Assembly (NCBI GenBank): GCA_016793065.1
Contig: JAEULV010000115.1
Span: forward strand, 1 to 45,237
Length of the DNA stretch: 45,237 nt
DNA from: Hyphomicrobiaceae bacterium
GTDB taxonomy: Bacteria > Pseudomonadota > Alphaproteobacteria > Rhizobiales > Ancalomicrobiaceae
Direction: 5' to 3'
Below are positions 1 to 45,237 of this stretch, in pieces. The notes under the pieces are model-generated. The model did not search any database and had not been told where the DNA came from. It saw nothing but the letters and a program-made list of their open reading frames with translations. Numbering within the stretch: position 1 is the stretch's first letter; the number at the start of each line of letters is the position of its first letter. The position numbers and the translations under genes are program-made.

Positions 1-1101
1 ACGACGTCGATGTGGGATCGCCCGGCGGCGGCCTCGATGCTGTGGTTCGACGAACTCGCCACCGCCGCCCAGCAGACCGAATACCGCAAGCTCGCCGGGG
101 TCGACTGGCGCGATCAGATCGCCCTGTTCGAGCGCAATGCCGCGCGCTGGCACGGCGCCGGCGACGGCCGCATCCGCGCCATTCTCGGCCCCGTCGGGCC
201 GCAATGGTGCTCGGACGAACTGCTGCAGGCCGCCACCGAGATTTCGCTCGCCCGCCACTTGCCCGTCCACACCCACACGCTGGAATCCCGCATGCACGCG
301 GTCCAAGGCGAGGCGCTCTACGGCAAGACCATCGTCGAGCACCTCGCCGAGATCGGCGTGCTGCAGCCGCTCTTCACCCTCAACCATGCGATCTGGCTGA
401 CCGATCGCGATATCGAGCTGATCGCGGCGGCGGGATGCTGCATCACCCACAATCCCATGTCGAACCTGAAGCTCGGCGCCGGCATCGCCCGGGTCCGCGA
501 TCTGCTCAAGGCCGGCATCCCCGTCGGGCTCGGATCCGACGGCACCTCCACCTCCGACCGCGCCGACGCCTTCCGCTCGCTGGCGCTGGCCGCCATCCTG
601 CACCGCGTCGACGCCCACGACTACGAAACCTGGACCACCGCCGCCGACGCCTTCGCCATGGCGACCTCCGGAGCCGCCCGCACCGCCGGGCTCGAACGCG
701 ACGCCGGCATCATCGAGGCCGGCCGCTTCGCCGACATCAGCCTGATCGACAAGTCCGACTACGGCCTGATCCCGCTGAAGCGCCCGCTGTCGCAACTCGT
801 CTATGCCGTCAACAGCGATGCCGTCCGCACCGTGATCGTCGACGGCGCCGTCGTCATGGACGAACGCCGGCTGACGCGCATCGACGAGCAAGCGATCAAG
901 GCCGAAATCCGCGACGAGGCCGAACGCTACCTGCGCGACCACGTGCCGGTGATGGAGGCCCAGGCCCGTCGTTTCGAGAGCTATTGGCGTGCCGCCCACA
1001 TGCGCGTCGCCGACACCGCCATCCCCGCCGATGCCGCCCGCGTCCGCGTCGGCTGCACCTGCGGCCAGCGCCTCTCCTACCGCCCGCCGCGCCCCGCCTG
1101 A
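1..1101 (+). CDS. Amidohydrolase (TRZ/ATZ-type deaminase family), 5' end missing
   Basis: The reading frame is open from base 1, so the N-terminus lies upstream of the window; the stop is the TGA at 1099-1101. What remains is the metal-dependent amidohydrolase barrel. An H-T-H pair occurs in LPVHTHTLES, a further His in FTLNHAIW, and the Asp of GLGSDGTSTSD, which is the usual order of zinc ligands and catalytic acid in the cytosine deaminase/S-adenosylhomocysteine deaminase/TrzA branch. The C-terminal stretch has the expected small composite domain (RFADISLID, then VIVDGAVVMD). The family hydrolyses amino or chloro groups on purines, pyrimidines or triazines; the substrate cannot be read from the sequence. 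It is followed by a 150-bp gap and then a transporter operon on the same strand, so co-regulation is possible but not shown. Confidence 0.9.
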   Translation, partial: TTSMWDRPAAASMLWFDELATAAQQTEYRKLAGVDWRDQIALFERNAARWHGAGDGRIRAILGPVGPQWCSDELLQAATEISLARHLPVHTHTLESRMHAVQGEALYGKTIVEHLAEIGVLQPLFTLNHAIWLTDRDIELIAAAGCCITHNPMSNLKLGAGIARVRDLLKAGIPVGLGSDGTSTSDRADAFRSLALAAILHRVDAHDYETWTTAADAFAMATSGAARTAGLERDAGIIEAGRFADISLIDKSDYGLIPLKRPLSQLVYAVNSDAVRTVIVDGAVVMDERRLTRIDEQAIKAEIRDEAERYLRDHVPVMEAQARRFESYWRAAHMRVADTAIPADAARVRVGCTCGQRLSYRPPRPA

Positions 1102-1253
1102 CCGCGCCCCGCCTGATCGCGCCCAGCCTGACCGCCCGCCACAACATATCGGCATCGCCTCGACAGGTTTCACCCAACCGTCAAGCGCCGTTCTCTCGTC
1201 CGTCACGCGGGCATGCGTAACTCCCGGCCATCGTACCCGCTGGGAGGATGCCC

Positions 1254-2501
1254 ATGTTCAAGCTTCTCGTGTCCACGCTCGCGCTGACCCTGGCCCTGAC
1301 CGCTGGCGCCCGCGCCGCCGAGCCGGTCGGCGCCGCCGATTTCAACGTCAAGTCCGCCATCGATCTCAAGGCGCTGTCGCCGGCGAATTTCGTCGAAACC
1401 CTGCTGCCGGTGGCGCGCGGCGAGGGTGAGGTGGTCTTCTATGACTTCACCGAGAGCTTCGGACCGCTGTTCAACGAACACCTGCTGCCGCGCTTCGAAA
1501 AGAAGTACGGCCTCAAGGTCAAGCATGTGCAGGCCGGCCCGCAGGCCGTCCAGCAGCTGATCGCCGCCAAGATGGCCGGCCAGGCCTCGCCGGCCGACGT
1601 CTACTTCATCGGCAACGGCAACATCCGCACCGCCAACGAAGCCGGCATCATCGCCAACCTGCCGCTCAATTCCCTGCTGCCGTCGGCCCCGGATCTCGAC
1701 CCGCTCGCCGCCACCGTCGCCCGCGGCTACAAGCATGGCGGCATCGTCGTGCCGTTCCATCGCAACGTCACCGCCATCGGCTACGACACCCGCTACGTCA
1801 AGACCGGCAGCGAGCCCAAGACCCTTGCGGAGCTCGCCGCCTACGCCGCCGCCAATCCGAAGAAGGTCGCCTTCACCAATCCGGCTCGCGGCGGTTCCGG
1901 TCAGGGCCTGCTGGAGAGCGCCATTGTCGCCCTCGCCACCGAGCCCTGCAAGGCGCGCCTGTTCGACTTCACCGTCACCCCGGAAGAGGCCAAGGTCTGG
2001 GCCGAGGGCGAGTGCATGACCCCGGTGCTCGACTGGTTCAAGGGCATCCGCCCCCATGTCGAGATCACCAACGGCAACACCGACACCCTCACCCTGATCG
2101 CCAATGGTCAGGCCCATGTCGGCACGGTGTGGGAAGACCAGACCTATGACTTTTCCAAGCGCGGTCTCGTTCCCCCGACCGTGCGGGTTCGCCTGCTCGC
2201 CGACGGTCAGGTCGGTGATGGCGACGGCATCATGATCCCCGCCGGCACGCAGAAGCTCGCCTCGGCACTGCTTCTCACCGACTTCCTCCTCTCCGACGAG
2301 GCCCAGCTCCTCAAGCTCGAACTCAACGGTTCGCGTTCCGCCCGCACCAAGCTCGATGTCGCCAAGGCGCTGAAGCCGGAAGTGCTGGAAAAGCTGATCC
2401 CGTCCGAACAATACGCCACACTCGCCCGTCCGCGCATCGTTGCCACGATTTCCTCGGCCGCGACCGCGCGCTTCGTCGCCGCCATCCTCCAGTTGCCCTG
2501 A
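1254..2501 (+). CDS. ABC transporter periplasmic substrate-binding protein
   Basis: I place the start at the ATG at 1254 because a GGGAGG ribosome-binding site (1242-1247) lies six bases upstream; an ATG at 1248 touches that site. The product is about 415 residues. It begins with a Sec signal peptide (MFKLLVSTLALTLALTAG, predicted cleavage after ARA near residue 21), followed by a two-lobed binding protein of the family 1/iron-spermidine type, with segments such as ADVYFIGNGN and VPFHRNVTAIGYDTR. It would capture the ligand in the periplasm for the ATPase and two permeases encoded immediately downstream. The ligand is not determined. The linked phosphodiesterase genes suggest an organophosphorus compound, but related proteins also bind polyamines, iron or phosphonates. 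Confidence 0.88.
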   Translation: MFKLLVSTLALTLALTAGARAAEPVGAADFNVKSAIDLKALSPANFVETLLPVARGEGEVVFYDFTESFGPLFNEHLLPRFEKKYGLKVKHVQAGPQAVQQLIAAKMAGQASPADVYFIGNGNIRTANEAGIIANLPLNSLLPSAPDLDPLAATVARGYKHGGIVVPFHRNVTAIGYDTRYVKTGSEPKTLAELAAYAAANPKKVAFTNPARGGSGQGLLESAIVALATEPCKARLFDFTVTPEEAKVWAEGECMTPVLDWFKGIRPHVEITNGNTDTLTLIANGQAHVGTVWEDQTYDFSKRGLVPPTVRVRLLADGQVGDGDGIMIPAGTQKLASALLLTDFLLSDEAQLLKLELNGSRSARTKLDVAKALKPEVLEKLIPSEQYATLARPRIVATISSAATARFVAAILQLP

Positions 2502-2524
2502 CGGGTCGAGTTCGGGATTGCATC

Positions 2525-3595
2525 ATGACGACGGCGTATCTCGCGCTCGACGGTCTCTCGAAGCGCTTCGGGGCGACACGCGCCGTCGATAAGGTGTCCC
2601 TGTCGGCCGGGACGGGCGAGTTCATCGCCCTTCTCGGCCCCTCCGGCTGCGGCAAGACCACGATCATGCGGATGATCGCCGGCATTGTCCCGCCGGACGC
2701 CGGCGCCATCCATCTCGCCGGCCGCGACCTCGGCGGCCTGCCGCCGGAGCGACGCGGCATTGGCCTGGTTTTCCAGTCCTACGCGCTGTTTCCGCACATG
2801 AGCGTCGCCGAGAACATCGGCTTCGGCCTGCGCATGCGCCGCATTGCTGGACCGGAGCGGGACCGACGGGTGCGGGCGGCGCTGGAACTGGTCGATCTCG
2901 CCGACTACGGCGCCCGCCTGCCACGGGCGCTGTCCGGTGGCCAGCAACAGCGGGTGGCGCTCGCCCGCGCCATCGCCATCGAACCGGCGCTGTTGCTGCT
3001 GGACGAGCCGCTCTCCAACCTCGATGCCAAGCTGCGCGAACAGTTGCGCGGCGAGCTGAAGCGCCTCCAGCGCCGGCTCGGCGTGACCGCCATCCACGTG
3101 ACCCACGATCAGTCCGAGGCCCTCGCCCTCGCCGACCGCATCGTCGTCATGAATCGCGGCCGTATCGTCGAATCCGGCACGCCGGTCGATCTCTACCGCC
3201 AGCCGCGTCACCGCTTCACCGCCGAATTTCTCGGCGTGACCAATCTGCTTCCCGCGACCGCTGTCGCCGGCACGGCTCGCCTCGGCGACGGCAGCATCGT
3301 CGCCCTGCCGGGCCACGCCACCGCGACCCCGACCTCCGTCACCATCGCCATTCGGCCGGAGGATCTGGGCATCGCCGCCGCGACCGATGGCCCGGCCCGC
3401 GTCGATGACGTGGTGTTCCACGGCGGCGAGACCGAATATTTCCTCGATGCGCCGGCCCTCGTCGTCGCCCCCGGCCGCCGCCTGCGGGTGCGCGTCGCCG
3501 GCGCGTCCGTGCCACTGCCGCCGGGCACGCCGGTCAGTCTCGTCTACCCGCCGGCCGTGCACCTGATCGAAGCCGACGACGAGGCCGGCCGATGA
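2525..3595 (+). CDS. ABC transporter ATP-binding protein
   Basis: This 356-residue protein is the energising subunit of the importer, on the cytoplasmic face. Walker A GPSGCGKT lies near residues 38-45, the Q-loop in LVFQSYALFPH, the signature LSGGQQQR, Walker B LLLLDEP followed by [11 protein letters not shown], and the switch His in VTHDQSEALAL. The last 120 residues form a TOBE-like regulatory domain with the typical IAIRPEDLGI strand. Length and architecture are those of the PotA/FbpC/UgpC type. It starts 23 bp after the binding-protein gene and its stop overlaps the start of the first permease by 4 bp (ATGA), so translation is probably coupled. Substrate specificity is set by the binding protein, not by this subunit. 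Confidence 0.92.
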   Translation: MTTAYLALDGLSKRFGATRAVDKVSLSAGTGEFIALLGPSGCGKTTIMRMIAGIVPPDAGAIHLAGRDLGGLPPERRGIGLVFQSYALFPHMSVAENIGFGLRMRRIAGPERDRRVRAALELVDLADYGARLPRALSGGQQQRVALARAIAIEPALLLLDEPLSNLDAKLREQLRGELKRLQRRLGVTAIHVTHDQSEALALADRIVVMNRGRIVESGTPVDLYRQPRHRFTAEFLGVTNLLPATAVAGTARLGDGSIVALPGHATATPTSVTIAIRPEDLGIAAATDGPARVDDVVFHGGETEYFLDAPALVVAPGRRLRVRVAGASVPLPPGTPVSLVYPPAVHLIEADDEAGR

Positions 3596-4443
3596 ACCGT
3601 CACCCTGCGGGAACCATTGCCGGATTGCTGCTGGTCGCGCCCGGCGTGCTCTATCTCGTCGCCCTGTTCGGCCTGCCGCTGGCGATGGCGGTGGCCGCCA
3701 GCTTCGGCATCGGCGCCATCGGCACCCGTTCCGCCTTCACCCTGAACCACTGGCAGGCCCTGCTCAGCGAGCGGCTCTATCGCGACGCCGTTGCCATGTC
3801 GCTCTATCTGGCGCTGCTGCCGACAGCCCTCGCCCTCGCCGTCAGCGTGCCGCTGGCGGTGGCGCTGCGGGCCGGCTTTGCCGGACGGCGCCTGTTCTCG
3901 ACCCTCTACAAGCTGCCGCTGGTCGTCCCCTCCATCGTCGCCGCCTTCGTGGTGATGACGCTGTTCGATCGCGGTGGTGTGATCAGCCGGGTTCTGACGC
4001 CCGTGGGCCTCTCCCTGCCGCAATTGGTGCGCGACCCCTGGGCAATCGGCGCGATCCTCGCGATGACATGGAAGAACGTGCCGTTCATGACGCTCATCAT
4101 CGCCGACGGTTTCGCCTCGGTATCGGACGACTTGCGCCATGCCGCGCGTACACTCGGCGCCGGCCCCTTCGCCGCCTTCATTCGCGTCGATCTGCCGCTT
4201 GCCCTGCCGGCGATCAGCGCCGCGACGATCCTCGTTTTCGTGACCTCGATCGCCGCCTTCGCCATTCCCAGCCTGCTCGGACCGATCCACCCGCAGCCGC
4301 TTTCGACCCTGATGGTCGAAAACGCCTTCGAGGAAAACCGCTGGGGCCTGGTCTCCGCCATGGGAACGCTGCTGACCGCCATCGCCTGCGCGGCGCTCCT
4401 CGCCTATGACCGGCTAACCCGTCGGCGCGAGGCGAGCACATGA
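3592..4443 (+). CDS. ABC transporter permease subunit 1
   Basis: A 283-residue inner-membrane protein with about six hydrophobic helices, the first being AGLLLVAPGVLYLVALFGLP. The cytoplasmic EAA loop, which docks on the ATPase, is visible as HAARTLGAGPFAAFIRVDLP around residues 183-203. This is a BPD_transp_1-type permease of the CysT/PotB class. It overlaps the ATPase gene by 4 bp and the second permease gene by 4 bp, so all three are translated as a block. The two different permeases would form a heterodimeric pore. Confidence 0.9.
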   Translation: MNRHPAGTIAGLLLVAPGVLYLVALFGLPLAMAVAASFGIGAIGTRSAFTLNHWQALLSERLYRDAVAMSLYLALLPTALALAVSVPLAVALRAGFAGRRLFSTLYKLPLVVPSIVAAFVVMTLFDRGGVISRVLTPVGLSLPQLVRDPWAIGAILAMTWKNVPFMTLIIADGFASVSDDLRHAARTLGAGPFAAFIRVDLPLALPAISAATILVFVTSIAAFAIPSLLGPIHPQPLSTLMVENAFEENRWGLVSAMGTLLTAIACAALLAYDRLTRRREAST

Positions 4444-5270
4444 GCGCCCATCCGACCCGGCCACTGCTGGCCTTCGGCCTCTATGCCGGTCTGTTCGCCG
4501 CGCTCGCCATGCCGCTGGCGGTGGCGTTCCTCTGGTCGCTCGTCGTTCCCAAGGCCGGCTGGTTCGCCCCCGATATCGTCCCGCCCTCGCTGTCGCTCGA
4601 CACCTGGTCGACCATGCTCGCCGGGCGCGGCCTCATCCGCGGCATTGGCGTCAGCCTGGTCATCTCCGTATTGGTGACGCTGCTCACCACCCTGCTTGCC
4701 CTGCCGACCGCCTATGCTCTCGCCAAGCTGCCGGTCCCCGGCAAGCGCGCCATCGAATTGTTCGTGCTGGCGCCGCTGATCGTGCCGGGGCTGATCGTCG
4801 GCGTCGGCCTTGGCCTCGTGTTCATCCGCCTCGGGCTGGCCTATTCCATCATTGGCGTCGTCCTCGTACAGACCATCGGCACGCTGCCCTTCATGATCCG
4901 CGTGCTCGCCGCCGCCATCGAGGCAATCCCCGACGATCTCGTCCATGCCGCCCGCAGCCTCGGCGCTGGCCCGCTCGACGTCGCCCGCCGGCTGATCGTG
5001 CCGCTGGCCTGGCCCGGCTTCGTCGCCGGCGGTCTTCTGTCCTTCGTTTCAAGCTTCGAGGAGTTCGAGAAAACCTTCATTGTCGGCGCCCCCCACATCC
5101 AGACGCTGACGACCATGCTCTGGACCTATCTGGGGGGCCGCCTGATCATCTTCCCCAACGCCGCCGTCGTCACCTTCGTCCTGATCGTTCCGGCGATCCT
5201 GGTGTTCTTCCTCGCCCAGGCGGCCTTGCGCGACGAACGCGCCCTCGCCGCCGGCATGGGTAAACTGTGA
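4440..5270 (+). CDS. ABC transporter permease subunit 2
   Basis: A 276-residue membrane protein, partner of the preceding permease. It has about six membrane-spanning segments, for example GLYAGLFAALAMPLAVAFLW at the N-terminus and VTFVLIVPAILVFFLA near the C-terminus. The EAA loop reads HAARSLGAGPLDVARRLIVP at about residues 169-188. The class is PotC/CysW-like. Start and stop overlap both neighbours by 4 bp (ATGA upstream, GTGA downstream). Confidence 0.9.
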   Translation: MSAHPTRPLLAFGLYAGLFAALAMPLAVAFLWSLVVPKAGWFAPDIVPPSLSLDTWSTMLAGRGLIRGIGVSLVISVLVTLLTTLLALPTAYALAKLPVPGKRAIELFVLAPLIVPGLIVGVGLGLVFIRLGLAYSIIGVVLVQTIGTLPFMIRVLAAAIEAIPDDLVHAARSLGAGPLDVARRLIVPLAWPGFVAGGLLSFVSSFEEFEKTFIVGAPHIQTLTTMLWTYLGGRLIIFPNAAVVTFVLIVPAILVFFLAQAALRDERALAAGMGKL

Positions 5271-6082
5271 AAGGCCTCGCCATGGTCGAATGGCTTCGTT
5301 CCCGCTCCGGTCGAACCCATGTCTGCGGCCATCGCGGCCATTCCGTCGGCGCGCCGGAAAACACCCTCGCCGCGCTGGCAGCAACCCGCGCCTGTGGCGG
5401 CACCACCGCCGAGATCGACACCGTGCTGACCGCCGACGGCGAGATCATCCTCCTGCATGACATCAGCCTCGACCGCACCACCAATGGCCACGGCGCCGCT
5501 GACGCGCTGCCGCTCGCCGCGATCGCCGGTCTTGACGCCGGCGGCTGGTTCGCGCCGCAATTCGCCGGCGAGCCGGTCCCGACCCTGGCCGCGGCCATCG
5601 ACTTCGCTAACCGCCAGGATCTCGGCCTCGTCGTCGAGATCAAGCAGGAACGCCGCCTGCCGCTCTATTTCGACGCCCTCGCCAGGGTGCTGGCGCAAAC
5701 CGGCGGGCTTGACCGGATCATATTGATTTCCTTCGATCATACCGACCTGAAGGCCGCCAAGGCCCTGCTGCCGGGCCTGCGCACCGAAGGCATCACCCAC
5801 GCCCGCCATGCCGACCCGGTCGGCGTCGCCCGCGCCGCCGATCTTGACGCGCTGGCGATCGAGTGGCCGCGCTTTGATGCCGCCGATGCCCGCGCCCTGC
5901 ATGCCGCCGGCATCGCCATCCGCTGCCACCTGCCGCGCCCGGCCTGGTTCGCCACCCAACTTGCCCTCGGCCGCGATCACCGCCCCCGCGTCGTCGAAGC
6001 GCTCGCCGATGGCCTGATCGACAGCCTGTCCGGCGACGACGTCGCCTATCTGCGCGCGCTCGTCGACGAGGCCGGCGCCTGA
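5267..6082 (+). CDS. Glycerophosphodiester phosphodiesterase
   Basis: GDPD enzymes hydrolyse glycerophosphodiesters such as glycerophosphocholine to glycerol-3-phosphate and an alcohol. The diagnostic motif HRGHSVGAPENTLAAL starts at residue 22 (catalytic His22; Glu31 as metal ligand). It is followed by AEIDTVLTADGEIILLHD, with the second catalytic His, and DRTTNG; later LVVEIKQER supplies another metal ligand. At 271 residues it is close to the short cytoplasmic UgpQ class, and there is no signal peptide, so it should act on imported substrate. The start is a GTG overlapping the preceding stop (GTGA); an ATG at 5282 is an alternative. Its place in the transporter operon, with ugp genes downstream, implies glycerophosphodiester catabolism. 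Some bacterial GDPD-family enzymes act on other phosphodiesters. Confidence 0.92.
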   Translation: MKGLAMVEWLRSRSGRTHVCGHRGHSVGAPENTLAALAATRACGGTTAEIDTVLTADGEIILLHDISLDRTTNGHGAADALPLAAIAGLDAGGWFAPQFAGEPVPTLAAAIDFANRQDLGLVVEIKQERRLPLYFDALARVLAQTGGLDRIILISFDHTDLKAAKALLPGLRTEGITHARHADPVGVARAADLDALAIEWPRFDAADARALHAAGIAIRCHLPRPAWFATQLALGRDHRPRVVEALADGLIDSLSGDDVAYLRALVDEAGA

Positions 6083-6108
6083 TCCTTCCCCATTCACCGG
6101 AGCCTGCC

Positions 6109-7155
6109 ATGCGCGATATCATCACCGCCTGCGTCCCCGCCCTGACGCTGCCTCCGGCCGAGGATCGCGCTGCCGCCGATCTCGGCCCGTCCACCCGCAC
6201 CGAGCATGACCATTGGGTCGGCCGCTGGCCGGCGCTATCGACGCTGGAACACGTTGACCCGCCGCTCGACGCGGCCGTCGCAGAGCCGGCCGGGACCATC
6301 CGCGTCGTCGCCTGGAATCTCGAACGCTGCAAGCATGTCGAGGCCTCGGCCGAGGTCCTGCGCGCGGCCGCCGCCGACATCGTGCTGGCGACTGAAATGG
6401 ACCATGGCTGTGCCCGCTCCGGCCAGCGCCATACCACCGCCGATCTCGCCGCCGAGCTTGGCTTCGGCTACGTCTTCGGCGTCGAATTCGTCGAGCTCGC
6501 CCTAGGCGATGCCCGTGAAACCGCCGCCCATGCCGGCACCCCCAACCGCCACGGCCTGCATGGCAACGCGGTGCTGTCGCGCTGGCCGATCACGGCCGCC
6601 GCCCTGATCCCGCTCGACGACGGCGCCGCCTGGTATGAAAACGACCTCAAGCAGGGTCAGCGCCGCATCGGCGGCCGCAACGGCATCGCCGCCCTGATCG
6701 CCACCCCCGGCGGCCCGGTCGCCGTCGCCGCCGTGCATTTCGAGAGCGAATCCACCCCGCGAAGCCGCGCGGTCGAAGCCGCCCGCCTGCTGCGGGGTTT
6801 CGACTCTTTCGCCGCCGGCGCGCCGGCCATCATCGGCGGTGATTTCAACGTCGCCGCCCTGAGCCGCGCCGGCCTCGATGCCGCCGCCATGCTTGCCGTC
6901 CCCGAGGAGATCGAGCCGACCTTTGCCGCATTCGCCGATCACGGTTTCGACTGGCGCGACGCCAACCTGCCTGGCGTCACCACCCGCAAGCATCCGCACG
7001 ACGATCCCGCCAAGCCCGACATCAAGATCGACTGGCTGTTCGTTCGGAGACTGGTCGCCAGTGCCCCGTGGATCGGCGCCGCCCTCGGCCCGGACGGCAC
7101 GGTTCTCTCCGATCACGAACCGATCGGCGTCGACATTCGCCCCGTCGCGGCCTGA
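6109..7155 (+). CDS. Endonuclease/exonuclease/phosphatase family protein
   Basis: A 348-residue member of the EEP (DNase I-like) fold. All core motifs are present in order: WNLE near residue 69, the metal-binding Glu in LATEMD near 96, HGNAVLSRWP, VHFES, GGDFN near 243, the Asp of KIDWLF, and the catalytic SDHEPI near 334. There is no signal peptide, so it is probably cytoplasmic. The family hydrolyses phosphodiester or phosphomonoester bonds in nucleic acids, inositol phosphates or lipids. Being 26 bp after the GDPD gene and in the same transporter operon, a small organophosphate substrate is more likely here than DNA; that is inference. A good ribosome-binding region (CACCGGAG) precedes the ATG. 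Confidence 0.85.
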   Translation: MRDIITACVPALTLPPAEDRAAADLGPSTRTEHDHWVGRWPALSTLEHVDPPLDAAVAEPAGTIRVVAWNLERCKHVEASAEVLRAAAADIVLATEMDHGCARSGQRHTTADLAAELGFGYVFGVEFVELALGDARETAAHAGTPNRHGLHGNAVLSRWPITAAALIPLDDGAAWYENDLKQGQRRIGGRNGIAALIATPGGPVAVAAVHFESESTPRSRAVEAARLLRGFDSFAAGAPAIIGGDFNVAALSRAGLDAAAMLAVPEEIEPTFAAFADHGFDWRDANLPGVTTRKHPHDDPAKPDIKIDWLFVRRLVASAPWIGAALGPDGTVLSDHEPIGVDIRPVAA

Positions 7156-7188
7156 GCCGGCCGGCGCACTCCCGGCGACCTCGCGGGC

Positions 7189-7203
7189 AGCGGCGAAGCC
7201 GCT
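7189..7203. terminator. Short GC hairpin between convergent genes
   Basis: AGCGGC-GAA-GCCGCT forms a 6-bp perfect stem with a three-base loop. It lies between the stop of the EEP gene and the stop of the convergent small secreted-protein gene. No T-run follows on either strand, so it is at best a weak or factor-assisted terminator. Confidence 0.3.
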
Positions 7204-7206
7204 CGC

Positions 7207-7590
7207 TCACATGCCGGGGGCGATCAGTTCGAATACATTGCCGCCCGTGGTGACGAAGCGATGCGGCGCGACCTGGCGGATGCGATAGCATTTCTCGTCG
7301 CCACTGCGCGCCGCGTTCCAGCGCGTGCAAAGCGCCGCGCCATCAAGGCGCCAGCGGCCGATATCGGCGCCGCTCGGGTTCTCCATGGTGATCGCGGCGC
7401 TGCCGTCTGCCGCCAGTTCCAGCCCGCCATGCAGGAACCCACCATCTGCCCACCACAGGATCGACTGGTCGACAAGCCGATCGCGGATGGCAGCGGCGTC
7501 GAGCTCAACCGCGACGACCGGCCCGGCGAGCCCGAGAAACAAACCGAGCGCGGTAAGCCCCCGCGCACCCAAATCGAACCACGAGGCCAT
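7207..7590 (-). CDS. Small secreted protein of unknown function
   Basis: A 127-residue protein on the minus strand, convergent with the phosphodiesterase operon. The N-terminus has a hydrophobic signal (GLTALGLFLGLAGPVVA, predicted cleavage after residue 27), so the mature part is about 100 residues and periplasmic or secreted. It contains IRDRLVDQSILWWADGG, then a pattern of short strands with repeated small residues (GSAAITMENPSGADIGRWRL) and two cysteines (CTRW and KCYR) that could form a disulfide. I do not recognise a family. Composition and codon use fit a real gene: the frame is clean and carries a signal peptide, unlike the shadow frames nearby. The 233 bp upstream separate it from divergent ugpB. 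Confidence 0.7.
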   Translation of the reverse strand: MASWFDLGARGLTALGLFLGLAGPVVAVELDAAAIRDRLVDQSILWWADGGFLHGGLELAADGSAAITMENPSGADIGRWRLDGAALCTRWNAARSGDEKCYRIRQVAPHRFVTTGGNVFELIAPGM

Positions 7591-7823
7591 CGGCGCACTC
7601 CGGCCTGATACACATCAGCATGACAGGATGATGACGATTGCACCGATTTGTCCAGTGAATTTTGTCGCGGTTACTGCGCCGCCCGCCACCCCGGATCGCG
7701 GTTTCATGGACCTGTCGCATGGCCGTGCACGCGGCGTTACATCCCTCGACTAAACGGCTTGTCGAGGCAGCGGCCACAAGGCTGCGGTCGGCCCGACGTC
7801 AACCCTCGATACAGGTGGTTTTC

Positions 7824-9161
7824 ATGATCCGTAAACTCGGCCTGGCGGCTCTTACGACCGCCCTTTCGCTCACCGCTGGCGCCGCGCTGGCCCAGGAGCG
7901 CGTCAAGTTCGAAATGTGGTACGGACTGACCGGCAAGCTCGGCGAAGTCACCGCCGAACATTGCGCTCGCTTCAACCAGAGCCAGACCAAGTACGAAATC
8001 ACTTGCGTCGGCCAGGGCGGCTACGACAAGGCCGAGCAGAACACCATCGCCGCCTACCGCTCCAAACAGCACCCGACCGTCGTCCAGATCTACGACGCCG
8101 GCACCGTCAATTTCATGCTTTCGGGCGCTGTCTATCCGGCCAACCAGCTGGTCAAGGACTTCAACCTGAATGTCAATTGGAACGACTATTTCTCCGGCAT
8201 CAAGAACTACTACGCCACCTCCAAGGGCGAAATGTGGTCCTTCCCCTACAATTCCTCCACCGCGCTCCTCTACTGGAACAAGGATGCCTTCGCCAAGGCC
8301 GGCCTGACCGAGGCGCCGAAGACCATCGAGGACTGGGATGCCGCCCTCGGCAAGCTCAAGGCCGCCGGCGTCGAATGCGGTTTTGCCTTCGACTTCGACA
8401 CCTGGATGCCGCTGGAGCAGTTCTCCGCCATCCACAACCTGCCGCTCGCCAGCAAGAACAACGGCTATTCCGGCCTCGACGCCGAGATGGTGTTCAACAA
8501 GACCAAGTTCGCCGACTACATGAAGTTGTGGAAGTCCTGGCTCGACAAGGGCTATTCGCGCATCCAGACCGCCCAGGTCGGCAAGACCATCATCCAGGCC
8601 TTCACCGACGGCTCCTGCGCCACCATTCTGACCTCGGTCGCCAACCATGGCGTTGTCGGCGGGCTGGTCAAGGACGGCTTCAACTGGGACGTCGCCATGC
8701 TGCCGGTCTATGCCGGCACCGAGCGCAAGAACTCGCTCGTCGGCGGTGCCTCGATGTGGATCATGTCCGGCAAGTCCAAGGCCGAATACGAAGCCGCCGC
8801 CGCCTTCCTGCAGTTCCTCGCCCTGCCGAGCGAGCAGGAATGGTACGTCAACGCCACCGGCTACATCCCGGTGACCAAGACCGCCTTCGAGAAGCTCAAG
8901 GCCGACGGCTTCTATGCCAAGCCGGGCATCAAGGGTCGTGAAGTGTCGATGCAGTCGCTGACCTATTCGGAGCCGAACGAGATCACCCGCGGCATTCGCC
9001 TCGGCAACTTCACCCAGATCCGCGCCGAGATCCGCTCGGAACTGGAAGCCGCCTTCACCGGCAAGAAGGACATGCAGGCCGCGCTCGACGAGGCGGTTGC
9101 CCGCAGCAACCAGATCCTGCGTCGCTTCGAGCAGACCTTCAAGGGCCGCGACCTTCCCTGA
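7824..9161 (+). CDS. ugpB: sn-Glycerol-3-phosphate ABC transporter substrate-binding protein
   Basis: The start is set at the ATG at 7824 because a signal peptide begins there (MIRKLGLAALTTALSLTAG, cleavage after ALA at residue 23); upstream in-frame codons do not look coding. The mature protein starts QERVKFEMWYGLTGKLGE. The WYG-L-G pattern followed by FNQSQTKYEITCVGQGGYD, and later NNGYSGLDAEMVFN and GGASMWIMSGKS, match UgpB. Length (445 residues) is normal for UgpB (about 440). It binds glycerol-3-phosphate or glycerophosphodiesters in the periplasm. The order ugpB-A-E-C is the same as in E. coli. Phosphate-starvation control (PhoB) is known for ugp in related bacteria, but I could not see a convincing Pho box upstream. 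Confidence 0.92.
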   Translation: MIRKLGLAALTTALSLTAGAALAQERVKFEMWYGLTGKLGEVTAEHCARFNQSQTKYEITCVGQGGYDKAEQNTIAAYRSKQHPTVVQIYDAGTVNFMLSGAVYPANQLVKDFNLNVNWNDYFSGIKNYYATSKGEMWSFPYNSSTALLYWNKDAFAKAGLTEAPKTIEDWDAALGKLKAAGVECGFAFDFDTWMPLEQFSAIHNLPLASKNNGYSGLDAEMVFNKTKFADYMKLWKSWLDKGYSRIQTAQVGKTIIQAFTDGSCATILTSVANHGVVGGLVKDGFNWDVAMLPVYAGTERKNSLVGGASMWIMSGKSKAEYEAAAAFLQFLALPSEQEWYVNATGYIPVTKTAFEKLKADGFYAKPGIKGREVSMQSLTYSEPNEITRGIRLGNFTQIRAEIRSELEAAFTGKKDMQAALDEAVARSNQILRRFEQTFKGRDLP

Positions 9162-9273
9162 TCCCGCCATTGCCATCCGCGTCGCGCCCGCTCGGCGCGG
9201 CGCGGATGCCGGTCCGCCACTGGTCGGACCGGTGCGCAGACACCTTGGTTCAAGAATGGGGCTGGCGGATTCG

Positions 9274-10158
9274 ATGGAAAGACGTGCGACATTCGACAAT
9301 CTATGGATTGCCGCCGCGCTGATCGCGCCGCAGCTTCTCCTCGTCTTCGTGTTCTTCTATTGGCCGGCGAGCCAGGCGGTCTACTGGGCCTTCACCACCC
9401 AGCCGCCCTTCGGCGGCAGCAACGAGTGGGTCGGCCTGCAGAATTTCCAGCAGATTTTCGCCGATGCCGTCTATTGGAACTCGGTTGTCGTCTCCCTGGT
9501 CTTCGCCTTTCTGTCGACATCGCTGTCGATCGCCATGGGCTTGCTGCTGGCCGTGATGGTTGATCGGCAACTACCCGGCTATTCGGTCTATCGCTTCACC
9601 TATTTCTGGCCCTATGCCATCGCAGCCCCGGCGGTCGGCCTGGCCTTCCGGTTCATCTTCGCGCCCGATGCCGGCTTCGTCTCCGCCGTCAATCACTGGT
9701 TCCCCAACCTGTGGAACCCGGCGCTCGACGGCGTCGACGCCATGGCGCTGATCGTCATCGCCAATGCCTGGAAAATGGCCGCATACAACTTCATTTTCTT
9801 CCTGGCGGCGCTGCAGGCGATCCCGCGGACGCTCAACGAGGCGGCCGCCATGGACGGCGCCGGCGTGTTGCGGCGGGTGCGCGACCTGCAATTGCCGCTG
9901 ATCCTGCCGACGCTGTTTTTCCTGCTCGTCATCAACATCACCGAGAGCTTCGTCGACAGCTTCGGCATCGTCGACATCGTCACCGGCGGCGGTCCGGCCC
10001 GGGCGACGGAACTCATGGTGTTCAAGATCTATTCGGACGGCTTCAAGGGCCTCGACTATTCCATGGCTGCGGCCCAGTCGCTGGTGCTGATGGTGATGGT
10101 CGTCGGCCTCACCTTCGTTCAGTTCCGCTATGTCGAGCGGCGCGTGCACTACAACTGA
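9274..10158 (+). CDS. ugpA: sn-Glycerol-3-phosphate ABC transporter permease UgpA
   Basis: About 294 residues, with roughly six membrane helices starting with LWIAAALIAPQLLLVFVFFYWP. The EAA loop is LNEAAAMDGAGVLRRVRDLQ. I chose the ATG at 9274 because it gives the usual short tail before the first helix and has GGCGGA four bases upstream; an ATG at 9256 is also possible. The segment PFGGSNEWVGLQNF and the C-terminal run of hydrophobic residues fit the MalF/UgpA class. It pairs with UgpE to form the channel. Confidence 0.9.
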   Translation: MERRATFDNLWIAAALIAPQLLLVFVFFYWPASQAVYWAFTTQPPFGGSNEWVGLQNFQQIFADAVYWNSVVVSLVFAFLSTSLSIAMGLLLAVMVDRQLPGYSVYRFTYFWPYAIAAPAVGLAFRFIFAPDAGFVSAVNHWFPNLWNPALDGVDAMALIVIANAWKMAAYNFIFFLAALQAIPRTLNEAAAMDGAGVLRRVRDLQLPLILPTLFFLLVINITESFVDSFGIVDIVTGGGPARATELMVFKIYSDGFKGLDYSMAAAQSLVLMVMVVGLTFVQFRYVERRVHYN

Positions 10159-10168
10159 GGTCCGGACC

Positions 10169-11062
10169 ATGATCGAACGCACGCCCGTCCTCAACGCGCT
10201 GACCCATGTCACCATGGCGCTCGGCCTCGTCCTCCTGATCCTGCCGATCTGGATCGTCTTTGTCGCCTCGACCCACGACTACGTCACCGTCAACCGCGTG
10301 CCGCTGCCGCTGTGGCCGGGCTCCGACCTGATTGCCAACTATTCCAAGGTCTGGGCAACCGGCAATTTCGGCCAGACCATGCTGAATAGCCTCGTCGTCG
10401 CCATCGGCGTCACCGCCGGCAAGATCATCCTGGCGTCGCTGTCGGCCTTCTCCATCGTGTTCTTCCGCTACCGGCTGCGCATGGTGTTTTTCTGGCTGAT
10501 CTTCATCACCCTGATGCTGCCGCTCGAGGTCCGCATCGTCCCGACCTATGCCGTCGCCTCGAACGCGCTGTCGCCGTTCCAGCAGATGTTCGACTGGCTC
10601 GGCATCGCCGTCGCCTTGCCGGAATGGAACCTGCTCAATTCCTATACCGGGCTGATCCTGCCGCTCGTCGCCACCGCCACCGGCACCTTTCTCTACCGCC
10701 AGTTCTTCCTGACCATTCCCGACGAACTGGCCGAAGCCGCCCGCATGGACGGCGCCGGCCCCATCCGCTTCTTCATCGACGTGTTGCTGCCCCTGTCGCG
10801 CAACAACATGGCGGCGCTGGCGACGATCATGTTCGTCTATGCCTGGAACCAGTATCTCTGGCCCTTGCTGATCACCACCCGGGCCGACATGCAGACCGCC
10901 GCCACCCAGTTGCAGAAGATCGTCCCAGGACCGTTGTTCGGCCAGCCGCCGGTCTGGAACGAGGCGATGGCGGCGACGCTTTTGGTGATGGCCCCGCCGC
11001 TGCTGGTGGTGATCTTCATGCAGCGCTGGTTCGTGCGCGGCCTGATCGCCGCCGACAAGTAA
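10169..11062 (+). CDS. ugpE: sn-Glycerol-3-phosphate ABC transporter permease UgpE
   Basis: A 297-residue inner-membrane protein with about six helices. The ATG at 10169 is preceded by GAGG at 10157-10160, an eight-base spacing. The EAA loop is [20 protein letters not shown]; the segment [20 protein letters not shown] is characteristic of UgpE, whose C-terminal part contacts the UgpC ATPase. It starts 10 bp after ugpA and is followed 29 bp later by ugpC. Confidence 0.92.
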
Positions 11063-11091
11063 TCCGCCCGAGAACTCACGGAGTACCGCCC

Positions 11092-12216
11092 ATGGCCCCC
11101 ATTTCCATCCGCCGTGTCACCAAGGCCTTCGGCAAGACCGAAGTGATCCGCGGTGTCGACCTGGAGATCGAGAACGGCTCCTTCGTCGTCGTACTCGGCC
11201 CGTCGGGGTGCGGCAAGTCGACCCTGCTGCGGATGATCGCCGGCCTGGAGGCCATATCCGGCGGCGAGATCGCCATCGACGGCAAGGTCGTCAACGACCT
11301 CGAGCCGCGCCAGCGCGGTTGCGCCATGGTGTTTCAGAACTACGCCCTCTACCCGCACATGACCGTGGCCGAGAACATCGGTTACGGGCTCAAGGTCTCC
11401 GGCATGCCCTCCTCCGAGCGCCGCGCCCGCATCGACACCGTCGCCGCCGCGCTTGGCCTGACCGACTTCCTCGCCCGCAAGCCGGGCCAGCTCTCCGGCG
11501 GCCAGCGCCAGCGCGTCGCCATGGGGCGGGCGATGATCCGCGAACCCAAGGTGTTCCTGTTCGACGAGCCCCTGTCCAATCTCGACGCCAAGCTGCGCGT
11601 CGCCATGCGCATCGAAATCCGCAAGCTGCACCAGCGCCTGGCGGCGACCTCGGTGTTCGTCACTCACGATCAGGTCGAGGCGATGACCCTCGCCGACCGC
11701 TTGCTGGTGATGAACCGGGGCGTCATCGAACAGGTCGGTTCACCGCTGGAGATCTATCACCGTCCGGCGACCACCTTCGTCGCCGGCTTCATCGGCGCGC
11801 CCGGCATGAACCTGATCGAGGCGACCGTCACCGCCGACGGCCTGCGCCTCGCCGACGGCCAGGTTCTGCCGCTCGACCACCGTCGCTATCCCCATCTCGT
11901 CACCGAGACGGCCGTCACGGTCGGAATCCGCGCCGAGGCCATCGCCATCGGGACCGGCGACGGCATCATCGCCACCTTCGACTTCGCCGAGGAACTCGGC
12001 AACGGCCGCCACATCCACCTGGAAATCGCCTCGACCAGCCTGGTTGCCCACATCGACAGCCTCGCCGTCTTCGCCCCGCGCGCCCGCGTGCCGCTGGTCA
12101 TCTCGCCCCGCGCTATCCATCTGTTCGATCCGGTCACCGGCAGGCGTCTGCCGGAAGCAGTGGTCGAGCAGATCCCGACCGCCGTCGCGTCCTTCGGCGA
12201 GCCGCTGCCCGCCTGA
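11092..12216 (+). CDS. ugpC: sn-Glycerol-3-phosphate ABC transporter ATPase UgpC
   Basis: A 374-residue ATPase starting [20 protein letters not shown], with ACGGAG upstream as a ribosome-binding site. Walker A GPSGCGKS lies near residues 38-45, Q-loop [14 protein letters not shown], signature LSGGQRQR, Walker B VFLFDEP with LSNLDAKLR, and switch His VTHDQVEAM. The C-terminal third carries the MalK/UgpC-type regulatory domain ([31 protein letters not shown]). In E. coli this domain takes part in inhibition by phosphate through protein contacts. Closest class: UgpC/MalK, chosen as UgpC because of the operon. Confidence 0.92.
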
Positions 12217-12245
12217 CCTCGCCACCGCATCGCCGGCATCCACCA

Positions 12246-12268
12246 CCGCCGGGGTCGGCGCCCGGCGG
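12246..12268. terminator. Strong GC hairpin between convergent genes
   Basis: CCGCCGGG and CCCGGCGG form a perfect 8-bp stem around a seven-base loop, placed midway between the ugpC stop (12216) and the stop of the convergent minus-strand gene (12283). There is no T-run, so it could act as a two-way but weak or Rho-assisted terminator. Confidence 0.4.
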
Positions 12269-12282
12269 CCGGCATGCCCCGG

Positions 12283-12735
12283 TCAGTCCATCTGGCTTTC
12301 CAGCTGATCGGCCTTGTCGGCATAGAACTTGGCCGAGCCAGCATTGTTCTCGGCGCGGAACCGGGCACTCACCGCGCGGGCAGCCTTGGCCGCCGTGGCG
12401 AAGGCGTCGATGATCGTCTGCCGATTGTCGGTCGCCACCACCTCGCCGCCGACGAAACGGCCTGCGGCAAAGCCGGCATCGCTCTCGACGACGCCGAACG
12501 CCGGCGCGCCGCCGCTCATCCGCCCGAAGAAAGCTGGCCCCGCCTTGCCGTTGAAGTATGACCGCAACACCCCGAGCCCATCGGCCGTCTTGCCGGCGCA
12601 GGGCCCGAACCAGCGGATCGACGTCGCCGACGACCATTCGTCCGGCGCCACGAAATCGCACGATTGCGCCCACCCGATCCCCGGCAGGCCCGTGAGCACG
12701 CCAGCCAGCAACACCGACAACACCATCCGACGCAT
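12283..12735 (-). CDS. Small secreted protein of unknown function
   Basis: The frame stays open further upstream, but a signal peptide begins at the ATG at 12735 (MRRMVLSVLLAGVLTGLPG, predicted cleavage after WA near residue 23), giving a 150-residue precursor. The mature part has two cysteines close to the start (SCDFVAPDEW and FGPCAGKT), which may form a disulfide. It then has a Gly/Ala-rich section and a helical C-terminus with lysines and glutamines (KFYADKADQLESQMD). I do not recognise a family. It is convergent with the ugp operon and separated from the next plus-strand gene by 344 bp. Confidence 0.65.
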   Translation of the reverse strand: MRRMVLSVLLAGVLTGLPGIGWAQSCDFVAPDEWSSATSIRWFGPCAGKTADGLGVLRSYFNGKAGPAFFGRMSGGAPAFGVVESDAGFAAGRFVGGEVVATDNRQTIIDAFATAAKAARAVSARFRAENNAGSAKFYADKADQLESQMD

Positions 12736-13079
12736 GTCCCGCCCCCATCCCAACAGAGCCCGCGCCACCACCATCGCCGCGCCAGCCGATCCGTCGCGAT
12801 CATTGCCCAACATTCCGCCCGGCGCATCCCGGAAATTCAGTCGCGAACAACGACGCGGGATGGCATCGCGAACATCAACCGCGCCCGCCGCACCCGGTGG
12901 CAATGGTCGCGCCAGCCCGGTATTTGGCAGCGATCGCGCCGGATCATCGGAACGGCGCACGGCACCTGTCTCCATGCCCCAAGCCCGATGCGTCGCGGCG
13001 AGAGCTTGCACCCTTGCCGTGATTTGGCGAAGCTTGCGCTGATCCGGATCATCTGGCCGACAAGCGCGGGTACCTTGCG
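12736..13079. other. Intergenic stretch without a supported gene
   Basis: A 344-bp GC-rich gap between two divergently transcribed small genes. Open frames here are in the wrong phase or lack start signals and recognisable protein features. It presumably contains both promoters, but I see no clear -35/-10 pair. Confidence 0.5.
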
Positions 13080-13358
13080 ATGGACCAACCCTGCATTCCG
13101 TTCTCCGCGCGGATTCTCCGCAAGGAAGCGTTTCTCCCGCGCTACATCGTGGTGAAGCCCGAATACGTCCCCGGGCGAACCGCCGCGTTCTCAGCCGAGG
13201 TCACCCTCAACGGCGCCGGCCCTTTCCGGCGGAACATCCGCCCCTGGGGAAAAGGGTCGGACGTGTTCTTCTTCAATCTGACCCAGTCCCAATGCGAAAA
13301 GGCCGGACTGGACACCGGCGACATCTGTCTGGTGACGATCACACCAACGACGAGCTAG
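13080..13358 (+). CDS. Small beta-rich hypothetical protein (possibly DUF1905-like)
   Basis: A 92-residue protein. Its second half, VFFFNLTQSQCEKAGLDTGD followed by ICLVTITP, resembles the strand-turn-strand pattern of small beta-barrel domains in which a protein must bind or tolerate a ligand (DUF1905 and relatives); the first half, YIVVKPEYVPGRTAAFSAEV, supplies further strands. I am not certain of the family. There is no signal peptide or membrane segment, so it is cytoplasmic. No strong ribosome-binding site precedes the ATG. The next gene starts 119 bp downstream on the same strand, so it may or may not share a transcript with the yeh-type operon. Confidence 0.6.
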   Translation: MDQPCIPFSARILRKEAFLPRYIVVKPEYVPGRTAAFSAEVTLNGAGPFRRNIRPWGKGSDVFFFNLTQSQCEKAGLDTGDICLVTITPTTS

Positions 13359-13477
13359 CCGTCTGCGGCAGGCGCCTTGTCTCCCCCAATCACGGCGGAT
13401 CAGGTTGCCTTGGCTCTTTCCAATTCGGCCGAATTGTGATCGACATTCCACTCGAGGTTTCATTCGCCGGGTGAGAC

Positions 13478-16400
13478 ATGGCCAAAGACGGACCTTTTTC
13501 CAAGATCATCGGATCGGTGTTCGCCCAGTTGTCGCCGCAGCAACGCTGGTTGCGACAGGAATTCCGATATCTCGACGCGGCCATCCCTGGCCTCGGGCAG
13601 AAGGTTGTCGATTATGTCGAGACCGGCGAGGGGCGCACGGTGCTCGCCACTCTGGCGAACGAGGGCGAGGCCATCACTCGCGCGCGCGCCATCGCCGCGT
13701 CGAAATCCGCCTCCTACGTACTGAGACATTCGGAGAGAGGCGCCGCCCAGCGCAGCTATATGCTGAACAACCTCCACGCCGAGACCGCGCTCATTGCCCG
13801 CTACATTGAAGCCTTCAATCTGGCCGGCCCCGACAACTCGATCATCCCTCACGGCTTCATCGGCGTCTTTAGGCCGGTGATGCTGTTCTATTGGATGATC
13901 GCCAATGACTTCTCCATCAATCCCGCCGTTCACCAATTCACCCTCGACGAGCTGCTTGACGTCACGGCTCGCCTCGATGGTCGTCCAGCCGACCTGATCA
14001 ACTGCGCCGTCCAGTGCACGAGCGGCACCGCCGAGGGAAGCCTTCCCTGCGTCAACGGCGCCACTGCCTTTTCCCGTCTAATGTCGTTGCATGACGAATT
14101 CGCCGAGGCCTGCGACCGCCTGCCGGTGGTCAACAAGGCAATCCTGATCCGCAAGCGCGCCGCGCTCGACATGCCTGCCGATCCCGCCTTCATCGCTTTC
14201 CTGTTCGATCAGGCGGAGAGCGGCGCGACCAAGCTGCGCGATGCCGCTCGCGACGCGCTGCGGCGGAGCGACCCTGCTCTCGTCCTGCCCGGCGCGGTCA
14301 AGGGCCTGCAATCTCCCAAGGCGGCGACGCGGCTGGCGATCATGCAAGTCCTTGGCGCCATCGCCACGCCCCACGCCCTGGCGGTTCTGCTTGCGCATCG
14401 CCCGAGCGAGACCGTCGCCGCCAACGTCTTCGCCATCGATCAGTTCCTCGGTCTCGCGGCAATCGAGGTCGCCAGCGAGACGGCGGTGGGCTATGTCGAC
14501 CTTGCCGGCGAGACCGTCACACTACCGCCAGTTCGCCCGCTCGCCGCCGGTCCCGATCGCGGCCTCAGCCCCGACGCGCTGCGCGAGCTCGAAGAGCTGC
14601 AGGAGCACGAGAGGCAGAGAGTGGATCAGGCCAACCAGCGAAGTGTCAGCCAAGGGTGGGGTGGATACCTCAGCAAGGTCATTGACTTCCGTGGCAGAAT
14701 CCTTCGGATGTTAGAGCTGAAGACAGAAGACATCATCAGCGACAAACATAACAACAGCCTGGGCGCCCCGTTCGAGCGCTTCCTGGCCAAGCAGCTTGAC
14801 AACCTCGCCGAGCCGAGGGCGGTGCGTCTGGCCCTGTTGCAGCAATACAGCCTGATAGGACTTTTCGGCTATCGTGATCCGATCGCGACATGGCTTTGGA
14901 ACAAGCTCGAGTCCGGCGAAATCGACCTGCTGGCCATCATGGACACGGCACGGGCAATGGGGCTGCGACTCTCTCAGGACGCCAATCGCAATCCCTTGCA
15001 AGCAACGCCCGAAGACCTGCTGCGCTGCTGTTTCATCGATCACCACGGATCGCGCCATGTCCTCGTCGAGGACAACGCGCCGATCCTCGCCCCGGTGATC
15101 GCGCGGCATTTCACGCTCCTCCTCGACTACCTGCCACCACGCAGCCTGTCCGCCATCGACAACGAGCGCGCCCTCATCCTCCTGTCGATGTTGCCGACCC
15201 CGCCACGCGACATGCTCTTGCCATTGCTAGCCGCCGCCGTCGGCCCCGGCATCAAGGCCCGCCAGATCGCCCAGCGGCTGCTTCTGCCTGTGGCGAACAA
15301 CCGCATCGATGGCCAGCTGATCGGCTTCCTCGCCGACAAGCGCCAGGTCGTCCGCGCTAACGCCGCCGCGCTGCTCGGACGCCGCGGGATCAAGACGGCC
15401 GAAGAGCCGATCCACGCTGGCCTAAAACGCGAAAGCTCCGACGCGGCGCGTGCCGCCATGATCATGGCGCTGCGCGAGATGGGAGCCGACACTTCGCCCT
15501 ATCTCGGCCGCGAGGCGCTTGTCGCCAATGCGGCCGAGCATGTCGCCTCGCTGCCGGCCAAGGGACTTGAATGGCTCGACCGCCAGCTCGCCCCCGCCCT
15601 GCGCTGGCGCGACGGCACGCCGGCTCCGGCCGAGTTGGCAGAGGGCTGGCTGCGGTTGGCGCTCAAGCTGAAGCAGCCGGGCGGCTCCGACCTGTTCGGG
15701 CTCTATCTCGACCAGCTCGCCCCGGCCGATGCGACCGCCTTCTGCGACTGGCTGCTCATGTCGTGGATCGCCTACGACACCTGGCAGCGCCCGCGCGAGG
15801 ACATGCTGGCCGAGGCCACCGCAATGGCCCAGCGGACCAAGACGAACAATCGCTATTTCCAGGACGTGCCGCTGGAACGGCTGGTGCAGGACAATCTGCG
15901 CAACCTGCAGGGCATTTTCCCCAATAGCGGCGCCGAGTCGCGCGGGGTGCTGGCGCTGGCGGCGCGCGCCACGCCCCTGCGCCTCGCCGAGGCCGCCCGG
16001 CGCTACATCAAAGATCACGGCAAGCGCGTGTCGCAGTCCAAGGCCCTGATCGACCTGCTGGCGTCCGTCGGCGCGCTCGAGACTGTTCAGGTACTCGTCG
16101 CCACCGCCACCCGCTGCCGCCAGCGCTCCCTGCGCGAACACGCCGAAACGCTGGTTCAGGACCTCGCCGCCCATCGCGGCTGGACGCCGGATGAACTCGC
16201 CGATCGCTCCGTACCCTCCGGCGGACTGGACGAGGGCGGTGTGCTGCCGCTTTCCGTCGGCGACGACAAAACCTACGTCGCGCGGCTCGGCTCGGACCTG
16301 ACGTTGCGCCTGTTCAATCCGGACGGCAAGGAGGTCAAGACCTTGCCAGCCGGCGACGACGAGGCCACGACCGAGGCCAAGGCACTGCTGTCCACGGCGC

Positions 16401-17173
16401 GCAAAACGGTGAAGACCGTGGTAGCTCAGCAGACGCGACGCCTCGCCGAGGCAGCGCTGGCCTCCCGGCTTTGGACAATCGACAACTGGCGGGCTGACAT
16501 CAACGCCCACCCCATTCTTGCCCGCCTCGCCGAGCGCATCGTATGGCGCGGCCTCGATGCCGACGGAAACTGCCTCGCGACGTTCCGCCCCACCGCCGAG
16601 GCCGACCTCTTCGACGTCGCCGGCAACGACGCCGAACTGTCGGCCGTGGTCTTGGTCGACATCGCCCACAAGCTGTTGCTGCCACCCGTCGAGGCCGAGG
16701 CGTGGACACGCCACCTGACGGATTTCGAGGTGCCGGAGCTGCTGCCGCAATTCAGCCGTCCGATCCTCGCCCTGCCACCCGAACTCGCCGACGCGACCGC
16801 CATTCGCGACCGAGCCGGCTGGCTCTCCGACACGTTCACCCTGCGCGGCGCCTTCACCCGGCGCGGTTATGAACGCGGCCAGCCCGAGGACGCTGGCGGA
16901 TTCGACTATTACCAGAAGACCTTTGCCAGTCTGAACATCGTCGCCATGATCTATTTCACCGGCAGCTACGTTCCCGAGGAGCAGTTGCCGGCCGCGTTGG
17001 TCAAGCTGTGTTTCGTCAAGGGAACGCAGGTGCGCTCCGGCGCCAGCGCGATGCTGCTCACCGCCGTGCCGCGCCTCATCCTCAACGAATGCTGGAACGA
17101 CTTCCACGACATCGCGGCCATCTGCGCCTATGATCCGGAGTGGAAGCAGAAAGGCCTTGGATATGACGACTGA
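13478..17173 (+). CDS. yehI: DUF4132/HEAT-repeat protein, YehI (MolR)-like
   Basis: A 1231-residue cytoplasmic protein; E. coli YehI is of similar size (about 1200). The middle consists of alpha-helical repeats of HEAT type, for example AATRLAIMQVLGAIATPHAL near residue 290 and VRANAAALLGRRGIKTAEEP near 625. The C-terminal 280 residues match the DUF4132 pattern: TVVAQQTRRLAEAAL near 976, HPILARLAERIVWRG near 1010, DFEVPELLPQFSRPI near 1081 and GYERGQPEDAGGFDYYQKTF near 1130. No catalytic motif is evident. In E. coli the locus was once annotated as a molybdate metabolism regulator (MolR), a role not well established. It is first in a five-gene overlapping operon and overlaps the MoxR gene by 11 bp, so the product probably works with that ATPase as scaffold or substrate adaptor. 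Confidence 0.85.
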   Translation: MAKDGPFSKIIGSVFAQLSPQQRWLRQEFRYLDAAIPGLGQKVVDYVETGEGRTVLATLANEGEAITRARAIAASKSASYVLRHSERGAAQRSYMLNNLHAETALIARYIEAFNLAGPDNSIIPHGFIGVFRPVMLFYWMIANDFSINPAVHQFTLDELLDVTARLDGRPADLINCAVQCTSGTAEGSLPCVNGATAFSRLMSLHDEFAEACDRLPVVNKAILIRKRAALDMPADPAFIAFLFDQAESGATKLRDAARDALRRSDPALVLPGAVKGLQSPKAATRLAIMQVLGAIATPHALAVLLAHRPSETVAANVFAIDQFLGLAAIEVASETAVGYVDLAGETVTLPPVRPLAAGPDRGLSPDALRELEELQEHERQRVDQANQRSVSQGWGGYLSKVIDFRGRILRMLELKTEDIISDKHNNSLGAPFERFLAKQLDNLAEPRAVRLALLQQYSLIGLFGYRDPIATWLWNKLESGEIDLLAIMDTARAMGLRLSQDANRNPLQATPEDLLRCCFIDHHGSRHVLVEDNAPILAPVIARHFTLLLDYLPPRSLSAIDNERALILLSMLPTPPRDMLLPLLAAAVGPGIKARQIAQRLLLPVANNRIDGQLIGFLADKRQVVRANAAALLGRRGIKTAEEPIHAGLKRESSDAARAAMIMALREMGADTSPYLGREALVANAAEHVASLPAKGLEWLDRQLAPALRWRDGTPAPAELAEGWLRLALKLKQPGGSDLFGLYLDQLAPADATAFCDWLLMSWIAYDTWQRPREDMLAEATAMAQRTKTNNRYFQDVPLERLVQDNLRNLQGIFPNSGAESRGVLALAARATPLRLAEAARRYIKDHGKRVSQSKALIDLLASVGALETVQVLVATATRCRQRSLREHAETLVQDLAAHRGWTPDELADRSVPSGGLDEGGVLPLSVGDDKTYVARLGSDLTLRLFNPDGKEVKTLPAGDDEATTEAKALLSTARKTVKTVVAQQTRRLAEAALASRLWTIDNWRADINAHPILARLAERIVWRGLDADGNCLATFRPTAEADLFDVAGNDAELSAVVLVDIAHKLLLPPVEAEAWTRHLTDFEVPELLPQFSRPILALPPELADATAIRDRAGWLSDTFTLRGAFTRRGYERGQPEDAGGFDYYQKTFASLNIVAMIYFTGSYVPEEQLPAALVKLCFVKGTQVRSGASAMLLTAVPRLILNECWNDFHDIAAICAYDPEWKQKGLGYDD

Positions 17174-18260
17174 CGCGCCTTCTGTCCTTCGCCAACCGGC
17201 GGAAGTCCTTTACGCGGCCGAACTCGCCGCACTCGCCGCCGACCCCGGGCCGCGCCCGCCGGGCTGGCGGCTGACGCCCCGGGCCGTGCGCGCCTTCGTG
17301 GTCGGCGACCCCGCACGCGGTATCACCACCAAGTTCGTGGGTGACGACGGACTGGTCGATCGCTGCATCGTATCGCTGATGGGGCGCCAGGGCCTGATGC
17401 TTGTTGGCGAGCCCGGCACTGCCAAATCGCTGCTGTCAGAGCTGCTTGCGGCGGCGATCTCCGGCACTTCAAGTCTTGTCGTGCAGGGCTCGGCCGGCAT
17501 CATCGAGGACCATTTGCGCTACGGCTGGAACTATGCCCTGCTGCTGAACCTGGGGCCGAAGCCGGAGGCGCTCGTGCCCTCGCCGGTGATGAGCGCCATG
17601 CGCGAGGGGCGTATCGTCCGACTGGAGGAAATCACCCGCTGCGCCCCCGAGGTGCAGGACGTACTGATCTCGTTGATGTCGGAAAAGACCATCGCCATTC
17701 CGGAACTCGGTCCGCATCGAGAGGAACGGGCCAGCCCCGGGTTCAACATCATCGCCACCGCCAACCTGCTCGATCGCGGCGTACACGACATGTCGTCGGC
17801 GCTGAAGCGCCGCTTCAACTTCGAAACCGTGCTGCCGATCGCCAACCCCGCCCACGAGCGCGATCTCGTCGCCCGCCAGGTGGCCGAGCGTATGGCCGCC
17901 GAGCCGGATGCCGCAACCCCCGCCCCCGATGTCATCGATCTCATCGTCACCGTGTTCCGCGATCTGCGCACCGGCAGGCTCGCCGACGGCGCCACCGTCG
18001 CCAGTCCCAAGGCGGTGATGTCGACGGCCGAGGCCGTGAACGTTACCCACGCCGCATTGCTCGACGCTACCTATCTCGACCGAGGTCCCGTCAGCGGTCG
18101 CCATCTGGCGCGCCAGCTACGCGGCGTCGTCTTCAAGGACGACCCCGACGACGCCCGCAAGCTCAAGGCCTATATCGACATCGTCGCCCGCGATCGCGCC
18201 GGACGCTCGAGCGTCTGGAAGGACTTTTTCCGCGAAGCACAGGCCATCTCCCGTGAATGA
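17163..18260 (+). CDS. yehL: MoxR-type AAA+ ATPase, YehL-like
   Basis: The start is taken at the ATG at 17163, overlapping the yehI stop by 11 bp, giving 365 residues. Walker A GEPGTAKS is at residues 82-89, Walker B appears as GRIVRLEEITRC near 155-166, and sensor 1 as NIIATANLLDRG near 195. The segment ALKRRFNFETVLPIAN contains the candidate arginine finger. This is the MoxR branch of AAA+ chaperones, which usually act with a von Willebrand A partner to remodel a client protein; that partner is encoded two genes downstream. The protein is cytoplasmic. Gene order and the neighbouring families match E. coli YehL. Confidence 0.9.
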   Translation: MTTDAPSVLRQPAEVLYAAELAALAADPGPRPPGWRLTPRAVRAFVVGDPARGITTKFVGDDGLVDRCIVSLMGRQGLMLVGEPGTAKSLLSELLAAAISGTSSLVVQGSAGIIEDHLRYGWNYALLLNLGPKPEALVPSPVMSAMREGRIVRLEEITRCAPEVQDVLISLMSEKTIAIPELGPHREERASPGFNIIATANLLDRGVHDMSSALKRRFNFETVLPIANPAHERDLVARQVAERMAAEPDAATPAPDVIDLIVTVFRDLRTGRLADGATVASPKAVMSTAEAVNVTHAALLDATYLDRGPVSGRHLARQLRGVVFKDDPDDARKLKAYIDIVARDRAGRSSVWKDFFREAQAISRE

Positions 18261-20616
18261 GGCCATGCTCACGGCGCCGGTCGCGCTTGCAACCGAACGC
18301 CGCGTCTTCGCCCCCATCCGCCATCACTCGCCGGCCTGCGCCTTCATGGTGCGCGCCGCCATCCGCCAGACCCGCCCCGAAATGGTGCTGATCGAGGCCC
18401 CCTCGGACCTCGAGGGCTTCGTTCCGCTGTTGTGCGACGCCGGCACCATTCCGCCCGTCGCAATTGTCGCCCTGACGCTGCCCAACGCCGAAGGCACCGA
18501 TCCGGGCGAGGCGGAAATGACCTATATCCCCTTCGCCCGCCATTCGCCGGAATTCGTTGCGATCCGCGAGGCCCGGGCGGTGGGCGCGCGCGTGCGCTTC
18601 ATCGACCTGCCCTGCGCCAGTCGCCACGATCGCGATCCCGATGCTGGCCCACCCGTCGCCGAACAGGCCTTCGGCACCGCCGATTTCATCCAGGCCATGA
18701 CCCGCAAGCTGGCGCTACGCGATGGCGACGAGGTTTGGGACCATCTGTTCGAAACCCGCCTCGGCCAGGACGACTGGCGCGGCTTCTTCGCCGACACCTA
18801 CGCCTACTGCGCCGCGCTGCGCGCCACCACCTCCGTCGAGACCATCGCCGGTGACGACACGCTCGCCCGCGAGGCCGCCATGCGCTGGCACTTGCGCCAA
18901 GCTGGCGAGGCATGCGTCGTCATTGTCGCCGGCGGCTTCCATGTTCCGGCGCTCATCGACGAAGCCGCGCCCGCCACGCGTCCGGTCGCGACCAAGCTTG
19001 CCAGTTATCTGGTGCGCTACAGCGAGGACCAACTCGACAGCCGCTCGGGCTATGGCGCCGGCCTGCGCTTCGCCCGTTGGTACGACCGCCTCTGGGAACT
19101 GGCCGACGCGGCGCAAGGCCCGCCGGACTGGCGCCAGGCCACGCTTGAGGCCGGCCTCGGTTTTGCCGCGGCCTCGGCCGCCACCGGCCGGCGCGTCGGC
19201 GTTTCGCAGATCGTCGAACTCGTCAGCATTGCGTCCGGGTTGGCCCGGCTCAAGGGGCGCGAGGCAGTGCTGGCGCGCGACCTGATCGATGCCGCCCGCA
19301 CCGCGCTGGTCAAGGCCGAGGCAGGTACTGCCGACCCCTATACCGAAACCATGGCCGCCTGGCTCACCGGCCACCGGTTGGGCGACGTTCCCGCCGCCGC
19401 CGGCCAACCGCCTTTGATCGCCGATGCCCGTGCCCGCGCCAGGCATGCCCGCATCGACCTCGGCGATAGCCTGCGCAAGACACGCTCCCTCGATATCCGC
19501 CGCAACGCTGCCCATCGCAACGCCTCCCGTTTCCTGCACCAGATGACGCTCATCGATACCGGCTTCGCCCAGCTGCGCGAGGGGCCCGACTTCATCGCCG
19601 GCCACCGCAACGGCCTGTTGCACGAGGAATGGCTGGTTGCTTGGACGCCGCTGGTCGAGGCACGCCTCATCGCCCATTCAGGACATAGCGCCACCGTTCC
19701 ACGCGCGGCGCTGCATCAGCTCGAGGCGCAACGCCTCCAGCTGGCCGAGGACGGGCAGGGCAACGACCTCGCGGCTTTGACCCGGCTGGTGCTGATCGGC
19801 CTGCGCGCCGGCCTCGCCCGCTACCTCGCTCCGCTCGTCGACGCGTTGAAGCTTGCCATCGCCGCAAGCCCCGACCTCGGCGGTCTTGCCGCCTTGATAG
19901 GCCGCCTCTCCGGCGCGGCGCAACCCGACGATCCGCTGTACGACCCATATGCGCCGGATCTCGTCGGTGTCTGCGTCCTCGCCTTCAACCAGGCCATCAC
20001 CCTGATCACCAACCTCGCTGAGGCGCCCGACATGGCCCTGTCGCAACGCATCGACGACCTGCGCACCCTCGATGCCATGCTGCGCGGACCATATGGCGAG
20101 CGCTTCGATCACCGCCGCTTCCTTGCCGCGCTCGACGACCTGCTGGCAAACCGCGCCTGCCTGCCCCGCCTCGCCGGCGCGGTGATGGCCCTTTTGGTGC
20201 GCGCCGGTCATCAGCCGCCAACGACGCTCGCCACGCTGTTGCGAGGCACGCTGACAGGCGTCGGCATAAGCCCGACAGAGCGCGCCCAGGCGCTGGAGGG
20301 GATGATCGGCACCGCGCCGATGCTGTTGTGGCTCAACGGCGAGATCCTCACCGCCGCCAACGCCGCGCTTGCAGCCCTCGACGAAACGACCTTTCTTTCC
20401 GCCCTGCCAGCGCTACGGCGTGGCTTCACCCACCTCGCCCCGCATGAAACCGACCGACTCGCCGAGGCGCTCGGCGAGATGCACGGTGTTTCCGCTGGCC
20501 AGCTCCTTGCCGACGAGACGGCGGACCTGGCCCTCCTCGCCCGAGCCGCCGCCGCCGATCGCGCCCTCGGCGAACGCCTCGCCGCCGACGGCCTCTCTCA
20601 CTGGGAGGGCACCTGA
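18253..20616 (+). CDS. yehM: DUF5682-type protein, YehM-like
   Basis: A 787-residue protein starting at a GTG that overlaps the yehL stop by 8 bp; an ATG at 18265 is an alternative. The N-terminal domain (about residues 15-260) begins FAPIRHHSPACAFMVR, continues with EMVLIEAPSDLEGF, and later has VVIVAGGFHVPAL near 228. His-His at 24-25, a conserved Glu and the GGFH motif give the layout of TraB/erythromycin-esterase-like hydrolase folds, but catalysis is inferred, not proven. The remaining 500 residues are mostly helical with no motif I recognise. The protein is cytoplasmic. Position between the MoxR ATPase and the vWA protein matches E. coli YehM. Confidence 0.85.
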   Translation: MNEAMLTAPVALATERRVFAPIRHHSPACAFMVRAAIRQTRPEMVLIEAPSDLEGFVPLLCDAGTIPPVAIVALTLPNAEGTDPGEAEMTYIPFARHSPEFVAIREARAVGARVRFIDLPCASRHDRDPDAGPPVAEQAFGTADFIQAMTRKLALRDGDEVWDHLFETRLGQDDWRGFFADTYAYCAALRATTSVETIAGDDTLAREAAMRWHLRQAGEACVVIVAGGFHVPALIDEAAPATRPVATKLASYLVRYSEDQLDSRSGYGAGLRFARWYDRLWELADAAQGPPDWRQATLEAGLGFAAASAATGRRVGVSQIVELVSIASGLARLKGREAVLARDLIDAARTALVKAEAGTADPYTETMAAWLTGHRLGDVPAAAGQPPLIADARARARHARIDLGDSLRKTRSLDIRRNAAHRNASRFLHQMTLIDTGFAQLREGPDFIAGHRNGLLHEEWLVAWTPLVEARLIAHSGHSATVPRAALHQLEAQRLQLAEDGQGNDLAALTRLVLIGLRAGLARYLAPLVDALKLAIAASPDLGGLAALIGRLSGAAQPDDPLYDPYAPDLVGVCVLAFNQAITLITNLAEAPDMALSQRIDDLRTLDAMLRGPYGERFDHRRFLAALDDLLANRACLPRLAGAVMALLVRAGHQPPTTLATLLRGTLTGVGISPTERAQALEGMIGTAPMLLWLNGEILTAANAALAALDETTFLSALPALRRGFTHLAPHETDRLAEALGEMHGVSAGQLLADETADLALLARAAAADRALGERLAADGLSHWEGT

Positions 20617-21734
20617 TGCGCACGGCTGTCGAACGCTGGCGCCTGGTTCTCGGGCGCTTCGCCGGGCAAAAGCTCGGCGACGTGCTGTCGCCGTCGGATC
20701 TCGACCGCGACGCCGCGCTCGCCTTTCTCTATGACCGCGAATATGCCGAGCGCGGTCTGTCGCTTGGCGGCGATCGCGGCGCCGGAAGCGAAGCGACCCG
20801 CCTGCGCGCCCTCGACTGGCTGAAGCGCGCCGAGGAGCTGTTTCCCAACGCCGCCCTCGAGGTGCTGCGCGACGACGCCATAGCGCGCTATGCGCTCAAT
20901 GACCTGCTGCGCGATCCACGCTTGCTCGCCGATCTTGCTCCGTCGCCGACGCTGCTGCGCGCCGTGTTGAGCTTCCGCGATCGCGGCGATCCGACCCTGC
21001 GCGCCGAAATCCGCGCCATCGCCCAGAAGATCGTCAACCAGCTGATGCGGCGCCTCCGCGTCAGATTCGACCGCACCTTCAGCGGCCGCCACGCCCGTCA
21101 CAGCCGCTCGCGCTTGCGCATCGCCGCCAATTTCGACGCGCGCCGCACCATTCGCGCCAACCTCGCCGGTTATGACCCGGAACGAAAGCGGCTGATGATC
21201 GCGGAACTTCACTTCATGGCGCGTCAGAAGCGCCATCTCGACTGGACCATCATCCTCTGCGTCGACCAGTCCGGTTCCATGACCGACAGCGTGATTTTTG
21301 CCGCCCTCATGGCGGCGATCCTCACCGGCATGCCTGGCGTACGGGTGAAGATGGTGCTGTTCGATGTCGCGATCGTCGACGTCACCGACCACCTCGATGA
21401 TCCACTGTCGCTGCTTCTGTCGATGCAACTCGGCGGCGGTACCGATATCGGTAAGGCGGTGAGCTATTGCGAGGGACTCGTCGAAACGCCGACCCGGACC
21501 GTCCTCGCCCTCATCTCGGACTTCATGGAGGGCGGCAGTCCCCGCCGGTTGCTCGCCGCCGTCGCCCGCCTGCGCGAGGCCCGTGTCCGCATGCTCGGCC
21601 TCGCCGCCCTCGATGACACCGGCCGGGCGGACTACGACCGCGACATGGCCGGCCGACTCGCGAGTGTCGGCATGAATGTCGCGGCATTGACGCCGGAGGC
21701 ATTCGCCGACTGGCTGGCGAAGGTACTGCAATGA
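20616..21734 (+). CDS. yehP: von Willebrand factor A domain protein, YehP-like
   Basis: A 372-residue protein whose ATG shares a base with the yehM stop. The N-terminal 200 residues are helical and Arg-rich (for example LMRRLRVRFDRTFSGRHARH). The C-terminal vWA domain starts near residue 208 with a complete metal-ion-dependent adhesion site: DQSGSM near 215, Thr in GGGTDIG near 273, and Asp in LISDFMEGG near 300. MoxR-associated vWA proteins of the CoxE/YehP type use this site to bridge the ATPase and its target. No membrane segment or signal is present. It overlaps yehQ by 4 bp (ATGA). Confidence 0.9.
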   Translation: MRTAVERWRLVLGRFAGQKLGDVLSPSDLDRDAALAFLYDREYAERGLSLGGDRGAGSEATRLRALDWLKRAEELFPNAALEVLRDDAIARYALNDLLRDPRLLADLAPSPTLLRAVLSFRDRGDPTLRAEIRAIAQKIVNQLMRRLRVRFDRTFSGRHARHSRSRLRIAANFDARRTIRANLAGYDPERKRLMIAELHFMARQKRHLDWTIILCVDQSGSMTDSVIFAALMAAILTGMPGVRVKMVLFDVAIVDVTDHLDDPLSLLLSMQLGGGTDIGKAVSYCEGLVETPTRTVLALISDFMEGGSPRRLLAAVARLREARVRMLGLAALDDTGRADYDRDMAGRLASVGMNVAALTPEAFADWLAKVLQ

Positions 21735-23737
21735 GGACGCCGGCCGCCACCCCGCTTGAAGCCCTCGTCGCCGCGCTCGACGAAACCGCGCTGACGGCCC
21801 ATGCGTCCCGCGGACTGTTCATCCGCGCCAGCCGAGATGTCGAGGCCGGCAAGGTCGCTATCCGCACCCGCGGCACCGACACGGCGACCATCGCCGTCGA
21901 GGAGGTGACCGTCGAGCTCTCGGCCCGCGGCCTCAAGGCCTCTCGCTGCACCTGCCCGGCCGTCGGGGTCTGCCGCCACATGCTTGCCGCCGTGCTGGCG
22001 CTGCACGCCGCGCCCGCTCCCGGCGACACAGCCCCGGGCGTGTCCGAGGCTGCGATTCCCCAACCCGCCCCGGTCCCCGCCCGGCCGGCCGAGTCCCCTC
22101 CGGATCGAGCGCTCGCCGCCGTTCTCCTCGCCGATCCCGTGTCACCGGTCGAATTCGATCTCGACGCCCTGCGCGCCTTCGCCGGCGAGCAATGGCCGCA
22201 GGCCGTCGCGCTCGCCGCGACCTCCGTCGACATCCGCCGCGACGGCTCCCCGTCCGTGCGCTTTGGCGAAACCGGCGATCGGGTGGTGTTCCCATGGGGG
22301 CTCGGCCTTACCGGCGCCGTGCACAAGGGCAAGCCCTCCCGCCGCCGCGTTGCCGTCGTTGCCGCGGCCCTGGTGCTGCGCCAGGATTCCGGCGCGCCGC
22401 TGCCGGAGGTTCTCAATGCCACCGGGCCGGCCGGCGTGACGCCGGAACTGCTCGACCGTGTCGTGGATGCATTATGCGCCGCCGCCACCCTGCTCGCCGC
22501 CGGCAGTCCGAGGAGCGCCTGCGGTCGCCTGTTTTCCGTCGCCATCATGGCCCGCACCGAGGATGCGCCGCAGCTCGCAAGCCAGTTGCGCGCCCTCGCT
22601 CGCCGTCTCGATACCGACGCCAGCGACGACATCGCCGAGCGGCCCGGCCAGCGCCTCGCCGCCCTTGCCGAGACCTACGCCCTCGCCGAGGCGATCCGCG
22701 CCAACCCCACCGACCCGCTGCTGACCGGCGTTCTCGCTCGCAGCTACGTCCGGGGCGAGGCCCGCGACGTTGCCCTCATCGGCGCCGAACACTGGCGCAC
22801 CCCCGCCGGCGCGCGCGGCATGACGCTGGTTTTCGCCGATGTGGCCACCGGGCGGCTGCACCGCGCCGTCGAGGCACGCGGACCCGGCATCGACCTCGCA
22901 TTCTCCGAAACCGAGGTCTACCGGCAGCCCCTGTGGCGCCTGGCCACGCCAGCCCAGTTGATGGGAAGCACCCTCACACTACCTGAGGCCGCGATCGCCC
23001 CTGACGGTGCGCTCGGGCTGAACCAGTCGGCCCGGCCCGGAGCCGGGCCGTTCGACATCCGCACCCTCCTCGGTCGCGGCAGCGCCGTCAGCGCTTGGTC
23101 CGATCTCGACCGCATCCTGCGTGAATCCCGCGGCCTGCGGCGCGGCGTCGCCGAGCCGATGGCGGTGCTGTTCCCCACCCACGTCGCCGCGCCGGATTTC
23201 GATGCTCATGACCAGACCTGGCGCTGGGACTGGCGCGACGCCGGTGATGTCGCCCTCACCTTGTATTTTCCCGCCCACATTGCCGACGATCCCGCCGCGC
23301 TCCGCCGCCATTCCAGCAACATCCTCGCGGGACTCGTCGCCTTGCGCCCCGGCGCCGATGGCCCTCGCCCCTGTCTCCTCAGTCTCTGGGTCAAGAGCAA
23401 CGCCACCCGTCCCTTCCCCTTGCAACTCGACTTCCCCCGCGCTCCCGCCGGTTGGCGCGCTATTGCCGATCTGATGAAACGCCGCATGTCGGCCCGCCCT
23501 CCGCCGGTCCGCTCGATCGACCCGCTCCGCCGCTTCCTCGACCGCATGCTCGAAGCCGTCGCCGACGAAGCTGGCGCGCGCCACGCCCCTGTAACGGCAA
23601 GCCTCCGGCCTGAAGCGACCACTCTCGGCCTCACCCGCCTCGAACGCCTGATCTCCACCTTCGTCGCCACCCCAACCCCCACCCACGCCTTCCGCCTCGC
23701 CTATGCCCTTTCCGTCACCCGAGAGGCGCTGGATTGA
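21731..23737 (+). CDS. yehQ: SWIM zinc-finger protein, YehQ-like
   Basis: A 668-residue protein. The SWIM finger lies at about residues 71-86: SRCTCPAVGVCRHMLAAVLA, giving the Cys-x-Cys...Cys-x-His ligands. SWIM domains bind DNA or protein partners. The rest is an Ala/Arg-rich helical and beta region without a motif I recognise; segments such as LRRGVAEPMAVLFPTHVAAP and HDQTWRWDWRDAGDVALTLY look folded rather than disordered. It is the last gene of the overlapping operon. In E. coli a SWIM protein, YehQ, ends the equivalent locus. Confidence 0.85.
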   Translation: MRTPAATPLEALVAALDETALTAHASRGLFIRASRDVEAGKVAIRTRGTDTATIAVEEVTVELSARGLKASRCTCPAVGVCRHMLAAVLALHAAPAPGDTAPGVSEAAIPQPAPVPARPAESPPDRALAAVLLADPVSPVEFDLDALRAFAGEQWPQAVALAATSVDIRRDGSPSVRFGETGDRVVFPWGLGLTGAVHKGKPSRRRVAVVAAALVLRQDSGAPLPEVLNATGPAGVTPELLDRVVDALCAAATLLAAGSPRSACGRLFSVAIMARTEDAPQLASQLRALARRLDTDASDDIAERPGQRLAALAETYALAEAIRANPTDPLLTGVLARSYVRGEARDVALIGAEHWRTPAGARGMTLVFADVATGRLHRAVEARGPGIDLAFSETEVYRQPLWRLATPAQLMGSTLTLPEAAIAPDGALGLNQSARPGAGPFDIRTLLGRGSAVSAWSDLDRILRESRGLRRGVAEPMAVLFPTHVAAPDFDAHDQTWRWDWRDAGDVALTLYFPAHIADDPAALRRHSSNILAGLVALRPGADGPRPCLLSLWVKSNATRPFPLQLDFPRAPAGWRAIADLMKRRMSARPPPVRSIDPLRRFLDRMLEAVADEAGARHAPVTASLRPEATTLGLTRLERLISTFVATPTPTHAFRLAYALSVTREALD

Positions 23738-24298
23738 GGTGCGCCGTTGGTGAGGGCGATGGCAGTCGAACGAGATGGGATGCAGGCAAGGTGATGAAGA
23801 TCCAACTCGAGGATCTGGATCGCTCGCCTCCCACGCCAGATCCCCGGGGGCATCACCGGCAGGCGCGACGCAAGGCAACGCCGGTTGGGACGAACCGGCT
23901 GGGGATAGCCGCCTCAAGACGTTCCCCTCAATCGTCCGCGGGCAAATCCGCGCCAACCATCCCGCCGCCAGCTTTGCCCGAACGACGCAGGCGCAGGATC
24001 GCCATCCCTCGCCTGATGAAGCCGCCCAGTCATCCGCCGCGCTCGCTGTCCTTGCGACCGAGGCGCGCCCCGAAAAAACCCGCACCTGACTCTGCTGTCC
24101 GGCGGGCAAGGTTGCGGCGAAGTGGTGGGTGCGCGCTGGGACCAATTCGATCTCGAGGCCACAGTCCGGAGAAAGTGCGCCACCACAGAAATCGCGAGGC
24201 CTCGCAGTCGACACCCCGGCGTGAGATCCTCTCAAATCCCGCGGGGCGCTGTCCAAACAAGCGGCGCCAGCTCCGCCCCCCGCATCACACCCGATCAA
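23738..24298. other. Intergenic stretch after the yeh-type operon
   Basis: About 560 bp without a supported gene. Several frames are open on both strands, a consequence of high GC, but their translations are Arg/Pro/Ser-rich and show no fold or motif. A stem GCCGGTT...AACCGGC with a six-base loop occurs at about 23880-23899. Being next to a tRNA-end remnant, this is most likely native chromosome downstream of the tRNA, carrying no gene I can identify. Confidence 0.5.
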
Positions 24299-24340
24299 AC
24301 ACAAAAACTCCCGGAGCTGAGCTCACGGGAGTTTTTGTGT
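24299..24340. terminator. Strong bidirectional intrinsic terminator
   Basis: ACACAAAAACTCCCG pairs perfectly with CGGGAGTTTTTGTGT: a 15-bp stem around a 12-base loop, with an A5/T5 block on each side, so it can terminate in both directions. On the minus strand it lies just 13 bp beyond the 3' end of the tRNA remnant at 24354, which is where a tRNA gene's own terminator is expected. It would also stop read-through from the yeh-type operon into the island. Confidence 0.85.
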
Positions 24341-24353
24341 GGTGTTTGGATTT

Positions 24354-24373
24354 TGGTTGCGGGGGCAGGATTT
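24354..24373 (-). other. Initiator tRNA (fMet) 3' end: island attachment core
   Basis: Read on the minus strand these 20 bases are AAATCCTGCCCCCGCAACCA. This is the end of the T-arm, the 3' acceptor strand and CCA of an alphaproteobacterial-type initiator tRNA. Beyond them the match to the T-loop breaks off, so no complete tRNA is here. Such a tail-only copy followed by a terminator is what integration into a tRNA gene leaves at one junction. The assignment to fMet rests on my memory of initiator tRNA ends (the ...CCCCCGCAACCA tail). Confidence 0.7.
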
Positions 24374-24520
24374 AATCTTAACTTGCGATCATCGCAACCG
24401 CGCCATTCTTTACTAAAATCACTCACGAACCGCAGTAAAAGCGGCCTATTTCGTACAGTTGCGTAGTAGCCCGATGACAAATACACACCGATAGAAACCA
24501 GTCTAAACGTTCACTCACCC

Positions 24521-24538
24521 GGCAGCAAGCTTGCTGCC
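24521..24538. repeat. Perfect 18-bp palindrome
   Basis: GGCAGCAAGCTTGCTGCC is its own reverse complement. It lies about 35 bp upstream of a decayed serine recombinase gene and 150 bp inside the island. It could be a recombinase or regulator binding site or a leftover hairpin; no T-run follows. Confidence 0.6.
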
Positions 24539-24572
24539 CATGGCGTTTGGATCAGCGAACGTGTTTCAGGTC

Positions 24573-24905
24573 ATGGCGAGGTGACACTCGACGACCCGTG
24601 TCGTCTCCTACCTTCGTGTCTCGACCGGCCGGCAGGCCGAGAGCAACCTGTCGATCCCCGACCAACGGCGCCAGATCGAGCGTTACTACGCGGCGCGTAG
24701 CTGGACGATCGTGGAGGACTATGTCGAGCCCGGCAGCAGCGCCACCGACGATCGCCGTCCGGCCCTCCAGGAGATGATTGATGCGGCGCTCCAGACTCCG
24801 CGTCCGAAGCAGTACGGGGCTTGGCTGCAACAAACAGCACGCATCCCGCACCCTCGCCACCAGAGACGCATCGAAATCAAGTCAGTTCGCAACATTTTTC
24901 GTTGA
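24573..24905 (+). pseudogene. Truncated serine recombinase (resolvase domain remnant)
   Basis: From 24591 the frame encodes a clear serine-recombinase N-terminus: TTRVVSYLRVSTGRQAESNL, with the catalytic Ser in YLRVS, then IPDQRRQIERYYAARSW and VEPGSSATDDRRPALQEMI. The only in-frame ATG (24573) is followed after three codons by TGA (24582-24584). After about 24800 the protein no longer resembles a resolvase, and the typical motif that follows (S-R-F/D) is missing. The gene is therefore dead at both ends, a relic of an earlier integrase at this junction. Confidence 0.75.
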
Positions 24906-24973
24906 CGCGCAACGATTTATCATCTACATGCATCATAGATCATCAATCTCGCATCAGATCGCAGGTTTAGCGC

Positions 24974-26179
24974 ATGGAGCACTTTTCAATCATTCAGGCG
25001 CTCTGCCGAACGGCGATGGGCGCGCCAACGCCAGCGCTGCGCAAGCAGGTCGAGCGGCTAAGGGATGCTCTCGTCAAAGATGGTGAGGAAAAGCAAGCAG
25101 CGTCGCTCGCAGGGATTCTTGCCACGGCGGAGCGCTTGACGGAGGTGGCCCCGAGCCGAATCGAGCGCTCGCGAGCGAACCTTTCCGGCGAGACACTCGG
25201 TCGCAATACGCCGATTCCTGTCGATCGTGAAACGGCGGCCGCCTTGGCGGAGATCATCTTTCCGTCGGAGGTCGAGGGAACGGCCCCGCTCTTCAATTCG
25301 ACTGTGACGCAGGCCATTGAGACGATCGTCGATGAGTGGACCGATTTCGAGGCGCTCGCGACCGTCGATATCGTGCCGTCAAAGACGTGTTTGATTTACG
25401 GAGCGCCTGGCACGGGGAAAACTCGACTGGCCCTCTGGATTGCTCGCAAGCTGGATCTGCCCGTTGTTCTCGTAAAACTGGATGGCCTTGTTTCCTCATT
25501 TCTCGGAACGACGGCGCGCAATATTGGAAATCTTTTCGCATTCGCCAATCGCTATCGCTGCGTGCTTCTACTTGATGAGTTCGACGCGATTGCAAAAGTC
25601 CGTGACGATCCCCAGGAGGTCGGCGAGATCAAGCGCGTTGTGAATGCCCTTCTCCAAAATCTGGATGTTAGGCAAAACATAGGATTGACGATCGGCATTA
25701 CCAATCACTCGAAGCTGCTTGATCCGGCGGTCTGGCGCCGTTTTGAGGTCCAGCTTGAAATCCCAAAGCCCGATTTTGAGGTGCGGAAGGCGATCGCCGC
25801 CATGTTTATGCCGCCTGTATCGGCTCCCGACAGCCATCTACGCCTTATTGCGTGGTTCACTGAAGGCTCAACCGGAGCGGAGATCGAAGCGCTGGTGCGG
25901 ACATACAAGAAGGCCACCACGGTTCGCGAGGACGATCGCCGAGGATTGCTGGATACGCTCCGTCAGTTTGCGACTCTCAACGCGGCCCGTATTCAGAGTG
26001 AGCGTCGAACGCTGCTGTTCGATGATCCCGCCACTCTGTTCCGGGCCATGCGTGACGACCCCATTCTCGCATTTTCAATGGCCGACATCGGCGAAATCGC
26101 AGGGCGGGATAAATCGACTGTAAGCCGTCAACTCGGTCGACAAGCCAGTAAAGCCGATGGGGGCGTGAATCATGGCTAG
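24974..26179 (+). CDS. ietA: IetA-like AAA+ ATPase of an IetAS defence pair
   Basis: A 401-residue AAA+ ATPase. Walker A GAPGTGKT is at residues 143-150, Walker B LLLDEFDAI at about 198-206, sensor 1 LTIGITNHSKLL, and the arginine pair in PAVWRRFEVQLE acts as the likely finger. The first 100 residues are helical. The last 30 residues (ADIGEIAGRDKSTVSRQLGR, near 370-390) look like a helix-turn-helix. The stop overlaps the start of a subtilisin-like protease gene by 8 bp, the arrangement of ietA-ietS. IetAS was first described on an Agrobacterium Ti plasmid as a plasmid-maintenance system and later listed among anti-phage systems. The ATPase probably gates the protease. Codon use is more AT-tolerant than in the chromosome to the left. 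Confidence 0.85.
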   Translation: MEHFSIIQALCRTAMGAPTPALRKQVERLRDALVKDGEEKQAASLAGILATAERLTEVAPSRIERSRANLSGETLGRNTPIPVDRETAAALAEIIFPSEVEGTAPLFNSTVTQAIETIVDEWTDFEALATVDIVPSKTCLIYGAPGTGKTRLALWIARKLDLPVVLVKLDGLVSSFLGTTARNIGNLFAFANRYRCVLLLDEFDAIAKVRDDPQEVGEIKRVVNALLQNLDVRQNIGLTIGITNHSKLLDPAVWRRFEVQLEIPKPDFEVRKAIAAMFMPPVSAPDSHLRLIAWFTEGSTGAEIEALVRTYKKATTVREDDRRGLLDTLRQFATLNAARIQSERRTLLFDDPATLFRAMRDDPILAFSMADIGEIAGRDKSTVSRQLGRQASKADGGVNHG

Positions 26180-28673
26180 CCCGATCCAGATCGTCCTCAA
26201 TCCGGACAATTATGAGGAAGCCCGAGAGGCAGGCGGCGGAGGCGGTCGCAAGGACTTCTTTGCCCACCGCGATCGGGAATTTGGCGCCCATAAGGCAGCT
26301 CTGATCGAGCAAATCGACACTATTTCCGGGGTTCTTTCGGCGCAAGCGCAGGGACCGATCGGCTACGTCAAGGTCATCCTTAAACGAGATGCCTGGGCAA
26401 AGAGCCATCGGCCGGTTGGGGCGCTTTTCCGCAGCGACCGGGCGCCTCTAGTCGGGGGTGGAGATCTCGGTGTGATGCTTGTCGAAGGCCGCCCGTCGGC
26501 ATTGGCGCAGGTGAAAGCTGAAATCGCCAAAGCCGAAACGCAAACCAGAATGCGTTACGACGAGAAAAAGAGGAAGGAGGTACCGAACCCTTCGGCGCAA
26601 AAGAGCGAGACCGGAGCAATCGACCGAATCGAACTCTATGGCGCTTCCGACAAGCGCAGCTTTTCAGTCGAAGAGGCTGTTGCATGGCTGGCCAATCCGA
26701 TGACGGGAAGCGGGTATCAGGTCGAATTGTTCGACGTATTACCACCGCGTGCCGAATGGGATCGCCTCGACCCCGCGCGCAGACGTCTGGTCGAGTCCTT
26801 CGTTGCCGGCTTCAATGCCCTTGAACAAAGTCTATCAGTGGAGCGTCTGCCTAACTGGCGACAGCGGCTCCCAATGCTTTCCGTGCGTCTGGATCGAGCC
26901 GGAGATGGCGCCGTCCTACGGCTGACGAGCGTATCATCGAAGGAGCGCCGTGAGCTTGCGCCGTTCGACCCGAACGTTCAGCATCACAGCCGTTTGCTGG
27001 CTTTCTTAGACAAGCATCCCTTAGTCCGGCGGATCGAGTTGCCCGGCATCGTGGTGCATTCTGCTCGCCCGGCAACGCCGAGCCGCGCTCGACCAGATCA
27101 CGCGACTATGCCAGTTCGCGATAGCCGCAGAACCCATCCGAGGCTGGGTATCATCGATGGCGGCATAAGCTCGGCCTTGTCTGACTGGGTCATCGATCGA
27201 TGGGGCGTGCTTGCTGAAGAAGACATGGATCTTTCCCACGGCACGTTCATTGGCGGCCTTGCCGTCGCTGGAGCCGGTATCAATGGCGCGGGGACTTGCC
27301 CCGAACCCGACGGAGCGGAACTGGTTGACGTAGCTGTCTTCCCAAATGAGCAGAAGGCCGGTGCCTTCGCATCCTACTATTCGGGCGGCCTTCCGCAGTT
27401 TTTCGATGAAATGGATGCGGCCGTCGCAGATGCGCGGGCGCGGCATGGCGTGCGTGTCTTCAATATGAGTCTGAACATCCTTCAGCCCGCCGCGCCCGAT
27501 CGTTACAGCCCACATGCGGTCCGGCTCGATCAGATTGCCGAGGAAAATAATGCTGTCGTGTTCATTTCCGCCGGCAACATCCAACCTCAAGACCTTCGCC
27601 CGGAGTGGCCGGTCGATGCGGCAGCGGCCCTTTCCAATCTTGCACTTGCGAGAAACGACGGACTCCTGACGCCAGCGGAGAGTGCAAGAAATGTTGCTGT
27701 TGCTGCACTGAATCCACCAGGGCACAGCGGTTGCGTGCCTTTCGCCCCGGCCCGTTTCAGTCGTCGGGGGCCTGGGCTTAGGTCCGGCGGGAAACCCGAC
27801 CTTGCCCATATCGGAGGAGCGGGTACGCAGCATGCGACGCTCGGGCACGGCCTTTTCTCTATTCTTCCGGATGGAACAGTAATCGACGGTTGCGGCACCA
27901 GTTACGCCTCGCCTTTGGTCGCCAAGACGGCAGCGGTCCTCGATCATGCCATAGAAGGCGAGGTCTCTCGTGAAACCCTCATAGGTTTGTTGGTCCACCA
28001 CGCTGAGATTCCAGAACCTTTGGGTTCAAAGATGCTGGCACCGGTGGCACGGCACCTTGTCGGCTTTGGAATGCCACCATCTGCTGAACGCATTCTGGAG
28101 ACAGGCGATCATTCCATTACCCTGGTCTTCGCCTCACGTATCCAGCACGGCCAGCAGATCAATTTCCGGTTCCCATGGCCGGCATCTTTGGTTGGGCCTG
28201 GCGGCAAATGTCGAGGGCGGGCAAAGCTCACGCTCGTATCTACGCCGCCGCTGGACGCTCGGTTTGGTTCCGAGTTCGTCCGCGTAAACGTGAACGCTGT
28301 TCTGCAACAAGAGCAGGATGAAGGCAAATGGAAGGGCCGACTTGATCCGCTTTACCTCCCGTCTTCGCGAGAATCGCCAGCGGTCGAGGCGGAGCTAATC
28401 GAACATGACCTGAAATGGAGTCCGGTAAAGGTCCACGCCAAGACCTTCCCGCAGGGAGTTGGGCCTTCGTCGAACTGGCGACTATTTGTTGAGTATCTGA
28501 CCCGCGCTGGAGAAGTAATGCCCGAGGGCGGCGTCCCCTTCACAGCCATTCTAACGATCAGCGATCCAGAGGCAGAAAAGCCAGTCTTCAACGACATGCG
28601 CCAAAGCCTTCAGGCGATTGGCACACAGATCGCTGACATTCGGACGGCAGCGCGAATCACGCCGCGCGTCTAG
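26172..28673 (+). CDS. ietS: IetS-like subtilisin-family serine protease
   Basis: An 833-residue cytoplasmic S8-family peptidase without signal peptide. The catalytic residues are all present: Asp329 in LGIIDGGIS, His356 in DLSHGTFIGG, oxyanion Asn469 in FISAGNIQ and Ser577 in GCGTSYASPL. About 320 residues precede the protease domain and 230 follow it. These flanks are large for a plain subtilisin and are expected to bind the ATPase or sense a target. In IetAS the protease is the presumed effector, released when infection or plasmid loss disturbs the pair. The start is an ATG inside the end of ietA (8-bp overlap), and TATAGGAG after its stop serves the next small gene. Confidence 0.87.
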   Translation: MASPIQIVLNPDNYEEAREAGGGGGRKDFFAHRDREFGAHKAALIEQIDTISGVLSAQAQGPIGYVKVILKRDAWAKSHRPVGALFRSDRAPLVGGGDLGVMLVEGRPSALAQVKAEIAKAETQTRMRYDEKKRKEVPNPSAQKSETGAIDRIELYGASDKRSFSVEEAVAWLANPMTGSGYQVELFDVLPPRAEWDRLDPARRRLVESFVAGFNALEQSLSVERLPNWRQRLPMLSVRLDRAGDGAVLRLTSVSSKERRELAPFDPNVQHHSRLLAFLDKHPLVRRIELPGIVVHSARPATPSRARPDHATMPVRDSRRTHPRLGIIDGGISSALSDWVIDRWGVLAEEDMDLSHGTFIGGLAVAGAGINGAGTCPEPDGAELVDVAVFPNEQKAGAFASYYSGGLPQFFDEMDAAVADARARHGVRVFNMSLNILQPAAPDRYSPHAVRLDQIAEENNAVVFISAGNIQPQDLRPEWPVDAAAALSNLALARNDGLLTPAESARNVAVAALNPPGHSGCVPFAPARFSRRGPGLRSGGKPDLAHIGGAGTQHATLGHGLFSILPDGTVIDGCGTSYASPLVAKTAAVLDHAIEGEVSRETLIGLLVHHAEIPEPLGSKMLAPVARHLVGFGMPPSAERILETGDHSITLVFASRIQHGQQINFRFPWPASLVGPGGKCRGRAKLTLVSTPPLDARFGSEFVRVNVNAVLQQEQDEGKWKGRLDPLYLPSSRESPAVEAELIEHDLKWSPVKVHAKTFPQGVGPSSNWRLFVEYLTRAGEVMPEGGVPFTAILTISDPEAEKPVFNDMRQSLQAIGTQIADIRTAARITPRV

Positions 28674-28695
28674 CGGCCCGTATAGGAGAAATCAC

Positions 28696-28914
28696 TTGGC
28701 TCGGTCGAAAGAGAAACGAATTGGTTATCTACCAGGAAAACTGACGGATGGGACTGAGGCCGTGGTCAGCGTTTCCAAGATTGGTCGCAATTACAGGATT
28801 GGATGTGGTTTCAAAGATCATCTCTGCCATCCGTCCGTCCGAGATATTGAAGGCGTAAGGCGTGAGGCATTGCTCGTCTTCGACGTACGCGATGCAACTT
28901 ATCAGTCAATTTAG
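28696..28914 (+). CDS. Small hypothetical protein (TTG start)
   Basis: A 72-residue protein. I choose a TTG at 28696 because AGGAGAA (28684-28690) lies five bases upstream and no ATG is available; the frame also opens upstream inside ietS, but that is out of phase with the real gene. The sequence, KEKRIGYLPGKLTDGTEAVV then YRIGCGFKDHLCHPSVRDIE, looks like a small beta-rich domain. It has two cysteines and no signal or membrane segment. I do not recognise it. It starts 22 bp after ietS on the same strand and is followed 64 bp later by the TIR gene, so it may be a third member of the defence operon. Confidence 0.55.
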   Translation: MARSKEKRIGYLPGKLTDGTEAVVSVSKIGRNYRIGCGFKDHLCHPSVRDIEGVRREALLVFDVRDATYQSI

Positions 28915-28978
28915 ATGAGCCACAAAGCGCTTCAATAAGACTCGCGAGCTGGCGAAGTGGTGAAGGAGAAGAGAAAGC

Positions 28979-29692
28979 ATGGCTAGATGCACCGCACCAT
29001 CGAGGGGCCATCGTTCATCGGCAGCGGCAGCCAACTGTCCTGCATGCGGGAGCCGCTATGGCCGCTACAGCGGGTATGGCAGCGGCTATAGCAGCTCCGG
29101 TTCATATTCGTCTCCTTCGTACTTCTCCTCTGGTAGCAACGGTCGGAGCAGCGGCGGGTCGGGGCGCCGCACCTCAAAGCCTCGCTGGTCAGGAGCCGGT
29201 TCGGCGGTGTGGTATACGTCTGAACAAGTGCAGGCGCTTACGCCGGTTCGAGAAAACGTGGAGAACCTAGCGGTCTCGCAGCCTGACCTTCGAGACGTGT
29301 TTCTCTGTCACGCTTGGGATGACAGGCAGGGCTCCGCCAAAGAACTGCATGATCTGCTCGAAGCACGCGGTGTCCGCGTGTGGTTCAGCGAGAAGGACCT
29401 TGGCCTCGGGGTGCCGATGATGCGGGCGATCGATAAGGGCTTGGTGAACTCGCGCGTCGGCATCGTGTTGGTAACTCCGGCTATGTTGCGACGCCTCCCG
29501 GCAGAAGGCATCGCAGACAAAGAGCTTTCAGCGCTCCTCAGACGTGAGCGGCTCGTTCCAGTTGTTCACGGAACGACCTATGAGGAGCTTGAGCAGGTCA
29601 GCCTCCTGCTAGCCTCCCGAGCCGGGCTGAGCACTGCCGAGGAGTCGATGGCGGAAGTCGCCACCAAAATCGCCGAACTGGTCGCCATTTAG
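28979..29692 (+). CDS. TIR-domain protein with Cys/His cluster and Tyr-Ser-Gly-rich linker
   Basis: A 237-residue protein in three parts. Residues 1-24 hold a candidate zinc site (Cys4, His11, Cys20 and Cys23; NCPACG). Residues 27-63 are low-complexity, made almost only of Ser, Gly and six Tyr (for example YGRYSGYGSGYSSSGS). Residues 106-195 form a TIR domain: DVFLCHAWDD, ELHDLLEARGVRVWFSEKD, LVNSRVGIVLVTPAML, and Glu182 in ADKELSALL at the position of the catalytic Glu of NAD-cleaving TIRs. Bacterial TIR proteins usually act as effectors that destroy NAD during phage infection. It lies on the same strand as ietAS. No membrane segment is seen. NADase activity is inferred from the fold and this one Glu. 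Confidence 0.8.
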   Translation: MARCTAPSRGHRSSAAAANCPACGSRYGRYSGYGSGYSSSGSYSSPSYFSSGSNGRSSGGSGRRTSKPRWSGAGSAVWYTSEQVQALTPVRENVENLAVSQPDLRDVFLCHAWDDRQGSAKELHDLLEARGVRVWFSEKDLGLGVPMMRAIDKGLVNSRVGIVLVTPAMLRRLPAEGIADKELSALLRRERLVPVVHGTTYEELEQVSLLLASRAGLSTAEESMAEVATKIAELVAI

Positions 29693-29985
29693 TCACACCG
29701 GGGCGCAAACCGGGCGCTCAGATGAAGCAGCTCGTATCAGTGGAAGTGCGGCCGAGTCGAATCTATCCACGTCGCCGTTGAATGCAACGATACCGCCCTT
29801 TTCGTCGGGAGCCGATATACACCAGCAACTTCGCTTGCTGGAGGCCGTGAATATCGCGGCGGGCCGTTTTCAGGCTGACCTTCCACATCGCCATGATCTC
29901 GGCGGCCCCGCATCGACCGCCTTCCGCGACTCGTGACAAAAACCAGTGCTGCCGCTCGTTTAGCTCCACCATTTCAGGGTCATTA

Positions 29986-30012
29986 GAGCGGAACCCTACC
30001 TGATTGAATCGG
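29986..30012 (+). repeat. IS630 left inverted repeat
   Basis: Matches the right repeat (31008-31034, opposite strand) at about 20 of the first 26 positions: an exact GAGCGGAA outer block, then matches at CC, TTG and ATCG. Confidence 0.85.
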
Positions 30013-30074
30013 GAGGGATTCCCAAATCAGCGTTGAAGTGATTCAGACTGTCTGCCGGATGGAGGCCGGCAGGC

Positions 30075-31021
30075 ATGTCGAGAGCGCTGTCGGTCGATCT
30101 TCGGGTTCGGGTTCTTGGAGCTGTGGCGGCGGGCGCGACGCATCGCGAAGCAGCCGAGCGTTTTGGGGTCAGTGCCGCGAGCGTCAGTCGCTGGCGCAAG
30201 CGGGAGCGCGAACAGGGTGATCCACGTCCCGGGAGGCTTGGCGGCGACCGGCGTTCGGATCGGATAGAAGCGCACCATGACGCAGTGATGGCCGCGCTCG
30301 GCCCGGGCCGGGACGCCACCATTGAGGAAGTCCGCGCGAGCCTGGCGGAGCAGGGTCTCGCGTTCGGCTTCGGCACGATCCAGCGTTTCTTCGCGCGTCA
30401 CGCCATCACGCGCAAAAAAAGACCGCGCACGCCACCGAGCAGGACCGCCCCGACGTCCTGATCCGGCGCGAAGAATGGTTCGAGGATCAGCTCGACCTCG
30501 ATCCCGACCGGCTGGTGTTCATCGACGAGACCTGGGCCTCGACCAACATGGCGCGCCGCCATGGGCGCTGCCGGCGCGGCGAGCGGCTTCGGGTCGGCGT
30601 GCCACACGGCCACTGGAAGACGACGACCTTCGTGGGCGCGCTGACCCTTCGCGGCTTCGTCGCCCCCTTCGTGCTGGATGGGCCGATCAACCGGGACGCC
30701 TTCCAGACCTATGTCGAAAAGGTGCTGATCCCCGAACTCAGACCCGGCGACATCGTCGTCATGGACAACCTGTCAAGCCACAAGGGGCCGCGCGTGCGCG
30801 AGATGATCGAGGCGGCGGGCGCGGACCTGCGCTACCTCCCGCCCTACAGCCCGGACTTCAACCCTATCGAGAACGCCTTTGCCAAGCTCAAGGCGCTGTT
30901 GAGAAAAGCCGCCGAACGAACCGTCGGCGGCCTCTGGGATGCCATCGGACGCATCCTCGACCTCTTCCCGCCCAACGAGTGCGCCAACTACTTCAGCGCC
31001 GCAGGATACGATGCAACCTGA
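30075..31021 (+). CDS. IS630-family transposase (programmed -1 frameshift)
   Basis: Two frames together make a complete transposase. The first (30075-30461) encodes the helix-turn-helix DNA-binding half: GATHREAAERFGVSAASVSR. The second, ending at 31021, encodes the DDE catalytic half: Asp in VFIDETWAS, Asp in VVMDNLSSHK and Glu in NPIENAFAKLK. They overlap at a run of seven A residues (30414-30420), where a -1 slip joins ...ITRKK to KTAHATEQDR and restores one protein of about 315 residues. This is the usual expression mode in part of the IS630 family. The stop lies inside the right inverted repeat. The element looks intact and possibly active. Confidence 0.88.
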
Positions 31022-31034
31022 TCGGATTCCGCTC
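31008..31034 (-). repeat. IS630 right inverted repeat
   Basis: Read from 31034 on the minus strand it starts GAGCGGAATCC and pairs with the left repeat at 29986-30012. It overlaps the last codons of the transposase and is followed by the duplicated TA. Confidence 0.85.
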
Positions 31035-31573
31035 TAATAGGGTCACGATCAGGGTCATCTTTAGGGTCACTCTTTCCATGTCCCCGGCTCGATGCGCCGG
31101 CGGCAGCTTCACCGACGAGATAGGCGTCCTTTGCGATCATTTGAGAAAATCGATCCACCCGACCAGAGATTTGTCGCGAAGCCGGACCTTCTATCAGGCC
31201 GAGAACAAAAGCCCTTATGACCGGCGAAGAGACTAGGAGACGCAGGAAGTGCAGGGTGCCGGGGCCGTGCTGCGCCGAAAGCCAGTGCTTGACGGTCCTC
31301 TCGCTCGCGTCCGTCTGGAGCATGAGTCGCTTGACCGCGCTATGGCTGTCCCCAACCTCTCTGTTCAGCAACTCCGCCATCGTCCGAGCATAGGTTTCGC
31401 GCCCAGCAAGGGCGCCTTTCCATGCCGGTATTTTCCTGCCCTTCTTCTGCAACATCTTCCGTTTCCTCCGCAGCTACATTGGTTTCAGTGCGGAGTGACG
31501 GCAGAGCCCCGTCATTCACTGCTGTGGCTGGTCGCTCGGGCCACCACGGCCGGGGATCGGGGAAGGGTAGAAC

Positions 31574-33145
31574 TTGGCGAGCCGGAAACTTCATGACGAC
31601 GATCGATCACAGCAGCCGGAACGTCCTGTTCGGGCTGCCGAATACGTCCGCATGTCGACGGACCATCAGAAGTATTCGACGGAAAACCAAGCCGACGCGA
31701 TCAGGCGATATGCAGAAGAACGTGGAATCGAGATTGTCAGAACCTATGCTGATGAAGGCAAAAGCGGTCTTAGCGTTGATGGCCGCGATGCGTTCAAGAA
31801 CCTGATTGCAGACGTTTCGGAAGGACGTAGCGATTTCGAGGTGATCCTTGTCTATGACGTGAGCCGCTGGGGCCGCTTTCAGGACACGGACGAGAGTGCC
31901 TATTACGAATATATCTGCAAGCGCGCCGGCGTTCGCGTCCAATACTGTGCCGAGCAGTTCGAGAACGACGGCAGCCCGATCGCCGCCATCATCAAGGGCG
32001 TGAAGAGCGCCATGGCCGGCGAATATAGCCGCGAGCTTTCGGTCAAGGTCTTCGCCGGTCAGGGGCGGTTGATCGAAAAGGGCTATCGCCAGGGCGGCCC
32101 GGCGGGCTTTGGTCTGCGGCGCACGCTGATCGACGAACACGGAACGATCAAAGGATACCTTGGGCGCGGGGAGCAGAAGAGCCTCCAGACCGATCGCGTG
32201 ATCCTAACGCCGGGGCCGGACGAAGAGGTCGAGCTGGTCCGAGAAATCTATCGGGCTTTCGTCCATGAAGGACACAGCGAAAGCGAGATTGCCGCCGATC
32301 TCAACATGCGGGGTCTCACGACCGATCTTGACCGCCCCTGGACCAGAGGCACCGTCCACCAACTGCTGATCAACGAGAAATATGCCGGCGACAATGTCTG
32401 GAACCGCCGCTCCTTCAAGCTGAAGAAGAAGCGTGTCCGCAACACGCCCGACAAGTGGATCAGGTCCAAGGGGGCATTTGTGGCCATTGTCGAGCGGGAG
32501 CTGTTCGATGCGGCCAGAACGATCATCAATGCGCGCTCGTTCCGCCTGAGCGACGAAGAAATGCTTCTGGCCCTGCGGGAACTCTACCAGAAGCAAGGAC
32601 TCCTGTCCGGCATCGTCATTGATGAATGCGACGATCTGCCGTCAAGCAGCGCCTACGGCTCGCGCTTCGGTAGCCTGCTCCGAGCCTACAGCCTTGTCGG
32701 CTTCAAGCCGGAACGGGACTATCGCTATGTCGAAATCAACCGCCACCTGCGAACGCTCCACCCCGGCATCGTGCGGGATGTTCTCGATGGGCTGCGCACG
32801 GCGGGCAGCGATGCCTGGCAGGATCTCGAAACCGATCGGATGATCGTCAACGGCGAATTCAGCGTGTCGGTCGTTATCGCGCGCTGCTTCCAGACGCCGA
32901 CCGGACTCCTGCGCTGGAATATCCGCTTCGACACTTCCCTCATGCCCGATATCACCGTCGTCGTCCGTATGGACAACCTCAATCGTGCGCCGCTCGACTA
33001 TTATCTGTTTCCGCGCATCGACAGGCTCTCCGAGAAGGTGCGGCTGGCGGAAGACAATGCCCTCGGTCTCGATGCGTACCGCTTCGACGATCTCGACCTT
33101 CTCTACGACATCGCCAGACCCATCCCTGTTTGCGAGGCCGCCTGA
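31574..33145 (+). CDS. Large serine recombinase
   Basis: A 523-residue recombinase that starts at a TTG (31574) with GGAAGGG about seven bases upstream; no ATG fits. The resolvase domain is at about residues 20-170: catalytic Ser in EYVRMSTDHQ, then ADEGKSGLSVDGRDAF and VYDVSRWGRFQDTDES. A Recombinase domain follows (AGFGLRRTLI, then SEIAADLNMRGL and WTRGTVHQLLINEKYAGD). The last 190 residues do not show the usual four-cysteine zinc ribbon and are unlike typical phage integrases. The stop overlaps the following ParB-like gene by one base. This gene is the likely integrase of the inner element; its regulator on the other strand is broken by the IS. Confidence 0.9.
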   Translation: MASRKLHDDDRSQQPERPVRAAEYVRMSTDHQKYSTENQADAIRRYAEERGIEIVRTYADEGKSGLSVDGRDAFKNLIADVSEGRSDFEVILVYDVSRWGRFQDTDESAYYEYICKRAGVRVQYCAEQFENDGSPIAAIIKGVKSAMAGEYSRELSVKVFAGQGRLIEKGYRQGGPAGFGLRRTLIDEHGTIKGYLGRGEQKSLQTDRVILTPGPDEEVELVREIYRAFVHEGHSESEIAADLNMRGLTTDLDRPWTRGTVHQLLINEKYAGDNVWNRRSFKLKKKRVRNTPDKWIRSKGAFVAIVERELFDAARTIINARSFRLSDEEMLLALRELYQKQGLLSGIVIDECDDLPSSSAYGSRFGSLLRAYSLVGFKPERDYRYVEINRHLRTLHPGIVRDVLDGLRTAGSDAWQDLETDRMIVNGEFSVSVVIARCFQTPTGLLRWNIRFDTSLMPDITVVVRMDNLNRAPLDYYLFPRIDRLSEKVRLAEDNALGLDAYRFDDLDLLYDIARPIPVCEAA

Positions 33146-34047
33146 TGACCGCTGTTCGTCCCAACCGGATCGAAATGATCCCGATTTCCCGCATTACCGT
33201 CCTGAACCCTCGTGCTCGCAACAAGCGCCAGCACCGCGAGATCGTCAATAATATTGAGGCTATTGGCCTGAAGCGCCCCATCACGGTCAGCCGTCATGAT
33301 GGTCCCAGCGGGACGCGGTACGATCTTGTCTGCGGCGAAGGTCGACTGGAAGCCTTCCAGATGCTCGGCCAGACCGAAATCCCCGCCGTGGTGATCGAAG
33401 CGAACGAAAACGAATGTCTGGTGATGAGCCTCGTCGAGAATATCGCGAGACGGACACAGCGCCCCATCGATCTCATGCGGGAAATTGGCGCCCTCCGATC
33501 GCGCGGCTTCAACGACGCTGCTATCGCCAGGAAAATCGGCGTCGGCGCATCCTGGGTCAACATGGTCGCCTCGCTGCTGGAACACGGCGAAGAGCGGCTG
33601 GTGGCGGCGGTCGAGACAGGGTTGATCCCGATCACCTTGGCGATGGAGATTTCCAAGGCGGAATCGGAAGAGGCGCAGAACCTGCTGCTCGACGCCTACG
33701 AGACCGGCCAGCTTCGCGGAAAGAAGCTCGCCGCTGTGCGGCGTATGCTCGAAATGCGTATGCAGAGCCAGCGCAAGGGAGCGTTGCCAGTCGTGCGCCT
33801 GGGCCGGAAGGGCTTCAGCCGTCGTCTGACCGCCAACGAACTTATGCAGATCTATCAACGTGAGGCTGAGAAACAGCGGCTTCTGGTGAAGAAGTCGGAC
33901 TTTACCCAGACGCGGCTCCTCTTCATCGTGGAGGCGCTGAAGGAACTGCTCGGCGATGAGAGCTTCGTGAACCTGCTCAGGGCCGAGGGGCTGGCATCCA
34001 TGCCGAAGGCGCTCTCCATGCGGATTTGGGGAGAGAAGAATGACTGA
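33145..34047 (+). CDS. ParB/RepB-like partition-type protein 1
   Basis: A 300-residue protein starting at an ATG that shares a base with the recombinase stop. A ParB N-terminal (CTPase-fold) domain occupies about residues 10-110: ISRITVLNPRARNKRQHREI, then LVCGEGRLEAFQMLGQTEIP, a variant of the GERR box, and LVENIARRTQRPIDLM. A helix-turn-helix follows near 125-150 (FNDAAIARKIGVGASWVNMV). Chromosomal ParB spreads from a centromere-like site; here the link to a recombinase suggests a role in maintaining or processing the mobile element, or in controlling the recombinase. No ParA gene is adjacent. Confidence 0.85.
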   Translation: MTAVRPNRIEMIPISRITVLNPRARNKRQHREIVNNIEAIGLKRPITVSRHDGPSGTRYDLVCGEGRLEAFQMLGQTEIPAVVIEANENECLVMSLVENIARRTQRPIDLMREIGALRSRGFNDAAIARKIGVGASWVNMVASLLEHGEERLVAAVETGLIPITLAMEISKAESEEAQNLLLDAYETGQLRGKKLAAVRRMLEMRMQSQRKGALPVVRLGRKGFSRRLTANELMQIYQREAEKQRLLVKKSDFTQTRLLFIVEALKELLGDESFVNLLRAEGLASMPKALSMRIWGEKND

Positions 34048-34981
34048 CTGGTCCGAACATCACCACGAAAACGATGGCAGCATCCATCTGGCTTTCGACC
34101 AGAGTTTCGTGACTATTCCGGTTTCGGCGATCGTTGCCCTTAAGACATTGCCGGAAGGCGCGCGGGAAAGCCGGAGTTATGCGCAGGTTCTCAGCTCGAT
34201 CAAGGCGATCGGCCTTGTCGAAGCGCCTGTCGTCATGGCCGACACCGCAAGCGCCAGCACATGGTTTCTGCTCGACGGCCACCTCCGCCTAGAGGCGTTG
34301 AAGGAACTCGGCATCACGGAAGTCGAATGCCTCCTCGCGACCGACGACGACACCTACACTTACAACAAGCGGGTGAACCGCATTCCGCCAATCCAGGAGC
34401 ACCGGATGATCGTTCGCGCCATGGAGCGCGGTGTTTCAGCCACAGAGATCGCCGAAGCCTTGAATCTTGAGGTTCAGTCCGTTCTGAGGCGGTTTCGATT
34501 GTTAGAGGGGATCAGCCCCGAGGCTGGCGAAATGCTGAAAGACACGCCCTGCTCGATGAAGGTGTTCGACATTCTGCGCCAATTGTCTGCCGTCAGGCAG
34601 ATCGAGGCGGCCGACCTGATGATCGGCCAAAACAACTTCTCGATCATGTTCGCGCGGGCGATCCGCGCCGCCACGCCTGAGAACCAGCTTGTCACCGCGA
34701 AGAAAGGACGAGGTGCGGGTACACCCACTCCATCGGGTCAGCAGATTGCCCGCATGGAGCGGGAACTGGCTGCACTCCAGACGCAGGTCAAATCTGTCGA
34801 CGAAACCTATGGCATCGACAATCTGCACCTGACGGTGGCGCGCGGGTACATTGCCAAGCTCTTAGCCAACAGCCGGATCGTCCGTTGGCTGACGAACCGC
34901 CAGCAGGACTATCTCGGCGAGTTTCAGAAGATCGCGGAAATCGACTCGCTTGGCCCTATCGCAGACGAGCCAAGCGCCTGA
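34040..34981 (+). CDS. RepB-like partition-type protein 2
   Basis: A 313-residue protein overlapping the preceding gene by 8 bp. The ParB-like N-terminal domain shows FVTIPVSAIVALKTLPEG and LLDGHLRLEALKELGITEVE; the helix-turn-helix is VSATEIAEALNLEVQSVLRR near residues 133-153. The C-terminal half (LKDTPCSMKVFDILRQLSAV, MIGQNNFSIMFARAIRAATP) matches the C-terminal domain of alphaproteobacterial RepB plasmid partition proteins. Two ParB-like proteins in tandem behind a recombinase form a recurring arrangement in alphaproteobacterial mobile elements, as far as I recall; its mechanism is not established. Confidence 0.85.
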   Translation: MTDWSEHHHENDGSIHLAFDQSFVTIPVSAIVALKTLPEGARESRSYAQVLSSIKAIGLVEAPVVMADTASASTWFLLDGHLRLEALKELGITEVECLLATDDDTYTYNKRVNRIPPIQEHRMIVRAMERGVSATEIAEALNLEVQSVLRRFRLLEGISPEAGEMLKDTPCSMKVFDILRQLSAVRQIEAADLMIGQNNFSIMFARAIRAATPENQLVTAKKGRGAGTPTPSGQQIARMERELAALQTQVKSVDETYGIDNLHLTVARGYIAKLLANSRIVRWLTNRQQDYLGEFQKIAEIDSLGPIADEPSA

Positions 34982-35199
34982 TCAGCGAACAGAGATCTGG
35001 GGAGATATGAGCGGTGACCATGGGAGGCGCCGCACGGTGGGGCATATCGAGCGCGGCAATAAGGGCAGTGACGATTCGAACTTTTCACCGCCAAAAAGCC
35101 GCCGCTTCTACGCCCTTTTTACACAGACTATCTCCCGCTCCTCACGCGGGCGCGGTCTCGGCGGCTATAGCGTACTGTGGAGGGAAATCGGCGGTATCT

Positions 35200-35223
35200 G
35201 GCGCGCCCGGCAGGATTCGAACT
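35200..35223 (-). other. tRNA-Arg 3'-end remnant
   Basis: On the minus strand this reads GTTCGAATCCTGCC, then GGGCGCGCCA: T-loop, T-stem, a seven-base acceptor strand CGGGCGC, discriminator G and CCA. That is the end of a tRNA whose 5' end would be GCGCCCG, as in bacterial tRNA-Arg. The rest of the tRNA is absent, so it is probably an attachment-site relic. Confidence 0.6.
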
Positions 35224-35503
35224 TTCTCCTGACTATTAAGATAACCCTATGATGTGCGTCTGCTTTTGGGAGTTCCCAGTTTGGATTTGCATGACCAAGA
35301 TGGGGCGCAAAGCCGCCGCACTAAGCGGCTGAAGCCGCCTTTCACTCGCATGACCCGCAAGTGATCTACGAAGTGTTGGCACAAGAGACACGCCAGGGCC
35401 ACTACCGCTCCGAAACGGTCCGAACCCGATTTGAACCTATCGATTCCAGAGGATAGCGTGTCGTAAGGAATCGTAGATTAGAGTTGTCTAGCGTGCTGTA
35501 GCG

Positions 35504-35516
35504 TGGTTGCGGGGGC
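35504..35516 (-). repeat. 13-bp direct repeat of the initiator-tRNA end
   Basis: TGGTTGCGGGGGC is identical to 24354-24366, in the same orientation. The two copies bracket 11.1 kb holding the defence genes, the IS and the recombinase-ParB-RepB module. It is probably an internal attachment site. Confidence 0.55.
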
Positions 35517-35747
35517 CTGAAATCATCTCAAATTGCTACTTGGGTCAGCCGCTTAGCTATCTGATTGGTAAAATTTTTTTAGGTGACAAAAATCCTGGCC
35601 GGTGCCGCGCAGGCTCAACCCATATCCATCGACTGCGACTGCGGTGGCTCAACGGAACCGTTTCTCATTAGCGCAGGTCATTTCTCTCTGATCACTCACG
35701 TGATGTAGCGGCCAAGCCAGCAGACCCAAAGGTCTCAATATTCGCGC

Positions 35748-35784
35748 TTGTCCAAATTAATACGATATGGTATGGTATGGTATG
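35748..35784 (+). promoter_or_regulatory. Putative promoter overlapping a TATGG tandem repeat
   Basis: TTGTCC at 35748 and TATGGT at 35771 are 17 bases apart, a fair -35/-10 pair. The -10 lies inside three full copies of TATGG plus TATG (35766-35784). GGAG at 35797 is the ribosome-binding site of the following gene. This is the only plausible promoter I see for the cargo operon. Confidence 0.35.
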
Positions 35785-35809
35785 TTGATTTGTTCTGGAG
35801 ACTTTGACC

Positions 35810-36181
35810 ATGAATGCATGGTTCCTTTCTGCTGCGGGTGTAGCGGCGCTTATTTGTGTAATCCACATTGTCGCCGGAGGTCGTGAAGCAGTACGGCCAC
35901 TTCTGGCTTCGACGGAGATTAATCGAAGCGCAAAGTACACCCACTATTACTGCTGGCATCTCGTCACCATTACCATAGCGGCGCTGGCAGCCGCTTTCGC
36001 TTATGCCTCGCGTTCTGGCGCAAGTTCGGATCTGGCGGTTCTGGCGACCGGCATGTCATTCCTGTTCGCGCTTCTCAACATCGTTCAGGTCGCGATCTTT
36101 CGCCTGCCGATGAAGGAATTCGGCCAATGGATCCTGTTTCTGGGTCTGGGGCTTCTCGGCATTGCGGGCCTCCTGACATGA
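35810..36181 (+). CDS. Small integral membrane protein
   Basis: A 123-residue protein with about four hydrophobic helices (FLSAAGVAALICVIHIVAGG; LVTITIAALAAAFAYA; VLATGMSFLFALLNIVQVAI; WILFLGLGLLGIAGLL). GGAG lies nine bases before the ATG at 35810; a TTG at 35804 is too close to it. Charged and polar residues between helices 1 and 2 (STEINRSAKYTHYYCWH) include several His and Tyr. I do not recognise a family with certainty. It is the first gene of the cargo operon, and its stop overlaps the TetR gene start by 4 bp. Confidence 0.7.
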   Translation: MNAWFLSAAGVAALICVIHIVAGGREAVRPLLASTEINRSAKYTHYYCWHLVTITIAALAAAFAYASRSGASSDLAVLATGMSFLFALLNIVQVAIFRLPMKEFGQWILFLGLGLLGIAGLLT

Positions 36182-36777
36182 GCAAGGCAGGCAGACTACG
36201 AATGTCTGTGTTGGACTGGCTCGATTTCGGCCTTGAAACCTTGGCAGAGGGCGGCCCTGATTCCCTGACAATCGACGGGCTTTGTCTGCGCGCCGGAAAA
36301 ACGAAGGGCTCCTTCTACGCGCATTTCCAAAGTCACGACGAGTTCATCACCGCATTAGCCGTGCATTGGCGCAAACGTTACACCGAAAACGTGATCGAAC
36401 GCGTTGAAGCCGAAGCCGAGCCTCAGCAACGAATGGAGCACCTTAATCGCATCGTCATCCATCTCGATCCCAGGATCGGCCATGGCATGCGACGACTTGC
36501 CGAGAAGAACCAGGAAGTCGAGCAGATGGTTGCCGAGATCGACCAAATCCGAATTTCCTATCTTGCCGACCTGCATCTTGCCAGCGGCAACTTCACCCCC
36601 GAAGACGCCAGAGATCTGGCCATCATCGAAAACGCCGCCTTCATTGGCCTCACCGCGACCGGATACGGCAAAAACGCAGCGGAAATGGAGCGTCTCTACA
36701 GCACTTTCATGCGGTTGCTGGCGCCGAGATCAACGCAAGAAACAACTCCACCTGATCTAGGCAGGGAATTACAATGA
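36178..36777 (+). CDS. TetR/AcrR-family transcriptional regulator
   Basis: A 199-residue regulator; the ATG at 36178 overlaps the preceding stop (ATGA). The N-terminal helix-turn-helix reads DSLTIDGLCLRAGKTKGSFY followed by AHFQSHDEF, the usual TetR pattern with its aromatic YxHF element. The C-terminal ligand-binding half is helical and variable. TetR proteins mostly repress their own operon and release DNA when a small molecule binds. It sits inside the operon (second gene, overlapping both neighbours), so autoregulation of the whole cluster is likely. The ligand is unknown. Confidence 0.88.
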   Translation: MSKAGRLRMSVLDWLDFGLETLAEGGPDSLTIDGLCLRAGKTKGSFYAHFQSHDEFITALAVHWRKRYTENVIERVEAEAEPQQRMEHLNRIVIHLDPRIGHGMRRLAEKNQEVEQMVAEIDQIRISYLADLHLASGNFTPEDARDLAIIENAAFIGLTATGYGKNAAEMERLYSTFMRLLAPRSTQETTPPDLGRELQ

Positions 36778-37628
36778 CCGGCAAGAGCATCCTCTTTGGA
36801 GATCATCCGCTGGATGGCGAAGTAACCATTTCAGGCGAGGCACTTTCAACCCCCTACCACGTCATCGATGGAGCAATGCTTCTGGTAGGCGGGACCGTTG
36901 AAGCGAAGGTCGCATCCGAGCTCCTGGCCCCGGCCGACCTTGTGCCGGTTGTCGATTCGCAAGGGCGCGCGCTCGCGGCGATCTGGATCTGCGATTTCTC
37001 CAAAGCCAATCTTGGACCGCATCACGAGCTCCAGATCTCGCTCTTTGCCGCACCACGTCCAATCGAGCCAGTTCCCGCCAGCCCCTACGCCGTTCTTCGC
37101 ACGCTCGTCACCGCCTCGCCCGCACGTATGGTGTGCCATGGATTGTGGAACAGCACAGAGCGTGTCGTGCGCTATAACCGCGAGCATCTGTGCTTGGACG
37201 CGAAGATATCTCACAGCGATATCACGATAGGCAAGAAGCGGATCAACTTCCAGTTTCCGTCAGAGGATGGTCACCTGATCGCAGATGGCGAGTTGAGCAT
37301 TGGCCAGCGCCAGTCAATGCGCACCTTCTGGCAGATTATGCGGCATATCGGTTTCAGCAACATGTTCGCCTCCATGCGCAAGCCCTATCTGACGGTTCCC
37401 GTCATCGGAACCGGCGGCCCCTCGTCGGGTCCGGTTGTCATCTGCCAAACCCATTCCTTCAGCGAGAAGCAGTCCATACGGCGCTTCGGCGCGGAGGATC
37501 GTCTTACCATCCGCCATCCGGTCTACCAGCGCCTCGGCTTCCAACCGGAATTCGTTCAACATCTTCAAGGTATCGGCTTTGTCTTTGGCCGACCGGCGCC
37601 CTGGAGCGATCGAAATGATCCCAAATGA
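36774..37628 (+). CDS. Hypothetical protein, possibly acetoacetate decarboxylase-like fold
   Basis: A 284-residue cytoplasmic protein. The segment YHVIDGAMLLVGGTVEAKVA, then APADLVPVVDSQGRALAAIW and DFSKANLGPHHELQIS, resembles the beta-cone core of the acetoacetate decarboxylase superfamily, where a strand pair and a Pro-Tyr/His-Glu segment line the pocket. The catalytic lysine of true decarboxylases cannot be assigned with confidence (KKRINFQFP is one candidate). The assignment is tentative. It overlaps the TetR gene by 4 bp and the next gene by 14 bp. Confidence 0.65.
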   Translation: MTGKSILFGDHPLDGEVTISGEALSTPYHVIDGAMLLVGGTVEAKVASELLAPADLVPVVDSQGRALAAIWICDFSKANLGPHHELQISLFAAPRPIEPVPASPYAVLRTLVTASPARMVCHGLWNSTERVVRYNREHLCLDAKISHSDITIGKKRINFQFPSEDGHLIADGELSIGQRQSMRTFWQIMRHIGFSNMFASMRKPYLTVPVIGTGGPSSGPVVICQTHSFSEKQSIRRFGAEDRLTIRHPVYQRLGFQPEFVQHLQGIGFVFGRPAPWSDRNDPK

Positions 37629-38184
37629 GCATCAAAGGCCTGGCTCCTCGACTACATCCGGACCTGCCCGATTGAGGAGGATGTCATCGGTCGCCGCTCG
37701 CGAACTACCGACCACTGCATTGTTGGCCGCCTATCAAAGAGAGGGCGTCTACACGGACTGCTTCGCCGTAACAGTTGCCGGACATGTTGATTTTACGAAT
37801 TATGTCGAAGCCTTTTACACGACGCCGCTTTTCAAGATCGAGCGCTGGCTTCTCGGTCTGTTTGGCTATGCCACAAGCGACCAGGATGCACGCCGACTGG
37901 CGCTCGGAGAGGTGTCACGCTTTTCCGTCTGGCAGGTGGAGGCGCGCCAGCCAGATCAGATCATGTTGAACGACAAGTCGGGCAACACGAGATCCTGGTT
38001 TATGATCGAAACCAAGCGCGGGGACACCACGCTCTATTTCGGCTCCGCCGTCGTGCCGGCGGAGGGACGCAGCGGGATCGGCATTGGCTACCGGGCCCTG
38101 ACTGGGTTTCATTGTTTGTACTCTCGGGCATTGCTGGACGCTGCGGCAAATCGACTGCCTTCTGCACGCGCAGGAGATGACTGA
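37615..38184 (+). CDS. Hypothetical protein of the cargo operon
   Basis: I take the ATG at 37615, which has GGAG at 37603-37606 with eight-base spacing, giving 189 residues. An ATG at 37681 is directly attached to a GAGGAGG run, too close to be a usual start, but it would give a protein beginning MSSVAARELPTT and is the alternative. The core reads YTDCFAVTVAGHVDFTNYVE, FKIERWLLGLFGYAT, RFSVWQVEARQPDQIML and TRSWFMIETKRGDTTLYFGS, a single alpha/beta domain. I do not recognise the family. No signal or membrane segment is clear. The next gene starts immediately after its stop. Confidence 0.65.
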   Translation: MIPNEHQRPGSSTTSGPARLRRMSSVAARELPTTALLAAYQREGVYTDCFAVTVAGHVDFTNYVEAFYTTPLFKIERWLLGLFGYATSDQDARRLALGEVSRFSVWQVEARQPDQIMLNDKSGNTRSWFMIETKRGDTTLYFGSAVVPAEGRSGIGIGYRALTGFHCLYSRALLDAAANRLPSARAGDD

Positions 38185-38757
38185 ATGGATCGACCGAGCC
38201 TTAACGAAGCACCTTCGGCATCACGATGGACGAGTGTCGATTTCCCTTCGCACTCTGAGATCCATGCAGATTTCGTCAGCCGTGCCAGTCTCGTAGAGTC
38301 TTACAGGTTCGAGCTGCCGGTGGCCGACATGACTGTCACCGATATCTTTCTCGGCATCTTCGGTGGGAAGCCAGGGTGGATGAAAGCCGCCATCATTCTG
38401 AGAAACATCGCGGTGAAGCCATTCGGTATTGAAACACCGCTTGTCGCCGACGTTCTTTCGAACGCACGCCGAACAACGTACAGGGTCGGCGAGACCATCT
38501 GGGCTTGGCCCATCTTCACGTTAACAGGTGACGAGCTCGTCGCAGGGCGCGACAACAAGCACTTGGATTTTCGGGTTTCCGTGCTGAAGAGCGTTGAGAA
38601 CGGCGGGCAATTCGCAACCGTCTCTACTGTCTGCGTCACCCACAATCGCGCGGGCGAAATCTACCTCAAAACCATTCTCCCGATCCATAAACATGGCATT
38701 CGCTTTCTCATTTCCCGCGCACTCTCGGGCTATGTTCACCCGACAATCCCTAGATGA
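38185..38757 (+). CDS. DUF2867-like protein
   Basis: A 190-residue protein whose ATG follows the previous stop directly. The C-terminal half matches the DUF2867 pattern: NKHLDFRVSVLKSVENGGQF, then STVCVTHNRAGEIYLKTILP and HKHGIRFLISRAL. The N-terminal part (YRFELPVADMTVTDIFLGIF) fits the same family. In longer proteins DUF2867 occurs fused to NAD-dependent epimerase-like domains; alone it has no known activity. It may work with the preceding protein, which has a similar size and layout. Confidence 0.7.
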   Translation: MDRPSLNEAPSASRWTSVDFPSHSEIHADFVSRASLVESYRFELPVADMTVTDIFLGIFGGKPGWMKAAIILRNIAVKPFGIETPLVADVLSNARRTTYRVGETIWAWPIFTLTGDELVAGRDNKHLDFRVSVLKSVENGGQFATVSTVCVTHNRAGEIYLKTILPIHKHGIRFLISRALSGYVHPTIPR

Positions 38758-38818
38758 GAACGATCATGCCATCTACCTGCTCTAAAACGGTAAAATTACT
38801 ACGTTGGGAGATCCGGCG

Positions 38819-39322
38819 ATGATCGCATTTGTGGGAATAGGCGTCCTAATTGTCGCCGCGTCCTTCCTGGTAAGTCACCTGCTGCATCGACGGTTTCCGC
38901 ATCTGATGACAGCCGCTCTGCTGATCATCGCGGTCGGGCTCGCTCACTCGATCATGGGCGAACTTGCTCTCATAAGCCCATTAAAGCTTGTCAAAGACCT
39001 GCCGACGCCACGCGGCTCAGTTGAGCAAACATGGCTGGTAATCCGTGTCACTTGGCATGCCCCTACTCTTTTTTGGTTTGGCCTCGCCAGTGTTTTGATC
39101 TGGATGGAGATGCATCCAGTATCCGCCAGTCACCCGTTCCTGTGGATGGTGGTCGCTGTGTTCTCCATAGCGTCCTTTGTATCCGTCTTAACCTCTCCTT
39201 TGGGTCATGTGGCATGGCTCTATTTTCTTGTGATCGCATTACTCTGCCTAGTGCGCATCACATTGCTCAGTCGGCAGCAAGCAAAGGTGGGAACAGGCGT
39301 TGTTTCTCACCCTGAAATATGA
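38819..39322 (+). CDS. Integral membrane protein of unknown function
   Basis: A 167-residue protein with five likely membrane helices (MIAFVGIGVLIVAASFLVSH; LMTAALLIIAVGLAHSIMG; APTLFWFGLASVLIWMEM; LWMVVAVFSIASFVSVL; LYFLVIALLCLVRITLL). GGGAG at 38806-38810 precedes the ATG at 38819 by eight bases. A TTG at 38804 is the only other in-frame start and is less likely. His residues sit in several helices (HLLHRRFPH, GLAHSIMG, VTWHAPT). The family is unknown. The lower GC content compared with the chromosome to the left points to transfer. Confidence 0.7.
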   Translation: MIAFVGIGVLIVAASFLVSHLLHRRFPHLMTAALLIIAVGLAHSIMGELALISPLKLVKDLPTPRGSVEQTWLVIRVTWHAPTLFWFGLASVLIWMEMHPVSASHPFLWMVVAVFSIASFVSVLTSPLGHVAWLYFLVIALLCLVRITLLSRQQAKVGTGVVSHPEI

Positions 39323-39331
39323 GGCGTTGTG

Positions 39332-39808
39332 ATGACCATGACTTATGAAGAATTCGGTGTGCAAGCCGCCTCAATTCGTGATGCGCTTCTGTCAATCAGC
39401 AAAACTGTCGACAGTTCCGGCTTGGAAAAAGCGTTGACTGAATTGATAAAGTTACGCGCCTCACAATTGAACGGTTGTGATTTTTGTATTGAATTGCATC
39501 TGTCAATATCACGCATGATCGGAATTTCAGAGAGAAAGATCGAATTTCTCTCCGAGTGGAGGAAAACAGATCTCTTTAATCCGCGGGAGCGCGCTGCACT
39601 TGCACTGACGGAGAAGCTAACGTCGTTGAACGACGCAATCACCAACGTCGAGGCCTCACCTGAAACGGTCTTCACTTCCGCAGAGATTGTCTATCTCATT
39701 GCGACAATTGGAACGATAAACAGCTGGAATCGAATTGCAGTCGGACTGCAATTTCCATCTAGCCGCTCGGCAAATGGAAATCACATTAATATGCCAAATC
39801 CAGAGTGA
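39332..39808 (+). CDS. AhpD-like carboxymuconolactone decarboxylase family protein
   Basis: A 158-residue helical protein. The AhpD core motif is present: Cys49-x-x-Cys52 with His56 (NGCDFCIELH), preceded by KLRASQLNGC. Proteins with this CxxC...H motif are peroxidase/disulfide-reductase-like and often pair with oxidative or electrophilic stress functions. The rest (LFNPRERAALALTEKLTSL) is typical of the family. GAGG at 39321-39324 lies seven bases before the ATG at 39332. It overlaps the following LysR gene by 4 bp if that gene starts at the GTG. Confidence 0.85.
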   Translation: MTMTYEEFGVQAASIRDALLSISKTVDSSGLEKALTELIKLRASQLNGCDFCIELHLSISRMIGISERKIEFLSEWRKTDLFNPRERAALALTEKLTSLNDAITNVEASPETVFTSAEIVYLIATIGTINSWNRIAVGLQFPSSRSANGNHINMPNPE

Positions 39809-40749
39809 GAAACTCCAAGATGGCGAGGCGTCTGAATTTCCCAGAGCTGCGCCATCTGAGATATTTCTTGGAATCTGCAAAGAATGGAAGTTTTCGTAAG
39901 GCCAGCAATTCTATTGGCATTCAGGAGTCTACAATCAGTCGCTGCATACGCGACCTTGAAGATCAACTTGGTGTATCACTGTTTCAACGCACCAACGGAG
40001 GAGTTCGGCTCACTGTTGCTGGAGAGAGGTTTAGGGGGAAAGCGCAAGCCATTCTTAAACAGGTTGACGACGGCCTAAGCGATGTTTCCCTAACTGGATG
40101 TGGTGTAGAGGGCCTTTTACGTATCGGGTTGGTGGCTCCGATTGCCAGCAGCTTTCTGAAGGATCTTCTTGGAGAATTCAGTACAAACCATGAAGGCGTA
40201 CAGATCGAACTTGTCGAAGGCGATCCGACAACACATATCAAAGCCATCCGAGACTTTGATCTTGACATAGCCTTCATCACTGACACATTTCCTTGTTGCG
40301 AGTGCGACTCCATGCCGCTTTGGTCAGAGCGGATCTATACGATTTTGCCTCAAGATCACCCTTTATCTAATCGAGCGGAACTGTCTTGGCCGGATCTGAC
40401 AAGAGAGATCTTCTTCATAGCCGAAACTGGCCTGCGCCAAGAATTACACGGTCTCCTGACGAAGCGCTTGGCCGAAGTCGGATACAGGCCAACCGTTCTG
40501 GCTCAAAATGTTGGCTGCGATAACCTATTGACCTTAGTGGCGATTGGCCGCGGTATACTCTTGGCTACCGAGTCCATGGCCGAGAGATGTAGCCTTGGGA
40601 TTGTGCAGAGGCTGATTTCGGATGAAGTGATCCCGTTTGCGGCGGTTTGGTCACCCCGTAACGATAATCCTGCTTTCCGGCGCTTCTTGAGCATTGCGAA
40701 GGCGCGCCGGAGCCGCAAGACCGAGTTAAATGCCTCGCAGGATCAGTGA
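39805..40749 (+). CDS. LysR-family transcriptional regulator
   Basis: A 314-residue regulator. The N-terminal helix-turn-helix is LRHLRYFLESAKNGSFRKAS then STISRCIRDLEDQLGVSLFQ; the effector-binding domain shows two lobes (LLRIGLVAPIASSFL, DIAFITDTFP, VGCDNLLTLVAIGRGILLAT). The GTG at 39805 overlaps the previous stop (GTGA); an ATG at 39820 is the alternative, and neither has a clear ribosome-binding site. The stop lies 7 bp inside the end of the convergent DUF2274 gene. LysR genes are often found next to the trb end of such islands. It probably controls the cargo operon. Confidence 0.88.
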   Translation: MRNSKMARRLNFPELRHLRYFLESAKNGSFRKASNSIGIQESTISRCIRDLEDQLGVSLFQRTNGGVRLTVAGERFRGKAQAILKQVDDGLSDVSLTGCGVEGLLRIGLVAPIASSFLKDLLGEFSTNHEGVQIELVEGDPTTHIKAIRDFDLDIAFITDTFPCCECDSMPLWSERIYTILPQDHPLSNRAELSWPDLTREIFFIAETGLRQELHGLLTKRLAEVGYRPTVLAQNVGCDNLLTLVAIGRGILLATESMAERCSLGIVQRLISDEVIPFAAVWSPRNDNPAFRRFLSIAKARRSRKTELNASQDQ

Positions 40750-40970
40750 GCTGGATTTGATCGCCGCGCTTTCGCGAACCCACGATCAGTCGCCATGAAG
40801 CGTTCCAGCATCGGCACGATCAGGCGGATCGGGTCGGCTGCAGACCGCCCGGTCTCGCTGGCGAGGATGCTGGCATAGGCGGCGAGATCTCGATGCAAGT
40901 TAGCGGGCAGTTCAAGCGTTACTTTCACCGGCTTTTCGTCGGCGATCGGTCCCAATTTCAGCTTGGCCAT
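40743..40970 (-). CDS. DUF2274-type small protein at the end of the trb operon
   Basis: A 75-residue protein: MAKLKLGPIADEKPVKVTLE, then LHRDLAAYASILASETG. The first half resembles ribbon-helix-helix proteins (strand VKVTLELP then helix). DUF2274 proteins regularly follow trbI in conjugative clusters. It starts one base after the trbI stop, so it is co-transcribed and could be a small DNA-binding regulator of transfer; this is inference. Confidence 0.8.
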   Translation of the reverse strand: MAKLKLGPIADEKPVKVTLELPANLHRDLAAYASILASETGRSAADPIRLIVPMLERFMATDRGFAKARRSNPAH

Positions 40971-40971
40971 C

Positions 40972-42191
40972 TCAGCCTCCGTACGGTTCGAGCACGAGAT
41001 CGCGCGTGACGATGACGCGGACGGGGAAGCCCGGTCGGACCGTCAGTGTCGGCGCTATGTTGATCTGGCGGTTGACGATCTGTTGCCCTGCCTGGCTGAT
41101 GCTCTCGCCCGCGCCCTGGCGCAGAGCTCGAACGATATCGCTCTCATCACCCGATGATCCCGTCTGCGCGCCGATGCTTAGCAGCGTCGATAGAGCAGCC
41201 GCCTTGAACAGCTCGCCCCAGTGATAATCGACGCCATCCTCGAGGCCGGCATACCCTTCTGCGTCCGCGCCGGGCTGGCGCTCAAGCACGATCGAGCGGC
41301 CGTTCGGGAAGATCAGCCGGTTCCAGACAAGCAGGACGCGGCGCTGCCCGAAGCCGACGCCGTTGTCGTACTGGCCGATGATGCGCGTGCCCTGCGGAAC
41401 GAGCAGAATCTTGCCGGTCGGGCTGTCGTAAATGTTCTCCGTCACCTGGGCGGTGATCTGGCCGGGAAGATCAGAGCGAATGCCGGTGATGAGGGCCGCC
41501 GCAATGAAGGCGCCGGCCTGCAGCACATTCGCCGACGCCGGCGCGGCCACACGGTCGGGCGAGACCGTGCGCTTGTCCGGCGCCTGGTTGAGAAATGCGT
41601 GCTGGCGGTCCTGTGCGGTCGGCGTCGCCGGTTGCGGCGCCAGGCCAAGGTTTGTGAGATCGGGCGTGGGTGCGATGGTCGGCGTTGCGGTCGCCGCGGG
41701 CTGCGTCGAGACGCTGCGCGTCTCGGTCGAAGCGAACAGTCGGGCCGTCCGGGCCGATTCCAGCTCCTGAAGCCGCCGTTGCTCCTCGGCGCTGATGCCG
41801 GGATTGGGCGTCGCGATCGATGGCGGCGGCACGGCATTCTGTGCGTTGAGGATCGGCCGACCCAGATCGCCGGGTAACGGCGGGCCGAGCACCGGCCCGG
41901 TATAGTCACGCGGCAGGCTGTTGAGGCCGTCCGGGGTCGCACGATTGTCGGTCGCATAAAGCTCCTCGTTGCCCTTGCGCCCGCCCTGAATTTGCAGGGC
42001 GTAGATCAGCGCACCGCCGATCCCGACGCTGGCGACCAGGCCGAGACCGGCCAGAACCTTGCGCGATAGCCGCGTCACGCGCGGCGGTTCCGGGCGCAGA
42101 CGCATCGGCGCGGCCGGCCCGCCGGTAAGCGGCAGGGCGCCGTCTTCGCTGGACGGCTCCGGACCTTTCTCCTTTCCGGGTTCGATCTCGC

Positions 42192-42195
<4 letters not shown>
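40972..42195 (-). CDS. trbI: Conjugal transfer protein TrbI (VirB10-like)
   Basis: A 407-residue protein starting MSEIEPGKEKGPEP. There is a cytoplasmic Pro-rich start, one membrane helix near residues 45-65 (LAGLGLVASVGIGGALIYAL), a long Pro/Ala/Gln-rich periplasmic stalk, and the C-terminal TrbI/VirB10 beta-barrel domain (GTRIIGQYDNGVGFGQRRVL, then WNRLIFPNGRSIVLERQPGA and VDYHWGELFKAAAL). It spans inner to outer membrane and transmits energy in the type IV secretion core complex. The start overlaps the trbG stop by 4 bp. Confidence 0.93.
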
Positions 42196-43213
<1,018 letters not shown>

Positions 43214-43217
<4 letters not shown>

Positions 43218-43903
43218 TGTCCAAGCTCCTTCGACCAGTTGATGGCGTTGACGTAGATTCCGAGCGGATTGGCTCGAAGCTTTTCGGCGTCGCGCGGCGT
43301 TTGCACGACAATGGTGAGGATGGCGGACCAGCGCTCGGTCGCGGCGAGCGATCCGTCCTGATAGCGGCGCTCGATCCAGGCCACGCGGAATGAGTCAGGG
43401 GAGGCCCTGATGACGCTCGACACCTCAATGGCGACCTGTTGCTTGCCGACCTTGGTGAAGGGGTCGTTGGCGCGGGCATAGTCATTGAGGGCGAGCGCGC
43501 CGCCCTGTGTGGTGAACTCGTAGGCGCGCAGCCAATTCTGCCGCACGATGATCGCGTCGGCCGGGATCGAGCGAACCTGCTCGATGAAGCGGGCAAGATG
43601 GAACGCGATCTGCGGATCGGACGGCCGATAGTCGGCGATGGCGGGGGCGATCGCCTGCGCCTGGCCGAGCTTGTCGACCTGCACAACCCAGGGAACGATG
43701 GTGCCGCTGGCCGACTGCCAGACGAGGCCGCCCGACAGGCCGGCCGAAAGGGCCAGGCAGCCGAAGGCCATATAACGCCAGTTGCGAGCCTGCACGCGGG
43801 CGGAACCGATCCGGTCGTCCCAGACCTGTGCGGCGCGTTGATAGGGCGTTTCGGGTTGTGGTGCTTTCCCGTAGTGGGTCGATGGTCGTTTGAAGAAGTT
43901 CAT
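43214..43903 (-). CDS. trbF: Conjugal transfer protein TrbF (VirB8-like)
   Basis: A 229-residue inner-membrane protein: cytoplasmic N-terminus (MNFFKRPSTHYGKAPQPETP), one membrane helix near residues 45-67 (YMAFGCLALSAGLSGGLVW), then the VirB8-type periplasmic domain (IVPWVVQVDKLGQAQAIAPA, FHLARFIEQVRSIPADAIIV). It nucleates the secretion channel. It starts two bases after the trbL stop. Confidence 0.92.
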
Positions 43904-43905
43904 AG

Positions 43906-45237
43906 TCAGTCGCTTTCGGAGAGGTTGACGGAAGAGCCGCCGCCATGGCTGTCGCCGGATTTGACGGCATGGGCGGCTGCCTGGACGCCGTGGGCGAGTT
44001 GCTGCGAGCGTTTCATGCGCTTGGCCCAGGCAGGCGGACCGTCGCGGGTGGCAGCCGCGGTTGCAGCGGGCGCGGCTTCCGTCGCGCCGCCGTCACTGGA
44101 TGCGCCGCCGGAGATCTCGGTCGCGGCACGGGAGCCGGCGTCGAAGCTGGACTTGAGGCTGTCGGACGCACGGGACACGGCGCGCTTCAGCGGCGAGGCA
44201 GCGGCCTTCGCGCCGGTGCTCGCCACATTGCCGAGGCCGGATGCAATGCCCGACGCGCCCGACTGACCGGCTGCGCCGAGGCTGTAGGCGGTGGAAGCGC
44301 CACCAGCGACGGCAGCGCCGCCGCGCGCAGCGGCGGCCGCGCCACTGGCGAGGGCCGCGCCGCCAGAGGCGACGGTGCCGACTGACGCAGCGCCTGCCGC
44401 GACCATGCCGCCGGCTGCGACGCCAACACCAGCCGCGGCGCCAGCGCCGAGCTGCGGCCCGCCCGAGACGAGGCCGTTGGCGATGCCGGGTCCGAAGATG
44501 CCGAGACCGAGAAGCGAGAGCGCGGCGAGCACGATCGCCATAGCGTCGTCGATCGTCGGGGTCTGGCCGCCGAAGCCTTGCGTGAACTGCGAGAACAAGG
44601 TGGAGCCGATGCCGATGATGACGGCGAGCACCAGCACCTTGATGCCGGAGGAAATGACGTTGCCCAGCACGCGCTCGGCCATGAAGGCGGATTTGCCGAA
44701 GAGGCCGAACGGGATCAGCACGAAGCCGGCGAGCGTCGTCAGCTTAAACTCGATCAAGGTGACGAAGAGCTGGACCGCGAGGATGAAGAAGGCGAGCAGG
44801 ATCAGCGCCCAGGCGAACAGCAGGCAGGCGATCTGGATGAAGTTCTCGAAGAAGGCGACCCAGCCCATCAGGTTCGAGATGGATTCGAGCAGCGGCCGAC
44901 CGGCATCGAGGCCGGTCTGTGCGACCTTGCCGGGACGCAGGAGATCGGTGACGGAGAAGCCGGTCCCCGAAGCTTTCAGACCGAGACCGGCGAAGCTCTC
45001 GAAGACGATGCGGGCGAGATTGTTCCAGTTGGAGATCAGATAGGCGAAGACGCCGACGAACAGCGTCTTCTTCACGAGGCGGGCGACGATGTCGTCATCG
45101 GCGCCCCAGCTCCAGAACAGGGCGGCCAGCGTCACATCGATGACGATGAGCGTCGTGGCGATGAAGGCGACTTCCCCGCCGAGCAGGCCAAAGCCTGAAT
45201 CGATGTAGCGGGTGAAGACGCCCAGGAAGTTGTCGAT
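43906..45237 (-). CDS. trbL: Conjugal transfer protein TrbL (VirB6-like), N-terminus outside the window
   Basis: The minus-strand frame is open to the right edge (first residues in view: IDNFLGVFTRYIDSGFGLLG), so only about 443 codons are visible and the start is missing by few residues judging from TrbL N-termini. There are six or so membrane helices (for example KKTLFVGVFAYLISNW, IQIACLLFAWALILLAFFIL, VLVLAVIIGIGSTLF). A very Ala/Gly-rich C-terminal tail of about 190 residues follows, ending GDSHGGGSSVNLSESD. TrbL/VirB6 forms part of the inner-membrane channel. trbE, trbJ and the other genes are expected to the right. Confidence 0.92.
   Translation of the reverse strand: MDNFLGVFTRYIDSGFGLLGGEVAFIATTLIVIDVTLAALFWSWGADDDIVARLVKKTLFVGVFAYLISNWNNLARIVFESFAGLGLKASGTGFSVTDLLRPGKVAQTGLDAGRPLLESISNLMGWVAFFENFIQIACLLFAWALILLAFFILAVQLFVTLIEFKLTTLAGFVLIPFGLFGKSAFMAERVLGNVISSGIKVLVLAVIIGIGSTLFSQFTQGFGGQTPTIDDAMAIVLAALSLLGLGIFGPGIANGLVSGGPQLGAGAAAGVGVAAGGMVAAGAASVGTVASGGAALASGAAAAARGGAAVAGGASTAYSLGAAGQSGASGIASGLGNVASTGAKAAASPLKRAVSRASDSLKSSFDAGSRAATEISGGASSDGGATEAAPAATAAATRDGPPAWAKRMKRSQQLAHGVQAAAHAVKSGDSHGGGSSVNLSESD

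Follow-up and report, generated by a model that had tools for sequence, protein, structure and literature searches.

The window, by which we mean the whole analysed stretch of 45,237 nucleotides from a Hyphomicrobiaceae bacterium, carries at 24299-24340 a hairpin, listed without a strand, which may be the terminator of a displaced tRNA or the remnant of an integrase gene's 3' end. The letters described in the initial annotation were confirmed exactly: the arms 24299-24313 and 24326-24340 pair over all 15 bp of a perfect stem, 13 bp (24341-24353) separate the hairpin from a tRNA tail, and this tail, TGGTTGCGGGGGCAGGATTT at 24354-24373, reads AAATCCTGCCCCCGCAACCA on the minus strand and is by sequence identical to initiator tRNA 3' ends. 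The same 20 bases close genes called tRNA-Met(cat) by ARAGORN in other genomes, which we take to be initiator tRNAs from their C1:A72 mismatch and 5' CGCGGGG. Within the tail, the outer bases at 24354-24364 form a core, TGGTTGCGGGG, shared with the initiator tRNA 3' end (CCCCGCAACCA, minus strand), and the sequences place the crossover within or beside this core. Comparison of loci assigned the adjoining 24365-24392 on the plus strand (GCAGGATTTAATCTTAACTTGCGATCAT, with the arm ATCTTWACTTGC) to the element half of the attachment site, and comparison of frames assigned 24356-24466, also on the plus strand, to a large serine integrase, as its severed C-terminal tail of 36 codons and a TAG stop (VAGAGFNLNLRSSQPRHSLLKSLTNRSKSGLFRTVA). 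Positions 24354-24466 hold a partial tRNA gene at one junction, and element sequence begins there. Just inside the element, 24597-24800 (plus strand) encodes the broken N-terminal part of a further serine recombinase, with 72% identity to an Aureimonas plasmid (L038).

Directly inside the island, at 24974-29692, PADLOC reported the defence genes IetA (E 2.6e-156) and IetS (7.8e-296) and a ThsB-like TIR protein (3.3e-121). The frame at 30076-31020 presumably resembles an IS630-like transposase, and no family match was obtained for the ORF tried there. At 31574-34981, a serine recombinase is followed by two RepB/ParB-like plasmid partition genes. This recombinase (31574-33145) was considered as the integrase of the junction and rejected, as it shares 26% identity over 302 residues with the integrase of locus L069 described below and its frame also meets no tRNA core. 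Elsewhere in the same genome, a tRNA-Arg(acg) gene has another serine recombinase (G000:C58:20211-21895) some 650 bp away. The conjugation genes trbI, trbG (CagX), trbF (VirB8) and trbL occupy 40972-45135 on the minus strand, where the contig ends inside trbL; TrbE was not found in the assembly.

A 42-base piece around the core (24349-24390) matches Rhizobium megaplasmids, and the pattern GGTTGCGGGGGCAGGATYTAATC was found in 31 stretches of named genomes and, within the order, in 5 of 397 genomes including the window's own. Loci with the attachment pattern come from Rhizobium, Shinella, Mesorhizobium, Labrys, Paracoccus and others. Eight elements from other Alphaproteobacteria are similar to the window on the right side of TGGTTG only: in ungapped 20-base bins, identity of these closest elements was 0-12/20 (chance level) left of the core and 20/20 in the first bin on its right, where the search pattern imposes the value; the second bin gave 13-20/20. 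From this one-sided resemblance, the spot is a site-specific element junction as far as sequence comparison goes, and likely the left edge of a mobile island inserted into an initiator tRNA gene. The tail-only junction of a tRNA-targeted integration, as proposed in the initial annotation, is backed by this element-side match, which stops at the tRNA core in all eight elements, and by flanking sequence in other hosts, as the left flank of the tail in Shinella sp. SUS2 (G404) equals (59/59) the flank of an intact initiator tRNA from a different contig and the corresponding flanks in Labrys (G403) agree in part (50/60). Such a match within one genome was seen in two of the nine genomes compared, the seven mismatches being explained in part by other copies that carry integrase flanks.

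The proposal that all 20 bases are simply the tail of the host tRNA was not supported. Only the outer 11 (TGGTTGCGGGG) need to be shared with the host, and the next nine are most likely those of the element, since GCAGGAT stands beside a tRNA with a different T stem in seven distinct loci (L040, L045, L052=L073, L054, L062, L063 and L072) and the window's family, with 20 initiator tRNA places found across 11 genomes, has CAGGATTT at none of them. For the window, whose assembly is without the host's own initiator tRNA, we infer that the inner nine bases most likely have the same origin.

The frame GTT GCG GGG is open from the core and was followed in 39 places, two of which (L058 and L063) run off the sequence and one of which was counted twice (L052 and L073). 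Among the 37 loci with a stop in reach, 28 have an LFxxAA-like end, a motif formulated after inspection of the data, seven end in ..FRL, since a complete tRNA comes next, and two (L036 and L055) are broken. The other two frames stop sooner, after 5 to 7 and after 14 to 49 codons. When seven 36-codon tails were compared with the site excluded and the stop codon removed, 214 of 504 codon pairs were identical in frame vs 150/504 and 143/504 in the other frames. In several tails (L042, L044, L056, L060, L070 and similar), the att-like VKMVAG.G recurs in frame at intervals of about 17 codons, which looks like a duplication of sites. An integrase lies directly left of the tail in 14 of the 39 places and was not found within up to 2.2 kb in the other 25, six of which offer less than 400 bases of left flank; in the window, it is absent within 2.2 kb left of the tail. 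Seven integrase genes with LFxxAA-like tails (L037, L061, L069 and L165-L168) are uncut, with a frame continuous across the core that is parted at integrated elements. The severed tails L048 and L049 equal those, 33 residues long, of L037 and L061, both uncut integrases, and no integrase was found left of these two junctions, L048 having just 24 bases there. By sequence, the splitting of an integrase gene at its own attP is thus found in relatives, where the uncut genes could also be tandem elements, which look identical. The L069 integrase contains Resolvase, Recombinase and zinc-ribbon domains. The window itself holds only the tail, and 24356-24466 is likely the severed C-terminus of the large serine integrase that the element itself encoded.

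When the integrase beside the L069 junction was used as query, 161 of 297 genomes gave some match, mostly weak, and the 30 best loci, each the best place of its genome, were fetched. In 20 of these 30, the integrase frame runs antisense through the 3' half of the initiator tRNA, stops at the anticodon and ends in ..FRL; the other ten lie outside the initiator tRNA frame, nine with other ends and one (L117) in another tRNA-Met. In this last locus (L117:872-947), the related frame enters an elongator-type tRNA-Met and ends GPAGLEPATKRL, an equal arrangement at another tRNA. The overlap of integrase frame and tRNA is seen in L099, where the order 23S, 5S, tRNA was confirmed by Rfam; L157 from Ketogulonicigenium has the same layout, but its integrase frame is broken, and L096 contains stops inside the integrase. 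Rfam confirmed the tRNA in nine of the 11 integrase loci given and detected none in L121 and L078, which are one place; ARAGORN likewise called no tRNA in L121. By reading, the tRNA itself is broken past the anticodon in L107 and L121. Initiator tRNA genes in L050, L107, L116 and L121 cease to match just past the anticodon, and these breaks suggest, at the level of sequence, a second class of elements with a crossover at the anticodon.

Both ends of an element were on one contig in only two of 13 records. In Shinella granuli (G402), the partner end lies 85.5 kb off on the same contig and strand (tail C25:182, integrase C25:85730), with an integrase frame of 567 residues running into the tRNA; in Shinella daejeonensis (G407), the distance is 80.4 kb, again on the same contig and strand (tail C35:80498(-), integrase C35:52(-)). 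This agrees with the arrangement predicted in the initial annotation. The far junction has the complete tRNA in G402 and also, up to the contig end that cuts off its 5' end, in G407. The integrases at the partner ends are serine recombinases.

The LFxxAA-like ends, the seven uncut genes and the ..FRL ends of the fetched loci together place the attachment site, core plus element half with its arm, inside the integrase frame of the relatives, with the last codons being replaced. In the uncut genes, the frame crosses the core into a tail with an LFxxAA-like end, and at integrated right ends it crosses the same core into the antisense tRNA, stops at the anticodon and ends GFEPATFRL-like. Integration would trade the last 30 to 80 residues of the integrase for some ten encoded by the host tRNA, and the native tail would return on excision. 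We are accordingly fairly confident, by analogy with these loci, that the window represents a left junction at which the integrase 3' end was cut off by recombination with the initiator tRNA 3' end, so that the C-terminus would have been exchanged. To the right of the window, the trb-bearing island is then predicted to close with a serine integrase gene on the plus strand whose frame enters a complete initiator tRNA on the minus strand, and this tRNA is probably the final gene of an rRNA operon.

In the window's own assembly, this partner end was searched for by several routes. ARAGORN and Rfam detected no tRNA gene in the window, and the only exact copy of the 20-mer in the 4.08-Mb assembly is that at the junction, the next-best place having three mismatches. 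The assembly contains 37 tRNA places; ARAGORN, run on 30 of them, named two tRNA-Met, neither of which bears the 3' end of the junction. With up to three mismatches allowed, a 31-base pattern from inside the initiator tRNA was matched in 11 of 15 family genomes and not in the window's own, and no L069-like integrase was found there (best identity 28%). Initiator tRNA genes of the family have a hairpin at close range downstream, and at least those of L080 and L094 follow 23S and 5S. rRNA operons are commonly missing from assemblies, and an intact tRNA as the last gene of such an operon would explain why it was not assembled; 5S rRNA was not found in the assembly by a search that also misses it in three of 14 control genomes. 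For an island-free relative, the SWIM gene next to the junction gave one weak match in 60 relatives, and a match was confirmed in none of the named genomes.

The hairpin was previously taken for the original terminator of the tRNA, a claim that lacks support in these comparisons. For the 65 bases preceding the tail on its left, the folding energy is -32.3 kcal/mol, which was equalled by two of 200 random stretches from the same 3-kb locus. The left flank of the window reached at best 27/60 against 19 family initiator tRNA flanks from 11 genomes, which is no match, and 37 bp of the hairpin are 92% identical to a hairpin inside the L099 integrase gene. In five other genomes, the window hairpin lies inside integrase 3' ends (two) or at an unrelated terminator (three), and among the window's closest comparators L035, L036, L041, L047 and L068 lack any hairpin within 65 bases to the left of the core. 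As it occurs in both settings, the hairpin proves neither a host terminator nor an integrase remnant.

An ordinary tRNA island, made by a tyrosine integrase with all 20 bases and the hairpin belonging to the host and no integrase being split, would account for the exact tRNA bases and the spacing of the hairpin, and tRNA islands are usually products of tyrosine integrases according to the excerpt of one source (PMC3218068). The coding tail conserved past the core, the element-specific T-stem bases behind the core in other hosts and the serine recombinases at the partner ends make this very improbable. We also regard it as unlikely, though with a greater chance, that the window is an orphan end without a linked intact tRNA, produced by a deletion or rearrangement or by insertion into a secondary site. 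A junction without linked tRNA, which the initial annotation would have counted against its proposal, does seem to exist in the megaplasmid records W01 and W02 from Rhizobium (L035 and L036), in which the tail is present and a matching tRNA is absent from the record. Moreover, the tails of Pseudaminobacter (G405) and G399 stand without a near tRNA partner, tail and tRNA of Mesorhizobium L-8-3 are 1.46 Mb apart, and the missing right end of the window, its deviating flank and the comparators without hairpin would fit as well. On the other hand, a strong hairpin lies 13 bp from the tail in the window, and initiator tRNAs of the family have one nearby too; the tail frame is still open, unlike the broken L036 and L055, and the frequent loss of rRNA operons from assemblies, with 5S not found here, may account for the absent tRNA.

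A different matter is whether the exchange of the tail has any function. That attP just overlaps the 3' end of the gene, with idle last residues and no switch, has close to an even chance in our estimate: tail lengths vary from 33 to 82 residues, and ends encoded by the tRNA are evidently tolerated, with ..FRL in 79 of 120 among the database proteins listed. Against a passive by-product speak the final LFxxAA, kept in most loci despite a variable middle, and the higher identity in frame than out of frame. A functional exchange of the integrase C-terminus may bias the enzyme to integration before insertion and to stability afterwards, and we propose only tentatively a family of alphaproteobacterial elements in which the start tRNA of the host would rewrite this C-terminus as a switch setting the direction of recombination.

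Recombinases that disrupt their own gene were found only in archaea according to the accessible part of a review (PMC8371274). The archaeal 'suicidal' tyrosine integrases of the SSV1, pTN3 and pT26-2 type likewise carry attP inside the integrase gene, which is split on integration, often at a tRNA; they are described there as tyrosine recombinases that lose the catalytic part, whereas the elements here have serine recombinase domains, are cut at the extreme C-terminus and would keep the catalytic part of a bacterial integrase with a new C-terminus from the tRNA. Serine integrases at tRNA genes, called rare, are known from phiRSM1 (tRNA-Ser) and Mycobacterium AICEs (tRNA-Leu), with other tRNAs and, in the portion available, without mention of a split integrase frame (PMC3218068). 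The mitomycin C-induced Paracoccus prophage phiPam-6 also combines a serine recombinase with a tRNA-Met in an alphaproteobacterium, but its 17-bp repeat (CCCTCCTCCGCTACCAT), as given in the part seen, differs from the initiator tRNA end here (PMC3925955). Mesorhizobium ICEs and IMEs are conjugative islands at tRNA genes, tRNA-Met included, and unlike here mostly with tyrosine integrases in the extract consulted (PMC8627217). Within the open-licence literature, as far as its texts were accessible, no paper was recognised as describing integrase elements at this target. A free phage with an uncut gene was also sought: of 553 phage records matching the recombinase, one did so over 80% of the length, at 25.6% identity. 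One viral contig holds the site; with 19,427 bp, it has the length of the Brucella pseudogrignonensis contig of L048.

A bacterial serine integrase thus appears to swap its C-terminus with a tRNA gene of the host, which often closes an rRNA operon. This arrangement would explain why many records of a 'recombinase family protein' finish in antisense tRNA sequence, and ..GAGFEPATFRL and ..LFxxAA may serve as simple marks for integrated and uncut forms, respectively. If both ends of the protein act differently, these elements would control directionality without a separate factor.
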